The notes under the pieces: generated by a model | The model's database searches: none | Told to the model about the DNA's origin: nothing | Seen by the model: the letters and a program-made list of their open reading frames with translations, nothing else | Source: Candidatus Geothermocultor quzhuomuensis | Lineage (GTDB): Bacteria > Actinomycetota > Aquicultoria > Geothermocultorales > Geothermocultoraceae | Assembly: GCA_015711795.1 (NCBI GenBank) | Contig: JACVJC010000014.1 | Span: forward strand, 1-59,859 | DNA: 59,859 nucleotides | Direction: 5' to 3' | In this document: piece after piece, positions 1 through 59,859 of the stretch | Position numbering within the stretch: the first letter of the stretch is position 1 | How the letters are laid out: each line of letters starts with the position of its first letter | Translations under genes and position numbers: made by a program

Positions 1-79
1 AGTTAATAAAGTTAGAAGAGTTGGAATGAGGAAATATGTTAACGTTCGAAACGTTATCAACTTAAATCATGTCAAGATT

Positions 80-195
80 CAAGACCTGACCCCGTTTGCT
101 GACCCCGTTTGGCCCCGTTTGCCCGTTTGGCCCGTTTGGCAAGACTTGACCCCGTTTGGGACCCCGTTTGCTGACCCCATTTGGCACCCCATTTG
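80..195. repeat. Clustered degenerate CCCC(G/A)TTTG repeats
   Basis: About nine copies of the 9-mer CCCCGTTTG or CCCCATTTG (or the truncated CCCGTTTG) lie within 116 bases, separated by 0 to 11 bases. Several are preceded by CTGA or CAAGACYTGA. The first copy forms CAAGACCTGACCCC (80-93), the reverse complement of the arm of the palindromic element near 52.8 kb. A reading frame running through the patch is an artefact of the repeat. The uneven spacing rules out a CRISPR array. Origin unknown; slippage of a mobile-element end is one option. Confidence 0.7.
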
Positions 196-280
196 GCAGC
201 AAATTTTACCAAAACATGTATTCACTCTAGGAAGAGGGAGAGGTTTACTAGTCTTTTCTGCACCTCAACTCTTCAGCGCT

Positions 281-954
281 TTAGTTTTCAGCCTGCTTAG
301 CTAGATAAGCAATAACAACAGTCCTTCGCTGAGTGTAGATGGTCAAAGACCAAGTGGAGACACAGCTCACTAAAGTAAGTCTTTCTTTCTCTGTTTTTTT
401 GTAAATATCAGGGTTGCCAACATTTCGATATATTTTATCTTTCACAAAGTAAATGTATTTTTTCCCTTTATAAAAAAGTAAATTTTTTCGCCTTTCTTCA
501 CCAACTCTAATAAGCTAAAAAAACTCTGAGGCTTAAAGAGCCCAAATTCAGCGAGATTATGTCCCTCAATAATAGTATTTCCTTTCTGGCCTGGTCGAGA
601 AGATTCGCTAGTAAAACAAACCCCTCGCGAAAGGTTTTGAGGAGTTATCTCCTCTACCAAAGGAGCATCAATTAAAACAGAGGGAATAATTATTCTGTCC
701 CCTTCTACCTGACCAAGCTCTGCTTTTTGCTCCAATGCTTTTTTCTCAGAAGGGTGAAGATAAAGGATAGCATAGGGTCTTCCCACCCAAAACAAAACAG
801 CTATCCCACCAAAAATGAGTAAAGAACCAACGAGATAAATAATGGAGTCTAAAGCCTTTCCCCAGAAAGTTTTTGGTGGTTCTTTTCGGTATTTTAAAAG
901 AGCTTTAAAACCTGCCTTAATTAACTGCCAAAGCTTTATCAGAAAACTTTTCAC
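281..954 (-). pseudogene. Sortase (class E/F-like), frameshifted
   Basis: Cysteine transpeptidase that would attach proteins to the cell wall or polymerise pilins outside the membrane. Reading from a GTG at 954, there is an N-terminal membrane segment (about residues 37-60), then the sortase fold with the catalytic His in NTIIEGHNLAE. The first frame ends early near 442 after the GGGAAAAAATAC stretch. The -1 frame continues without stops to 281 and carries the rest of the domain: the catalytic Cys in ERLTLVSC and the catalytic Arg in QRRTVVIAYL. The two parts together make about 223 aa, a normal size. One lost A in an A6 run is enough to explain this, either as a true mutation or a sequencing error. 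No sortase substrate was seen in the window. Confidence 0.8.
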
Positions 955-1046
955 AGTAAGGTTAATTTAAAGAAGTTCTTAAAAAGATGTCAAACCCTGA
1001 AGCTAGTCAGCTAAATAGCTTGACAATTAAAGAGCTTGTCAGCCTC

Positions 1047-2033
1047 TTATCTCTGAGTATCTTTTTCCTCAATCGATGGTTCAATGTGAACTTCAGCTGA
1101 AATATTTTCAATCTTTTGATAAATTTTATTTTTCACCATAGTAGCGACACAATGTGATTGATGAACATTTAATCTTCCATCAACCAAAACATGAAGGGAA
1201 ACAACCTTTTGGTCCTTGTAGTCATGGAGGAAAATTTTATGGACACCTTTAACTCCTTTGACGGAACGAGCTATTGCTTCAATCTCAGAGACAAATTCAT
1301 CGCTTGCTCCTCTTCCGATCAAAAAGTCCACTGCCATCCGTCCGAAGCCAAGGCCAGTGTAAATTAAAAGACCAGAAACTAACAGACCGAAAATTGGGTC
1401 AATTAAGTGATAACCAAAAAGAGCACCGATAATTGCCAAAGTAACTAATAAAGAGGCAATGGCATCACTTCGATGATGCCACGCATCAGCCAGCAAGGCA
1501 GAAGAATCAATTCTCAAACCCAAATCTATCGAAAAACGAGCTAACCACTCTTTTAACAATGAAGAAAACAAAAGAATGCCGACAACAAGAAAACTCCCTT
1601 TGACAACTTGAACCTTAATTATCCTCTCAATAGAATTTTTAAAGAAATCGATACCGATTAAAATAATTAAAATGGCAATAACTAAAGTGGCTATCGTTTC
1701 AAATCGACCATGCCCATAGGGGTGAAATTCATCCGCTGGCTTTTTAGCAATTTTAAATCCAACAATTACAATGATAGAAGTAAAAACATCAGATAAAGTA
1801 TGAAAAGAATCGGCAATCAAGGAAATACTATTTATTAAGAGCCCAAAGATAAATTTAAAGATAAAGAGGATAAAATTTAAAAAGATGCTTAGCCAGCCTT
1901 CTAAATAGCCATATTTTGCTTTTACTTCATAACTTTGAACATTCTCACCATTGCGAATAAACAAATGAAGGATAAAGTCATTAATTCTTTTATTAATAGA
2001 CTTAAGGGGGAACTTACTGTTACTTTTATCCAT
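1047..2033 (-). CDS. Cation diffusion facilitator (CDF) metal exporter
   Basis: Membrane antiporter exporting a divalent metal (Zn, Co, Ni, Fe or Mn class) in exchange for protons. The 328 aa protein has about six membrane segments. The two metal-site HxxxD motifs of the family are visible: HTLSD in ADSFHTLSD (helix 2) and HHRSD in ADAWHHRSDA (helix 5). A cytoplasmic C-terminal dimer domain with VHIEPS-type His residues follows. The ATG is preceded by GAGG at good spacing. It has its own promoter and a structured leader that looks like a NiCo riboswitch, which would make Ni2+ or Co2+ the likely cargo. The substrate is inferred from the leader, not from the protein. Confidence 0.9.
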   Translation of the reverse strand: MDKSNSKFPLKSINKRINDFILHLFIRNGENVQSYEVKAKYGYLEGWLSIFLNFILFIFKFIFGLLINSISLIADSFHTLSDVFTSIIVIVGFKIAKKPADEFHPYGHGRFETIATLVIAILIILIGIDFFKNSIERIIKVQVVKGSFLVVGILLFSSLLKEWLARFSIDLGLRIDSSALLADAWHHRSDAIASLLVTLAIIGALFGYHLIDPIFGLLVSGLLIYTGLGFGRMAVDFLIGRGASDEFVSEIEAIARSVKGVKGVHKIFLHDYKDQKVVSLHVLVDGRLNVHQSHCVATMVKNKIYQKIENISAEVHIEPSIEEKDTQR

Positions 2034-2046
2034 TGCTTCCTCTTTA

Positions 2047-2091
2047 CATAAAAAAACCTGCGTCTCCTTCTTTAGAAGTCCCGCAGGTTTT
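2047..2091 (-). terminator. Riboswitch expression-platform terminator
   Basis: Inverted arms AAAACCTGCG (2053-2062) and CGCAGGTTTT (2082-2091). On the minus strand they are followed by seven T, just upstream of the ribosome-binding site of the CDF gene. A terminator between a promoter and its gene implies regulated read-through. The 5' arm also contains CCTGCGGGAC, which would belong to the last part of the aptamer, a usual design for switching. Confidence 0.75.
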
Positions 2092-2175
2092 AAAAACTGC
2101 TGCTCTTAAAAGAGCCCGGCCCCATTTTAGGCTTGCCTGTCCGCTAAAGGCAGGCACTGCTTTTGATTGCCTGAT
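2053..2175 (-). ncRNA. Probable NiCo (czcD) riboswitch
   Basis: The leader between the promoter at 2216-2245 and the CDF gene is highly structured. On the minus strand it contains, in order: the hairpin TGCCTG..CAGGCA with GGACAGGCA; then GGGGCCGGGCTC; the hairpin GCTCTT-AAGAGC followed by AGCAGC; then CCTGCGGGAC, leading into the terminator. From memory these blocks resemble the czcD-motif (NiCo) aptamer, which controls CDF exporters; I could not run a covariance search. The gene context fits. TGCCTG..CAGGCA hairpins also occur as simple palindromic repeats, so part of the structure could be unrelated. Confidence 0.55.
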
Positions 2176-2215
2176 CTTCTTCTCTCTTTAAATTTCAAAG
2201 AAATAACAAAAATAA

Positions 2216-2245
2216 ATTATAAAGAGATCACCTTCCAATTGTCAA
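2216..2245 (-). promoter_or_regulatory. Promoter of the CDF leader
   Basis: On the minus strand, TTGACA (2245-2240), an 18-nt spacer and TATAAT (2221-2216): a full consensus vegetative promoter. Transcription should begin near 2209, giving a leader of about 175 nt before the CDF start codon. Confidence 0.8.
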
Positions 2246-2551
2246 TTTTTTTCGATGGTTTTTATCATCGAATATAATTAACAAAACAGACAAACTAAAG
2301 CATATAGCTTGTGTTAATTTTTGTTGATTTGGACTAAGCCCTCCATCTAGTAAGTACAAGTTAGGATAGCCAGATAAGAATTTTCTCCTTGTCTATCACT
2401 AGTCACTATCACTAATCACTACTTGCATAGCTTACTGCCTTCTCTTTCAGCTCTTCATCTCTTAAGTTTGCTCTATGCTTACTGCTATCTCCTAACTGCT
2501 TACTTGTTTGAAAGATTGATTAACCACCTCCAAGTCAAGATAATATAAAAA
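2246..2551. repeat. Intergenic gap with degenerate word-like repeats
   Basis: No gene is seen between the CDF promoter and the MFS gene. From about 2385 to 2515 the DNA consists of similar short words: TATCACTAGTCAC, TATCACTAATCACTAC, CATAGCTTACTGC, TATGCTTACTGC and CCTAACTGCTTACTTG. The same style recurs in many other gaps of this window. Confidence 0.6.
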
Positions 2552-3772
2552 ATGAGAAAATTTGATTTTAAAAATTTCCTCTATTTAAGCATTTTTTGGT
2601 TTGCTCTTGAATTTTGCTGGCAAGGTTTGATTACAATTGTCTTTCCTTCCCGTATCTTGTCGTTTGTTCCTAAAACCTCAAAAGGTCATTACCTTGCTCT
2701 TATAATGTCAATGGGAGCCTTAGTTTCCATGCTTGGTCAACCAATCTGTGGCACTTTAAGTGATTATTCAACTCATACTAAAGGTCGAAGAAGACCTTTC
2801 TTTGCAGTTGGAACAATTCTCCTCATTTTTGGGCTTTTCCTCCTTGCCTTTTCCAGTTCATTTCTCTTTTTCCTCCTCTCAGTCATCATTATTTTTACCG
2901 CTTCTGACTTTACCCAAGCCCCTTATCAAGGTTTAATTCCCGATCTTATTCCCTCTAGCCAAAGAGGAGAAGCATCTGGTTTTATGACTTTAGCTACTCT
3001 TTTAGGTGCACTCTTTGGGCCATTAGTAGCTGGTTTCCTCCTTGGGGCGAGGAAGCTCACTGAAGCAATCATGATAATTATTTTAGTTTTAGCTTTATCT
3101 TCAATCATCACCATAATTAAAGTGAAAGAAAGGCGCAGGTTCATTAAATTTATTCCCTTGAAGGAAAAGTTTCGCCGAGCTTTTCAATTTAAAATCAAAA
3201 ACTACCCTCAATTTTACTGGCTTCAACTTTCACGTTTTTGTATGCTTCTTGCTTTAACAACCATCCTTCTTTATTTCCTTTACTTCTTAAAAGATGTTAT
3301 TCATGTTAGCAACCCTGAAAAATCGACCGGGATTGTTATGGGAGTTGCTATTACCAGCGCTATTATCCCCAGCCTTCCCGTTGCAGCCTTTTCTGACAGA
3401 ATTGGACGAAAGTTTCTCCTTTTTCTCGCAGGTTTTCTTGGATGCTTGACTGTTATTCCTTTAATGTTCGCCCAATCATTCGCTCAAGTTCTTGCAATTG
3501 CAGCTTTCTTTGGTTTCTCTTTCGGTTCCTTTAGCGGAGTTCAATGGGCTTTGAGCATTGATATCATTCCTCGTGAAGAACCTGCTAAATTCCTAGGTTA
3601 CACTCAATTTTCAACTAGCGCAGCTCAAATTTTTGCTCCAATGATAGCTGGACCAATAATTGATTTTTTTTCAGCTACTAGATTAGCTTATCAAATAATC
3701 TATGGTTTATCTTTAATTTATATGATTTTAGGCTTAACTTTTCTCGCAAAAATAAAAGAGCCAAAAAGATGA
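2552..3772 (+). CDS. MFS transporter, GPH/SLC45-like
   Basis: Major facilitator carrier of 406 aa with about 12 membrane helices. After helix 2 it has GTLSDYSTHTKGRRRPFF, the loop typical of the glycoside-pentoside-hexuronide/SLC45-like branch, and the matching loop SDRIGRKFL in the second half. The substrate is unknown, perhaps a sugar or glycoside. No Shine-Dalgarno sequence is visible; a TAATAT box ends five bases before the ATG, so the mRNA may be leaderless. The next gene overlaps its stop by four bases (ATGA), so the two are co-transcribed. Confidence 0.85.
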   Translation: MRKFDFKNFLYLSIFWFALEFCWQGLITIVFPSRILSFVPKTSKGHYLALIMSMGALVSMLGQPICGTLSDYSTHTKGRRRPFFAVGTILLIFGLFLLAFSSSFLFFLLSVIIIFTASDFTQAPYQGLIPDLIPSSQRGEASGFMTLATLLGALFGPLVAGFLLGARKLTEAIMIIILVLALSSIITIIKVKERRRFIKFIPLKEKFRRAFQFKIKNYPQFYWLQLSRFCMLLALTTILLYFLYFLKDVIHVSNPEKSTGIVMGVAITSAIIPSLPVAAFSDRIGRKFLLFLAGFLGCLTVIPLMFAQSFAQVLAIAAFFGFSFGSFSGVQWALSIDIIPREEPAKFLGYTQFSTSAAQIFAPMIAGPIIDFFSATRLAYQIIYGLSLIYMILGLTFLAKIKEPKR

Positions 3773-4389
3773 TAAAATATGAAAGTGTGAAAAAATTGTT
3801 GCGATTTCTCCGAAGGAATTTAGCTATTTTAATAATAATGATAGTTGTTTTAAGTATAAATGGGTGCCAAGCAGAATCGGTTTTCCCTCTTCAGTTCCTT
3901 TCAGAAAAACCTGAAGAAGCTGCAAAAAAACTTGTTCTTACTGGTCGATTTAACCCTGAAACTAACATTGGCATAGGAAACCTTCAAATAAAGCAGGTCA
4001 AGTATCAAAAAGATAAGGCTCTTGTTCTTCTTTCAGTGGAAGCAAAGGGACAAAAAAACCTACTTTACTTAATTGAAACAAGAAATTACCTTATTGGCTG
4101 GGTTCCTCTGGGGGGAAGCATGAGCCAAAAAGGACTGGAAAAACCAATAACAGTCGAGGTTGAATTGGGTAAAAAACCATCTGGAATTAGTTACACTGCT
4201 ATCTTTGGCTTATCTCAAAAGGATGTTTCATTAATTCGCGTAACCTTTAAAAACAAAAAAATAAGAGAAGATAAAATTAAAAACCACTCTTATCTAATCT
4301 TTGAGGAAGGAGAACAAACTCCACTTTTTATCCAAGCTCTTAATTCAAAAAATAAAGTAATTTATGGAGAAAAACTCGACAACTTATGA
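3769..4389 (+). CDS. Putative lipoprotein, unknown function
   Basis: Protein of 206 aa with a basic N-terminus, one hydrophobic segment (about residues 17-32) and a lipobox-like SINGC with Cys33, suggesting a lipid-anchored outer-face protein. The Asn at -2 of the lipobox is unusual. The rest is a soluble domain rich in beta-prone stretches with no motif I recognise. Translationally coupled to the MFS carrier by a 4-base overlap, so a role linked to that carrier is possible but unproven. Confidence 0.7.
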   Translation: MIKYESVKKLLRFLRRNLAILIIMIVVLSINGCQAESVFPLQFLSEKPEEAAKKLVLTGRFNPETNIGIGNLQIKQVKYQKDKALVLLSVEAKGQKNLLYLIETRNYLIGWVPLGGSMSQKGLEKPITVEVELGKKPSGISYTAIFGLSQKDVSLIRVTFKNKKIREDKIKNHSYLIFEEGEQTPLFIQALNSKNKVIYGEKLDNL

Positions 4390-4396
4390 GAATTCT

Positions 4397-4807
4397 TTAT
4401 AATTTTTCCTTAGGCCACTTGATTCTCCAAACACCTGAATCCTTAGTTAAATCAATCTGTGAAATATTCTCAAAAATATAGCCATCCTCTAAGCTTTTTT
4501 CTCTCACCTTTACAGTCACTGTTGCTCTATCTCCCTTTACTTCAACTTTTTTCACTGCTACTGCCATAATCTCAAATCTTTTTTCTAAATCTTTCATTAC
4601 TCCAAGGTACTTTTTCCTTGATGGCCTTGGGCTTTTTTCAGAAATTAAATCATATGCCTTCTCAAAATCACTTTTCTTACATAATCGATAATACTCATAA
4701 ACTAATTTCTTTGGCTCGAGTTTTTCTTGGGGCGACTGGCAACCAAATGAACTTAATAAAAGTGATAAAGTTAAAAAAATAACAATTGCAAAACGGCAAG
4801 CTCTCAT
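4397..4807 (-). CDS. Lipoprotein with DUF4878/NTF2-like domain
   Basis: Secreted lipoprotein of 136 aa. Signal peptide with lipobox SSFGC (Cys23), then a small domain with KKLVYEYYRLCKKSDFEKAYDLI, a pattern typical of NTF2-like DUF4878 proteins. Exact function unknown. The ATG follows a good GGAGGAGAAAA ribosome site. It converges with the upstream lipoprotein gene and lies 22 bases downstream of prfB, so it may be the last gene of the secA-prfB transcript. Confidence 0.7.
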   Translation of the reverse strand: MRACRFAIVIFLTLSLLLSSFGCQSPQEKLEPKKLVYEYYRLCKKSDFEKAYDLISEKSPRPSRKKYLGVMKDLEKRFEIMAVAVKKVEVKGDRATVTVKVREKSLEDGYIFENISQIDLTKDSGVWRIKWPKEKL

Positions 4808-4829
4808 TTTCTCCTCCCAAAAATTTATT

Positions 4830-5931
4830 TTAAGCTTTCTTGGCTGATTTTAAATAAGAGTATATAAACTCGTCAATATTCCCTCCAAGAACCTCCTCCA
4901 CTCGAGGGTCTTCCTTGCCCGTTCGATGGTCCTTAACGAGATTGTAAGGATGAAGAATATAAGACCTAATTTGACTCCCCCAGGCAATTTCTTTTTTCTC
5001 CCCTCTCAAACTCTCAATTTGCTCTTCCCTTTTTCTCATCTCTAAATCGTAAAGTCGAGCCCGTAAAATTTTCATCGCTGTCTCTTTATTTTGAAACTGA
5101 GAGCGTTCATTTTGACACTGAGCAGTTATTTTAGTTGGAAGATGAGTTATCCTCACGGCTGAATCAGTAACATTAACATACTGGCCACCAGGACCACTAG
5201 CTCGGAAAGTTTCTATTTTTAAATCTTTAGGGTCAATTTCAACTTCAACTTCCTCATCTAATGCGGGAATAACATCAACCGATGCAAATGAGGTGTGACG
5301 TCTCTGGTTAAAATCGAAAGGTGAAATTCTAACCAACCGATGAATCCCTCTTTCCGATTTAAGATGACCATAAGCATATCTACCTTTAACCATAAAAACA
5401 ATACTTTTAAAACCAGCTTCGGGATTAGCAAGGAAATCATTTACTTCGATTTTATAATTCTTTTCCTCAGCCCATCTTGAATACATTCGGAAAAGCATAC
5501 CTGTCCAGTCACAAGATTCTGTTCCCCCTGCGCCAGCATTAATGCTAACGATGGCATCGGCTAAATCAAACTTATCAGTAAAGTAAGATTGGATCTCTAA
5601 CTTTTCAACACGATTGGTGAGATCAATAAGCTCTTTCCCAACCTCTTTTGATGTCTCTTCGTCTTCTTCGGAAAGAGCTAATTCATTAAGAAGATTTATT
5701 TCTTCAAAACGATGCCACAAAAATTCCCATTCATCTACCGTTCCTTTTAACTCACTAATTTGCTTTGATAACCTAGTTGCCTCATTAATATTTTCCCAAA
5801 ATTCAGGTTTACCTGCTTTCTCTTCCAGCTGGCTAACCTGTCTTTTCTTATTGGGAATGTCAAAGAAAACCCCTCACTTCCAAAAGTCTTTCTTTTAATT
5901 TTTCTAACTCATTTGAGTAATCAATAACCAT
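4830..5931 (-). CDS. prfB: Peptide chain release factor 2, with programmed +1 frameshift
   Basis: Releases the finished peptide at UGA and UAA stops. The gene is in two frames. The first starts at ATG 5931 (upstream GGGTGGGAAGAA) and reads MVIDYSNELEKLKERLLEVR-GFL, then an in-frame TGA at 5862-5860. The second frame continues from GAC (5861) to 4830. Joined, it gives about 366 aa, the usual RF2 length. The catalytic GGQ is in RASGPGGQYVN; the anticodon-like SPF tripeptide that reads UGA is in VRISPFDFN. Located just downstream of secA, as in many Gram-positives. A simple ORF call would lose the first 70 or so residues. Confidence 0.97.
5859..5874 (-). promoter_or_regulatory. RF2 autoregulatory frameshift site
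   Basis: Minus-strand AGG GGT TTT CTT TGA C: an internal Shine-Dalgarno AGGGG, a 5-nt gap and the slippery CTT-TGA-C. The spacing equals that of the classical bacterial prfB site. Low RF2 slows termination at UGA and promotes the +1 slip that makes more RF2. Confidence 0.95.
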
Positions 5932-5987
5932 TTCTTCCCACCCTTTGCTCTTCTATGCTCGCTACTCGATACTCGCTACTGCTCTTT

Positions 5988-8516
5988 TTACCTGCCGCAA
6001 CATTTCTTATACTTTTTCCCGCTTCCACAGGGGCAAGGGTCATTGCGGCCAACTTTTTTCCGGCTGACTTGAGCATTTCTTAAACTATTTCCTGAACCGG
6101 TTGCATTTAATACCCTTTGTCTCCTGGGTTCCTCAACCACTTCAACATGGAATATATATCTCACAAAATCTTCCTTAATCATTTCAAGCATATTTTGAAA
6201 AAGGTCATAAGACTCCCTTTTGTATTCAATTAAAGGGTCACGTTGCCCAATAGCTCTTAATCCAATTCCTTCGCGCAAATAGTCCATATCATAAAGATGT
6301 TCACGCCAATGATAATCAATTACTTGAAGCATTATCATTCTTTCAAGCTCTCTCATCACTTCTGAGCCGAGCTTTTCCTCTCTTTTCTTATAAAACTCAA
6401 TAGTTGACTCTAGTATCTTTTCAATTAGTTCTTCCTGAGTTAAAGACTTTAAATCCAAGTCCTTTTTGCCAAAAGGGAGTGGAATTAAAGTTGAAAAATA
6501 AGAAAATAAGCCATCTAAATCCCATTCTTCTGGATAAATGTGTTTGTTGGTATGGGCTTCAACTGCTCCAACTACTACATCCTTTAAAATGCTCTCAACT
6601 TTTTCATGTAAATCATCACCGGTCAAAATGCGTCTTCTTTCTTGATAAATTACTTCTCTTTGAGTGTTTAAAACATCATCGTATTCAAGAAGATGCTTCC
6701 GAATCATAAAATTCTGCGATTCAATTTGCTTTTGAGCTGTCTCGATGGTTTTAGAAATTAGAGGGTGCTCAATTGGCTGATCATCTGGTAAGCCAAGTCT
6801 CTCCATAATGTTTTTTACCTTATCCATTCCAAAAGCCTTCATTAATTCATCTTCTAGAGAAATATAGAATTGTGAAGAGCCAGGGTCTCCTTGGCGACCT
6901 GACCTACCTCGGAGCTGATTATCAATTCTCCTCGCTTCATGGCGTTCTGTTCCCAAAACATGGAGCCCACCAAGCTCAACAATTTTTTTCGACTCAGTTA
7001 GGGAAGGTGGGTTTCCCCCAAGAATTATGTCAACACCCCTTCCAGCCATATTGGTCGCTACCGTAACTGTTTTTTCTTTCCCAGCTTGAGCAATAATTTG
7101 AGCTTCTTTTTCATGATGTTTAGCATTTAAAACTTGGTGAGGAATGCCTCTTTTCTTCAACATTTCACTTAGCTTTTCCGATTTTTCAATAGAAATTGTT
7201 CCAACTAAAACTGGTTGCCCTCTTTGATAACGCTCAATAATATCGTTAACCACTGCCTTAAATTTGCCCTCTTCACTCTTATATATAACATCAGGTAAGT
7301 CCTTACGAATCATTGGCTTATTGGTTGGAATAACTACAACCTCCAACCCATAAATATGCATAAACTCATCTGCTTCCGTAGCAGCTGTTCCTGTCATTCC
7401 AGCTAATTTCTCATACATTCGAAAATAGTTTTGAAGAGTAATTGTAGCTAAAGTTTGGTTTTCTTCTCTTATATGAACTTGCTCTTTTGCCTCAATTGCT
7501 TGATGAAGACCTTCAGAATAGCGTCTTCCGTACATCAAACGACCAGTAAATTCATCAACAATAATGACCTCACCATCCTTAACAATGTAATCAACATCTT
7601 TTTTGAAAAGAGTGTGAGCTTTTAGCGCTTGATTTAAATGATTTATCAAATGAATGTTAGAAGGGTTAAACAAGTTATCGACATCGATCATCTCCTCAAC
7701 CCGCTTAATTCCTCTTTCAGTCATCACTACAGTTCTTGTCTTATAGTCGACTTCATAATCAATTTTCTCTTTAAGTCGAGGAACTAAACGAGCAAAGGTT
7801 CGATAAAGTTGAGCTGAACGTTCAGAAGGACCAGAAATAATTAGAGGAGTTCGAGCTTCATCAATTAAAATGCTATCGACTTCGTCAATAATAGCGTAAT
7901 AATGACCTCTTTGAACAATTTCTTCTAGATTAGTAGCCATATTATCTCTCAAATAATCGAAGCCAAATTCGCTATTTGTCCCATAAACGACATCACACTG
8001 GTAAGCAATCTTTCTAAACTGAGGCTCCATCAAGTTTTGAAGAAGTCCCACTTTTAAGCCAAGAAATTCATAAATAGGGCCCATCCACTCAGAGTCTCTC
8101 TTAGCCAAATAGTCATTAACGGTAACAATATGAACACTCTTTCCAGTCAAAGCATTTAAATAAGCAGGGAGAGTGGCAACTAAAGTTTTTCCTTCACCTG
8201 TCTTCATTTCAGCAATTTTTCCTTGGTGAAGAACGATACCACCCATAATTTGAACATCAAAGTGACGCATATTTAGAGTTCGCTTAGCCACTTCTCTAAC
8301 AACAGCAAAAGCCTCAGGTAAAAGGTCATCTAAAGTTTCTCCTTTGGCTAAACGCCTTTTAAATATTTCAGTTTTAGCTTTGAGTTTTTCATCTGAGAGA
8401 GGAGCAATTTTCTCTTCCCAAAAGTTAACTTCAGCCACTTTCCTTTCTAGCTCTTTTTTTCTACCTCTCTCCAACAAACTCAAAGCTTTCTCTAAAATCT
8501 TCAATTCCACAAGCAC
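5988..8516 (-). CDS. secA: Preprotein translocase ATPase SecA
   Basis: Motor that pushes unfolded preproteins through SecYEG. 842 aa, normal size. Walker A is in MKTGEGKTL, the DEAD-type Walker B is [12 protein letters not shown], and motif VI is around [13 protein letters not shown]-terminal zinc-binding SEC-C motif [13 protein letters not shown] is intact. The start is GTG at 8516 with AGGAAG upstream. prfB follows after 56 bases, a gap that contains the words CTCGCTACT-CGATACTCGCTACT. Only one secA is seen in the window. Confidence 0.97.
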
Positions 8517-8759
8517 CTTCTTCCTACCTCATTATTTTAACATATTAAAGAAATTAAAAGATTAGGCATACAAACTAAAGATAAATGAACCTTCATTTAC
8601 CATAAGAAGAGTGTCATAAATTATATATAGCCAGCCATTTTTAGCTTTTTAGCTGGTCAGCTTGACAGCTCGTTTTAAGCTAACTAGCCGTTAGTCAAGA
8701 GGGTTTACTTACACAAATTATACGTAGAGTTCTTAATTCTTAAGGATAGAGGAAGCTGG

Positions 8760-10019
8760 TTAATAAGTAGGGTGATGGCGCTTCTTTCTCTGGAGGATTC
8801 CCCTTGCTTCAAGAAGTCGAGCTAAAAAGCGAATTATTTTAGGGTCGTAAATAATTCCTTGTTCCTTCTTTAAACTCCTTATTGCTTCTTCGGGCCTAAG
8901 TCGCCCTTCTCCTTCCTCAAAAACCATATTGTCGTAAGTGCTAACAACATTAATTATTCTAGCTGACAAAGGAATCGTTCCCATTTCCTGTGGCTTCTTT
9001 TTATGATGAAGAAAAGGTTTATGATGTTTTCTTACGATTTCAGCAGTATCCTTTAAAAATGGTGTTTTTTGTAATATTTCTTCTCCAATCGTCGCATGGA
9101 GTAAGTCCCCTTCTTTAGAAGTAGAGCTCTCAAGCAAAAAATCAAGTGAATATTCATCGACTCCAATTTTCCCTAAATCATGGAGAAAGGCCGCTTTCCC
9201 TAAATTTTCAAAATCTTTTCCCTTTAATTTAAATAACCGCCCAAGTTCCAATGATAAATCATGAACTCTCTCAGCGTGAGCTAAAAATTGAGATTTCCTT
9301 TTGCCAATCACTTTAACAACTAATTTGATAAGTTTCTCATAGTTTTCCTTAGTAGAATATAAAGACCATAAAAAATACTGGATCCCAAGGGCAATAAAGA
9401 AAAAGGGGAATGACCAAAAATGAATTTTCTTAAACAAAGTGACTACCAAAATCCCGAGAAAAAAATGAGAAAAATAGCTTTGCCAAGTTAATAAACTAAG
9501 ATCATAAATAACTGGTAAGAAAGGTAGATAGCCTTTTGTAAGTAGCTCTGGCTCCATTAAGCTAATCTCAAGAGCAAAATAAAGCAAACCAGTAAGAATA
9601 TAACCTAAGAGAGGATAAGACCTTAAAAAAGGTAAGTTAATTATGAAATTATAGAAAATCCAAGAAAGTGAAAGCGTGATGGTTAAGCTGGAAACGAGAT
9701 AAATTATTTCTCCCCAATTGATTTGCTTTTTTCGAGCCAATTTAACAAGCAAAGTAGATAAAACTGCTATTGCTAAAAGATGGTATAAAGGGAGAATAAA
9801 AAGGGAAGCAAAAAGAATGACTGTACTAGCCGAGAATGTTACTCGAATATTAGTAATCTCACTCTTAAACTCGAAATCAGGAAGCTTAAAAAGAAAAAGA
9901 AGAAGAAATAAAAGGGAGGCTACCTCTATCTTATTGAAAGAAAACTCCCTTAAGAAAAAGGCAAAAAAGAAAATTCCAACAATAATAATTACATATTGAA
10001 AGAGACTCTTTTCTTTCAT
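8760..10019 (-). CDS. Membrane HD-domain protein with degenerate GYP loop
   Basis: 419 aa. The first 210 or so residues form about seven to eight membrane helices; the C-terminal part is an HD phosphohydrolase-type domain with AAFLHDLGKIGVDEYSL, HATIGEEIL and IVRKHHKPF. It resembles an HD-GYP domain, but the HHExxDGxGYP stretch is replaced by HHKPFLHHKKKPQEMGT, so the signature for c-di-GMP hydrolysis is lost. It may be a sensor, an inactive partner, or have another substrate. Its ATG overlaps the stop of the HD-GYP gene by four bases, so the two are paired. Confidence 0.8.
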   Translation of the reverse strand: MKEKSLFQYVIIIVGIFFFAFFLREFSFNKIEVASLLFLLLFLFKLPDFEFKSEITNIRVTFSASTVILFASLFILPLYHLLAIAVLSTLLVKLARKKQINWGEIIYLVSSLTITLSLSWIFYNFIINLPFLRSYPLLGYILTGLLYFALEISLMEPELLTKGYLPFLPVIYDLSLLTWQSYFSHFFLGILVVTLFKKIHFWSFPFFFIALGIQYFLWSLYSTKENYEKLIKLVVKVIGKRKSQFLAHAERVHDLSLELGRLFKLKGKDFENLGKAAFLHDLGKIGVDEYSLDFLLESSTSKEGDLLHATIGEEILQKTPFLKDTAEIVRKHHKPFLHHKKKPQEMGTIPLSARIINVVSTYDNMVFEEGEGRLRPEEAIRSLKKEQGIIYDPKIIRFLARLLEARGILQRKKRHHPTY

Positions 10020-11260
10020 CTTTTCTCCTCCTCTAAAAGAGCAAGGAAAGCTTCAACAATCTCAGGGTCAAATTGGGTTCCACTAAAGTTCTTTATTTCT
10101 TCAATTGCCTCTTCCCTCTCCATATGCTGACGATAAGGTCGAGGGGAAATCATTGCTTGAAAACTTTCAGCCACTAAAATAATTCGAGATAATAGTGGGA
10201 TAGAGCCCCCAACTAATCCTTCAGGGTAACCTGTTCCATCAAACCGCTCATGATGAGAGAGGATGTAACTTCTTGCCTCTTTATTTAAATTCAACTCTTC
10301 CATTACTGAAGAAGCAATTTGGGGATGTTGTTTAATCTTTTCAAATTCTTCCCTTGTTAAAAGCTCTGGCTTAGTAATAATTCCTCGTGCTTCACTTATC
10401 ATTCCAATATCATGAAGATAAACAGCTGTTCTTAAAATTTTCATTTCTTTTGGGGAAAGCCCCACTTTTTTACCAATTTTTTCTGCAATTTTTTCAACTT
10501 CAATTGAGTGGTCCTTAGCTGAAAAGGCTTTTTCTTCTAAAGAAGAAATAAAGGAAGATAAATTAGGGAAGAAGTTTTTTTCTTCTTCCTGACTCATTAA
10601 AAAGATTTCTCTTAAAATAAACAAAGGAACAGCAAAGGAAAAGACCCCCAAAACTGAACCATTGTTATAAACAACAGAAAAAAGTAAACCTAAAATTGAA
10701 AGGATTAAGTAGCCCTGAAAAAGGTGAGGAATTTGGAGCTTAGGTAATAATTGCTCAATCTTTAAATCTTCAAAAATTATTCCCCGTAATGACTTAAATA
10801 AATTGTAAAAAAAGAAATAAGTAAGGATTAAAACAAGAAAAGGAAGAACAGTTGAAGCACCTGGGTAAACCCAATTTTGACCAAGAGCTTTTAACCAAAA
10901 ATAGAGATAACCTGCGACCTGAATTGAAATAAGGTACTCACAAAGATTAAGAAAGATAAAGTAAATTGGAGTCTTTTCTTTTATATCATCCCACTTAAGA
11001 GCAGCGAAAATTGAAATAATTGAAGTAGTTGCAAGCCCCGTTGATAAAAGAGAAGCCAAAAGAAAAGGAAATACTAAGGGAAGGCCAAAGACTGGTAAGG
11101 TAATATTAAAAAAGTTAAAGAAAAATAAGAGAATTCCAAAAGAAATTGCTTCTAGTGGTAATTTTGCTCTTGAGGTTAAAAAAAGAGTTAAAAAAAGAAG
11201 AAATGCTAAAAGATAAAATGAGCCAAGATAAACCTCGTGAACCAAGGAATATTTTTTCAT
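10016..11260 (-). CDS. Membrane HD-GYP protein, likely c-di-GMP phosphodiesterase
   Basis: 414 aa with about seven membrane helices in the first 220 residues, then a full HD-GYP domain: VYLHDIGMI, KQHPQIASSVMEE and the signature HHERFDGTGYPEGL. Such enzymes degrade cyclic di-GMP at the inner face of the membrane. Lies 13 bases after hpf and overlaps the next HD gene by four bases. Together they sit between hpf and secA, which are close neighbours in many Gram-positives. Confidence 0.88.
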   Translation of the reverse strand: MKKYSLVHEVYLGSFYLLAFLLFLTLFLTSRAKLPLEAISFGILLFFFNFFNITLPVFGLPLVFPFLLASLLSTGLATTSIISIFAALKWDDIKEKTPIYFIFLNLCEYLISIQVAGYLYFWLKALGQNWVYPGASTVLPFLVLILTYFFFYNLFKSLRGIIFEDLKIEQLLPKLQIPHLFQGYLILSILGLLFSVVYNNGSVLGVFSFAVPLFILREIFLMSQEEEKNFFPNLSSFISSLEEKAFSAKDHSIEVEKIAEKIGKKVGLSPKEMKILRTAVYLHDIGMISEARGIITKPELLTREEFEKIKQHPQIASSVMEELNLNKEARSYILSHHERFDGTGYPEGLVGGSIPLLSRIILVAESFQAMISPRPYRQHMEREEAIEEIKNFSGTQFDPEIVEAFLALLEEEKR

Positions 11261-11273
11261 CCTCTCCCCGAAC

Positions 11274-11825
11274 TTAACTCTCCAGAATCGCTTCTATAAC
11301 ACCGTAGTTGCCATCTTTTCTCCGATATAAAATATTTAGCCCCCCTGTTTCTGAATTTGCAAATATAAAGAAATCGTGACTGAGAAGTTCCATTTGTAAA
11401 ATTGCTTCTTTGAGCGACATTTGATTAATTAAAAACTGTTTTTGCTTCACTACTCTTCTTGGAATCTTCTTACCTTTTTGACTCTCCAAAGCAGCTTCAA
11501 CAAAACGCTTAGTATGCTTATTGAAGCTAGAATAATTTTTTCCTTTATATTTTTCAACTTGCCTTTCCAGCTTATTAATAGCCTTATCAATCGAAGCATA
11601 CATATCTTTGGAAGAAGCAACAGCTCTAAAAATTGGTCCCTCAGTAAAGAAGGTAATTTCAACTCTTTGATTCTCTCGAATACTGGGGTTTTTTTCCACA
11701 ATTAACTCTGCTTCTCCTTTTATAATACGATTAAAATGATTCTCAACTTTCGACATTTTTTTCTTTAGATACTCCTTTAAAGCCCGAGTAATATTAATAT
11801 TTCTCCCCTTGACAATTGTCTTCAT
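11274..11825 (-). CDS. hpf: Ribosome hibernation promoting factor, long form
   Basis: Binds the 30S decoding region and, through its C-terminal domain, pairs 70S ribosomes into inactive 100S dimers. 183 aa: N-terminal domain (TIVKGRNINITRALKEYLKKK) and C-terminal dimer domain (SLKEAILQMELLSHDFFIFANSE without a break in frame). I choose the ATG at 11825, five codons inside the longest frame, because GGAGGGAAG precedes it at good spacing. First gene of hpf, HD-GYP, HD and possibly secA-prfB. Confidence 0.95.
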   Translation of the reverse strand: MKTIVKGRNINITRALKEYLKKKMSKVENHFNRIIKGEAELIVEKNPSIRENQRVEITFFTEGPIFRAVASSKDMYASIDKAINKLERQVEKYKGKNYSSFNKHTKRFVEAALESQKGKKIPRRVVKQKQFLINQMSLKEAILQMELLSHDFFIFANSETGGLNILYRRKDGNYGVIEAILES

Positions 11826-12210
11826 TCGACTTCCCTCCATATTCCTTTATCCTTCAGACATTATTCTCGAAACCAAATCCATAAGTCCTGTTTAAAATCC
11901 CCCTCCTTGTCTTTAAAAAATTAATTAGTGCTGAAGACTTGAGCAAAAAGCAGACTGACGACTGAAGAAAAAATTAATTAAAAAATTTTTCAATCTTAAG
12001 TGCAGGAACTTCAGACTTTAGTCCACTGTTCGCTCCAGCTTTTACTGCCTTCGGCTTTTAATTTTGCTTTTTTCGATACCACCCTTTAATTTTAAAGAAA
12101 TACTGTAGCAAAAGGGCTCAGTTTGTCTCAAGCAATTTGTGTCTCGGATCTTGATTCTTTTATACTAACCTATGGGAGTAACATAATTCAATTAAGAAAA
12201 ACTCTAAGTT
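11826..12210. repeat. Intergenic region upstream of hpf with word-like repeats
   Basis: No gene is seen. Between about 11930 and 12060 there are words of the CTGAAG/CTTCAG type: GTGCTGAAGACTTGAG, CAGACTGACGACTGAAG, AACTTCAGACTTTAGTCC and two ATTAATTAA-like stretches. The hpf promoter must lie here; candidate boxes (TTGAGA with TACAGT near 12100-12140, minus strand) are weak and I do not call one. Confidence 0.5.
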
Positions 12211-12215
12211 AAATA

Positions 12216-12241
12216 AAAACCCCGCCTTTTGGCGGGGTTTT
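12216..12241 (-). terminator. Strong terminator after cspA
   Basis: Perfect arms AAAACCCCGCC (12216-12226) and GGCGGGGTTTT (12231-12241) with a TTTT loop. T-rich on both sides, so it could act both ways, but on the minus strand it lies 25 bases after the cspA stop. Confidence 0.9.
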
Positions 12242-12265
12242 GCTGCTAAATTTAAATTCAACAGA

Positions 12266-12469
12266 CTAAAGAACTCTTTTTACATTCGCAGCTTGCGGTC
12301 CTTTTGGACCATCAACAATCTCGAATTCAACTTCTTGGCCCTGTTCAAGGCTACGAAAACCTTCGCCTTGAATTGCAGAAAAGTGAACAAAAACATCATC
12401 GCCATCTTCACGAGCAATGAAGCCATAACCCTTCTCTGCACTGAACCACTTAACAGTCCCTTTTTGCAT
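12266..12469 (-). CDS. cspA: Cold shock protein CspA family
   Basis: Small single-strand nucleic-acid-binding protein (67 aa) that melts RNA structure in the cytoplasm. RNP1 is KGYGFIARE and RNP2 is VFVHFSAIQ. Complete and of normal length. AAGGAGGAAAG precedes the ATG. It has its own promoter (12516-12544), placed directly after the terminator of the upstream non-coding RNA, and a strong terminator behind it, so it is monocistronic. Confidence 0.95.
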
Positions 12470-12515
12470 ACTTTCCTCCTTGCTAAAAACTTACAAGCTT
12501 ACACTTGCCTCAAAT

Positions 12516-12544
12516 AAGTTAACATAATGAGTGGCAAAAGTCAA
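12516..12544 (-). promoter_or_regulatory. Probable cspA promoter
   Basis: Minus strand TTGACT (12544-12539), 17-nt spacer, TAACTT (12521-12516). The -35 box overlaps the T run that ends the upstream ncRNA. The mRNA leader would be about 40 nt, much shorter than the long cold-responsive leader of enteric cspA. Confidence 0.5.
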
Positions 12545-12553
12545 AAAAAGCAA

Positions 12554-12751
12554 GTCTCCACCTAGCTGACCTGGTCTTTGCCCCCACACTCGCCTCCGAT
12601 AGCTTTATTAACTTATCGGAGGACTTACACCTAAACCGCGCCATGCTCCCCCACTTTTGGCGGGGTTACGTGGGTCCTTTCGCCCGCGGCTGGCATGGAC
12701 TATCCTCTCTCTTAAAAGGAGAAAGGAGCAACCACAGACCTAGATGGAGAC
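12554..12751 (-). ncRNA. Structured 198-nt non-coding RNA (candidate raiA RNA)
   Basis: Closed by GTCTCCATCTAG (12751-12740) pairing with CTAGGTGGAGAC (12565-12554). Inside, on the minus strand: hairpin CCTTTCTC/GAGAGAGG, a CCATGC/GCATGG helix enclosing hairpin CCCCGC-CAAAA-GTGGGG, and the 9-bp hairpin CCTCCGATA/TATCGGAGG. A near-consensus promoter starts transcription exactly at the first base of the closing helix, and seven T follow the last helix base closely (12549-12543). No convincing reading frame. A roughly 200-nt RNA located shortly upstream of hpf (= raiA) suggests the raiA RNA class of Firmicutes and Actinobacteria; this family name is inference from size and context only. Confidence 0.75.
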
Positions 12752-12757
12752 AAAAAT

Positions 12758-12786
12758 ATTATACTTTGCCTCCATTTATCCGTCAA
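12758..12786 (-). promoter_or_regulatory. Promoter of the 198-nt ncRNA
   Basis: Minus strand TTGACG (12786-12781), 17-nt spacer, TATAAT (12763-12758). The expected start, six to seven bases downstream, falls on the G that opens the closing helix (12751). Confidence 0.85.
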
Positions 12787-12841
12787 TTAAGCGGAAATTG
12801 TAAAAATTTATCTATTATCGTACCATTATTATTGTAAATTA

Positions 12842-12936
12842 TTGACAAAAACAAATAATTTGTAAAATACTTGCCAAAGGCTAAGTTGGTTTTGAGATTG
12901 CTCTGCCCACCGGAAGCGGGGTGCTTAATGCTCCCC
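12842..12936 (+). promoter_or_regulatory. Possible plus-strand promoter and hairpin
   Basis: TTGACA (12842-12847) with TAAAAT (12863-12868) or AAATAC (12865-12870) as the -10, pointing away from the ncRNA. About 50 bases on, GGGG(T)GC-TTAAT-GC(T)CCCC (12918-12936) forms a GC-rich hairpin followed only by TTTA. It may be a short RNA or the old promoter of the decayed toxin-antitoxin genes. The rest of 12940-13070 holds nothing I recognise. Confidence 0.35.
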
Positions 12937-13073
12937 TTTATACTATTCCCACTTTCTCAGAATTGTAAGAAAGCCCAAAGTCAAATTTCTTGTAGGTGCT
13001 AATTAATTTAGTTATGAAGTAAGTAACTCCTCAAACTTAAAAACACAAGTCAAATATAGTATAAATGACTTGG

Positions 13074-13411
13074 ATGAAAAATAATAAATAGTTTCCATTT
13101 ACCAAAAGAAAAACTTAAAGAACTGGGAATTGTCTTAGTCTACCTTTTTGGCTCACACGCCGAGAGGCTGGAAAACACAAAATATTATTCCTGTATCCTT
13201 TCCTGAAGATGAACTAACTCAAATGGCTGGCTATCGAAACCGTCTAATTCACTTTTACCAAGAGGTCAAAATCGAAGAAATGTACAGCATAATTAAAGGT
13301 AATTTAAATGATTTGAGTATATTCATCAACTACATAGGTTTAGTTCTTAAAAATCCTTCCAAGTTTGGCAAAAGCGAAATAATCTTTCTCGCTTTCTCTC
13401 AAAAAAGTTAG
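13074..13411 (+). pseudogene. Remnant of a MntA-HepT toxin-antitoxin pair
   Basis: From an ATG at 13074 a broken frame reaches LKELGIVLVYLFGSHAERLE, the nucleotidyltransferase core of MntA (GSxAR-like), and stops at 13204. The adjoining frame then reads PEDELTQMAGYRNRLIHFYQ, the C-terminal half of HepT (DUF86) with its Rx4HxY RNase motif RNRLIHFY, and ends at 13411. The 3' part of mntA and the 5' part of hepT are gone, and one more frameshift lies near 13090. A deletion has fused the two genes, so neither product can work. In intact systems MntA AMPylates and silences the HepT RNase. Confidence 0.8.
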
Positions 13412-13455
13412 ACTAGCTCTTGAAAACTATCTCAGGTTTTATAAAATAATAGTTT

Positions 13456-14379
13456 ATGATTTCTCTTGAAAAGGTAACAAAGAAATTTCGCGATATTACT
13501 GCCGTTAATGAAATCTCCTTTCAAGTCAAAAGGGGGGAGATTGTTGGTTTTCTTGGACCTAATGCGGCTGGTAAAACCACCACCATGCGGATAATCACTG
13601 GCTATCTCACCCCAACCTCAGGCAAAGTCACCATTGACGGTAAAACCTTTGAGGAAAATGAAGTCGAAATCAAAGAAAGAATTGGTTACCTCCCTGAAAA
13701 TAACCCTCTCTATCAGGAAATGACGGTGGAAGAATATCTTGATTGGGTTTGCCGTATAAGAGGCTTAAATGGTTTAAAGAGAAAAAAAATAATTGACTCA
13801 GCAGTTAGTTCAGCTGGGATTGAACCTGTTTATTACAAATTAATCAGCGAAATATCCAAAGGATACAAGCAAAGAGTTGGTATTGCCCAAGCTATTATTC
13901 ACCAGCCTGACATTCTCATTCTTGATGAACCCACTGAAGGGCTTGACCCTAACCAGCGAGTTGAAATGCGCAAACTCATTCGCTCCCTAGGGAAAAACCG
14001 AACCATTATTTTAAGTACCCATGTCCTACCAGAAGTTAAAGAAACTTGCAATCGAGTAATCATCATCCATAAAGGGAAAATTGTAGCGGATGGAACTGTT
14101 GATTCCCTTGTTTCTCAGGCAAAAAAAGTTAAAAAAATTAAACTTGAAATTGAAGGCAAAGAAGTAGTTAAAAAGCTTGAAAAACTCAAAGGAATTGATG
14201 AAGTAGAAAAATGCTCTCAACAAGGGAAATTAGTAAATTTAAGTATCTCAGTTAAACCAGAAGTTGACCCCCGAAGAGAGATTTTTTATTTAGCTAAAGA
14301 AAATAATTGGGTAATCCTAGAAATGCATCAGGAGGAAGTGGGGCTTGAAGAAGTCTTCAGTCAGCTCACTCAAAGTTAA
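13456..14379 (+). CDS. ABC transporter ATP-binding protein, GldA-like
   Basis: 307 aa cytoplasmic ATPase of a Gld-type exporter. Walker A GPNAAGKTTT, signature ISKGYKQRVG (unusual Lys in place of Gly, as in GldA relatives), Walker B ILILDEPTEGLDPNQ, switch His in STHVLPEV. A TTGAAA-16 nt-TAAAAT promoter ends nine bases before the ATG and no ribosome site is present, so the mRNA is probably leaderless. The downstream permease overlaps its end by 35 bases. Confidence 0.9.
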   Translation: MISLEKVTKKFRDITAVNEISFQVKRGEIVGFLGPNAAGKTTTMRIITGYLTPTSGKVTIDGKTFEENEVEIKERIGYLPENNPLYQEMTVEEYLDWVCRIRGLNGLKRKKIIDSAVSSAGIEPVYYKLISEISKGYKQRVGIAQAIIHQPDILILDEPTEGLDPNQRVEMRKLIRSLGKNRTIILSTHVLPEVKETCNRVIIIHKGKIVADGTVDSLVSQAKKVKKIKLEIEGKEVVKKLEKLKGIDEVEKCSQQGKLVNLSISVKPEVDPRREIFYLAKENNWVILEMHQEEVGLEEVFSQLTQS

Positions 14380-16624
14380 AAAAAGCCACCAAGATATTCA
14401 AATTATTTGGACAATTGCCCGCAAAGAATTGAAATCTTTCTTTGATAATCCCACTGCTTACATTGCGCTGATTGTCTTTATTGTTCTCAACTACTACTTC
14501 TTTTTCCGTTCCATTCTCATCACCCATGAAGCGTCACTTCGCTCTTTCTTCGACCTTTTACCTTGGTTTTTGCTCTTCTTTATTCCAGCCATCACGATGA
14601 GAAGTATCGCTGAAGAAAGAAGTGAAGGAACAATTGAGACAATTTTGACTTATCCTGTAAAAGACTATGAATTCATTTTAGGCAAATTTATCGGTCATTT
14701 TCTCTTTGTCATTATTGGTATCCTGATTTCAGTAACCCTTCCCATCACTTTAAAACTGGTTGCCAAACCAGATATTAGTTTAATCTTTGGACAATATATC
14801 GGGGCTTTTCTTTTTAGCGCTACCTTAGTCTCTTTAGGAGTTTTTATTTCCAGCATGACCAAAAATCAAATAATTGCTTTTATTGAAAACATTGCCCTTG
14901 CCTTTCTTTTATATGCCTTTAGCTTTGAGATTGTTAACTTAAGTGTCCCTTATTTTCTAGGCAACATACTTCAATACCTCTCTCCTCTCACCCACTATGC
15001 AAGCTTGGCTCGCGGCCTTCTCGACTTGCAAGACTTAACTTACTTTCTCTCCTTAACCTGTCTTTTCTTTTTCCTGACTTACTATGTCATTGCCGAAAGA
15101 AAGGCTGAACCCAAGAGGCAACTCAAACAAACTTTGATTGCTTCCACCTCATTGATTTTAGCCTCCATAGTCATTGCTAACTTAATTGCTTTAAACATTA
15201 ACCTTAGAATCGATTTTACTGAAAATAAAATTTATACTCTTTCCAACTCAACCAAAACTATTCTTAAAAATTTGAAAGATATAGTGAATATAAAGCTAGT
15301 TGCTTCTCCCCAGCTTCCACCCCAAGTTGAATTGGTTAGGCGAGATGTTAAAGATATCCTCAGCGACTATGAGCGTTTTAGTAAAGGAAATGTAAAAATT
15401 AATATAATTTCTCCCAAGCCTGGAAGCAAAGAAGAAAACGAAATAAGAAGCTTGGGAATTGCTCCCGTTCAATTTCAGGTACTGTCTCGTGGCGAGTTTC
15501 AGGTTAAACAAGGTTACTTTGGCTTAGCTGTTCTTTATGGAGCAGAGAAAGAGGTTATTCCCTATATTGAAGACACAAGCAATCTTGAATATCAACTTAC
15601 TTCCTTTATCCAAAAACTAACTAACCCAAAGAAAAAGAAGATTTACTTCCTCACTGGTCACGGTGAAAAAAGTATTAATAATGAGTATTCCAGCTTCAGT
15701 CAAAACTTAGAGAAACTTTACGAAGTAAGTGAGTTAAATCTTTCCGAAAAAAATAAGGAAATACCTTCTGATTGCGAGACTTTAATTGTCGCTGGACCTA
15801 GCCAAAAAATCCCTGATAAAGAAAGAAGCCTTTTAGAAAAATATATCTCTAATGGAGGAAAAGCTTTCTTTCTCATTGACCAAGTTAATGTCACTCCTCA
15901 AATTCTTTCAGCTACCAAATCAGAAAACAGTTTTGCTGATTTTCTTGAAAGATATGGCATTAAAGTTAACTCCGACCTTGTTTATGACCTTCGCTCAAAT
16001 GAAAGTGTCTCCTTTGGTGGAGGGATAGTTAGTTACATCCTTCCTTATCCTTTCTGGTTGAAAGTCTTTAAAGCATCTGAACAAGCTTTAATCGCCCAAA
16101 ACCTTGAAAGAATTGTTCTACCCTGGGCGAGCTCGCTTGAAATTTTGGCAAATAAAGCTAAGGAGGTAAAAGTTATTAAACTCTTGGAGACAAGCCCCTA
16201 TGCCAGTCACCAAACTGACTTCTTCCTCATTAATCCAGACCAAGAATTTAGAACCAAGAAAAAAGATTTAAAGAAATATTTATTGGCAGCGGCTTTAATT
16301 GGTAATTTTAGCTCGAAAAAAGAAAGCACCTCAAGACTGATTATCGTTGGTGAGTCTGATTTTCTTACTAATCAATTTACCCAATCCAGCTCGGATAATC
16401 TTTCCTTTGGGTTAAATGCCATTGATTGGCTAACCAAAGAAGAAAGCTTAATTAATATTAGAGCTAAAAAGATGTCGATGCGAGCTTTAGTTTTCCACTC
16501 TGATACCGAAAAAGAAATTTTAAGATACCTCAACCTTCTAGGAGTCCCGTTAATCATTGTTGTCTACGGGTTTTATCGAATTTTAAAACGCCGTCAGGGG
16601 ATGAGTCGAGTTTATGAAACCTAA
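14345..16624 (+). CDS. ABC-2 permease fused to GldG-like domain
   Basis: 759 aa. Residues about 15-260 form an ABC-2 type permease with six membrane helices (IARKELKSFFDNPTAYI, RSIAEERSEGTIETILTYP). A further helix and a long extracytoplasmic GldG/DUF4350-type domain follow (IDFTENKIYTLSNSTK, IYFLTGHGEKS), closing with a C-terminal helix (PLIIVVYGFYRIL). In Bacteroidota GldF and GldG are separate; here they are one chain. The start is TTG at 14345, with AGGAGG nine bases upstream, inside the ATPase gene. Cargo unknown; gliding is not implied. Confidence 0.85.
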   Translation: MKKSSVSSLKVKKSHQDIQIIWTIARKELKSFFDNPTAYIALIVFIVLNYYFFFRSILITHEASLRSFFDLLPWFLLFFIPAITMRSIAEERSEGTIETILTYPVKDYEFILGKFIGHFLFVIIGILISVTLPITLKLVAKPDISLIFGQYIGAFLFSATLVSLGVFISSMTKNQIIAFIENIALAFLLYAFSFEIVNLSVPYFLGNILQYLSPLTHYASLARGLLDLQDLTYFLSLTCLFFFLTYYVIAERKAEPKRQLKQTLIASTSLILASIVIANLIALNINLRIDFTENKIYTLSNSTKTILKNLKDIVNIKLVASPQLPPQVELVRRDVKDILSDYERFSKGNVKINIISPKPGSKEENEIRSLGIAPVQFQVLSRGEFQVKQGYFGLAVLYGAEKEVIPYIEDTSNLEYQLTSFIQKLTNPKKKKIYFLTGHGEKSINNEYSSFSQNLEKLYEVSELNLSEKNKEIPSDCETLIVAGPSQKIPDKERSLLEKYISNGGKAFFLIDQVNVTPQILSATKSENSFADFLERYGIKVNSDLVYDLRSNESVSFGGGIVSYILPYPFWLKVFKASEQALIAQNLERIVLPWASSLEILANKAKEVKVIKLLETSPYASHQTDFFLINPDQEFRTKKKDLKKYLLAAALIGNFSSKKESTSRLIIVGESDFLTNQFTQSSSDNLSFGLNAIDWLTKEESLINIRAKKMSMRALVFHSDTEKEILRYLNLLGVPLIIVVYGFYRILKRRQGMSRVYET

Positions 16625-17522
16625 AACCCTCACTACTCTCATCATTATCTTTGTTATTCTTAGTGCCACTTATGGAATCATTCTTTTTCTTAACCGCCCT
16701 CAACCCACCAAAATTGAACCTTCTAGAATTGGCTTACCTCTTGAAAAGATAGAAAAAGCTAATAAAATCACAATTAAAAAAGCAAATGAAGTTATAACTT
16801 TAAAGAAAGAAAATGAAACTTGGAAAGTCAATCAATTTAAAGCCGATAACGAAATCGTCAAAAATTTTCTCTCCAATCTTAATGCCCTAACCATTGATAG
16901 TTTAACTTCCCGTAATGAGAAAAACTATCCAATGATGGAAGTTAATGAAGAAAAGGGAAGCTTGGTTACTTTCTTCCAAGGAAAAAATATAATCAGCTCT
17001 TTCTTTGTTGGGAAAGAAGGAGCAAGTTTTCAAGATTTTTATCTTCGAATTTCAGGAAAAAAAGAAGTCTATCTGGCTAAAGGAGAAATTAAATTTTTTA
17101 TCGAAAAAACGGTTGATGACTGGCGAGATAAAAAGATTTTATCAGTACAGGAAAATCAACTTAAATCACTAACTTATACCTATTCTACCTCAACTTTTTC
17201 GTTAATTAAGAAAGCCAACGATTGGTTCGCTCAAAGTGATTCTCAAGAGAAAAAAGTAAAAAAAGATACCCTCCAGCCTTTACTGGATGAATTGAAGTCA
17301 TTAAATGCTCTTGGTTTTGCCAATAAAAAGGAGGAAAACTTACTTGAACAGCCTGATTCTACCCTTTCTTTAAGCTTTAATTATAATTTAAAACCTGAAA
17401 CCCTTGTCTTTAAAAAGAAAGACGAAAGCACATATTTAGTGAAACGATTGCCTGACCCAACTATTTATACCATCACTATCTCAACTTACAACATAATTAT
17501 GAAAAGATTTGAAGAATTTTAG
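16614..17522 (+). CDS. DUF4340 protein of the Gld-like exporter
   Basis: 302 aa with one N-terminal membrane helix (TLTTLIIIFVILSATYGIIL) and an outer-face domain with two repeats of the DUF4340 type (IDSLTSRNEKNYP; QPLLDELKSLNALGFANKKE). Overlaps the permease-GldG gene by 11 bases. DUF4340 proteins regularly follow GldA-GldG operons, so it is the third part of the same exporter. Molecular role not known. Confidence 0.85.
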   Translation: MKPKTLTTLIIIFVILSATYGIILFLNRPQPTKIEPSRIGLPLEKIEKANKITIKKANEVITLKKENETWKVNQFKADNEIVKNFLSNLNALTIDSLTSRNEKNYPMMEVNEEKGSLVTFFQGKNIISSFFVGKEGASFQDFYLRISGKKEVYLAKGEIKFFIEKTVDDWRDKKILSVQENQLKSLTYTYSTSTFSLIKKANDWFAQSDSQEKKVKKDTLQPLLDELKSLNALGFANKKEENLLEQPDSTLSLSFNYNLKPETLVFKKKDESTYLVKRLPDPTIYTITISTYNIIMKRFEEF

Positions 17523-17585
17523 AAAGGCAATACTAAGAACTTCAGCCTTTATTTTAAGAGCCATTTTATTTCTCTTTAAAAATAG

Positions 17586-17639
17586 TTGACTAAAGGATTA
17601 ACAAAAATTAAAATATGGTTATGAAACCGACTAGTCGGT
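17586..17639 (+). promoter_or_regulatory. tetR promoter and 14-bp palindromic operator
   Basis: TTGACT (17586-17591), 17-nt spacer and TAAAAT (17609-17614). Transcription should start at about 17621, which is itself an ATG. Directly after it lies ACCGACTAGTCGGT (17626-17639), a perfect 14-bp palindrome of the kind bound by many TetR-family repressors. The operator covers the first bases of the transcript, so the gene is probably self-repressed. Confidence 0.75.
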
Positions 17640-18304
17640 CTGTAAAATTAGATAAATCACCAGTTAAAATTGAGAAAACTCGAAGAAAAATAATGGACGC
17701 TGCTCTTAAAGTTTTTTCTGAAAAAGGCTATCATGTGAGTAATGTTGATGAGATAGTGGAAAAATCTGGTACTTCAAAGGGTGGCTTTTATTTTCACTTC
17801 CCCAGCAAAAAAGCACTTTTCCTCACCTTAGTCGATGAAATGCTTAAAATCCTCTTTGCTAAAATAGAAAATGCAGTTAATGAAAAAAGTGACATTGCCG
17901 ACCAGATTGAAACTGCTCTCTCAAAAGCTCTTCACATCTTTACTAAGTATCGCTCGCTAGCCAAATTTTTACTGGTCGAGGCTGTTGGCTCAGGTTCACA
18001 ATTTGAAAAAATCCGTTTTGAAAGTTATAGCCGTTTTGCTTGTTTAATTCAAGGTCTACTCGATCAAGCCATAAAGGAAAAAAGGATTGAGCCTATGGAC
18101 ACCGAGACTGTTTCCTGGATTTGGGTAGGCGCTATTTATCAGGTTATAATCCGCTGGCTTTATTTAAGAAATGATGTCTCATTAAAAAAAGACATTGAGA
18201 CATTGAAAAGTATTCTCTTAAAAAGTGTTGGGATAAAGAATTTAACCTTGGTTCAAAATTGCTCAAGAATTAATAACTTAAGGAGGAATAAAAATGGAAG
18301 CTAA
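17621..18304 (+). CDS. TetR-family transcriptional repressor
   Basis: About 227 aa. N-terminal HTH: RRKIMDAALKVFSEKGYHVS with VEKSGTSKGGFYFHFPSKKAL; C-terminal ligand domain helical and unassigned. I prefer the ATG at 17621 over that at 17615, because the latter directly follows the -10 box and would lie before the predicted start of transcription. The first 18 or so codons overlap a TetR-type operator. Its end overlaps the UbiA prenyltransferase gene by 11 bases, so it likely controls that operon; the inducer may be a quinone or isoprenoid compound (inference). Confidence 0.9.
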   Translation: MKPTSRSVKLDKSPVKIEKTRRKIMDAALKVFSEKGYHVSNVDEIVEKSGTSKGGFYFHFPSKKALFLTLVDEMLKILFAKIENAVNEKSDIADQIETALSKALHIFTKYRSLAKFLLVEAVGSGSQFEKIRFESYSRFACLIQGLLDQAIKEKRIEPMDTETVSWIWVGAIYQVIIRWLYLRNDVSLKKDIETLKSILLKSVGIKNLTLVQNCSRINNLRRNKNGS

Positions 18305-19214
18305 ACCAAGTAAAGCTAAATTAATGTTTTTAGAAACTCGGCCTCAGTTCCTATTGCTCACTCCTATCGCTTTTTCGGTGGGGATTGCTGTTGCTTTCTA
18401 TCAAGGTAACTTTAATGGTCTTCATCTTATCCTAGCTCTCATTGGTTCAATTCTTGCCCACGTCACTGTAAATGTCATCAACGACTACTACGACTATATT
18501 CGAGGAACTGACAAGTTAACTCGAAGAACTCCATTTAGTGGCGGAAGTGGCATGCTGCCTGAAGGAATGCTCAAGCCTCAAGATGTTTTTAAGCTCGGTG
18601 TTGGGTCACTTATTTTAGGGCTTTTAATTGGAGTTTACTTTATCTTCAAGTATCAAATTCTCATTCCCATTGTGATATTGGCTGGTTTCCTGGTGTATGC
18701 TTACACCCCTATTCTTACCCGAATTTATATCACAGAACTCTTTCCAGGAATAGGGTTTGGACCCCTTCTTGTCATTGGCGCATATATTACCCAGCTTTCA
18801 GCAGGAAGTTCAACCATTTCACCAGCGGTCATCTGGGCTTCTATCCCAGTCGGCATTCTTGTTTCCAATCTTCTTTGGGTCAATGAAATTCCCGACTATG
18901 AAGCCGATATAAAAACTGGCAGAAAGCATGGGGTTATTTTACTGGGAGCAAAACGAGCTTCCCGAGCTTATGTTCTTTTCCTTGCCCTAGCTTATTTGTT
19001 CATCATCATACCAGTCGTTTTAAAAATCCTTCCAATTCATATCCTTATTAGTTTATTAACCATTCCAGTGGCTATCAAAGCTAGCCAGGGGGTTTTAAAA
19101 AATTATAATCAGCCTGAAAAACTCATCCCCAGCCTTGGTCAAAACATTCTAGTTGTTTTGGGGACACCAGCTCTTATGACTATTGGTATCGTAATCGCCA
19201 CCTTTACAAGATAA
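18294..19214 (+). CDS. UbiA-family prenyltransferase (MenA-like)
   Basis: 306 aa integral membrane enzyme with about eight helices, transferring a polyprenyl chain to an aromatic acceptor. The first Asp motif NDYYDYIRGTD and the second, NEIPDYEADIKTGRKHG, bind the Mg-diphosphate. The GSGMLPEG stretch is MenA-like, but the acceptor cannot be told from sequence. The ATG at 18294 follows AAGGAGGAATAAAA. No other menaquinone gene is seen nearby. A weak terminator follows at 19264-19278 (GGGTAA-CAA-TTACCC). Confidence 0.88.
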   Translation: MEAKPSKAKLMFLETRPQFLLLTPIAFSVGIAVAFYQGNFNGLHLILALIGSILAHVTVNVINDYYDYIRGTDKLTRRTPFSGGSGMLPEGMLKPQDVFKLGVGSLILGLLIGVYFIFKYQILIPIVILAGFLVYAYTPILTRIYITELFPGIGFGPLLVIGAYITQLSAGSSTISPAVIWASIPVGILVSNLLWVNEIPDYEADIKTGRKHGVILLGAKRASRAYVLFLALAYLFIIIPVVLKILPIHILISLLTIPVAIKASQGVLKNYNQPEKLIPSLGQNILVVLGTPALMTIGIVIATFTR

Positions 19215-19440
19215 TACTCGCAGGTAGCAGGTCACAGGTAACATAATGGGAAAAAACTTGCTTGGGTAACAATTACCCTGTTTGAATTTCTTATTATAAA
19301 AGCTTAGTCTATTATTTACCCAAAAACTTAAAGTTGGGCTTAAATTAATCTCCTTATGCAACTTCGCCTAATACTAGCTTTTTTAAGGTATTTCTAAGAT
19401 ACACTTACTGAGCGAGTTAAAGAGGGAACAGCAACTCTCC

Positions 19441-20065
19441 TCAATGTGCGGCCAAGAAAATGAAATTGTGCTTATTGATATAGAGAGAAATCATCTTTTT
19501 ACCTCTTCCCTCCTCTGGCTCTTGGTTAGCTGGAGGAACAAGGAACAAATCTAAAAGCCATTCCCCTTCTCCAAAGGAAAAGAATTAAGCTCCTTAGTAC
19601 TGAAGTGTCAAAGATAGACTTTGAGAAGAGAACAGTACTTACCTCAGGTGGAGAGCTATGTTATCACTATCTCGTCATTGCCCTCGGGGCAAGCACTTTT
19701 CCAGAAAAGATTTCTGGCTTTTTAGAAGCTACTTATAATTTTTATGACTAACCAGCTGTAGAGAGCATAAGAGACACAATAAATAATTTTAATAATGGTC
19801 AAATAGTTATTCTTATCACTTCATTGCCATTCAAATGCCCAGCCGCACCTTATGAAGCAGCTTTACTTCTTAATGCATTTTTTAAGAGGAAACAAAGGAG
19901 GGTCGAAATAGAAGTGATTACTCCTGAGCCCTTACCAGTGCCTACAGCAGGACCAGAGATTGGCAACATGGTAGTCTCTTTGTTTTGAGAGAAGGTTCGC
20001 TTTATACCAGATCGTCAGGGAACAAAGGTAAACCCTTTAATAATTTGAAGTTGGTGAAGAAACAA
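19441..20065 (+). pseudogene. Decayed sulfide:quinone-reductase-like flavoprotein gene
   Basis: Fragments in shifting frames read ENEIVLIDIERNHLFTSSLL, then STEVSKIDFEKRTVLTSGGE with YHYLVIALGAS, then SLPFKCPAAPYEAALLLNAF, then VEIEVITPEPLPVPTAG. This is the order of an FAD/NAD(P)-binding oxidoreductase of the sulfide:quinone-reductase/NADH dehydrogenase type; PFKCPAAPYE is typical, with the Cys kept. Several frameshifts and stops break it. The N-terminal FAD GxGxxG and the C-terminal third are missing. The RRM gene's promoter overlaps or follows its end. About 200 bases before it (19215-19440) contain only the weak terminator and repeat-like words. Confidence 0.8.
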
Positions 20066-20070
20066 AAAAT

Positions 20071-20099
20071 TTGGTTAAATTTGAAACTTCTAGTATAAT
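20071..20099 (+). promoter_or_regulatory. Promoter of the RRM gene
   Basis: TTGGTT (20071-20076), 17-nt spacer, TATAAT (20094-20099), giving a leader of about 100 nt. Confidence 0.65.
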
Positions 20100-20140
20100 T
20101 AGAAATTAAAAGATTATAGTGAATTTTTTTGTAGCCAGTG

Positions 20141-20175
20141 AGACTCTCAAAGATTCCCTGTAATCTTGAGAGTCT
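20141..20175 (+). terminator. Leader hairpin upstream of the RRM gene
   Basis: AGACTCTCAAAGATT (20141-20155) and AATCTTGAGAGTCT (20162-20175) form a 14-bp stem with one bulge, followed by AATTATTTTT. It lies between promoter and ribosome site, so it could be an attenuator, a stability element or a cold-sensitive structure. Confidence 0.6.
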
Positions 20176-20203
20176 AATTATTTTTGATAGGAGGTGAAAA
20201 TAT

Positions 20204-20488
20204 TTGTCCACCAAATTATATATTGGCAATCTTGGTTTTGAGGTTACAGAGGCTGAACTTAAAGAACTTTTCAGTCAACATGGCAAAGTAGAGTCAGTAA
20301 AAATAATAACTGATAGACATTCAGGAAGATCAAGAGGGTTTGCTTTTATTGAGATGTCATCAAAAGAAGAAGCGGCACAAGCAATAGAAAAGTTAAACGG
20401 CTACAATTTAAAGGACAGAGAAATAGCCGTAGCCAAAGCAAGACCGCCACAAACCAATAGGCTTTCCAGAAAGACGAGGTTTAGATAA
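20204..20488 (+). CDS. RRM-type RNA-binding protein
   Basis: 94 aa single RNA-recognition-motif protein. RNP2 is LYIGNLGF (residues 5-12) and RNP1 is RSRGFAFIEM (about 42-51), both with the aromatic RNA-stacking residues; a short Arg-rich tail follows. Start is TTG with AGGAGGTGAAAA at good spacing. Bacterial RRM proteins of this kind are often cold-induced and may act as RNA chaperones. The next genes encode a cold-shock protein and an FKBP, fitting one stress-related operon. Confidence 0.93.
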   Translation: MSTKLYIGNLGFEVTEAELKELFSQHGKVESVKIITDRHSGRSRGFAFIEMSSKEEAAQAIEKLNGYNLKDREIAVAKARPPQTNRLSRKTRFR

Positions 20489-20525
20489 ACCTTAGTTATT
20501 TTTTTAATTGACGAGAGGAGTAATC

Positions 20526-20825
20526 ATGTATTTTGAAGGTAAAGTAAAGTGGTTTAATGAAAAAAAAGGTTATGGCTTCATTGAAAAAGCAGGAGGAAAA
20601 GACATTTTTGTCCATCAAACTGCAATTACAAAATCTGGTATTAGCACCCTTAAGGAAGGACAAAAAGTTAAATTTGAAGTGACCCAAGGTCTTAAAGGCG
20701 AACAAGCAATAAATGTTGAAGTAATTGGAGAGAGCAAAGAAACAACGGATGAGAAAATAAAAGCTTTTAGAAGAGTGAGCAAAGAAAACTTAAGGGATTT
20801 GAAGAAACGGCAAAAGCGAAGGTAA
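20526..20825 (+). CDS. Cold shock domain protein with basic C-terminal tail
   Basis: 99 aa. The cold-shock domain (residues 1-67) has RNP1 KGYGFIEKA and RNP2 IFVHQTAI. It is followed by a tail of about 32 residues ending [10 protein letters not shown], which ordinary CspA (67 aa) lacks. I use the ATG at 20526 (GAGAGGAG upstream), six codons inside the longest frame. The tail may add RNA or ribosome binding. Second gene of the RRM-Csp-FKBP group. Confidence 0.92.
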
Positions 20826-20869
20826 AATGACGCTCTTTCAGGACTAAAAACCGAAAGGGGGGAAATATT

Positions 20870-21292
20870 ATGCCCATTAAGCGAGGAGATATTGTTGAAG
20901 TTCACTACACAGGCAAATTCGAAGATGGCGAAGAGTTTGATAGCAGTCGAACAAGAGAACCTCTAGTCTTTAAAGTTGGTCAAGGGGAAATAATCAAAGG
21001 ATTTGAAGATGCCGTAGTTGGCATGGAGATTGGGGAGAAAAAAGAGATTACAATAATCCCTGAGAATGCTTATGGAGAATACAAAGAAGAGCTTGTCCAA
21101 AAGGTGCCAAAAGATTTTCTTCGAGGAAGAGATGTAAAGAAGGGAGACATTTTAGAACTAAGAGCTCCAGGAAATCAGCTGCTTAGAGCTCTCGTCTGCG
21201 AAGTCGACGAAGACTCAGTCACTTTTGATTTAAATCATCCATTAGCTGGAAAAGTTCTTAAGTTTGAGATTGAAATTGTCGGCATAAAATAG
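20870..21292 (+). CDS. FKBP-type peptidyl-prolyl isomerase, SlyD-like
   Basis: 140 aa cytoplasmic prolyl isomerase. FKBP domain start KRGDIVEVHYTGKFEDGEEF; inserted-in-flap (IF) region around PENAYGEYKEELVQKVPKDF as in SlyD; end DLNHPLAGKVLKFEIEIVGI. The His-rich metal tail of E. coli SlyD is absent. GGGGGGAAA precedes the ATG. Third gene of a possible protein/RNA-folding operon. Confidence 0.93.
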   Translation: MPIKRGDIVEVHYTGKFEDGEEFDSSRTREPLVFKVGQGEIIKGFEDAVVGMEIGEKKEITIIPENAYGEYKEELVQKVPKDFLRGRDVKKGDILELRAPGNQLLRALVCEVDEDSVTFDLNHPLAGKVLKFEIEIVGIK

Positions 21293-21301
21293 CAAAAATT
21301 T

Positions 21302-21331
21302 TTGAGTTGGAACTCTTTAATTTGATATACT
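21302..21331 (+). promoter_or_regulatory. Promoter of the 148-aa gene
   Basis: TTGAGT (21302-21307), 18-nt spacer, TATACT (21326-21331). Confidence 0.5.
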
Positions 21332-21361
21332 TTATATGGAGGGGCAAGGGGATGACTTATT

Positions 21362-21808
21362 TTGAGAGTTCAATTTCTGCGATGGCTTGAAGAAAAAGAA
21401 GATGAAATAATTGACAGTTGGGTTCATTGTATCAAATCTTCCCCTCATACTCCTATTTTTTCCCATATAAATGAAAAAGTACTAAAGCTCAAAGGAAAAC
21501 TTTTTTTGGATCTTTGGTTAGATACAAATTTTAAGATGGAAGATTGTATGGGTTGGGAAGAATGTCAAGAATTTCATTTGGAATTGTCAAATTCAAAAGC
21601 CAAATTAAGTGAAATATTTGCTCTTCTTGCTTATTTAGCAACAAGTATCTCTGCTTCTCTCTCTGACTTCCCCCATATTGAAAAGTTACCTCGGGGGATT
21701 ATCCGTAAAACTTTTGAAGACATATCGCATTGCTTTTCAGAATGTTTTATCTGCATTCTCAATGACATTATAAAGAAAGATAAAGAAATAGTTAGAAACT
21801 GCAAATAA
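21362..21808 (+). CDS. Helical protein, perhaps RsbRD N-terminal type
   Basis: 148 aa, helical and soluble, starting VQFLRWLEEKEDEIIDSWV, which resembles the beginning of RsbRD_N sensory domains (a helix with an 'I..W' pattern). Contains five Cys residues (DCMGWEEC, HCFSECFIC), possibly redox- or metal-related. No output domain is attached. The start codon is uncertain (TTG at 21362 with AGGGG upstream). It has its own promoter, separate from the FKBP operon. Family assignment is tentative. Confidence 0.55.
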   Translation: MRVQFLRWLEEKEDEIIDSWVHCIKSSPHTPIFSHINEKVLKLKGKLFLDLWLDTNFKMEDCMGWEECQEFHLELSNSKAKLSEIFALLAYLATSISASLSDFPHIEKLPRGIIRKTFEDISHCFSECFICILNDIIKKDKEIVRNCK

Positions 21809-21905
21809 AATAAAAAAACTAAGGATATTGGGCTTCAGAAAGTCAATAAATAAATCAAATTTGGAAAAACTCCTTTTATCATTTACCTAGTTAGAGAATT
21901 AAAAA

Positions 21906-21990
21906 TGTCCCGAGAAACTATCCGCTGTTTCCTTTTACTTGCAAACTTACGCTTGCTTTCGAAGTTCCCGTTGGATTGCTTCTCGGGACA
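21906..21990 (-). ncRNA. Candidate 85-nt small RNA closed by an 11-bp helix
   Basis: Arms TGTCCCGAGAA (21990-21980) and TTCTCGGGACA (21916-21906) pair perfectly and enclose about 63 nt with a second weak helix (ATCC/GGAT) and an AACTTCGAAAGC segment. A TTGACA promoter lies such that transcription starts at the first base of the helix. The last helix base is followed by TTTTT, so the closing helix is also the terminator. No match to a family I know; not a tRNA. Confidence 0.6.
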
Positions 21991-21995
21991 ACTTA

Positions 21996-22024
21996 ACCTT
22001 ACTAAGAGTCAATTTTTTTGTCAA
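21996..22024 (-). promoter_or_regulatory. Promoter of the 85-nt RNA
   Basis: Minus strand TTGACA (22024-22019), 17-nt spacer, TAAGGT (22001-21996). The -10 box is weak, the -35 perfect. Confidence 0.6.
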
Positions 22025-22303
22025 TAGCCCCTATGCTCTCATTTCTTATTCTCTACCTGGCTGACCTTAAGTTAAATCTCCAAAAATTTTTTAAAAATTT
22101 TTTTTTCAAATAAAGTCGGATCTCTCAACTATAATTACCAGCCTATTTAAAACTTTACCCCTAAATTCTTGTTAAATAGAAGCACGGGTTTTTAATAATT
22201 ATGGTATCCAAGTCAAATACAAACAAAAAGATTTGCAAAAAGTTAAATTAAGGATTTGTTTTGCCTGTTCAGGATAAGTATCGGTGTCTAATTCCATATC
22301 CAC

Positions 22304-22337
22304 GCCATTTTTCAAAATTAGGATTTTGAAAAATGGC
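22304..22337. repeat. 15-bp inverted repeat overlapping the tRNA-Ser 3' end
   Basis: GCCATTTTTCAAAAT (22304-22318), TAGG, ATTTTGAAAAATGGC (22323-22337). The right arm includes the CCA end and discriminator of tRNA-Ser, so the left arm is an inverted copy of the tRNA end; CCACGCC versus CCACCGCC extends the likeness. It may serve as terminator of the tRNA transcript or be a recombination scar. The rest of 22025-22300 is A+T-rich and holds nothing I recognise. Confidence 0.75.
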
Positions 22338-22427
22338 GGTGGGGGTGAGATTCGAACTCACGGTCCACCGAAAGGCAGACACTGGTTTTCGAGACCAGCC
22401 CAATAAACCAAACTCTGGCACCCCACC
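22334..22427 (-). tRNA. tRNA-Ser (anticodon CGA)
   Basis: Acceptor GGTGGGG/CCCCACC, long variable arm typical of class II tRNA, anticodon arm CTGGT-CTCGAAA-ACCAG with anticodon CGA, T arm GTGAG-TTCGAAT-CTCAC, discriminator G and encoded CCA. Reads UCG codons. Confidence 0.95.
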
Positions 22428-22633
22428 GTTTTACCACAAAAAATTCTTGCTAATTTAATTTTATCCGCGTTCCGGCCGCTAAAATTTGCTAAGGCTTAAA
22501 AGATGAGGTTAAGTAAGTCTTCCACAATATTTTACTCTCAGTCCATTGAATATTCTAGAGATGTGTGACAATCTAACCTTAGAGCTTCAGCTTTATTATT
22601 TGGATTACTCGCCTCTCCTCCCGCCCTTTTCCA

Positions 22634-22663
22634 TTGACAAAGCTTTAATTTAACAAGTATTAT
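22634..22663 (+). promoter_or_regulatory. Promoter of the radical SAM gene
   Basis: TTGACA (22634-22639), 18-nt spacer, TATTAT (22658-22663). It overlaps an ATG at 22662, which therefore cannot be the translation start. Confidence 0.75.
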
Positions 22664-22703
22664 GAATATCGTAGTAAGAGCATCCTTAAAAGGAGGTTTA
22701 AAT

Positions 22704-24260
22704 TTGGATGTTCTTTTATTGAATCCTCCAGCTAAAAGCGTTGATTTGATGGAACCCCTGGGGATCCAGTATCTGGCTTCCGCCTTAAGAGAAAAGGGAT
22801 ATGAAGTTGAACTTCTTGATGCCCCTTCCCAGTTTTGGGATCACAAAAGAGTAGTTGAGGAAATTGAAAAGTACCATTTTAAAATCCTAGGAATTACCGT
22901 TGCTTTTCAAAAAAGACTGCTTGAAACCCTCGAAATGGTTAAGGAGCTCCGTTCAAGAGGTGTAAAATCGCACATAATTCTGGGTGGACATCCCCCTACC
23001 TTTACTTATAAAGAGATTCTAAAAAACTTTCCGGTTGATTCAATTGCCCGAGGTGAAGGCGAGCAAACCTTTCTCGAATTAACTGAAAAAATATTTCAAG
23101 GTGAAGATTGGACCCAAGTTCCAGGAATTGCTTACAAAGAGGGAAAGCAAGTTATAACTAATCCAACGAGAGCACTCATTAAAGATTTAGACGAAATCCC
23201 TTTTCCAGCTCGAGATGTTCTAGAAAGGAAAGGTCAGGTTATTCCTCAAATCTCTATTGCTTCCAGCCGAGGGTGCTATGGTTTTTGCTCTTTCTGCAGC
23301 GTAACAGCCTTTTATAAACTATTTTCAGGCTCAAGATGGAGAGCAAGAAAACCAAAAGCAGTCGTTGATGAAATTGAAGAAATCCATAAAAAATTTCCTC
23401 GCCATTATGTTTTCTTCGTTGATGATAATTTCATTGGCTCAACCAGCATTGGAAAGCAACGAGCCATAGAAATTGCAGAAGAAATCATCACAAGAAAATT
23501 AAAATTTCCTTTTTATATTTCTTGCCGAGCTATTGATGTTGAGAGAAATCTCTTTTCAGTTTTAAAAAGAGCTGGCCTTCATACAGTCTTTTTGGGAATT
23601 GAGTCAGGTCAACAAAATACCCTCGATCTCTTTGATAAGCAAACAACGGTTGAACAAAACCGCCAAGCCATTAAGATTCTCCAGGAACTTGAAATAAATA
23701 TCGATATTGGTTTCATCTGGGTAAATCCATATACGACCTTAGATGAAATGCGCCAAGATCTAAAGTTTCTGGAAGAAACTGGCATAGGTCCGGATTTACG
23801 AAATCTTAATATCTTAGCAATTTACCCTGGAATTTCCCTTGTCGATAAGCTTAAAAGCGATGGGCTACTCATTGAAGAGCCTCTAGACTTAAAATACCAA
23901 TTTAAAAATGAAAAGACAGAAGAAGTAGTCAATTTCCTCAAAAAAATTTTAAACTCCTATTTATATCCTCTCTTTCAAGAAATTATAAATCTCAATCGCC
24001 AACTCTCACTCCTAAAACAAAGAGAAAGAAAGGAAAAAACAATTAACTACTTTAGAGAAAAGCTAAACGAGGTAAACAACGACTTTAATTACCTAGTAAA
24101 GGATTATGTTTATCGGGTAATTGATTTATTTAAATCAAGTGAAGCAACAATCTCAAAAGATTTAGAGATGATTGAAAAATCACTTGATATCAGCATGGAA
24201 AATTTTAAAGAAAACTTAAGCTGGTTAGATTCAGCAATTAAATCAAGGAACGCGAGCTAA
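22704..24260 (+). CDS. B12-binding-domain radical SAM protein
   Basis: About 518 aa. The N-terminal cobalamin-binding domain (DVLLLNPPAKSV, GIQYLASALREKGYEVELLD, ILGGHPPTF) is followed by a radical SAM core with CxxxCxxC in SRGCYGFCSFC, then a helical, coiled C-terminal part. These class B enzymes methylate or rearrange unreactive carbon centres using SAM. Substrate unknown. I choose TTG 22704 with AAAGGAGG upstream: the in-frame ATG at 22662 lies inside the -10 box. Its end overlaps comF (opposite strand) by 18 bases. Confidence 0.88.
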   Translation: MDVLLLNPPAKSVDLMEPLGIQYLASALREKGYEVELLDAPSQFWDHKRVVEEIEKYHFKILGITVAFQKRLLETLEMVKELRSRGVKSHIILGGHPPTFTYKEILKNFPVDSIARGEGEQTFLELTEKIFQGEDWTQVPGIAYKEGKQVITNPTRALIKDLDEIPFPARDVLERKGQVIPQISIASSRGCYGFCSFCSVTAFYKLFSGSRWRARKPKAVVDEIEEIHKKFPRHYVFFVDDNFIGSTSIGKQRAIEIAEEIITRKLKFPFYISCRAIDVERNLFSVLKRAGLHTVFLGIESGQQNTLDLFDKQTTVEQNRQAIKILQELEINIDIGFIWVNPYTTLDEMRQDLKFLEETGIGPDLRNLNILAIYPGISLVDKLKSDGLLIEEPLDLKYQFKNEKTEEVVNFLKKILNSYLYPLFQEIINLNRQLSLLKQRERKEKTINYFREKLNEVNNDFNYLVKDYVYRVIDLFKSSEATISKDLEMIEKSLDISMENFKENLSWLDSAIKSRNAS

Positions 24261-24941
24261 GGTAATTACCCTTACTTCCTTTACCCCTGCTTTCTTTAAA
24301 ACTTTACTTGCTTCTATTACTGTTGAACCAGTAGTATACACATCATCAACTAAAAGAACAGTTTTTCCTTTTAAATCTAATCCAAATCTTAATTTGATAC
24401 TAAAAGCATCCTTAACATTATTTTTCCTTTCCTCAAGTTTTAAGGTATTTTGTTCTTTAATTTTGCGCTTAAAATAAAGAGTGGGTTCAATAGGTTTTCG
24501 TGCTAAATTTGCTATTTCTCTTCCAAGCAATTCTGCCTGATTGTATCCCCTTTCCCTTTCTTTCGGTGACAGCATAGGAATGAAAGTAATTAAATCAACA
24601 GGGGAAATTAAATTATCAAAGTGCTCTGTGACGAAAGAGGCAAAAAAGAAAGCTAAATTCTTTCGATGGGAATACTTAAATTGATGAATGAGTCCCTTTA
24701 ATGGCTCTTCATATTTTCCAAGGGAGCGACATAAAGAAAAATAAACCCTTTTCCCTTTACAAGCTTGACAATTAAAAACTGAATGAAGGGTTGGCTTGCC
24801 ACACTTTTTACAAAAGCAAGAATTTATAAAAGGGAGCTTTCTTAGACAATCAGGACAAACAAGTTCTTGAGAAGAATGTCCGCAAACAAGACAAGAAGGT
24901 GGATAAATTAAATCAATGAAACCTTTAATTAAACCTTTCAA
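24243..24941 (-). CDS. comF: ComF-family amidophosphoribosyltransferase-like protein
   Basis: 232 aa. N-terminal zinc ribbon with four Cys pairs (CLVCG, CPDC, CKKCG, CQAC), then a phosphoribosyltransferase fold with the PRPP loop VLLVDDVYTTGST. In naturally competent bacteria ComF helps bring in single-stranded DNA; elsewhere its role is unclear. TTG start with GGAGGGG upstream. The 270-base gap behind its start, up to the AEC gene, contains CTGAAG-type repeat words (about 25065-25150) and no gene. Confidence 0.9.
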   Translation of the reverse strand: MKGLIKGFIDLIYPPSCLVCGHSSQELVCPDCLRKLPFINSCFCKKCGKPTLHSVFNCQACKGKRVYFSLCRSLGKYEEPLKGLIHQFKYSHRKNLAFFFASFVTEHFDNLISPVDLITFIPMLSPKERERGYNQAELLGREIANLARKPIEPTLYFKRKIKEQNTLKLEERKNNVKDAFSIKLRFGLDLKGKTVLLVDDVYTTGSTVIEASKVLKKAGVKEVRVITLARVP

Positions 24942-25212
24942 CAGCCCCTCCAGTAAAAATAAATCCTAAATCCCTGTCTGCCTCTCTGCGACAAACAGCC
25001 AAAACAAATCCCAAACTCTAATGTCCCAATTCCCAAACTATAAAATAGACTGAAGCTAGAAGTCAATATAAAAACAAGATTACATAGTGCTGAAGATCTG
25101 AAGAAAGAAGTTCTGTAGTTTCATATATTCTTCAGCGCTCCAGCTCCTTTTGTATAAGTCTTAAGTCTGCTTTCACCCCTGCTTGTCCCACTTTTCCTTT
25201 AATTTTTAGCCT

Positions 25213-26136
25213 CTAAAGATATAATGAAAAAATATACTGAATGAGAGGGATAGAAATCAAGCTTAATAAGGTAGTTGTAAAAATAGTAGTAGCGATTAGT
25301 TCATTTTGTAATTTGTATTTTATTCCCAGAGCCAGGGTAAGTAGTCCTGAGGGCATTGATGCTTGCAAGAGACAAGCCTTCAAAGAAAGAGGATTAAGTA
25401 AGAATAGCCGCCCGGCAATGTAAGCCAAAAAAGGGGTTAAAAAGAGTTTAACTAAAGTAGCAAGAACAATCAGCCCCCCAAAAGACGAAAATCCAAAAAA
25501 CTCAAGGGAAGCTCCAACTGAAATCATCAACAATGGGATAGCTGCTTTGCCAATGGTTTCAATTGCCTTAAGCAAAAAAGGGGGAAGAGTTACCCCACGA
25601 AATATAAAACCCAAAATTAATCCCAGCAGAGGAGGAAAGGTTAAAATCTCTTTAAGCCGGCTCTCCTTTCCTCCTGCTTCACCATAAGTTTCAGCTAGAT
25701 AAATACCAAAAGTAAAGAAAAATAAGGCTGAACCAAAAATATCATAAAACATTGCCCTGATAAAATTGCTTTTCCCTAATATTTTTAAAGCAATGGGGTA
25801 ACCCATGTAACCAGTATTCCCCATGCTACATACTAACAAAAAGCTCCCCTTTATTTTCCCTTTCAACCTAAAGGTTTGAGATAAAAGAAAAGCAATGAAA
25901 AGTGAAAGGAAAATAGTGGATAAAGCTACAAGAGGAATTTTAGAAAGCCCTTTAGGTATTTGAGTTTTCAAAATTAAGTCAAAAACAAAAAAAGGAAGGG
26001 CAAGATAAATAATTAACTTGTTGATTACTTCTATTTCTGATTGATTAAATAAACTAGTCCTCCGAGCCAGAAAGCCGAGAAAAATTATAATAACTAAGGT
26101 TAAAATAGTAGAAATTAAAGAAAAAAAGTGCTCCAT
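25213..26136 (-). CDS. AEC-family (auxin efflux carrier-like) permease
   Basis: 307 aa membrane protein with about ten helices in two 5-helix halves. Helix-break motifs typical of the family: SMGNTGYMGYPIAL and QASMPSGLLTLALG. Such carriers move small organic acids or malonate-like anions. Start chosen at ATG 26136 (AAAGGGTGG upstream) rather than GTG 26142. It follows mtnA by 18 bases and may be the last gene of the salvage operon; export of an acid end product is conceivable. Confidence 0.85.
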   Translation of the reverse strand: MEHFFSLISTILTLVIIIFLGFLARRTSLFNQSEIEVINKLIIYLALPFFVFDLILKTQIPKGLSKIPLVALSTIFLSLFIAFLLSQTFRLKGKIKGSFLLVCSMGNTGYMGYPIALKILGKSNFIRAMFYDIFGSALFFFTFGIYLAETYGEAGGKESRLKEILTFPPLLGLILGFIFRGVTLPPFLLKAIETIGKAAIPLLMISVGASLEFFGFSSFGGLIVLATLVKLFLTPFLAYIAGRLFLLNPLSLKACLLQASMPSGLLTLALGIKYKLQNELIATTIFTTTLLSLISIPLIQYIFSLYL

Positions 26137-26154
26137 TTCCACCCTTTTTAATTA

Positions 26155-27237
26155 TCAAGAATTTTTTACTTTGGCTAAATTTAATTTGAAAGGTGGATAG
26201 ACAATCCCTTTTTCAGTAATGATAGCGGAAATATAGCGGTGGGGAGTGACATCAAAAGAAGGATTTCTAACCCCAATTCCATCAGGAGCAATTTGTTGCC
26301 CTGCAAGATGAGTTACTTCAACAGAAGAACGTTCTTCAATAGGAATTTCCTCCCCTGAATCTAAATTAAGATCAATTGATGAAGTAGGAGCTGCGATGTA
26401 AAAAGGGAGACTATGTTCCTTAGCTAAAATAGCTAAGGTATAAGTACCTATTTTGTTTGCTACATCACCGTTAGCTGCTATTCGATCTGCTCCAACTAAA
26501 ACTTTTTTAATTTCTTTCTTCCTCATTAAGTAACCAGCCATATTATCAGTAATCAAAGAAAAAGGAATATTTTCTTTTTTGAGTTCCCAAGTAGTCAAGC
26601 GTGCTCCTTGAAGAAGGGGTCTCGTTTCAGTAACAAAGACAAAGACTTTTTTCCCTTTTTTCCAAGCATAACGAATAATGCCTAAAGCTGTTCCGTATCC
26701 TCCTGTTGCTAAGGCACCAGTATTACAGTGAGTTAAAACTGTGTCATTATCGTCAATTAATTGAATGCCTAATTTGCCAATCTTTTTATTTGTCTCAATA
26801 TCTTCATTAAAAATATTTAGAGCTTCTTCAATCAAAAACTTTTTGAAATTCTTTGGGGTAAAGTTAAGGAAGGATAATCCTTTCTTTTTCATTTTGTCAA
26901 CCGCCCAAAAAAGATTAACAGCCGTTGGTCGGGTCTCCTTAAAAACTTTAACCATAACTTCAAGTTCATTAAATAATTGAAGAGTCGTTTTCTTTTTGCT
27001 TTTAAGAATGCCAAGAGCAATTCCTAGGGCGGCTGCTACTCCAATAGCTGGAGCTCCCCTAACCTTCATTGACCTTATTGCTTCAGCTACTTCTTTATAA
27101 TTATGGCATACAAGATACTCTTCTTTCCAAGGTAACTTTGATTGGTCAAGAAAAGCTATTTTGTCCTTCTGCCAAATAATAGGTTTAATTTCTCTTAACT
27201 TATCACTCAATTTAAAGTTTGCTCCCCTCGTTACCAC
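26155..27237 (-). CDS. mtnA: S-methyl-5-thioribose-1-phosphate isomerase
   Basis: Converts 5-methylthioribose-1-phosphate (or 5-deoxyribose-1-phosphate) to the ribulose form. 360 aa of the eIF2B-like fold. Catalytic Cys in THCNTGALATGGYGTALG, catalytic Asp in VGADRIAANGDVANKIGTY; early motif VRGAPAIGVAAALG. Start is GTG at 27237 with little ribosome site; TTG 27210, behind AGGGGAG, is an alternative that fits the usual N-terminus. Stands with a class II aldolase and adenosylhomocysteinase. Confidence 0.93.
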   Translation of the reverse strand: MVTRGANFKLSDKLREIKPIIWQKDKIAFLDQSKLPWKEEYLVCHNYKEVAEAIRSMKVRGAPAIGVAAALGIALGILKSKKKTTLQLFNELEVMVKVFKETRPTAVNLFWAVDKMKKKGLSFLNFTPKNFKKFLIEEALNIFNEDIETNKKIGKLGIQLIDDNDTVLTHCNTGALATGGYGTALGIIRYAWKKGKKVFVFVTETRPLLQGARLTTWELKKENIPFSLITDNMAGYLMRKKEIKKVLVGADRIAANGDVANKIGTYTLAILAKEHSLPFYIAAPTSSIDLNLDSGEEIPIEERSSVEVTHLAGQQIAPDGIGVRNPSFDVTPHRYISAIITEKGIVYPPFKLNLAKVKNS

Positions 27238-27289
27238 TTAGAAAAAGGCAACTTTTCTCTACCTCAAACCCCTTCCTTAACCCATCTTT

Positions 27290-27862
27290 TCAGTTTGCCT
27301 TCTTTAAGGTGTCAACCAAGTAATTAATTTTGGCAACTTCTTCAACTAATTCAGCAATATTTAATGCTTCATAAAGGCTTCCCCCCACCGCAATGACACC
27401 ATGTTTCTCAAGTAAAACTGCCCTAAAGTTACCCAAATGGGCACGAACAGATTCAGCTAGCTCGCGGCTGCCTGAAATAAAAGGAGGTACTAAAGGAACC
27501 TTACCTAAAAGATATTCACTTTCCGGATTAACCTGCATAAGCTCCTTTCCCAAAAAGCCATAGACCGAAGCATAAGGGGAGTGGGTGTGAATAATAGCTT
27601 TAACATCTTCTCTCCCTTTATAAATTTCAAGATGAATTAATTTTTCCAAAGATGGTTCCTTTGATCCCTCAATCTTTTCTCCATCAAGGTTAACAATGAC
27701 TAAATCATTTTGGGTTAAGTGGCCAAGAAATGAGTGAGATGAGCTAATTAAAATTCTTTCTCCATTAAGGCGAGTGCTTATATTGCCAACACTCCCAGTG
27801 ACAAGACCCTTTCGAAAAACTTCATGAGCTACCTCAATAAACTCTTTTATTATTTCTTCCAT
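27290..27862 (-). CDS. Class II aldolase/adducin-family protein
   Basis: 190 aa zinc enzyme. Metal ligands in HTHSPYA and in EKHGVIAVG; GSVGNIS near the N-terminus is the phosphate-binding region; EPSLEKLIH supplies the likely general-acid Glu. It may be MtnB-like dehydratase or a true aldolase. Together with MtnA, an aldolase would cut the ribulose-1-phosphate into dihydroxyacetone phosphate and an aldehyde (the DHAP shunt for methylthioadenosine and 5'-deoxyadenosine). No mtnK, mtnW, mtnX, mtnC or mtnD is seen, which favours the shunt. Confidence 0.85.
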   Translation of the reverse strand: MEEIIKEFIEVAHEVFRKGLVTGSVGNISTRLNGERILISSSHSFLGHLTQNDLVIVNLDGEKIEGSKEPSLEKLIHLEIYKGREDVKAIIHTHSPYASVYGFLGKELMQVNPESEYLLGKVPLVPPFISGSRELAESVRAHLGNFRAVLLEKHGVIAVGGSLYEALNIAELVEEVAKINYLVDTLKKAN

Positions 27863-28044
27863 CCAATACCTCCCCTTTGTGACTAGTCACTTGTGACTTA
27901 CTTTCTTTAATAACAATAAATCAAAAAGCCTTAAAGGCTTAAGCATTGAAGTTTTAAAGTTTCTAGAATAAAGATTGAAAGATTTTTTAATTGTTTTTCC
28001 TTCAGTCTACATTTCGCTTTAGCTCTATTGCCTATTATTAGCTT

Positions 28045-29301
28045 TTAGGTTCCCATTTCCCAAGAGGAAAGATACTTTTTCTGCTCATCAGTTAGCGTAT
28101 CAATTCTAATTTTCATTGATTCAAGCTTTAATCTAGCTATTTCCCTATCAATTTCCTTGGGAACAGGATAAACCTTTTTCTCCAGCTCTTTTCCATGTTT
28201 AAAAATATACTCCACTGAAAGAGCTTGGTTGGCAAAGGACATATCCATAACGAGAGCTGGATGCCCCTCAGCAGCTGCTAAATTAATTAACCTTCCTTCC
28301 CCTAAAAGGTATATCTTTCTCCCATCTTCTAATAAGTATTCATCAACAAAATCCCTTATTTTTCTTTTGCCTTTTGAAATTGACTCTAAAGCCTGAATGT
28401 CAATCTCCACATTGAAATGGCCTGAATTTGCTAAAATTGCTCCATCTTTCATTACTTTAAAATGCTCTTTACCTAAAATATTGATATCGCCTGTAACGGT
28501 AATAAAAAGGTCACCAATTTCAGCTGCTTGAAGAGATGGTATAACTTCATAGCCATCCATAACTGCTTCTAAAGCTTTTAAGGGGTCAACTTCAGTTACA
28601 ATGACTCTGGCTCCCATTCCCCGAGCTCGACTGGCCACCCCCCGTCCACACCAGCCATAACCACAAACAACAACCACCGCACCGGCCAAAAGTATATTGG
28701 TTGCTCTCAGCACTCCATCAATAGTACTTTGACCAGTCCCATAGCGGTTATCAAAAAAATGTTTAGTTAATGCATCGTTAACAGCAATGATAGGAAAGAG
28801 TAAAACATTTTGCTTAGCCATGCTTTTCAGCCTAATAACACCTGTTGTTGTTTCCTCAGTCCCCCCAATTACCTCACCAGCTTGGTCTTTTCTCTTGGAA
28901 TGAAAAGTTGAAATTAAATCAGCCCCATCATCCATGGTTATTTGGGGATGGCTTTCTAAAACAGATTCGATATGCCGATAATAAGTTTCACTATCCTCTC
29001 CTTTAATAGCAAAAACAGGAACTCTAAAATCTTTAACTAAAGATGCTGCAACATCATCTTGTGTGCTTAAAGGATTAGAAGCACAAAGGTAAACTTCTGC
29101 TCCTCCCTCTTTAAGAGTTAGCATTAAATTAGCTGTTTCAGTAGTGACATGAAGACATGCTCCAATTTTCAATCCTAAGAGAGGTTTTTCCTGGGAAAAT
29201 CTTTCTTTAATTGCTCGAATTACTGGCATCTGTTTCTCAGCCCACTCAATTTTTAATCTGCCCTTTTCCGCCAAACTTATATCTTTTATATCATATTCCA
29301 A
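28045..29301 (-). CDS. ahcY: Adenosylhomocysteinase
   Basis: NAD-dependent enzyme splitting S-adenosylhomocysteine into adenosine and homocysteine. About 418 aa. [10 protein letters not shown], then the NAD-binding [17 protein letters not shown], and [11 protein letters not shown] are diagnostic. The shortened prokaryotic/archaeal-type form lacks the 40-residue insertion. I favour TTG 29301 over ATG 29331 because GGTGAGGTGAG lies just before it. The gaps on both sides (27863-28044 and 29302-29536) hold repeat words such as TGTGACTAGTCAC, GTGCTTCGTGCTT; no SAH riboswitch was found. Confidence 0.95.
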
Positions 29302-29536
29302 ATTTCTCACCTCACCATACATATAATTCAAAGCAAGTTTGCAAATCCATATCGTGAATCGTGCCTCATGATTCCTAAATCTTTAAAGGTCTAGTTGCCA
29401 GGGGCTAGTTTCTAGTCAATTTTTAACTAAACCCTGAACACCAGGCCGACAGCAAGTGAGCTAACCCCTGAGCCCTCCTCAATTTTCGTGCTTCGTGCTT
29501 ATTTAGTGCTTTGCGCTTCAAATTTGGAAATAATAA

Positions 29537-30364
29537 TCAAATTTTCCTGATACAGCCTTTTATTAAAGCAATAAGTTTTCCAGCCGATTTTTTAGCCTTT
29601 TCCATAATTTTATTTTGATTTATTTCCCTTCTTCCACCCTCCAATAGGTTGGTAATAATTGAAAAAGCAAGAACTCTCATCCCTGACTGAACAGCTACAA
29701 TAACTTCGGCAACCGTAGACATACCAACAGCATCTCCCCCTATTTTTTGGAGAAAACGAGCTTCAGAAGGGGTCTCAAGGCTTGGACCGGTCACCCCAAC
29801 ATAAACTCCCGTCCTTATATTAATCTTCTCCTCTCTAGCTACTTTCTTCGCAAGCTCAACTAATCCTTTATCATAAGCTTGACTGAGGTCAACAAAACGT
29901 GGTCCTAAAACTGGATCATCTGGTCCAACCAAAGGATTGTCTTTCATCAAATTGATATGGTCAGTAATTAACATAATATCACCAAGGCTCAATACCTTAC
30001 TAAGAGCACTAGCCGCATTGGTAATAATCAAAATCTTTACCCCTAATTTTTTTAAAACTCTAATGGGAAAAGTAACCCCTTTGACAGTATACCCTTCATA
30101 AATATGAGCCCTTCCTTCCATAACTGCAACTTCTTTTTGGTCAATTGAACCGAGGACCAAGTTCCCTCGATGTCCAGAAGTTAAACAAACAGGAAAATAA
30201 GGAACTTCCTCATAGGGAAAGACAAGCTTATTTTGAACCGTTGAGACTAGTTGCTCCATACCAGAACCTAAAATAATTCCTATCTCAGGCTTCAAAGAAG
30301 TTTGATGGGCAATGTAATTAGCTGACTCTTCAATTTGTTCTTTTAAATGCTCAGTTGGATCCAA
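29537..30364 (-). CDS. punA: Purine nucleoside phosphorylase (class I, PunA type)
   Basis: 275 aa. Splits purine nucleosides with phosphate. GIILGSGMEQL, SGHRGNLVLG, MEGRAHIYEGY, then GPSLETPSEARFLQ and DAVGMSTVAEVI are the trimeric PNP pattern. The substrate-selecting Asn is in SIITNLLEGG, as in inosine/guanosine enzymes; methylthioadenosine phosphorylases carry Asp pairs here. Nine bases after the cupin isomerase gene. Use of methylthioadenosine is not excluded, as no other phosphorylase is seen beside mtnA. Confidence 0.92.
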   Translation of the reverse strand: MDPTEHLKEQIEESANYIAHQTSLKPEIGIILGSGMEQLVSTVQNKLVFPYEEVPYFPVCLTSGHRGNLVLGSIDQKEVAVMEGRAHIYEGYTVKGVTFPIRVLKKLGVKILIITNAASALSKVLSLGDIMLITDHINLMKDNPLVGPDDPVLGPRFVDLSQAYDKGLVELAKKVAREEKINIRTGVYVGVTGPSLETPSEARFLQKIGGDAVGMSTVAEVIVAVQSGMRVLAFSIITNLLEGGRREINQNKIMEKAKKSAGKLIALIKGCIRKI

Positions 30365-30373
30365 TTAAAACCT

Positions 30374-30925
30374 CTAAACATCAATGATTTTGGGGAATTG
30401 ATTTTCTTCAATCACAATTTTAGAAAATCCGCTTTTTTCAATTGAACCGTAATCATGTCCAGCATTTGCTGGGTAAACACATAAAAAAACTACCTTTTCT
30501 GAACCTACATTAATTGTTCGATGGGCCCAAAAAGGGGGGACATAAACAATAGTTCCTGGGTTCATTTCTCTATAAGTTGTTTCTCTTTCCCTATTCATCA
30601 TCAAAACATAACCCCTCCCTTTAAGTCCCAAATATATTTCAGCCGTTTTATCCTGCTCATGATAATGCCCTTTAGTCATATAATACTCTTTCCCAATCTT
30701 TCCTGGATTAATTACAGTCACTGAATGAACAAGATGTCCTTCCTCCAAAGGAACTCTTCTCTCAAAAACCTCATATATGATAGGGTTTTCGGCAAGCTTT
30801 TTCTCAAATTCAGCTTCATCTTGATACATTCCCTTCATATCACTTAATCGCCTTGTTACTTTTACCTCAAATTGCTTAAGTAAACCTGTTTCAAAATCTA
30901 AATCAGTTGTAATTGGGTAAAACAT
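30374..30925 (-). CDS. pgiA: Cupin-type (archaeal-type) glucose-6-phosphate isomerase
   Basis: 183 aa cupin metal enzyme interconverting glucose-6-phosphate and fructose-6-phosphate. Metal-binding cupin 1 is TKGHYHEQDKTAEIYLGL, cupin 2 is PGTIVYVPPFWAHRTINVG, and NAGHDYGSIEKSGF follows, all hallmarks of the Pyrococcus-type enzyme. Unrelated to the usual bacterial Pgi. SD GGAGGGAAGG precedes the ATG. First gene before punA. Probably gained laterally in some ancestor (inference). Confidence 0.92.
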   Translation of the reverse strand: MFYPITTDLDFETGLLKQFEVKVTRRLSDMKGMYQDEAEFEKKLAENPIIYEVFERRVPLEEGHLVHSVTVINPGKIGKEYYMTKGHYHEQDKTAEIYLGLKGRGYVLMMNRERETTYREMNPGTIVYVPPFWAHRTINVGSEKVVFLCVYPANAGHDYGSIEKSGFSKIVIEENQFPKIIDV

Positions 30926-31065
30926 TACCTTCCCTCCTTTTTCCTATTTAAAAAGATTTCCCTAACTTTATTTATAAATCTTGTTAATTAAAGCCCTGAA
31001 ATTCATAAATTCGAATATCAAAATTCTAAATTGCTTCAGACTTTAGCATTTCAACTCAATAACTT

Positions 31066-31437
31066 TTAGGTGCGAGAAATTAATATGACTCCCAACAAAA
31101 TGATAAGAGCCCCTAACCAACGAATTAGATTAACATCTTCCTTAAAAGCAAATTTTGAAACTAAAAGGACAAAAACATAAGTAAGCCCAACGAAAGGATA
31201 AGCAAAGCTTAAATCAACTCGAGACAAAACAATTAACCAAAGGAAAGCGGAAACAGCGTAAAACAAAAGACCTATTATGATATAGAAATTAGAAAAGATT
31301 TTTAAAATTGTTGCTAGGGGATAACTAAAAATCTCCGTGCCAATTTTTCCCACCAAATTCATACCTTTTTTTAAGCAAAATTGCCCTCCAACTGCTATAA
31401 TAATACTAATTAAAATTAAAGTGATTGATTTACTCAT
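31066..31437 (-). CDS. Small EamA/SMR-like four-helix carrier
   Basis: 123 aa with four membrane helices and no soluble domain. It is in the size and shape of ArnE/F- or EmrE-like proteins; the end [18 protein letters not shown] with [11 protein letters not shown] is typical. Overlaps the UDP-xylose synthase gene by eight bases, so a role in flipping a lipid-linked sugar made by that pathway is plausible, as with ArnE/F; drug efflux is the alternative. Confidence 0.8.
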
Positions 31438-32380
31438 TTAATTCTTCTAATTTTAACTCTTCTCTAAACCAATTTATGGTTTTTTTTAATCCTTCCTCTA
31501 ATGATACTTTTGGTTCCCAACCAAGATAACTTTTGGCTAAGCTAATATCAGGCTTTCTTGTTTTAGGGTCATCTATAGACGAAGGTTGAAAAGTAATCTC
31601 GCTTTTACTCTTAGTGAGCTCGATAATCTTCTTAGCTAAATTTAAAATAGTCATCTCATCGGGATTGCCTAAATTAACTGGTTCATTTATGTTGGATTTC
31701 ATTAGTTTCAGTATCCCTTCAATCATATCGCTAATATAACAAAAGCTACGCGTTTGAGAACCATCACCAAAAACAGTCAAAGGTTCTCCCTTTAAAGATT
31801 GAATGATAAAAGTAGGAATTGCCCTTCCATCAGTAGGTCTCATCCTAGGACCATAGGTATTAAAAATACGAGCAATTTTAATATTGACACCGTGATATCG
31901 GTGATAAGCCATAGTCAAGGCTTCAGCAAAACGCTTAGCTTCATCGTAAACACCCCGAGGTCCAATTGGGTTAACATTTCCCCAATAATCCTCACGTTGG
32001 GGATGAACTAGGGGGTCCCCATAAACCTCAGAAGTTGAAGCTAAAATATAAGCTGCTCCCTTTTCCTTAGCAACCCCTAAAGTTTTATGTGTTCCCAAAG
32101 CACCAACCTTTAAAGTTTGAATTGGGTAATCAAGATAATCTTTAGGGCTGGCCGGGGAAGCAAAATGTAAAACAAAATCAAGTTCCCCAGGAATATGAAT
32201 ATAATTGGTAACATCTTGCTTGATAAAACAAAAACCTTCCTTTTTAAAGAGGGGCTCAATGTTTTTTAAGCTGCCAGTGATTAAATTATCAATGCAGATA
32301 ACCTCGTTTCCTTGGTTAAGGAGCGCTTCACAAAGATAAGAACCGATAAAACCAGCTCCACCAGTAACTAAAACTCTCAT
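31430..32380 (-). CDS. UDP-glucuronate decarboxylase (UDP-xylose synthase)-like SDR
   Basis: 316 aa extended short-chain dehydrogenase. NAD site [10 protein letters not shown], catalytic YDEAKRFAE with upstream STSEVYGDP, and [10 protein letters not shown] are typical of UDP-xylose synthase. It would turn UDP-glucuronate, the product of the adjacent Ugd, into UDP-xylose. A 4-epimerase activity cannot be excluded. Starts within the last four bases of ugd. Confidence 0.88.
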
Positions 32381-33678
32381 CGACCAACTCCAACATAATT
32401 ATATCCCAAGGTTTTGAGGGAAGTTCCATTAAGAAGATTTCGAGCATCAATAATTATTGGCTTCTTAAGGCTCCTTTTTATCTTTTTAAAATCTAGGTTC
32501 TTAAATTCTTCCCACTCAGTTAAAACCAAAATTGCTTCTACTCCTTCGCAAGCTTCATAAGGATTAGCACAATAAATAAGCTGAGATAAAACTTTCTTGG
32601 CATTTTCCATCGCTTTAGGGTCGTATGCTCTTATCCTTGTCCCCTTTTTTAGAAGAATTTGAGCAACTCCAACAGCTGGTGATTCTCTTACATCGTCTGT
32701 CTCTGCCTTAAAAGCTAATCCTAAAATGGAAATTAACTTACCTTTCAAATCTCCTAAATTTTTCTCTAGCTTCGAGACAATAAATAATTTTTGCTCCTCA
32801 TTGGTCTCGAGAACACTTTTTAAAATTTTAAATTCATATCCTCCTTCCCCTGCAATTTTTAAAAGAGCTTTACAATCTTTGGGAAAACAACTTCCACCAA
32901 AGCCGGGGCCAGGTCTTAAAAACTCAAAACCAATTCTTTTATCATAACCCATTCCCAAAGCAACATCTTGAATGTCAGCCCCGACTTGTTCACAAATCCG
33001 TGAAATAGCATTAATGAATGAAACTTTGGTTGCTAGAAAAGCATTAGAAGCATATTTAATCATCTCTGAAGTAGCTAAATTTGTCTCAACAATAGGTGCG
33101 CTAACAAAGGAAAAAATTTCTTTTAAGACACTAAATGCCCTCTTCGTTTCAGCTCCAAAGATAATCCGATCCGGTTTTATAAAATCCTCAACAGCCGAGC
33201 CTTCTCTTAGAAATTCAGGATTAGAAGCAATGTCAAATTGAATATTTCCAGCCGAGTTTTCTATAATAAGCTTTTTAACTTCCAATGAGGTTCCAGGGGG
33301 AACAGTGCTTTTAATAATAATCACTTTATAGTTATTCAAGGCTTTACCAATCTTTTTGGCAACCTCATAGAGGCTAGAAAGATCTGCACTCCCATCTTCT
33401 TTTGAAGGAGTCCCAACACAAATAAAGACAGCCTCAGCTTTTTTAATATTTTCCTCTCCATTTAACGAAAAAGTTAAACGGTGAGGAAAATTTCGTTTGA
33501 CAATTTTCTCCAAACCTGGTTCATAAAAAGATATTTTCCCCTCTTTTAAAGTTTTAATTCTTTCAGGATTAGTATCGATGCAAACTACTTGATGCCCAAA
33601 ATCCGCTAAACAAGCACCAGTAACCAAGCCAACATAACCAGTCCCCATAATTACTAATTTCATCTTTTTACCTCGCAT
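32377..33678 (-). CDS. ugd: UDP-glucose 6-dehydrogenase
   Basis: 433 aa, oxidises UDP-glucose to UDP-glucuronate with two NAD. NAD-binding [18 protein letters not shown], substrate/catalytic Cys in [16 protein letters not shown], and the C-terminal [16 protein letters not shown]. The longest frame begins '[12 protein letters not shown]'; the second ATG (about 33663) fits the family better and has GAGGTAAAAAG before it. Coupled to the UDP-xylose synthase gene by a four-base overlap. Confidence 0.95.
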
Positions 33679-33694
33679 TAATCAATTAAAAAGA

Positions 33695-35011
33695 TTACTT
33701 TTTAGCTGAAGACTCGTCAAGCTGAAATACCCTTTCCTTAAGCGAATCTTCCCCCAAAACAACAAGGACATCTCCTAAAAAATCTTTTTGGGAACGGAGT
33801 AAAATCTTCCCAAGCCCTAAGATTTTCTTAACCTTTTCCGCTTTTTCCCTTCCATCTTCAGTGCTTTCAGTGTAATATATTAAAGTTTTTTTAAAATCGT
33901 AGGAACTGGCATCTCCCATTTTCTTTATCTTAAAGCCAATAGCTTTTAACTTTTCCCCAACAGTTTTTGCCCAGCCCGCTTTGCCACAACCATTTCTAAT
34001 TTCAATCTTAATCTCTGAAAGTTGGATTTCTTCCTTCGGTAAAGTGCACTCCTTCTTAACCCAGTAAAAAATCTCATCAATTTTTTCCTGATCGGGAATA
34101 ACATAGCTACTACCATGAATATTTTTTGGTTCACCTGGGAGCATTATTGTCTTTACATCTTCTTGCTTAATTGAAAGAAAGGGTCTAGCTAAAGAAACCA
34201 TTTCCCTTACACTCATATTAGTTGATAAGTTTTCAGAAACAATACTTGCTAATCGAGGAATTTTTAAGACGGAAGAAAGGTTCAATGCCTTATCCAACAA
34301 AGCTCGAAAGAACTTTTGTTGACGCTCAATCCGCCCAAAGTCTCCTTTAGGGTCCTTTCTAAACCTAACATAACCTAAAGCTTCCTCTCCATTTAATAAA
34401 CGTTCACCAGGAGAGAGATAAATTTTATTTCGAGGATCAACCATTCTTTTCTCAACATTCAAAGTAACTCCTCCTAAAGCATCGACAATTCGAGCAAAGC
34501 CACGAAAGTCAACTACTGCAAAGTGATGAATCTCTAAACCAGAGTACTTCTCGACCGTTTGGATAGTTAAAGATGGTCCTTCAAGGGCATAAGCTGAATT
34601 TATCTTATTATAACCATATCCAGGGATTTTTACTCTCAAATCTCGAGGAATAGAAATTAAAACGGCTCTTTTCTTGCCAGGATGGATTGAAGCAATGATA
34701 ATGGTATCAGAACGACCTCTTTCAAACTTTTCTCTAGCATCAGTTCCTAAAATTAAAATATTAGTTGGTCGGGTTGGAACTGGTGTTGATAGCTCCTTTC
34801 GCGCTTTTTCTACTGCTTTTCCCGATTGAATTTTCCTCTCAAAACCCCGAACATAAAAATAAGAAGTGAGAAAAAAGATTAAAAAAATAAGAAAAAAAAT
34901 GGTAATTACCCTCTTAACATATTTCCAAATCTTACTTTTTTTCTTATATCTTGGTTCATAGTGCTGGTTAAACATTTTTTCTTTCTTTTTCGGTAATAAA
35001 ATGAATGGCAA
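33695..35011 (-). CDS. LytR-CpsA-Psr (LCP) family cell-wall ligase
   Basis: 438 aa. Short basic N-terminus, one membrane helix (ITIFFLIFLIFFLTSYFY), then the LCP domain: NILILGTDAREK, RSDTIIIASIHPGKK, SIPRDLRVKIPGYGYNKIN and FGRIERQQKFFRALL, with conserved Arg/Asp residues that bind polyprenyl diphosphate. A LytR_C domain follows (IEIRNGCGKAGWAKTV). Transfers wall glycopolymers to peptidoglycan outside the membrane. Start is TTG 35011 or ATG 34975. Operon with ugd and fabZ. Confidence 0.93.
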   Translation of the reverse strand: MPFILLPKKKEKMFNQHYEPRYKKKSKIWKYVKRVITIFFLIFLIFFLTSYFYVRGFERKIQSGKAVEKARKELSTPVPTRPTNILILGTDAREKFERGRSDTIIIASIHPGKKRAVLISIPRDLRVKIPGYGYNKINSAYALEGPSLTIQTVEKYSGLEIHHFAVVDFRGFARIVDALGGVTLNVEKRMVDPRNKIYLSPGERLLNGEEALGYVRFRKDPKGDFGRIERQQKFFRALLDKALNLSSVLKIPRLASIVSENLSTNMSVREMVSLARPFLSIKQEDVKTIMLPGEPKNIHGSSYVIPDQEKIDEIFYWVKKECTLPKEEIQLSEIKIEIRNGCGKAGWAKTVGEKLKAIGFKIKKMGDASSYDFKKTLIYYTESTEDGREKAEKVKKILGLGKILLRSQKDFLGDVLVVLGEDSLKERVFQLDESSAKK

Positions 35012-35020
35012 AAAACTTCT

Positions 35021-35452
35021 TCACACTTTCTCCCTTAAGGCAAATAAAAGTTCGCCTTGAGCAACAATTTCTTCCTCAACATAAGCTCTTGCTTGCCCTT
35101 TTCCAATTGGACCTTTTACCCCAATTACCTCAACATCAAGCTTTAATTCATCCCCTGGCTTAACTGGTTTTTTAAAACGGAATTTGTCAATCCCAGCAAA
35201 AAAAACAATTTTACCTTTATTTTCTTCAAGACTTAACAAGGCAACTGCTCCAACTTGAGCTAAAGCTTCTACAATTATGACCCCAGGCATTATGGGATAA
35301 CTAGGAAAATGCCCTTGAAAGAAATATTCATTGATTGTTACTTTTTTAATTCCCATCGCTCTTTTGCCTGGCTCTAACTCCGTGACTTTGTCGATAAATA
35401 AAAATGGGTAACGATGGGGAATTACCTCCATAATTTCTTTTGTGTTTAACAT
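35021..35452 (-). CDS. fabZ: 3-hydroxyacyl-ACP dehydratase FabZ
   Basis: 143 aa hot-dog fold dehydratase of fatty-acid elongation. [11 protein letters not shown], catalytic His in [13 protein letters not shown] and Glu in VEALAQVGA. The start chosen is ATG 35452 with GGAAAGGAGGAAAG upstream, 15 codons inside the longest frame. Lies ten bases before the LCP gene. The 173-base gap to murA (35453-35625) holds words such as GACTGAAG, CAGTCTTCAGTC, CGCTATCTGCTCC, with no gene. Confidence 0.95.
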
Positions 35453-35625
35453 CTTTCCTCCTTTCCAAATACTTCTGAAGAATTTAATAGTGAGCAATCA
35501 GCAGATAAATCCCGACTGAAGAAAAATCTTGAGGTCTTGACTTCACTCGCCAGTCTTCAGTCATCTCTGTTTCCCGCTATCTGCTCCTTGCTTTCTCGCT
35601 CCTTTATCCTCGCTGCTTTTATTTA

Positions 35626-36876
35626 TTATTCAATTATTGAAATTCGTGCCCCTAACTTTTCCAACTTTTCTTTAAAATTCTCGTAGCCTCTCTCAATATG
35701 ATAAATATCAGAAACAATCGTCTCACCTTCAGCAGCCAAGCCAGCTAAAACAAGGGCGGCTCCACCTCTCAAATCGGTTGCCTTAACAGGCGCTCCATAA
35801 AGTTTGCTGACTCCTCTTATAATGGCATGATGACCTTCTATCCTCACATCAGTACCCATCCTGTTTAACTCATCAACATAAAGAAAACGGTTCTCAAAAA
35901 CATTCTCAGTTACAATACTTATCCCCTCGGCTAAAGAAAGGAAAACAGTAATTTGAGGTTGCAAATCAGTAGGAAATCCAGGAAATGGAAGAACAGCTAC
36001 ATCTATGGCTTGAGGTCGCTTACTCAAAGAAACAGTAACTTCATTATCTTTTTCACTTATTTTAGCTCCTGCTTCTCTTAGCTTACTTATCACTAATTCC
36101 AAATGCTCTGATCTAGCTCCTTCAACTGTTACCTCTCCATTAGTAATAGCAGCGGCGATTAAAAATGTTCCTGCCTCAATACGGTCAGGAATAACTTGAT
36201 AGTTAACACCTTTTAACCTTCTAACCCCCTTAATCTTTATTGATGTTCCCCCTGCTCCTTTAATCTGAGCTCCCATTTTATTTAAAAAATTAGCTAAGTC
36301 CACAATTTCTGGTTCCCGAGCAGCATTTTCAATTACAGTTTCTCCATCAGCTAAAACAGCTGCCATTAAAATATTTTCTGTTGCCCCCACACTGGGAAAA
36401 TCAAGAGGCACAAGAGTACCCCTTAAACCCTTTGTTTTTGCTTCAAAAAAACCCCCTTTAACTTCAATTTCCGCTCCCATCGACTCTAAGCCCTTGAGAT
36501 GAAGGTCAATTTTACGGCTTCCAATATTACAACCTCCAGGCATAGCAACCTTTGCCTTTCCATATTTGGCTAAAAGGGGGCCTAGAACAATTATTGAAGC
36601 TCTCATCTGGGAAACTAAATCATATGGTGCTTCCGCTTTTGATACTTTTGGGTTAATAAACATCCTATGGTCGCCGTCAAAATCTACCTCGGCCCCCATC
36701 CACCTCAAAACTTCAACCATGGTAAAGACGTCTCTAATCTTAGGAACATTAGAAATAAAACAAGGAGTATCCGATAATAAGGAAGCAGCCATTAACTTTA
36801 AAACAGCATTTTTCGCACCACTTGCTTTGACTTTGCCTTTAAGAGGTTGCCCCCCTTCAATAACAAATTTCCCCAT
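35626..36876 (-). CDS. murA: UDP-GlcNAc 1-carboxyvinyltransferase MurA
   Basis: 416 aa; first committed step of peptidoglycan synthesis (PEP plus UDP-GlcNAc). GQPLKGKVKASGAKNAVLK at the start, catalytic Cys in MPGGCNIGSRKIDLHLKG (so fosfomycin-sensitive type), ATENILMAAVLADGE and RGGAALVLAGLAAEGE. ATG 36876 has CGGAG upstream; the longer frame is not supported. Followed by the fabZ-LCP-ugd genes on the same strand. Confidence 0.96.
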   Translation of the reverse strand: MGKFVIEGGQPLKGKVKASGAKNAVLKLMAASLLSDTPCFISNVPKIRDVFTMVEVLRWMGAEVDFDGDHRMFINPKVSKAEAPYDLVSQMRASIIVLGPLLAKYGKAKVAMPGGCNIGSRKIDLHLKGLESMGAEIEVKGGFFEAKTKGLRGTLVPLDFPSVGATENILMAAVLADGETVIENAAREPEIVDLANFLNKMGAQIKGAGGTSIKIKGVRRLKGVNYQVIPDRIEAGTFLIAAAITNGEVTVEGARSEHLELVISKLREAGAKISEKDNEVTVSLSKRPQAIDVAVLPFPGFPTDLQPQITVFLSLAEGISIVTENVFENRFLYVDELNRMGTDVRIEGHHAIIRGVSKLYGAPVKATDLRGGAALVLAGLAAEGETIVSDIYHIERGYENFKEKLEKLGARISIIE

Positions 36877-37039
36877 CTTTACTCCGAATTTGATGTTTAG
36901 ATAAGAATACCACAAGACAGTAAATAGACTGAAGAGCTGAAGTCTGAAGGCAAGATGAAGCCACTTTAACCTCGGTCAGTTTCCGCTCACTTCAAAATTA
37001 GTGCCACCTTGTTTTGCAAGCCCACTATACCGGTAATAG

Positions 37040-37261
37040 CTAAAGGGCAACGTCATCCTTAACTACTTTAACCGTTTGGGTCTCTCCGTTTTGGGTATCG
37101 GTTTTTTTAAACCAAATATTGTATGCGACAAATGTGAAAGCGCCAACAATAATAACCAGCAAAACAATTTTTAAAACTTTTATTCCCATTTTGCCTTTTG
37201 GAAAATTATTTCTTTTAATATTTTTCCTGTTTTTTAGTAATTGATTGCCTACTTCTTCCAT
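37040..37261 (-). CDS. Small single-helix membrane protein, unknown
   Basis: 73 aa: a basic N-terminal part (KNRKNIKRNNFPKGK), one membrane helix (VLKIVLLVIIVGAFTFVAY) and a short polar tail. No family recognised. An inner ATG (37189) after AAAAGG would give 49 aa and is a credible start. Lies between the ATP synthase genes and murA on the same strand. Confidence 0.5.
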   Translation of the reverse strand: MEEVGNQLLKNRKNIKRNNFPKGKMGIKVLKIVLLVIIVGAFTFVAYNIWFKKTDTQNGETQTVKVVKDDVAL

Positions 37262-37721
37262 GAAAATAACTTTAAAAGAAGAAGCTGAGAATATCTATCG
37301 GGAGTTCTTAATTTCTAAGTGAGCCTACTAAGCAGAAACTTGCCCACCATTTTAGTTCTGAAGGCTTAAGCTCTGAAGTTAGAGCTAGTAAACAGTTAGC
37401 AGTAAATTTTAATTTCAATCCTTACCACTTAATTCTTAGTTCCTTCATTTCATTCAGGAGAAGCCTGTATCTTGTTTTGCTTCTGCTCTATTCGTCTTCA
37501 GCTTTTACTTTTGAATTTTTATCTATCATTTTGATATTTGATTTTTTATTTTTGACTTTCCCTCGCTACTCACTCCTCGCTACTTGTTTGTTTGCCTGTC
37601 AGCCTGCTAATTGCTCTCTGTTATCTGCTCCCTGCTACTTTTTTTGGGAGTGAGTTTAGCCGCGGATTCATCCGAACTTGACAGCCTATAGCTGTGGAGC
37701 ATGTTTACCTACAAAAAGGAG
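37262..37721. repeat. 460-base gap with dense word-like repeats
   Basis: No gene or RNA recognised between atpC and the small membrane protein. The sequence is built of similar words: CTGAAGGCTTAAGCTCTGAAG, AGCTAGTAAACAGTTAGCAG, ATTTTGATATTTGATTTTTT, CTCGCTACTCACTCCTCGCT, AATTGCTCTCTGTTATCTGC. It also has a run CTACTTTTTTTGGG near 37636. One of the longest patches of this repeat type in the window. Confidence 0.65.
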
Positions 37722-38138
37722 TTATTTTTCGGTCTTTCTAGCCAAGCGGAGTCTTAAGGTAGCTTTCTCAAGAGCTCTTTGAGCTTCTTGAATATCCTCG
37801 CCTCTCTCCTGAGCTGAAGCTAATTTTTTTTCTGCTTCTTCCTTAGCTTTTTCCGCTCTTTTTACATCAATCTCTGAAGCTAGCTCTGCAGCATCAGCTA
37901 AAACAGTTACCCTGTCTTCCCGAACCTCCAAATATCCACCATGAACAGCAATATAATCTTGTCTATCCCCAATTTTTAGTCTTAACTCTCCAACTTTTAA
38001 AGTAGTAATTATAGGTATATGGAGGGGAAGAATTCCTAACTCCCCTTCATCACCTTGAGCAACAACCATATCAACTTCTCCAGCATATACTAACTTTTCA
38101 GGAGTAACTATCTCAACATATAGTTTTTTATCTGGCAT
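37722..38138 (-). CDS. atpC: ATP synthase epsilon subunit
   Basis: 138 aa. N-terminal beta sandwich (LYVEIVTPEKLVYAGEVDMV, LGILPLHIPIITTL) and a C-terminal two-helix arm that brakes ATP hydrolysis (AEKAKEEAEKKLASAQERG). Last gene of the ATP synthase operon, 49 bases after atpD. Confidence 0.96.
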   Translation of the reverse strand: MPDKKLYVEIVTPEKLVYAGEVDMVVAQGDEGELGILPLHIPIITTLKVGELRLKIGDRQDYIAVHGGYLEVREDRVTVLADAAELASEIDVKRAEKAKEEAEKKLASAQERGEDIQEAQRALEKATLRLRLARKTEK

Positions 38139-38187
38139 CCCACACCCACTCCCAAAACTGAAAGCTTAAAAGACCTTAATTTCAGCC

Positions 38188-39606
<1,419 letters not shown>

Positions 39607-39884
39607 TTAAAACACCTCCCAAGATTCATAAGTTCTAAACAAATTTCAAATCCTAATTTTCCAATTTCTCAAACAAAAGACACCTGAAGCCTTGGGGCTT
39701 TGCAATTTAAAATTTAATTTTGAATTTCGCCCTTCGTATTCTGAATTTTATTTTGTTTTTGTCATTTGTATTTTTAGTCATTAGTGCATATTTAGAATTT
39801 CAACTGCCATCTTAATCCTTTTGTTCCTACCTAGTATCTACTAACCGACTACCTACTACTTTTTGGTCTACTCTCTGCTCCCTA
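39607..39884. repeat. Word-like repeat patch between atpD and atpG
   Basis: Within the ATP synthase operon. Contains TTTCAAATCCTAATTTTCC, AATTTAAAATTTAATTTTG, TTTAGTCATTAGTGCAT, CCTAGTATCTACTAACC, CCGACTACCTACTAC and CTACTCTCTGCTCCC. No gene, terminator or promoter that I can call. Confidence 0.65.
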
Positions 39885-40775
39885 TCAGGTTTGCTTAATA
39901 TATTTAATCGCTTCAGCACAAGTTACTATTTCCGTAAGTTCCTGGGTAATTTGAGTTTGTCTCGCTTTATTGAAGGACAAGGTCAAACTACGAATCATTT
40001 CTTCAGCATTATCACTTGCTGCCTTCATCGCTGCTCGTCTTGCCGCATGTTCACTAGCAACTGATTCTAAAAGAGCGCGAAAAACGAGAGTTTCAACATA
40101 GGTTGGAATGAGATTAAGCAAAACTTTATTAGCATCAGGTTCAAAAATAAATTCTGCTCTCCTTTCTTCCTCAACTCCCACAGTTACTACCTCTTCCCTA
40201 ATAGGAAGAAGTCGGTGCTCAAGCGGTCTTTGCTCCATTAAAGATTTAAAATGATTAAAAACAAGATAAATCTTATCTGCTTCATAATTTAGGTATAATT
40301 TTATTAAATGATCAGCGATTTCCTTAGCTTCAGTAAAGGTTGGTGCATCTGAGATTGAAGGGTATTCAGCTCTTACTTCCTCCCCTATAAAACGGAAATA
40401 ATTAATTCCTTTTCGCCCAATCAAAATTAAATTAACTTTTCTGCCCCCTTGCTTTTCTCTAGAAATAATTCCTTCAGTTTTTCTAATAATATTGGCATTA
40501 AAAGAACCACAAAGCCCACGATTTGAAGTAAAAGAAACAACAACAACTTTCTCTATTGGGTCATGAACTTCAAGTAAGGGATGGATAACTTCAGTAACAT
40601 GGTAAGCAACATCTGATAAGAAATCCATCATTTTAAAGGTATAAGGGCGAGCTGCTTCAATTCTTTCTTGAGCTCGTTTAATTTTAGCTGCTGCTACCAT
40701 TTCCATAGTTCGAGTAATTTGCTGAGTATTCTTAACACTTTTTATTCTAGCCTTGATTTGGCGCATCTTTAACAT
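39885..40775 (-). CDS. atpG: ATP synthase gamma subunit
   Basis: 296 aa rotor shaft. N-terminal MRQIKARIKSVKNTQQITRT and C-terminal LTLSFNKARQTQITQELTEI are the two long coiled helices inside the alpha-beta ring; FTSNRGLCGSFN is the conserved middle. ATG 40775 or 40766. Follows atpA by 54 bases. Confidence 0.97.
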   Translation of the reverse strand: MLKMRQIKARIKSVKNTQQITRTMEMVAAAKIKRAQERIEAARPYTFKMMDFLSDVAYHVTEVIHPLLEVHDPIEKVVVVSFTSNRGLCGSFNANIIRKTEGIISREKQGGRKVNLILIGRKGINYFRFIGEEVRAEYPSISDAPTFTEAKEIADHLIKLYLNYEADKIYLVFNHFKSLMEQRPLEHRLLPIREEVVTVGVEEERRAEFIFEPDANKVLLNLIPTYVETLVFRALLESVASEHAARRAAMKAASDNAEEMIRSLTLSFNKARQTQITQELTEIVTCAEAIKYIKQT

Positions 40776-40829
40776 TCTTTAGAAACCTCCATATCTTCTC
40801 ATTCACCCCAATAGAAGTCCTTTAATCTT

Positions 40830-42344
40830 TTAAGCAAAGCTCGCCTTAAACTCCTTAATTGCCTTGATTAAATCCTCCTCGATCTTTTCTGAAATCACCT
40901 TTTCTTCTCTAATTTTTTTTAATAATTCAGGATAGTTAGCATCAACAAATTGCAAGAAACTTTCCTCAAATTCCTTAATTTTCTCAACTGGGATGTCATC
41001 AAGATAACCGTTTGTCCCAACATATATTGAAACAACCTGCTTTTCGACGGGCATTGGTTTATATCTTGGTTGTTTAAGTAACTCAACCATTCGTTCCCCT
41101 CGAGCAAGCTGAGCTTGAGTTGCTTTATCAAGCTCCGTTCCAAATTGAGCAAAAGCTTCAAGCTCACGAAATTGAGCAAGGTCTAATCTCAAGCGTCCAG
41201 CAACTTGTTTCATTGCTTTAATTTGAGCAGCACCACCTACTCGAGAAACAGAAATTCCAACATTAATAGCGGGGCGAACTCCAGCATAAAAAAGGTCAGA
41301 TTCTAAGTAAATTTGTCCATCAGTAATTGAAATAACATTAGTAGGTATATAAGCGGAAACATCTCCCGCTTGAGTTTCAATTATGGGAAGAGCGGTTAAA
41401 GATCCTCCACCCTTTTCATTGCTCAATTTGGCAGCTCTTTCCAACAGTCTTGAGTGAAGATAAAAAACATCACCAGGATAAGCTTCTCTTCCCGGAGGTC
41501 TCCTTAAAAGAAGCGAAAGCTGCCGATATGCAACAGCATGCTTGGAAAGGTCATCATAAATAATACAAGCATGTCCACCCTTATCTCTAAAATACTCAGC
41601 CATAGCGCAACCAGCATAAGGAGCTAAGTATTGTAAGGGAGCTGGATGACTAGCTGGAGCACCCACAACAATGGTATAATCCATGGCTCCATACTCCTCC
41701 AAAGTTTCAACCACCTGAGCAATGGTTGAGGCTTTTTGGCCAATCGCTACGTAAACGCAAATAACATCTCCGCCTTTTTGATTAATTATGGTATCAACAG
41801 CAATTGCTGTTTTTCCAGTTTGTCGGTCTCCAATAATAAGTTCTCTTTGACCCCTACCAATAGGAATCATTGCATCGATTGCCTTAATCCCTGTCTGGAG
41901 AGGTTCCTTAACTTGCTGTCTCTCAACTACTCCAGGTGCCTTAATTTCAACTGGATAAAACCATTCCCCTTTAATTGGACCTCGATTATCTAAGGGTTGG
42001 CCCAAAGCATTTACCACTCTTCCAATTAAAGCCTCACCCACAGGAACTTGTAAAATCTTTCCAGTGCACTTGACTATGTCTCCTTCCTGAATTTCAGTTG
42101 TCTCACCAAGGAGAACTGCTCCTACCTCATCCTCTTCCAAGTTAAGAGCTATTCCATATATCCCATGAGGAAATTCTAACATCTCAGATGCCATTGCTCG
42201 CTTTAAACCACTTATCCGAGCAATTCCATCACCAACCTCAATAACTGTTCCAACCTCAGCAACTCCAACTTCAGCTTCAAACCCCTCTAGCTGCTTTTTG
42301 ATAATTGATTCAATTTCTTTAGCACTTATTTTATAGTCCAACAT
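40830..42344 (-). CDS. atpA: ATP synthase alpha subunit
   Basis: 504 aa non-catalytic nucleotide-binding subunit of F1. P-loop [14 protein letters not shown], arginine finger in [32 protein letters not shown] with GAGGGGGTGAA upstream; nine bases after atpH. Confidence 0.98.
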
Positions 42345-42353
42345 TTCACCCCC

Positions 42354-42899
42354 TCACTTCTGAACTAAAATGCTCTCTTTTAACTTATCAAGCCTTTTTC
42401 GGAGGCTTGCATCAATTAGCTTGTCACCTATCCTGATAATAATTCCACCTAAAATATTTTCATTGACCGATGTTTTTAAAACAATTTCTTTTTTTATAAT
42501 TTCTTTTAGTTTTCTTTTTACCTTTAATAATTCATTTTCCTTAAGTGGAAAGGCTGTAGTAACTTCAACTAAAACCTTCTTCCGCCTGGAAGAAATCATT
42601 TTTGAAAACTCTTTAGCTACCTCGAAAAAAGCTTTTTCCCTACCTGCATCAATTAATAAATTTAAAAAATTAGTTACAATGGGGTTGACCTTTTCTTTTT
42701 TTAAAATTTCTTCGAAAATAGCTTTTTTCTTTTCTTTAATTATCCCAGTATTTTCCCATATTTCCTTTAACTTCAACTGAGTTCGAATCATTGATTCAAT
42801 CTTGTAAAGGTCTTTTTCTACCTCGTCAACTATCCCTTCAATTAAAGTTAATTTGAAAAGAGCATCGGCATAATCCTCAGCAATTTTTTTAGTTTTCAT
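42354..42899 (-). CDS. atpH: ATP synthase delta subunit
   Basis: 181 aa stator cap joining F1 to the b subunits. AEDYADALFKLTLIEG at the N-terminus and VNENILGGIIIRIGDKLIDA at the C-terminus are the family signature. Overlaps atpF by 11 bases. Confidence 0.96.
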   Translation of the reverse strand: MKTKKIAEDYADALFKLTLIEGIVDEVEKDLYKIESMIRTQLKLKEIWENTGIIKEKKKAIFEEILKKEKVNPIVTNFLNLLIDAGREKAFFEVAKEFSKMISSRRKKVLVEVTTAFPLKENELLKVKRKLKEIIKKEIVLKTSVNENILGGIIIRIGDKLIDASLRKRLDKLKESILVQK

Positions 42900-43386
42900 A
42901 AGTCTTATTCACCTTAGATAATGATTCCTCAATTAATTTAAGATGTTCGTCTCGGGATAATCTCTTTTGAATTACCTTTGAGGCAACTAAGATAGCAAGT
43001 TCGGTAGTTTTTTCTTTTAAATCCATTAAAGCTTTCTCTTTTTGTCGCTCAATTTCTAATTGAGCTTTTTCCGTTATTTTTTTGGCTTCTGCTTTTGCCT
43101 TCTTTAAAATTTCTTCCCTCATATTTTCAGCTACCTTCTTGCTTTGTTCGATAACCCCATGAGCCTCTTTTCGTGCTTCATTCAGTTGCTTTCGATAATC
43201 CTCTAATAGCCTCTCTGCTTCAGCTTGAGCTTCCTCAGCTTTTTCTAAAGATTCTTTAATTTTTTTCTCTCGCTCCTCCAGCATCTTAATAATTGGTGGG
43301 AAGGCATAGCGCCCAAGCAAGAAAAGAAGAACAAAAAATGAGATAGTAGAATAAATTAATTGATTTAACTCAGGGAAAAGGTGCAT
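42889..43386 (-). CDS. atpF: ATP synthase b subunit
   Basis: 165 aa peripheral stalk: one N-terminal membrane helix (IYSTISFFVLLFLLGRYAF) and a long charged coiled coil (EKAEEAQAEAERLLEDYRKQ). ATG has GGTGATAAAGGA upstream. Only one b-type gene is present, so the stalk is a homodimer. Confidence 0.96.
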   Translation of the reverse strand: MHLFPELNQLIYSTISFFVLLFLLGRYAFPPIIKMLEEREKKIKESLEKAEEAQAEAERLLEDYRKQLNEARKEAHGVIEQSKKVAENMREEILKKAKAEAKKITEKAQLEIERQKEKALMDLKEKTTELAILVASKVIQKRLSRDEHLKLIEESLSKVNKTYEN

Positions 43387-43414
43387 TCCTTTATCACCTC
43401 AATTCTTTTTCTTT

Positions 43415-43657
<243 letters not shown>

Positions 43658-44389
43658 TCAATGTTCAATATAAATAGCCGTTCCAATATAAATGGCAGCT
43701 AAAATAGCAAAAATATAGGCTTGAATAAAACCAACAAAAATCTCGAATAAATACATAATAATAATGGCTGAAAAGGGAAGAACTTTAATCCACCAAGAAG
43801 AAGTAACAGCCATTAAGGTAAAGACAAGTAAAACTGTATGGCCTGCCAACATGTTGGCAAAGAGTCGAACAGCCAAGGAAAGAGGACGAGCAAAATGGCT
43901 GATGATTTCAATAACAAATAATATTGGAGCCATAACAATCGGTACCCCAGAAGGGATAAAACCCTTTAGATACCTAACTATCCCATGTTTTTTAATTCCT
44001 ACCAGATGATAAGCAATAAAAACAATAATTGCCCAAGAAGTTGTTGTCCCAGTCAAACTGGTTGGCGTTTTTGAAGCAGGGATCAAGCCAATTAAATTAC
44101 AAACTAAGATATAGATAAATAAAGTGGCAATAAAAGGGAACCAGGGAAGCCCTTCTTTCCCCATCGTCTCAAGAACCATTTCTTTCCTAATAAAATCTAA
44201 GACTACTTCAATTAGATTTTGAACTCCCGAAGGAACCAGTTTTACCTTCCTAGAAGCAAAAAAAAGAAAAAAGAAGACAATGGCTAAAGCAAACCACATC
44301 CAAACAATGTAATCAGTGATGGACAAATTAATTCCAGCAAGTTCCAACTTTATAAGAACATTGGGTTGAAAGTGCTCCATAAGTTCCAT
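43658..44389 (-). CDS. atpB: ATP synthase a subunit
   Basis: 243 aa membrane stator with ion half-channels. Essential Arg in PLSLAVRLFANMLAGHTVL; C-terminal EIFVGFIQAYIFAILAAIYI is standard. AAGGAG seven bases before the ATG lies within the end of the upstream AtpI-like frame, whose TAA directly abuts this ATG. Confidence 0.97.
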   Translation of the reverse strand: MELMEHFQPNVLIKLELAGINLSITDYIVWMWFALAIVFFFLFFASRKVKLVPSGVQNLIEVVLDFIRKEMVLETMGKEGLPWFPFIATLFIYILVCNLIGLIPASKTPTSLTGTTTSWAIIVFIAYHLVGIKKHGIVRYLKGFIPSGVPIVMAPILFVIEIISHFARPLSLAVRLFANMLAGHTVLLVFTLMAVTSSWWIKVLPFSAIIIMYLFEIFVGFIQAYIFAILAAIYIGTAIYIEH

Positions 44390-44749
44390 TTAGCTATCTC
44401 CTTTCCTTAAAAAATCTTTATCAACATCGATCATCAAAATAATGGTTAAGAGAAAATAAAAAAAGAAAAAAGCAAAGATAAAAATTTTTAAGTCTAAAAA
44501 TTTTTTTGTCCCCCCTAAAGAAAGGAAAAAGAAAGACAAGCTACTAACAAAAAAAATCAAGGAAAACAAGAGAATAGTTGGGAAAGATTTTCCTTTTAAG
44601 CAAAAAGAAAAAAAATAATTTAGCCCAACGATTGATGTTGCACATAAGAAAGGATAAAGAAGATTGAAAAATTTATATCCAAAAAAAAGATAAGAGCTTA
44701 GGGATAAAAGAAGAAAGAAAGCAAATATTAAAATTATGTTCCGCTTCAG
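44390..44749 (-). CDS. AtpI-like subunit I with apparent CTG start
   Basis: Open frame of 119 codons with four hydrophobic segments (IILIFAFFLLLSSLSSYLFF, FLCATSIVGLNYFF, ILLFSLIFFVSSLSFFFL, IFIFAFFFFYFLLTIILM), in the place where the AtpI c-ring assembly factor sits. No ATG, GTG or TTG stands near its head. The codon before CTG 44749 is TAG, and AAGGGGTGA lies six bases before the CTG, so CTG (or an ATT/ATA just inside) should be the start. It begins five bases after the AtpZ stop and ends at the atpB ATG, so translational coupling is likely. Easy to miss in automatic annotation. Confidence 0.7.
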   Translation of the reverse strand: MKRNIILIFAFFLLLSLSSYLFFGYKFFNLLYPFLCATSIVGLNYFFSFCLKGKSFPTILLFSLIFFVSSLSFFFLSLGGTKKFLDLKIFIFAFFFFYFLLTIILMIDVDKDFLRKGDS

Positions 44750-44754
44750 CTAAA

Positions 44755-44985
44755 TCACCCCTTATTATCAGAAAATAATTTTTTTACAAGTTGATAGAAG
44801 TTTTTAAAACCAGCAAGCGTGCCGAGAAGAAAACCAATAATTAGTAGCCAAGGGGAGGTGCCAAGTTTTCCATCAAGCCAGTATCCAAAAAGGGAACCTA
44901 ACAAAACAGAAACTGCAAACTCAATCCCAATTCCACTAAATAAACCAAACTCCCTTAGCCACCTTTTTTTCTCTTCTTTCTTCAT
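44755..44985 (-). CDS. AtpZ/AtpI-family small membrane protein
   Basis: 76 aa, two helices (GIGIEFAVSVLLGSLFGYWL, WLLIIGFLLGTLAGFKNFY) with the conserved G-x-x-x-D loop GYWLDGKLGTSP of AtpZ (AtpI-like, formerly a putative Mg/Ca carrier). First gene of the operon, aiding c-ring assembly. Own promoter at 45004-45032. Confidence 0.9.
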   Translation of the reverse strand: MKKEEKKRWLREFGLFSGIGIEFAVSVLLGSLFGYWLDGKLGTSPWLLIIGFLLGTLAGFKNFYQLVKKLFSDNKG

Positions 44986-45003
44986 TATCTAACATTCCTG
45001 GCT

Positions 45004-45032
45004 ATTATAATAAAATTATTTTTTAAAGACAA
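45004..45032 (-). promoter_or_regulatory. Promoter of the ATP synthase operon
   Basis: Minus strand TTGTCT (45032-45027), 17-nt spacer, TATAAT (45009-45004). Confidence 0.75.
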
Positions 45033-45049
45033 CTAAACCGTTAAATGCT

Positions 45050-45078
45050 TTGTCTTATCACTTATTCTCGGGTATAAT
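45050..45078 (+). promoter_or_regulatory. Promoter of the HTH gene
   Basis: TTGTCT (45050-45055), 17-nt spacer, TATAAT (45073-45078), divergent from the ATP synthase promoter and with the same two boxes. Confidence 0.7.
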
Positions 45079-45106
45079 AAATTAAAAATCAAATCCTTAA
45101 GGGAAA

Positions 45107-45616
45107 ATGGGGAAAAAAAGATATCTTTCAGTTAAAGAAACAGCCAATTTGTTAAATCTTTCAGAAGAAACAGTCAGAAATTACTGTAAAGAAGGAAAAT
45201 TGCCTTTTCAAAAGGTGAAAAATCAACATTTAATCCCTCAAGTTGAGTTGGGAAAGTGGCTAGTCGAAAATGGTTTCTTAATAAAACATCCTGTCTGGGA
45301 TGATTTAGTCTTTAAAATCGAGACAACCTCACTTTCTTTTAATGATAAATCTTCCTTTTTTTATGTTTATGCTAGTGAAGATGAGGGATTCTTTTTTGAA
45401 GTGAGAGTTTTACCCAACATCAAAGGAAAAATTGGTCTAGTTGAAATGCTATCCGCTGTAAAAGATGGAATTAATACCGGAATAAGAGAAAGTTACTTAA
45501 TTATCTTCTCAGAATCGGGAGTAAATTTTGAACCAATTGTTAAAGATAATTTTTTTTCAGGGACAAATTATTCAATCAATGAAGACTTCCCCCCAGGTGA
45601 TGACTTCTTTCAATAA
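45107..45616 (+). CDS. Excisionase/MerR-type HTH protein with C-terminal domain
   Basis: 169 aa. Residues 5-55 form a winged helix of the DNA-binding excisionase type (YLSVKETANLLNLSEETVRN, EGKLPFQKVKNQHLIPQ). The remaining 110 residues form an unassigned domain without recognised motif. It is transcribed away from the ATP synthase operon, 120 bases apart, and could regulate it; no direct evidence. No phage or plasmid genes surround it. Confidence 0.7.
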   Translation: MGKKRYLSVKETANLLNLSEETVRNYCKEGKLPFQKVKNQHLIPQVELGKWLVENGFLIKHPVWDDLVFKIETTSLSFNDKSSFFYVYASEDEGFFFEVRVLPNIKGKIGLVEMLSAVKDGINTGIRESYLIIFSESGVNFEPIVKDNFFSGTNYSINEDFPPGDDFFQ

Positions 45617-45764
45617 TTTTTAGACTTCTTATCTTGTTTTGTTAACCCCAAAACTAACATTTTCAATCAACCTGCTTTTAATAATCTTTTTATCGTAAAG
45701 AGGCGGGATAAAAATTGCTTGCTTTTGGCAACAAGCCCAGTTTAAGAGATAATCGGGTAAAAGC

Positions 45765-45793
45765 TTGTTTAACTTGAATTTTTTTATTATAAT
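45765..45793 (+). promoter_or_regulatory. Promoter of the Glu-rich protein gene
   Basis: TTGTTT (45765-45770), 17-nt spacer, TATAAT (45788-45793). A second TATAAT-like box lies at about 45810. Confidence 0.5.
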
Positions 45794-45844
45794 TATTAAA
45801 AAACTAAATATAATATTACTGGTGCTAAAATTTTAGAGAAAACA

Positions 45845-46582
45845 ATGGATGATAAAGAAATTCCTAAAGATAGATTTGAGGCTGATCCAACTATAAGAAT
45901 AGTGGGAAAACCCGAAGAAGAGCTTCTTCAAAAAGAAAAAAGCATTTCTGAAAAAGTGGAACGAGAGGAAGAACAATTTGAGGAAGAAATATTACCCGAA
46001 GAAACTCCTTCCCTTACTGAACATATTCCAGAATCTCTAGCTAAAGAAGTTAGCGCTGAGTACCCTGAGGAAGAAGCTCAAGAAAAAAAAGAGCTTTATG
46101 AAAAACCGATGTTTCAGGAGCCAACTGTTGAAAGTGTAATTGAGGAAACGGTTTCGAAAGAATCATCCCTAGAAGAGATTCCCCAAGAGCTAATTCCAGA
46201 AGAAGTACTCCCGGAAGAAACACCATCAGAAGAAGTTTCTCAAGAGTCAATCCCAAAAGAGCTTGTTTCCGAGGAAATACCTGAAGAAAAAGTTGTAAAA
46301 GTCGAAGATACTTTGGAAAGAATAACCACTGCTCAGACCCTTGAAGTTACTCCTCAAGAACTTGGTATCCCTTTGCGTCCACAAAGAGGAGACGTTGTTA
46401 CTTATTTCCAGGTTAAAGAGAATGAAAAGGGCAATTTATTTCAATCCCAAGTTTCAGGTGGTCAAATAAGAGAAAAAACTAAAAAGACAACATCTCAAAA
46501 AATTTTGTCAGTGGTTATTGTTATCTTACTCTTTGCCCTCTTTCTAGCCATAGCTTTTGGAGTTTACCGCTTTTTAAAGTAA
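45845..46582 (+). CDS. Glu/Pro-rich protein with C-terminal membrane anchor
   Basis: 245 aa. Residues 1-170 are very acidic and repetitive, with units such as PEETPSLTE, PEEVLPEETPSEE and PKELVSEEIPEE, likely disordered. A short folded-looking stretch (LGIPLRPQRGDVVTYFQVKE) and one C-terminal helix (ILSVVIVILLFALFLAIAFG) follow. No N-terminal signal, so the acidic part should face the cytoplasm. Function unknown. Confidence 0.75.
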   Translation: MDDKEIPKDRFEADPTIRIVGKPEEELLQKEKSISEKVEREEEQFEEEILPEETPSLTEHIPESLAKEVSAEYPEEEAQEKKELYEKPMFQEPTVESVIEETVSKESSLEEIPQELIPEEVLPEETPSEEVSQESIPKELVSEEIPEEKVVKVEDTLERITTAQTLEVTPQELGIPLRPQRGDVVTYFQVKENEKGNLFQSQVSGGQIREKTKKTTSQKILSVVIVILLFALFLAIAFGVYRFLK

Positions 46583-46597
46583 ACTCTTTGAAAAATA

Positions 46598-46924
46598 ATG
46601 ATGAAAAAGAGCTTATTAGTTATATTATTTGCAATATTTTTTTTCTTTATTTCAGGATGTCAAGAAGCTCAAAAGTTACCTGAAGAAAATATTGTCAAAC
46701 CGATAGATTCAGCTATTAAAGCTTCTATTGAGACATCACTTCGCTCTGATTTAACTTTAAGGAATCTTAACATCAGCGTTGTAGTTGAGAAAGGAGTAGT
46801 AACCATTTCAGGGGAAGTAGAGAGTCAAGAATCCTTGCTGAGAGTAATAAATTTAGTGAGAAAAACTGAAGGAGTAAAAGAGGTTAAAAATCAACTTAAG
46901 ATTAACCCAAATTTAAATCCCTAA
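46598..46924 (+). CDS. BON-domain lipoprotein
   Basis: 108 aa. Signal peptide with lipobox FISGC (Cys21), then one BON domain (IETSLRSDLTLRNLNISVVV, GVVTISGEVESQESLLRV, TEGVKEVKNQL), a phospholipid/surface-binding fold often found in stress proteins. Follows the Glu-rich protein by 15 bases. Confidence 0.88.
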   Translation: MMKKSLLVILFAIFFFFISGCQEAQKLPEENIVKPIDSAIKASIETSLRSDLTLRNLNISVVVEKGVVTISGEVESQESLLRVINLVRKTEGVKEVKNQLKINPNLNP

Positions 46925-47090
46925 AGGATTGAAAACTTTGAAAAATCTTTCCCCTTAGCTGAAATGAAAAAAGAAGCCGAAAAAGATGCTGTCCCAGAAA
47001 AAGGTTGAAGAAACCACTTTCTAAATGTGTTAAATTAATTAATGAAAACTCAAAAAATAATCTCAAAAAAGCATTAAAATTGAGGGTTTT

Positions 47091-47621
47091 ATGTGGCAAT
47101 ATTTAGAAATTGGCTTACCGCTTTTATTCCTGGCAGCTATATGGCCACCATATAATATTTTAATCGCTAAATCTTTGATAGAAAAGGACTATCTTGTTAC
47201 CCTAGGCATTATCTTCTCGTCCTTTTTAGGTCTCTCCTTATCTGTTTTTCTCTTGGTAGGAGGAGCAAAGTTAACCCATTTACCCTTGAGTTTAATGGGA
47301 GGGGTGATTGTCATTCTTTTAGGAATAAAAATGATTTTTTCAAAGGAAAAAAAAGAAAAAGTTAATATAGCTGCTCGATTTCAAACTGTTTTTACTACTT
47401 TTTTGCTCTCAGCTGTTCCAGGAGTTTATGCCCTAACAGCAGCTAGCGGTTTTTTGAAGGGTGACTTGAACCAAGTTTTAACAGTTTATCTTGCTGGACC
47501 TACTTTAGGAATCACTAGTGGGGGGCTTTTAATTGCTTATGGAGTAAGATATAGTAAATTACCTCTAAACAAAATTGGTGGAATTTTGCTTATTTTTATT
47601 GGATTAAAAATGATTTTTTAA
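47091..47621 (+). CDS. Six-helix membrane protein with internal duplication
   Basis: 176 aa, about six helices. Each half ends alike: [17 protein letters not shown] and [17 protein letters not shown], and before these [20 protein letters not shown] resembles [20 protein letters not shown]. This two-repeat layout recalls LysE/MntP/CadD-type exporters, but the metal-binding Asp residues of MntP are not evident. Substrate unknown. The 166 bases before it may hold decayed coding sequence (PLAEMKKEAEKDAVPEKG). Confidence 0.7.
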
Positions 47622-47652
47622 AATCTATAACTATAAAGGGAGTGGAAAGAAG

Positions 47653-48285
47653 ATGAGAAACCTTAAAAACTTAAAAAGATTTTTTTTCTTTTGGTTAATT
47701 GTTGGTCTAGTTATTGGTTTATTTGCCTATGGGTGTGAAAAAAAGGAAACGGAAAAAGTTAAAAAATCAATTGAATCTCCCAGCTTACCAGAATTCTTAA
47801 AAAAAATTACCAAAAAAGATATTGAAGAAATGAAAAAGAAAATAGCGGTCATTCAAACCAATAAGGGAGTGATAAAATTTGAGTTCTTTCCTGATGTTGC
47901 TCCTAAAACAGTAGCTAATTTTATTAACCTAACTGAAAATGGATTTTACGATGGAACTAAATTTCACCGCGTAGTTGCTGGATTTGTTATCCAGGGAGGA
48001 GACCCCTTAAGTAAAGATAATAACCCTTATAATGATGGAACTGGTGGGCCTGGTTATACAATTCCAGCTGAGTTTAATAATCGTCCCCACTTAGAAGGAA
48101 CAGTTGCTATGGCTAGGAGTGCTGACCCTAACAGTGCTGGAAGCCAGTTTTACATTTGTCTTGCCCCTCAACCTCAACTTAATGGTCAATACACTGTCTT
48201 TGGTCAAGTCATTGAAGGTCTTAAGGTAGTCCACCAAATTCAAAAAAATGACATCATTAACAAGATAACCATTGAGAAAAAATAA
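47653..48285 (+). CDS. Lipid-anchored cyclophilin-type prolyl isomerase
   Basis: 210 aa. Signal with lipobox FAYGC (Cys28), a 40-residue charged linker, and a cyclophilin domain ([42 protein letters not shown]). Catalytic Arg in FHRVV. The active-site Trp of human CypA is replaced by Leu or Gln in [14 protein letters not shown]. Assists folding of exported proteins. The 193-base gap behind it has the repeat words CCAGTGAGCAGTGAACAG and AACTGAAG. Confidence 0.92.
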
Positions 48286-48478
48286 ATCTAGTAACCAGTG
48301 AGCAGTGAACAGGAATGACTGAAAACTTTACTAACAACTGAAGTCAAGAACTCAAAATTTTTCTTCAGTTTAATATTTTCAGTCTTTAGTCTGAATTCAT
48401 TTGCTATCTCCTTATTATTACTGACTCTGAATGGTGATATTTTTGTTTTAGATTGCCTCAAGGTATAATTCGGAAGAG

Positions 48479-48970
48479 ATGAAAAAAGGGGGAAGTCACC
48501 AGCCAGACAAGAAACACAATTTAAAAAGGCCTTCTTGGCATAGTTACTTTATGAGAATTGCCCAAGAAGTTTCAACTCGCTCAACCTGTCTCCGGAGGCA
48601 AACAGGAGCAATTTTAGTTAAAAACAAAAGAATTTTAACTACTGGGTATAATGGGGCACCAAGAGGGATAAAGCACTGTGCTGAAGTAGGCTGTTTAAGA
48701 GAAAACCTCGATATTCCCTCAGGAGAAAGGCATGAACTTTGCCGGGGGCTCCATGCAGAACAAAATGCTATCATCCAAGCAGCCCTTCATGGTGTTCCCA
48801 TTGAAGGTTCAATCCTTTATACTACTCATCAACCTTGCATCGTCTGTGTTAAAATGATTATCAATGCAGGGATAAAGAAAATTTTTTATTTAGATGAATA
48901 TCCTGATAAGCTAGCTGAGAAAATCTTGAAAGAAAGTAAAATCCAAACAAAAAAAATTACTCCTCAATGA
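48479..48970 (+). CDS. dCMP deaminase family protein (ComEB-like)
   Basis: 163 aa zinc deaminase that makes dUMP for thymidylate synthesis. Zinc/proton site HAEQNAI and [28 protein letters not shown] and [13 protein letters not shown] are typical. TATAAT (48464-48469) ends ten bases before the ATG and no strong ribosome site is seen, so the mRNA may be (nearly) leaderless. Overlaps the next gene by four bases. Confidence 0.92.
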
Positions 48971-50022
48971 AAGGTTATTTTTTAGTTTTTGCCATTGGTT
49001 TTGCTTTATCTTATTTTATGACTCCTTTTGCTGAAAAGATTGCTTTTAAGCTAGGGGCAGTCGATTACCCAAACGAGAGAAAAATCCATAAACGTCCAAT
49101 TCCTCGAATGGGCGGCATCGCTATTTATTTTGCTTTTTTCTTATCCTTTTTAGGTGGCATATTTTACTTTAACCCTGGCTGGCAATCTCACCTCTTTACC
49201 CAGCGTGAACTGCTCGGTATTTTTTTAGGAGCGACCATTATTACCTTATTTGGAGTAGCTGATGATTTTCGGAGTCTCTCTCCTACTGAAAAATTCATTG
49301 GACAAATTTTAGCCGCCTCAATCTTAATCTTCTTTGGTGTCCAAATTGACTTCATTGGCAATCCTCTAAGTGATGGCTTGATTTCTCTTGGCTTCTGGAG
49401 TGTTCCTTTAACCCTCTTTTGGATTGTCGGAATGATTAATACAGTAAACTTCATTGATGGCTTAGATGGCTTAGCTTCTGGAATTTGTGGCATTTCTTCC
49501 TTTGCTTTTTTTGCTTTTTCTCATCAAACGGGCCAGGTAAATATGGCTGTTCTCTCAATTGCCTTGGCAGGAAGTTCACTCGGTTTCTTAAGACACAACT
49601 TTTATCCTGCCAAAATCTTTATGGGAGATAGCGGAAGTATGTTACTAGGATTTTTACTAGGGGCAGTAACAGTTCAAGGTGTGATGAAAACAATTGCAGC
49701 TATTGCTTTTTTGGTTCCTTTAATTGTTATGGGCATCCCCATTCTCGATACAGCTTTTGCTATCTTTCGAAGATATAAAAGTAAACGCCCAATAACGGAA
49801 GCAGATAAGGAACACATCCACCACCGACTTTTACATAAAGGGCTTTCCCACCGTCAAGCCGTAGTTTTAATTTACATTTGGTCTGCTTTTTTAAGCTTAA
49901 TTGGTTTAGTGATGAGGTTTGCTACTCTCCAAATAAAAGTTACTCTTTTTCTTGTCTTAGGCGTTTTAAGTTTTTGGCTCCTTTGGTATTTAGGTATTTT
50001 GGAAGAATTTATTAAAAAATAA
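48967..50022 (+). CDS. Polyprenyl-phosphate HexNAc-1-P transferase (TagO/WecA type)
   Basis: 351 aa MraY-superfamily enzyme with about ten helices that loads a GlcNAc-phosphate onto undecaprenyl phosphate, starting teichoic-acid or other wall polymer synthesis. [36 protein letters not shown] and [10 protein letters not shown] are the conserved loops; [10 protein letters not shown] is the C-terminal His motif. Works with the LCP ligase at 33.7-35 kb in concept. Confidence 0.93.
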
Positions 50023-50075
50023 ATCTTTCCCACCAAGAAAGCAATTGATATTGAGAAAAAAGGGAGAAACCGTTT

Positions 50076-52001
50076 GTGAAGAAAAAAACTAAAGCAATTT
50101 CTCAAGCATGGCAGTATATCCTTCTTTCAATTCTTGTGGCTTTGATTTTAATTCTAGGATTAGTTAACTCTTGGGATCCAGACACACCCTGGCATTTAAA
50201 GACAGGTGAAATTATCGCCAAGACAAAATCAATCCCTCATCATGATATTTTTTCCCATACTGCTTATAAAAAACCTTGGATCCCTGAGTCGTGGCTTTTC
50301 GAACTTTTAATTTTTCTTTTTTACAACTATTTCGGCTTAAAAAATTTAATTTATTTAAAGGCGCTCTTCCTTTGTATAGTTTTCGTTTTCCTCTTTCAAA
50401 TTATCTTAGAAAGAACAAAAAGTTTAAATATCTCTCTTTTTGTTACCATCGTCGTTGCACTTTTTTCTAGAGGTCGCTTCACCATCCGCCCTCACCTTAC
50501 CGATTACTTTTTCTTAGTTTTATTGCTCTTTGCTTTTCAACGATTTAAAGAAAGAAGGAACCCGAAATATCTTTTATTAATACCTTTTTCTTCGATTATC
50601 TGGGTAAATTTCCATCCAGGAGCATTCATTGGGTTGTTCGTTGTATTTCTCTTTGCTTTTAGTGAAACAGTAAAGTGGTTGTTGAAAAACAAATTTAAAT
50701 TTTTTAATCTTAAAAACCAAATCACCTTAAAGAAAAATCACTTAAAATGGATCTGGCTTGCCTTTGCCCTCTCAATACCTTTACTTTTTATCACTCCAAG
50801 TAGCTATCATACCCTTAAATTTCTAATAGCTAATGTATCCCCTCCCGTGCCAATAACCGAAATGAGCCCAACAACATTTAAAGAATTTCCCTCCGCCTTT
50901 GGTTATCTAGTTATTATCCTCTTAACCTTCCTCTCCTCAATTAATAAAATTGATTGGTTTGAAATTTCCTTAATTTTAATGTACGCTCTTTTAGCTTTTA
51001 AATCTATACGCTTCCAAGTTGATTTTTCAATTGTCACTGCCCCTACTTTAGGATATATTCTCAAAGTCCGCTTAGAACAATCTCTATCTATTTTAAGAAA
51101 ATTCCAACCAGATTTTTTTAAAACGGAACTTTATTCTAAAAGCTCCTTTCTCTTCAGTTTTCTAGCCGCTATTTTTATGATTTGGATAATTTGGTCCCAA
51201 TCGATAATGAACTTTTCACCATTGTGGGGGTTTGGGACTGGGCAACAACAAAGTTATTTTTATCCTGAGGCTGCAACAAACTTTATCCTGCAAACAAAGC
51301 CTCTTCCCGAAATTGTTAATGACTATAACCATGGTGGTTACTTAATTTGGAAGCTTTACCCTCAATATCGTGTCTTTATGGATGGGAGAACACCAATTTA
51401 TCGTGATTTATTTAACGAGTTAAAAAAAAGTAAAACCATTCCTCAGTATCAAAAGCTTCTCAAAGAAAAAAAGGTCAATATTGTCATCACCCAATTCACC
51501 AAATACCATCCGATAAATCTTTATCCAAAGAAGGAGTGGGCACTGGTTTTCTGGGACGATGTTGCTGTTATCTATCTAAGAAGAATTAAGCCCAATGAGA
51601 AAATAATTAAAAAATATGAATACAAGGTGGCTTTCCCTAATACAATTTTATATGAGGTCGGAAAATATAAAGAATTTCGGAAGATAGCCCAAGTTGAACT
51701 TCGCAGAGCCATTAAAATGAGCCCAAATTCAATTGTCCCTCGAATTTTCTTATCTTACTTTTATGTGAAAGAAAATTTATACAATGACGCAAAAAAAGAG
51801 CTTGATGAAGCTTTCAAGGATATTCCAATGGCACGAACCTACTTTGATTACCTTGCACCACTAGAATATGTAATTGGAAACTTTTTTCTGCAAGAAGGGA
51901 ACATTAAAGGAGCAATTTATCACTTTAAACTTTCCCTCAAATATGATTCTTCCTTTCAAGATGCCCAAGAAATACTAGATAAATTAAAAAAGAAAAAGTA
52001 A
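50076..52001 (+). CDS. Large membrane protein, GT-C-like with TPR tail
   Basis: 641 aa. Around ten to eleven membrane helices in the first 400 residues; the outer loop after helix 1 has DPDTPWHLKTGEII, in the style of GT-C glycosyltransferase-like proteins with an acidic first loop. After a soluble middle (DYNHGGYLIWKLYPQYRVFM) come two or three TPR-like units (AQVELRRAIKMSPNSIVPRI, LYNDAKKELDEAF). GTG start after AGGGAG. Follows the TagO/WecA gene and may glycosylate a surface polymer; no activity is proven. Confidence 0.7.
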   Translation: MKKKTKAISQAWQYILLSILVALILILGLVNSWDPDTPWHLKTGEIIAKTKSIPHHDIFSHTAYKKPWIPESWLFELLIFLFYNYFGLKNLIYLKALFLCIVFVFLFQIILERTKSLNISLFVTIVVALFSRGRFTIRPHLTDYFFLVLLLFAFQRFKERRNPKYLLLIPFSSIIWVNFHPGAFIGLFVVFLFAFSETVKWLLKNKFKFFNLKNQITLKKNHLKWIWLAFALSIPLLFITPSSYHTLKFLIANVSPPVPITEMSPTTFKEFPSAFGYLVIILLTFLSSINKIDWFEISLILMYALLAFKSIRFQVDFSIVTAPTLGYILKVRLEQSLSILRKFQPDFFKTELYSKSSFLFSFLAAIFMIWIIWSQSIMNFSPLWGFGTGQQQSYFYPEAATNFILQTKPLPEIVNDYNHGGYLIWKLYPQYRVFMDGRTPIYRDLFNELKKSKTIPQYQKLLKEKKVNIVITQFTKYHPINLYPKKEWALVFWDDVAVIYLRRIKPNEKIIKKYEYKVAFPNTILYEVGKYKEFRKIAQVELRRAIKMSPNSIVPRIFLSYFYVKENLYNDAKKELDEAFKDIPMARTYFDYLAPLEYVIGNFFLQEGNIKGAIYHFKLSLKYDSSFQDAQEILDKLKKKK

Positions 52002-52003
52002 TT

Positions 52004-52762
52004 TTAGATAACTTCGATTCCCTTCCCTTTTAAATACTCTTTAACTTGGCGAATAGTAAAGGTTCTGAAATGAAAGACGGAAGCAGCTAAAAGAGCTGAG
52101 GCTTTCCCCTTAACTACTGCCTCATAGAAGTGCTCAAGCTTCCCCGCTCCACCAGAAGCTATCACAGGGAGTGAAACTGCTTCAGCAATTGAGCGTGTGA
52201 AAGGGATATCGTAACCGGCTACTGTTCCATCAGCATCAATACTGGTAGGAAGAATCTCTCCCGCTCCCAGTGCTTCGCACTCTTTAGCCCACTCAACTGC
52301 ATCTTTTCCCACTGGCTTTTGTCCACCACTCACAACTACTTCAAAACCAGAAGGCATTCCTTGATTACGACGGCCATCAATTGCTATAACAATTCGCTTC
52401 TTCCCAAAGCATTTTGAAGCTTCTTTAATAAGTTCTGGCTGCCTGACTGCCGCAGTATTTATAGAAATTTTAGTTGCTCCTGCCTCAAAAAGAGCTTCCA
52501 TATCTTCTAGGGTGGATATTCCCCCACCAACAGTAAGGGGAATATCAATGACATTCGAAACCTGCTTAACCCATTCAAGACGTGTTTTCCGAGCTTCAAC
52601 CGTTGCTGCAATATCAAGCATGGCTATTTCATCAGCACCTTCTTTTTGGTAAAAAATAGCGTTTTCAATAGGATCTCCTGCGTTGCGTAAGTCAACAAAG
52701 TGAACGCCCTTGACTACCCTTCCTTCCTTCATGTCAAGACAAGGAATAATCTTAATCGCCAC
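52004..52762 (-). CDS. hisF: Imidazole glycerol phosphate synthase cyclase subunit
   Basis: 252 aa beta/alpha barrel making IGP and AICAR in histidine synthesis. Catalytic Asp in [14 protein letters not shown] and in [15 protein letters not shown] stretches; phosphate loops VGGGIST and [22 protein letters not shown] is the late motif. No hisH or other his gene is in the window. Converges with the GT-C-like gene, two bases apart. Confidence 0.95.
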
Positions 52763-52814
52763 TTTCCTTCCTCCTCCCTTTTCCTAATATTATCTTAATA
52801 ATTTTCTTCATCTT

Positions 52815-52988
52815 CATTCAAATTTACGCGAAGGGGTCAGGTCTTGCAATCAAGCATTTCTATTTTTATCTTTCTTTTTATCGCTCAAAAATTATTTTCC
52901 TGTATTTAGATAGCTCGGTTTAGGAGATTGATTGGAAAATGCTTGTGTTGCATTACAAGACCTGACCTCTCATTCGCATTCAAATTTA
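52815..52988. mobile_element. Small palindromic (MITE-like) insert
   Basis: Arms GGGGTCAGGTCTTG-CAAT-CAAGCATTT (52833-52859) and AAATGCTTG...ATTACAAGACCTGACC (52937-52967) are imperfect inverted copies around about 77 A+T-rich bases. The 12-base direct repeat CATTCAAATTTA flanks the whole (52815-52826 and 52977-52988). No reading frame inside. The 14-mer reappears inverted at 80-93. I recall such GGTCAGGTCTTG ends near IS200-like/REP-associated Y1 transposases, but could not search. It fills most of the gap between hisF and ribF. Confidence 0.65.
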
Positions 52989-53046
52989 TTAGACCTTCTT
53001 TCACACCTTACCTCTTAACTAATCCGCAATCACTGGTCACTTTAGA

Positions 53047-53943
53047 CTAAAGCAGGTGCTGAACATCGAGGCGGATTTGTCTTTCACGAGATTTAGTGTC
53101 TCTGAAAATCATCTCGTCACGAATTTTCTTTCTCAGTTCAACCACGATTTCTTTACCGTAGAGGTCAGCTTTCAACTCAGGAATAAATACTTCCACTCTT
53201 AGTTTGTGAATTTGAAGTGATGGGCTTGTTCCAATGTAAATAGCACAGCTATAATTTTTCCCTTCAATCTCTACATAGCCCGCGTAAACACCCTTTCCTG
53301 GCAAAAACAATCTTTCATTTACCTCAAGGTTAGCAGTGGGAAATCCAATTTCTCGACTCTTTTTTAAGCCGCGTGTTACCTTCCCATAAATTCGAGGAAA
53401 TCTTCCCAAAAGGTTTTCAGCCTTCCCTATATCTCCTTTCTTCAAATAATTTCGAATTAAGGTGCTACTAATAAATTCGCCATTAATTTTCAGGAGGGGA
53501 ATACTCTGAACCTTAAATCCGTGAGTTTGCCCAAAAGCTTTTAAAAAGTTGATGTTACCTTTTCTTCTTTTTCCAAACCGAAAGCCCTCCCCTACCACTA
53601 ACCACCTTGGCTTTAACTTTAAGATAAGGTCACCAATGAAACTCTCCGGCTCTAAATGAGACAACTCCCGATTAAATTCAATAATAAAAAGGGCGTCAAT
53701 TCCCAGCTTTTCAATTAAGCTTAATTTCTCCCCTAAAGGAGTTAAAAGGATTCTCTTAGCCTTTTTTAATACCTCTTCTGGGTCAGGTTCAAAGGTAACT
53801 ACGACACTTTTAAGATTTTCTTTCTGAGCGATTCTTACCGTCTCCTCAATAATTCTTTGATGGCCTCGATGAATGCCATCAAAAACACCAATTGTTAGAA
53901 CAGTTGGCTTTCGAACCTCCATAAGCCCAAAAAATTTTTCCAT
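53047..53943 (-). CDS. ribF: Bifunctional riboflavin kinase/FAD synthetase
   Basis: 298 aa. FAD synthetase (nucleotidyltransferase) half: TIGVFDGIHRGHQ and ISSTLIRNYLKKGDI; riboflavin kinase half: GFPTANLEV, VYAGYVEI and the metal-binding IFIPELKADLYGKEI region. Makes FMN and FAD. In many bacteria rpsO and pnp follow ribF; here a palindromic insert and hisF do. Confidence 0.95.
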   Translation of the reverse strand: MEKFFGLMEVRKPTVLTIGVFDGIHRGHQRIIEETVRIAQKENLKSVVVTFEPDPEEVLKKAKRILLTPLGEKLSLIEKLGIDALFIIEFNRELSHLEPESFIGDLILKLKPRWLVVGEGFRFGKRRKGNINFLKAFGQTHGFKVQSIPLLKINGEFISSTLIRNYLKKGDIGKAENLLGRFPRIYGKVTRGLKKSREIGFPTANLEVNERLFLPGKGVYAGYVEIEGKNYSCAIYIGTSPSLQIHKLRVEVFIPELKADLYGKEIVVELRKKIRDEMIFRDTKSRERQIRLDVQHLL

Positions 53944-53986
53944 CTCAGATTCACCCGAAGTTCATTTTGCCTTTTATGTTAGTATT

Positions 53987-54922
53987 TTAAGAAAGAACGC
54001 ATAATAAATTAGCTAATGGTTTTCTTCTCTCGAAAGTTAATCTTTTTGAGCAACAAGCCATAGCGATGAAATTCCCTGAAGCATCAATTACCCTGACTAT
54101 TCCTCCCTCTTGGAGTGGTTCAGAATTTTTAATCATCTTTGGAAAAATAGGACTACCATTTCTTACTCTTGCCTCTGCTCCTTCCTGAAGCATAATAAAA
54201 GGATAATTATCTAAACCACTATTTATTGAAATAATTGCTTCTCCTAACTGACCTTTTGCTTTTAACTCCTTCAAATCTTCTAAGGTGAATGCTTCGTCTA
54301 AAGAAAACTTTCCTGCTCTCATTCTTTTAAGTTCACTTAGGTGAGCACCACAACCTAACTTTTCGCCAATATCAGAGCAAAATACTCGAATATAAGTTCC
54401 TTTAGATGTAATTATCCGAAATTTAACTTTAGGGTAATCTCCATTCTCAAAATCTAAAAGCTCAGACTCATATATTAAAACTTGACGAGGCTTCCTCTCA
54501 ATTTCAATCCCTTTGCGAGCTAATCGATAAAGAGGTTTTCCCCCCACTTTAATTGCTGAAGTCATTGGAGGAATCTGAATTAAGGGGCCTTTAAAAGTCG
54601 AAATAACCTCTTTGACTGTCTTTTCACTTGCATGACAAGGAGAAGATGAAATAACTTTCCCTGTAGCATCGAGAGTATCGGTTCTTACCCCTAAAACCAT
54701 TTCAGCGATATATTCCTTAGGGTCAACTAAAAGAAAACGAGAAAGCCTAGTTGCTCTCCCGAGACATAAAACTAAAACACCAGTGGCTAAAGGATCAAGG
54801 GTTCCAGTGTGCCCTACCTTTTTTAAACCAAAAATTCTTCTTACTTTATCTACCACATCATGGGAAGTCAAACCTTTTGGTTTATTGACCACTAAAAATC
54901 CTTCCCACTCGAATTTTTGCAT
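53987..54922 (-). CDS. truB: tRNA pseudouridine-55 synthase
   Basis: 311 aa. Catalytic Asp in KVGHTGTLDPLATGVL; NKPKGLTSHDVV start and RIITSKGTYIRVFCSDIG. C-terminal PUA-like end binds the tRNA. Makes the T-loop pseudouridine. 43 bases before ribF. Confidence 0.96.
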   Translation of the reverse strand: MQKFEWEGFLVVNKPKGLTSHDVVDKVRRIFGLKKVGHTGTLDPLATGVLVLCLGRATRLSRFLLVDPKEYIAEMVLGVRTDTLDATGKVISSSPCHASEKTVKEVISTFKGPLIQIPPMTSAIKVGGKPLYRLARKGIEIERKPRQVLIYESELLDFENGDYPKVKFRIITSKGTYIRVFCSDIGEKLGCGAHLSELKRMRAGKFSLDEAFTLEDLKELKAKGQLGEAIISINSGLDNYPFIMLQEGAEARVRNGSPIFPKMIKNSEPLQEGGIVRVIDASGNFIAMACCSKRLTFERRKPLANLLCVLS

Positions 54923-54962
54923 TTAAACTTATACCCCTCAAAAAATAGTTGTTAGCTAATTT

Positions 54963-55961
54963 TTAGCCTAGCTGCTTTTCGCTTTCCACTTTCTCCCTTT
55001 TCACTGTTAATTGCTTATCAACCAGCTTATAGATTTTTGCGAGAGTTTCATTAACATTTAGTTTAGTATGAAATCCAGCTGCTTCTCGATGACCGCCTCC
55101 CCCAAACTCTCTAGCGATTATTTCGACATTGATTTCGCCTTTACTTCTCAAGCTCACTCTTATTTTCCCTTTCTCAAACTCCTTAAATAAAACTGCCAAT
55201 TTGATACCTTTTATTGCTCTTAACATATCGATGAAATTTTCGGTTTCAAGGAGTGAAACTTTGTGAAAATCAAGGTCTTTCTGGGTAATGGTTGAATAAA
55301 CAATACCATTTTTGATTTGAGCTTTTCTCAAAATCTCGCCCAAAAGACGTTGAGTAGAAAGAGAAAAGTTCTCATAAACTTGACGAAAAACATACTCTGG
55401 CAAGATTTCATATTTAAGAAGTTCCCCAGCAGCTTGAAAAGTCATTGGGGTAGTATTAGAATATTGGAACTTCCCCGTATCAGTTACAATTCCCACATAA
55501 AGAGGAAGGGCAATTTGATAATTTAATTTCCTTCCCATCTCCTTTGTTAACCAAAAGACAGCCTCAGAGACTGAAGAAATTGTCTCATCGATTAAGTTGA
55601 TGTCCCCAAAAGATGTGTTTTCCAAGTGATGGTCAATATTAACTAAAATCTTTGATTTCCTAGCTACCTTTTCTAGCTGCCCCAGTCTTGAAAAATCAGC
55701 ACAGTCAAGGGCAATAAAAACATCGATTTTTTTAGGTAATTTTTTAGGAAGCTGAATAAGCTCATTTTGAGGAAGGAAAGAATACTGAGGAGGAATTAAA
55801 ATCTCTTCTCCCCAACTCAAATAAACTTTCTTACCCAAATCTTTAAGAAAAAGCCCCAAGCCTAGAAGAGAACCAATACTATCTCCATCTGGCTGAATAT
55901 GAGAACCAATCACAAATATCTTTTCCCTCTTAATAAGTTCAATTAAAGGTTGGTAATTCAA
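54963..55961 (-). CDS. nrnA: Bifunctional oligoribonuclease/pAp phosphatase
   Basis: 332 aa DHH-DHHA1 protein. Degrades nanoRNAs and removes 3'-phosphoadenosine-5'-phosphate. HIQPDGDSIGSLLGLG, ALDCADFSR, DHHLENTSFG and REFGGGGHREAAGF. TTG start overlapping the rbfA stop (TTGA), with AGAGGGAA upstream. Confidence 0.94.
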   Translation of the reverse strand: MNYQPLIELIKREKIFVIGSHIQPDGDSIGSLLGLGLFLKDLGKKVYLSWGEEILIPPQYSFLPQNELIQLPKKLPKKIDVFIALDCADFSRLGQLEKVARKSKILVNIDHHLENTSFGDINLIDETISSVSEAVFWLTKEMGRKLNYQIALPLYVGIVTDTGKFQYSNTTPMTFQAAGELLKYEILPEYVFRQVYENFSLSTQRLLGEILRKAQIKNGIVYSTITQKDLDFHKVSLLETENFIDMLRAIKGIKLAVLFKEFEKGKIRVSLRSKGEINVEIIAREFGGGGHREAAGFHTKLNVNETLAKIYKLVDKQLTVKREKVESEKQLG

Positions 55962-56311
55962 GAAGATTCCCTCTCTTCCTTAATTTTCTCAAGAATTTCA
56001 AAGATTCTTGCTCCCTCTTCTAATGTCTTATCAGGTTTGAATTCAATTTCAGGTAAAAACTTAATCCTTACCCTTTTGCCAAGCTCGGCTCGAATGTACT
56101 TCTTAGCACTTTCTAAACCTAAAAATGAATTTTGCCAATCCTCCTCATTACCAAGAACAGAAATGTAAATAGTAGCATGCCTTAAGTCTTCACTTATCTC
56201 AACAGCTGTAATTGTTATCCAGCCCAATCTTGGGTCTTGGAGGTCCTTAAGAATAATTTGACTAATTTCAAATTTAAGAACTTCACTTAATCTTGAGATT
56301 CTTCTTGACAA
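55958..56311 (-). CDS. rbfA: Ribosome-binding factor A
   Basis: 117 aa KH-like protein helping late 30S maturation and 16S processing. RISRLSEVLKFEISQIILKD at the start, ATIYISVLG and the conserved IRAELGKRVRIKFLPEIEF. TTG start with GAGGA just before. Four-base overlap with nrnA. Confidence 0.95.
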   Translation of the reverse strand: MSRRISRLSEVLKFEISQIILKDLQDPRLGWITITAVEISEDLRHATIYISVLGNEEDWQNSFLGLESAKKYIRAELGKRVRIKFLPEIEFKPDKTLEEGARIFEILEKIKEERESS

Positions 56312-56347
56312 ATTGTCCTCACCAAAATGGAGTATTTTTGCCTTTAA

Positions 56348-56635
56348 TTATGAGGAGAAAAAGTTGCGTTCTCTTTTAGTGATAATTACCTCATCAGATT
56401 CTTCAAAAAGGTTTTCTACCTGGTTAAAAACTTTTTCAATTGCTTTTTGACTATTAGAAATAGATGACAAGCCTAATGTAGCTCGCTGCCACAGTTCGTG
56501 ATGGTCAAGTTCAACAATGGAAATATTGAAATTCTTTTGTGTCTTATTAATTAAACTTTTTATTACTTGACGTTTATCCTTTAAAGAGCGACTTTGTGGG
56601 ATAAACAATTCACATATTAAAACTCCTACTATCAA
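56348..56635 (-). CDS. ylxP: YlxP (DUF503) family protein
   Basis: 95 aa. LIVGVLICELFIPQSRSLKD at the N-terminus is the DUF503 hallmark. Thought to aid ribosome biogenesis, based on its constant place between infB and rbfA. I choose the TTG at 56635, because the strong GAGGGTGAGG site precedes it and the family starts there; a longer TTG (56650) would put that site inside the coding region. The start lies 12 bases inside infB's stop region. Confidence 0.9.
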   Translation of the reverse strand: MIVGVLICELFIPQSRSLKDKRQVIKSLINKTQKNFNISIVELDHHELWQRATLGLSSISNSQKAIEKVFNQVENLFEESDEVIITKRERNFFSS

Positions 56636-56646
56636 ATACCTCACCC

Positions 56647-58599
56647 TCAAGTAACTTTCTTTTCCACTACTTTAAAAATTTCAATCTCATCCCCCTCTTT
56701 AAAATCTTGGAAATTCTCTATTCTCAACCCACACTCAAGACCTGCTTTCACTTCTCGAACATCTTCTTTAAAACGACGAAGAGAAGCAATTTTCCCTTCA
56801 AAGATGATGTTTCCGTCTCTAATTACCCTCGCTTGAGCATCATTAGCAACTTTCCCACTGGAAACATAACAACCAGCTACCTGCCCAATTTTGGATACTT
56901 TAAAAGTTGCCCGTACCTCTAAATGTCCCAGTTCTACTTCCTCAAATTCGGGAGCTAAAAGGCCCTTCATTGCAACTTGAATATCTTCAATCAGCTGGTA
57001 AATGACCCTGTAAGTTCTCAAGTCAATATTTTCTTTTTTAGCTAAAACCTTAGCATTTTGGTCTGGCCTCACATTAAAACCAATAACTACAGCATCAGAG
57101 GCTGCCCCCAGCATAACATCTGTCTCAGAAATTCCACCAACTCCTGTATGAATAATATTAATCTTAACCTTTGTCTGATCTAACTTAGTTAAAGCGTCTT
57201 TAATTGCTTCAATTGAGCCGTGGGTATCGCCTTTAATAATTAACTTTAACTCTGAGAGCTCTCCCTCTTCCACTTTTTGGTATAATTGTTCCAATGTAAA
57301 ATGCTTCCGTCGGATCTCTTGAATTAATCTCTTTTTCAAAGCTCTTTCTTCAGCAATTTTTCTTGCTTCTTTCTCATCAGATACGGCAAAAAACTCGCTA
57401 CCCGCTTCTGGAACTGCTGAAAGCCCTAAGAGTTCAACTGGTTGAGCAGGGAAAGCCTTTTCAACATTAGCTCCTTTATCGTCAATCATTGCTCTAATTT
57501 TTCCGTAAGTTAAACCAACAACAATAGGTGTGCCTACTTTCAAGACACCTCTTTCAACTAAAACTGTGACTACAGGACCCCTTCCTTTATCTAACTTTGA
57601 TTCAATAACAACACCCCTAGGCCGGGTTTTATAAGGAGCTTTAAGCTCCTGAAATTCGGCTACTAAAAGTATCATCTCTAAAAGTTCTTCAAGATTTGTT
57701 CTTTCTTTAGCCGAAATACTAACAAATACTGTATCCCCTCCCCACTCTTCCGGAACTAATCCATGCTCTGTTAACTGTTGCTTAACCTTTTCTGGATTAG
57801 CATCGGGTTTATCAATTTTATTAATTGCCACAATTATCGGAACTTGAGCTGCCCTTGCATGGTCAATTGCCTCAATGGTTTGAGGCATAACTCCATCATC
57901 AGCAGCTACTACTAAGACAGCGATATCAGTTATTTTTGCCCCTCTAGCCCGCATAGCAGTGAAAGCTTCATGCCCTGGAGTGTCAATGAAAGTAATCCTC
58001 TTGCCGTGATGTTCAACCTGATAAGCCCCAATATGTTGAGTTATGCCACCAAATTCTTTTAAGGCCACATCGGTTTTGCGAATAGCATCTAGCAGGGTGG
58101 TTTTTCCATGGTCAACATGACCCATAATAGTAACCACTGGAGGACGAGGAGCTACCTCACTTTCTTCTTCTTCTAATATCCTCTCTTGGAAAGGAGAGAC
58201 TATTTCCGCTTCATACCCCAATGATTCTGAAAGAATAGTAATTGCTTCAGGGCTCATCGACTGATTAATTGTCAAAAGCTCACCTAATTCAATCAACCTT
58301 TTAATTATCTCATTTGGGGGCTTTCCAACTAACTGAGCATAATCTTTTACTACTATACCTTCAGGAATCTTCAACTTTTCTAAGGATTTTTTCTCTTTAT
58401 CTTTTGATTCCTTTTTTTCTAATTTAGGTGAGTGAGGGGATTCGCTTTTTTCTTTAAAGAGAATTTGACGGGCTTTCTCCTCATCAAAAGTAGAGTGAAA
58501 ACTTGGGACATCTTCCCCTGACTTTCTAAGCTTATCAACAAGCTCTTTTGAATCCATATTGAACTTTTTAGCTAATTGATGTAGTTTTAACTTTGCCAA
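56647..58599 (-). CDS. infB: Translation initiation factor IF-2
   Basis: 650 aa GTPase placing fMet-tRNA on the 30S. IF2_N domains at residues 1-50 and about 75-125, then G1 [15 protein letters not shown]3 DTPGHEAF, G4 NKIDKP, followed by domains II to IV. The N-terminal region is short compared with the 700-900 aa forms. TTG start with GAGGT eight bases before. Confidence 0.97.
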
Positions 58600-58604
58600 T
58601 TGAA

Positions 58605-58877
58605 TTACCTCACTGAGATGATTTCTAAAAATTCCTTTATCAAGTCTTCCTTCTCTTTTGGTGTTAATTTAACTCTTAAAGCATAATCTAACCTTTTTAT
58701 TCCTCCCCTTAAACAATTCTCATTGGGACAAAAATAAGCACCTCTTCCATTCTTCTTGCCTGATAAGTCTAGCATAACTTGGCCTTCTGGCGTTCTAACC
58801 ACCCGGATGAAATCTCTTTTATCACCTGAATGCTTACAACCAAGACAGGTTCTAGTAACTACCTTTTTTCTTTTCAT
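58605..58877 (-). CDS. ylxR: YlxR family RNA-binding protein
   Basis: 90 aa. RTCLGCKHSGDKRDFIRVVR, GRGAYFCPNENCLR are the DUF448 signature with Cys pairs. Start at ATG 58877, which overlaps the nusA stop (ATGA) and has AGGG upstream; the 10-codon longer frame is unlikely. Role in ribosome/RNase P control has been proposed for the family. Confidence 0.93.
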   Translation of the reverse strand: MKRKKVVTRTCLGCKHSGDKRDFIRVVRTPEGQVMLDLSGKKNGRGAYFCPNENCLRGGIKRLDYALRVKLTPKEKEDLIKEFLEIISVR

Positions 58878-59859
58878 TTTTTCCCTGTCTTTAAATGAAT
58901 TGAGCAAAATTTTTTTCCTTTAACTGCCTTGTTCTTACAGGGATTTCCTAAAGCAGTCACAGCTTGACATTTACCTTCTTTTTTTTCTTTTGCTTGCTTT
59001 TTCTTAGTTTCCTTCTTAACTTTTGCTTTCTTCTTTTTTCCTTTTTCCCTTACCTTTTCCTCTGCTTTTAACTTTTCTTTTTCCTCTTTAGCCTGTGATT
59101 CACTTTTAATATCTATTCGCCAACCAGTCAGCTTAGCTGCTAACCTCGCATTTTGACCCTCTTTCCCAATTGCTAAAGAAAGCTGATTATCAGGAACAAC
59201 AACTTCAGCCGTCCGATTTTCCTCATCTATTTTCACTTCAGTTACTTTAGCTGGGCTTAGAGCATTAGAAACAAAGACAACAGGATCATCACTCCATTCA
59301 ACTACATCAATTTTCTCCCCCCTCAACTCATGAACCACCATTTTAACTCGAGAACCCTTTGAGCCAACGCATGCGCCAACAGGATCAACATTTTTATCAT
59401 TTGATGCAACTGCTATTTTTGTTCTGTAACCAGCCTCTCTTGCAATACTTTTTATTTCAACAATTTTTTCACTTATTTCTGGAACTTCAAGCTCAAAAAG
59501 CCTTTTTACAAGACCTGTATGAGTTCTTGAAACAATTACTTGCGGTCCTTTGGTTGTCCGTCTTACTTCTGAAATATAACATTTTATCCTTTCTCCATGC
59601 TTATATGTTTCACCCTGAACCTGTTCATAAGGTGGCAATAAAGCTTCAACCTTTCCTAAATCCACAAGTGTAAACCTTGAGTCATTTTGCTGAACAATAC
59701 CTGTAACCATATCACCAACTCGGTCTTTATATTCTTCATACATAACTTCCCGCTCTGCCTCTTTTATCCTTTGTTTTATAACCTGTTTTGCTGTTTGAGC
59801 AGTAATACGGCCAAAATCACTCGGAGTTACCTCTATTTCTGAAACTTCACCATCTTTGC
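58874..59859 (-). CDS. nusA: Transcription factor NusA with zinc-ligand tail (5' end outside window)
   Basis: Binds RNA polymerase and controls pausing, termination and antitermination. The visible part (about 327 codons) begins inside the N-terminal domain (ITPSDFGR-like VTPSDFGRITAQTAKQVI), then S1 (VGDMVTGIVQQNDSRF), KH1 (GSKGSRVKMVVHEL) and KH2 (AIGKEGQNARLAAKLTGWRI). After KH2 comes a Lys/Glu-rich linker and a tail with C-X9-C-X10-C-X2-H (GKCQAVTALGNPC, GKKFCSIH), which resembles the small DUF5763-type zinc motif. Such a tail is not part of standard NusA. Stop overlaps the ylxR start. Confidence 0.93.
   Translation of the reverse strand, partial: KDGEVSEIEVTPSDFGRITAQTAKQVIKQRIKEAEREVMYEEYKDRVGDMVTGIVQQNDSRFTLVDLGKVEALLPPYEQVQGETYKHGERIKCYISEVRRTTKGPQVIVSRTHTGLVKRLFELEVPEISEKIVEIKSIAREAGYRTKIAVASNDKNVDPVGACVGSKGSRVKMVVHELRGEKIDVVEWSDDPVVFVSNALSPAKVTEVKIDEENRTAEVVVPDNQLSLAIGKEGQNARLAAKLTGWRIDIKSESQAKEEKEKLKAEEKVREKGKKKKAKVKKETKKKQAKEKKEGKCQAVTALGNPCKNKAVKGKKFCSIHLKTGKK

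Follow-up and report, generated by a model that had tools for sequence, protein, structure and literature searches.

The closest known system to the RNA described here is raiA RNA (Rfam RF03072), named ModT in Clostridioides difficile and represented by structures from Clostridium acetobutylicum (PDB 9CXF and 9ELY). It is widespread and, in both conservation and abundance, ranks near the top of the bacterial RNAs that have no assigned molecular function. In Clostridia it acts in trans, as seen in trans complementation, is highly abundant during growth, and when mutated delays the entry into stationary phase and raises c-di-GMP (PMC11706538). The literature describes it without a cis expression platform, and we found no published binding of raiA RNA to HPF or ribosomes in that literature. 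Cryo-EM has provided a fold with two pseudoknots, pk-1 and pk-2, from which we took our helix model (PMC11751092).

The window, by which we mean the whole 59,859-nt stretch of DNA analysed, comes from a genome of a deep Actinomycetota class. Because Actinomycetota were already published as a host phylum of raiA RNA (PMC11706538), the host range is not new; what our comparison adds is the genomic context of the RNA, namely hpf, the long form of HPF, and Spo0A.

The gene, its ends and its neighbours

An Rfam scan of the window at the gathering threshold returned three matches: a raiA RNA (RF03072), a tRNA and a NiCo riboswitch. The raiA match covers the full model (12557-12748, minus strand) and scores 134.5 bits, with the cut-off at 101.3 (E 5e-33); its alignment contains the complete conserved core, P2 as an insertion and P6 in a short form. 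As read from the sequence, the gene is 198 nt long, runs on the minus strand from 12751 down to 12554, and is the single copy in a 1.76-Mb genome. The locus comprises the following elements.

12758-12786, minus strand: sigma-70-type promoter of the RNA gene, TTGACG-17-TATAAT, 11 of 12 consensus positions
12554-12751, minus strand: raiA RNA gene (RF03072 model positions 1-209 of 209)
12543-12549, minus strand: T7 run 3' of helix P1, probable intrinsic terminator with P1 as stem (most relatives are T-rich after P1)
12266-12469, minus strand: cspA, cold-shock domain (PF00313, 110.7 bits), 84 nt 3' of the RNA
12216-12241, minus strand: the terminator of cspA itself
11274-11840, minus strand: hpf/raiA, long hibernation-promoting factor (PF02482 and PF16321), about 1 kb from the RNA

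The initial annotation had placed a self-contained RNA gene of this size upstream of cspA and hpf, with a near-consensus promoter setting its start at the first base of a 12-bp closing helix and a T7 run close behind that helix, and each of these sequence elements was borne out. The promoter is the top-scoring one in a 2.3-kb region, the predicted start lies 7 nt past the -10 box and coincides with the first base of P1, and P1 (12740-12751 with 12554-12565) is followed by TTGC and then by T7. Both cspA and hpf lie downstream on the same strand. Among the loci compared, 24 have upstream sequence, and 22 of these show a TANNNT -10 hexamer 9-23 nt 5' of P1; P1 is 10-29 bp long with a T-rich stretch directly 3' in most loci. 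This supports a common architecture in which, judging from sequence, transcription would start at or near P1 and end through P1 and a U-run, so that P1 may double as a terminator stem. The T-run after P1 is absent in four loci (L002, L012, L024 and L025), where termination must therefore differ.

The -10 box is also the centre of an imperfect 12-bp inverted repeat at 12744-12775 (ATGGAGGCAAAG-TATAATAT-TTTTGTCTCCAT; p ~0.002 by simple shuffling, for a repeat chosen after looking). It is a possible operator; by eye, relatives have none. Elsewhere in the window, two adjoining HD_5 (HD-GYP-like) membrane proteins encoded between hpf and secA (8760-11260, minus strand) are candidate cyclic-di-nucleotide phosphodiesterases, and the NiCo riboswitch (2074-2188, minus strand, 46.1 bits) precedes, in a canonical arrangement, the gene of a 328-aa protein (1047-2033, minus strand) resembling a cation-diffusion-facilitator transporter.

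The position of the RNA before the start codon of cspA on the same strand raises the question of whether it is a cis-acting leader, either a riboswitch or a thermosensor, of cspA or hpf. Rfam types RF03072 as 'Cis-reg; riboswitch', a label that fits neither the trans action described in print nor the gene orientations, which vary among the genomes compared here. In one relative (L021) the RNA lies ~35 nt before an hpf start, and in the window cspA showed no good promoter of its own, so some cspA transcription could be read-through. However, P1 and the following U7 would terminate the transcript, the RNA has been shown to complement in trans (PMC11706538), just six loci have cspA as the next gene downstream on the strand of the RNA, and hpf, which is downstream on the same strand in 13 genomes, is divergent from the RNA in the other 12 of 25. 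The cspA thermoregulator (RF01766), which also lies before and over a cspA gene, matches weakly at 41.8 bits, below its cut-off of 78. Since this alignment extends across both raiA and the coding region of cspA, the window RNA is not a member. We consider a leader role very unlikely and reject it, since gene order and orientation are not conserved.

Fold and family membership

The region 12540-12800 folds with an energy of -102 kcal/mol (z = -4.9; 0 of 200 shuffles as good). This minimum-energy structure differs from the native one, since it pairs upstream promoter sequence and is unable to show pseudoknots. For the native fold we used that of the raiA family and tested it by covariation. Its parts in the window RNA, all on the minus strand and in 5' to 3' order, are given below, with P2, P5 and P6 assigned from the sequence.

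12740-12751, minus strand: 5' strand of P1a, pairing with 12554-12565
12730-12737, minus strand: 5' strand of P1b/P1c, CUGUGGUU, pairing with 12566-12576 around a GGU bulge
12702-12728, minus strand: P2 hairpin, at the place of A21-A22 in the P2-less form; present in 22 of the 23 raiA loci of the class
12674-12700, minus strand: P3a/P3b stem-loop, supported by a swap in P3a and by pk-1 covariation
12685-12691, minus strand: 7-nt loop of P3, AGCCGCG, the 5' half of pk-1
12666-12673, minus strand: 5' strand of P4, CCAC, with GUAA at the base of P5; invariant columns
12649-12665, minus strand: P5 hairpin, variable
12634-12646, minus strand: pk-loop, GCAUGG (with the U-G of pk-2) and then CGCGGUU, the 3' half of pk-1
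12593-12622, minus strand: P6, the short 'variant 1' hairpin without P7/P8 (variants as in PMC11751092)
12577-12587, minus strand: 3' strand of P4, GUGG, and J4-1c, GGCAAA, with the 3' half of pk-2
12554-12576, minus strand: 3' strand of P1c/P1b/P1a, GACCAGGUCAGCUAGGUGGAGAC

Every pair of P1, P3 and P4 forms in the window RNA, and the joining nucleotides match the conserved columns. P1 consists of GUCUCCAUCUAG/CUAGGUGGAGAC, 12 pairs with one G-U. The two halves of pk-1 pair at 7 of 7 positions, and in pk-2 (U82-A182 and G83-C181 of the family) the U-G of GCAUGG pairs with the C-A of GGCAAA. Inside the closing stem the RNA carries P2, P3, P4, P5 and the short P6, together with both pseudoknots of the cryo-EM structure.

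Covariation was assessed on 25 raiA RNAs parsed into conserved blocks, 23 of them from the phylum of the window (mostly its class) and two from outside it or of unstated kinship. Their 21 distinct cores aligned gap-free, and the cryo-EM helix model (PMC11751092) was counted on 42 pairs, or 882 cells. The core helices are paired in 99.4% of these cells, whereas shuffles reach 91.7% and slid controls 32-48%; the corresponding covariation scores are 0.335 for the real alignment, 0.165 for shuffles and at most 0.095 for slid controls. Two-sided changes affect 16 of the 42 pairs (80 cells among the 21 cores), 11 of which belong to P1a/P1b and three to pk-1, whose seven pairs form in all 25 sequences. 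P3a undergoes a C-G/G-C swap among relatives, and pk-2 has one compensatory change, from U-A to C-G, in a single locus (L106); the P4 columns are invariant and thus carry no covariation information. Two of the checks that had been proposed with the initial annotation, an Rfam scan and a search of relatives for covariation, gave positive answers.

The window RNA is thus a new member of the raiA family and not a new class, and the gene is otherwise that of an ordinary raiA RNA. That it is a raiA (ModT) noncoding RNA, with the family fold, a P2 hairpin and the short P6 of variant 1, is, on the sequence evidence, almost certain. Among the RNAs compared, the short P6 is found only in the window RNA and in two genomes of one family (f9). 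A decayed or unexpressed copy is highly improbable, countered as it is by the near-consensus promoter, the intact core helices, the complete pk-1 and the single genomic copy. The initial annotation was right that size and place agree with raiA RNA, as the end-to-end match above the curated cut-off and the conserved hpf neighbourhood attest, but its other suggestion, a new class resembling raiA RNA only in size and place, deserves practically no credence: the window RNA does score 25-40 bits under most relatives, owing to its short P6, yet the full-length RF03072 match rules the idea out, nearly all nucleotides invariant among relatives are kept, and the short-P6 type recurs in family f9 (127-137 bits) and is published for 32% of the raiA family (PMC11751092).

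Several observations concern the variable arms. In L024 and L025 (genomes G009 and G024, two species of one genus), the P2 and P5 hairpins are identical within each species and different between them, being CCGACTCGTCGG in one and CCGCCGATGGCGG in the other. Palindromes like CCCGCCGATGGCGGGG occur in 72 and 39 copies in these genomes, against 0 for the reversed control, so that dispersed elements of this kind seem to have colonised the variable raiA arms there, or homogenised them. In another relative (L022, 1155-1454), a tandem repeat of GATTGCGATATTTACC (~2.5 copies) in the P2 arm extends the match to 300 nt. In the window, the P5 hairpin (12648-12667) and the cspA terminator hairpin (12220-12239) are identical at 18 of 20 bases and are the only two genomic copies at no more than one mismatch; the likeness could reflect hairpin conversion or a chance similarity of GC hairpins. 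The P6 loop can also be matched in antisense to the cspA 5' UTR (by eye at ~14 of 15 positions, with a duplex energy of -18.8 kcal/mol), but we do not claim this pairing, because its shuffle p of 0.02-0.04 is uncorrected and it was found after looking.

Hibernation factor, Spo0A and a proposed role

The RNA is present in 23 of 36 genomes of the class, and hpf lies within 7 kb of it in 25 of 25 genomes. The C-terminal domain of long HPF is found in 31 of the 36 class genomes and in every genome that carries raiA RNA (23/23 in the class, 25/25 overall). The co-occurrence gives a Fisher p of 0.0034 for the 36 class genomes and 0.0013 for 40 genomes with kinship ignored, and its independence is low because the HPF-negative genomes fall in approximately three lineages. 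Nine of 34 HPF-positive genomes are without raiA RNA, indicating that HPF does not need it, and a search near hpf in seven of those nine found no overlooked divergent copy at E 1. Spo0A_C was found in none of the 40 genomes searched, which means that sporulation under Spo0A is not what raiA RNA serves in this class. A link to c-di-GMP is possible, although the presence of GGDEF in 40 of 40 genomes is no test of it.

This context fits a trans-acting RNA tied to the growth transition and to ribosome hibernation, rather than a cis leader or a sporulation-specific factor: the constant nearness to hpf argues for a shared pathway, and the varying orientation argues against a leader. We propose that raiA RNA is transcribed autonomously from a housekeeping promoter, with the first base of P1 as its start, that the transcript would end through P1 and the following U-run, and that the RNA folds into the compact family structure with its double pseudoknot. 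By analogy with the published work in Clostridia it would act in trans and would probably help cells out of fast growth as a structured RNA, or an RNP, of high abundance. The most likely point of action would be the ribosome or translation side of the switch from growth to stationary phase, as raiA RNA is accompanied by the gene of the long hibernation factor wherever it was seen, Spo0A-free hosts included; the c-di-GMP and sporulation effects may lie downstream of this step.

The link to the ribosome, drawn from gene neighbourhood and from presence and absence, is tentative. A further reading, which we regard as doubtful but possible, makes raiA RNA a functional partner of long-HPF ribosome hibernation, for example by binding or timing HPF or hibernating ribosomes. 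If it is true, the sporulation and c-di-GMP phenotypes in Clostridia would be secondary, and the ancestral role would be the one seen in this actinobacterial class, which is free of Spo0A. That raiA RNA occurs in small-genome, Spo0A-free Actinomycetota, with hpf nearby in every case and long HPF in each of these genomes, suggests a core function other than sporulation and directs the search for it to ribosome hibernation.

In summary, the window RNA shares with RF03072 a full-length covariance match, the conserved core, P1, P3, P4, P5, P6, pk-1 and pk-2, the hpf neighbourhood and what appears to be a stand-alone gene. The hosts of raiA RNA in its class differ in being without Spo0A. Compared with the C. 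acetobutylicum RNA, a P2 hairpin replaces A21-A22 of the GNRA-like turn, and P6 is of the short variant 1 type without P7/P8 that characterises about a third of RF03072 members.
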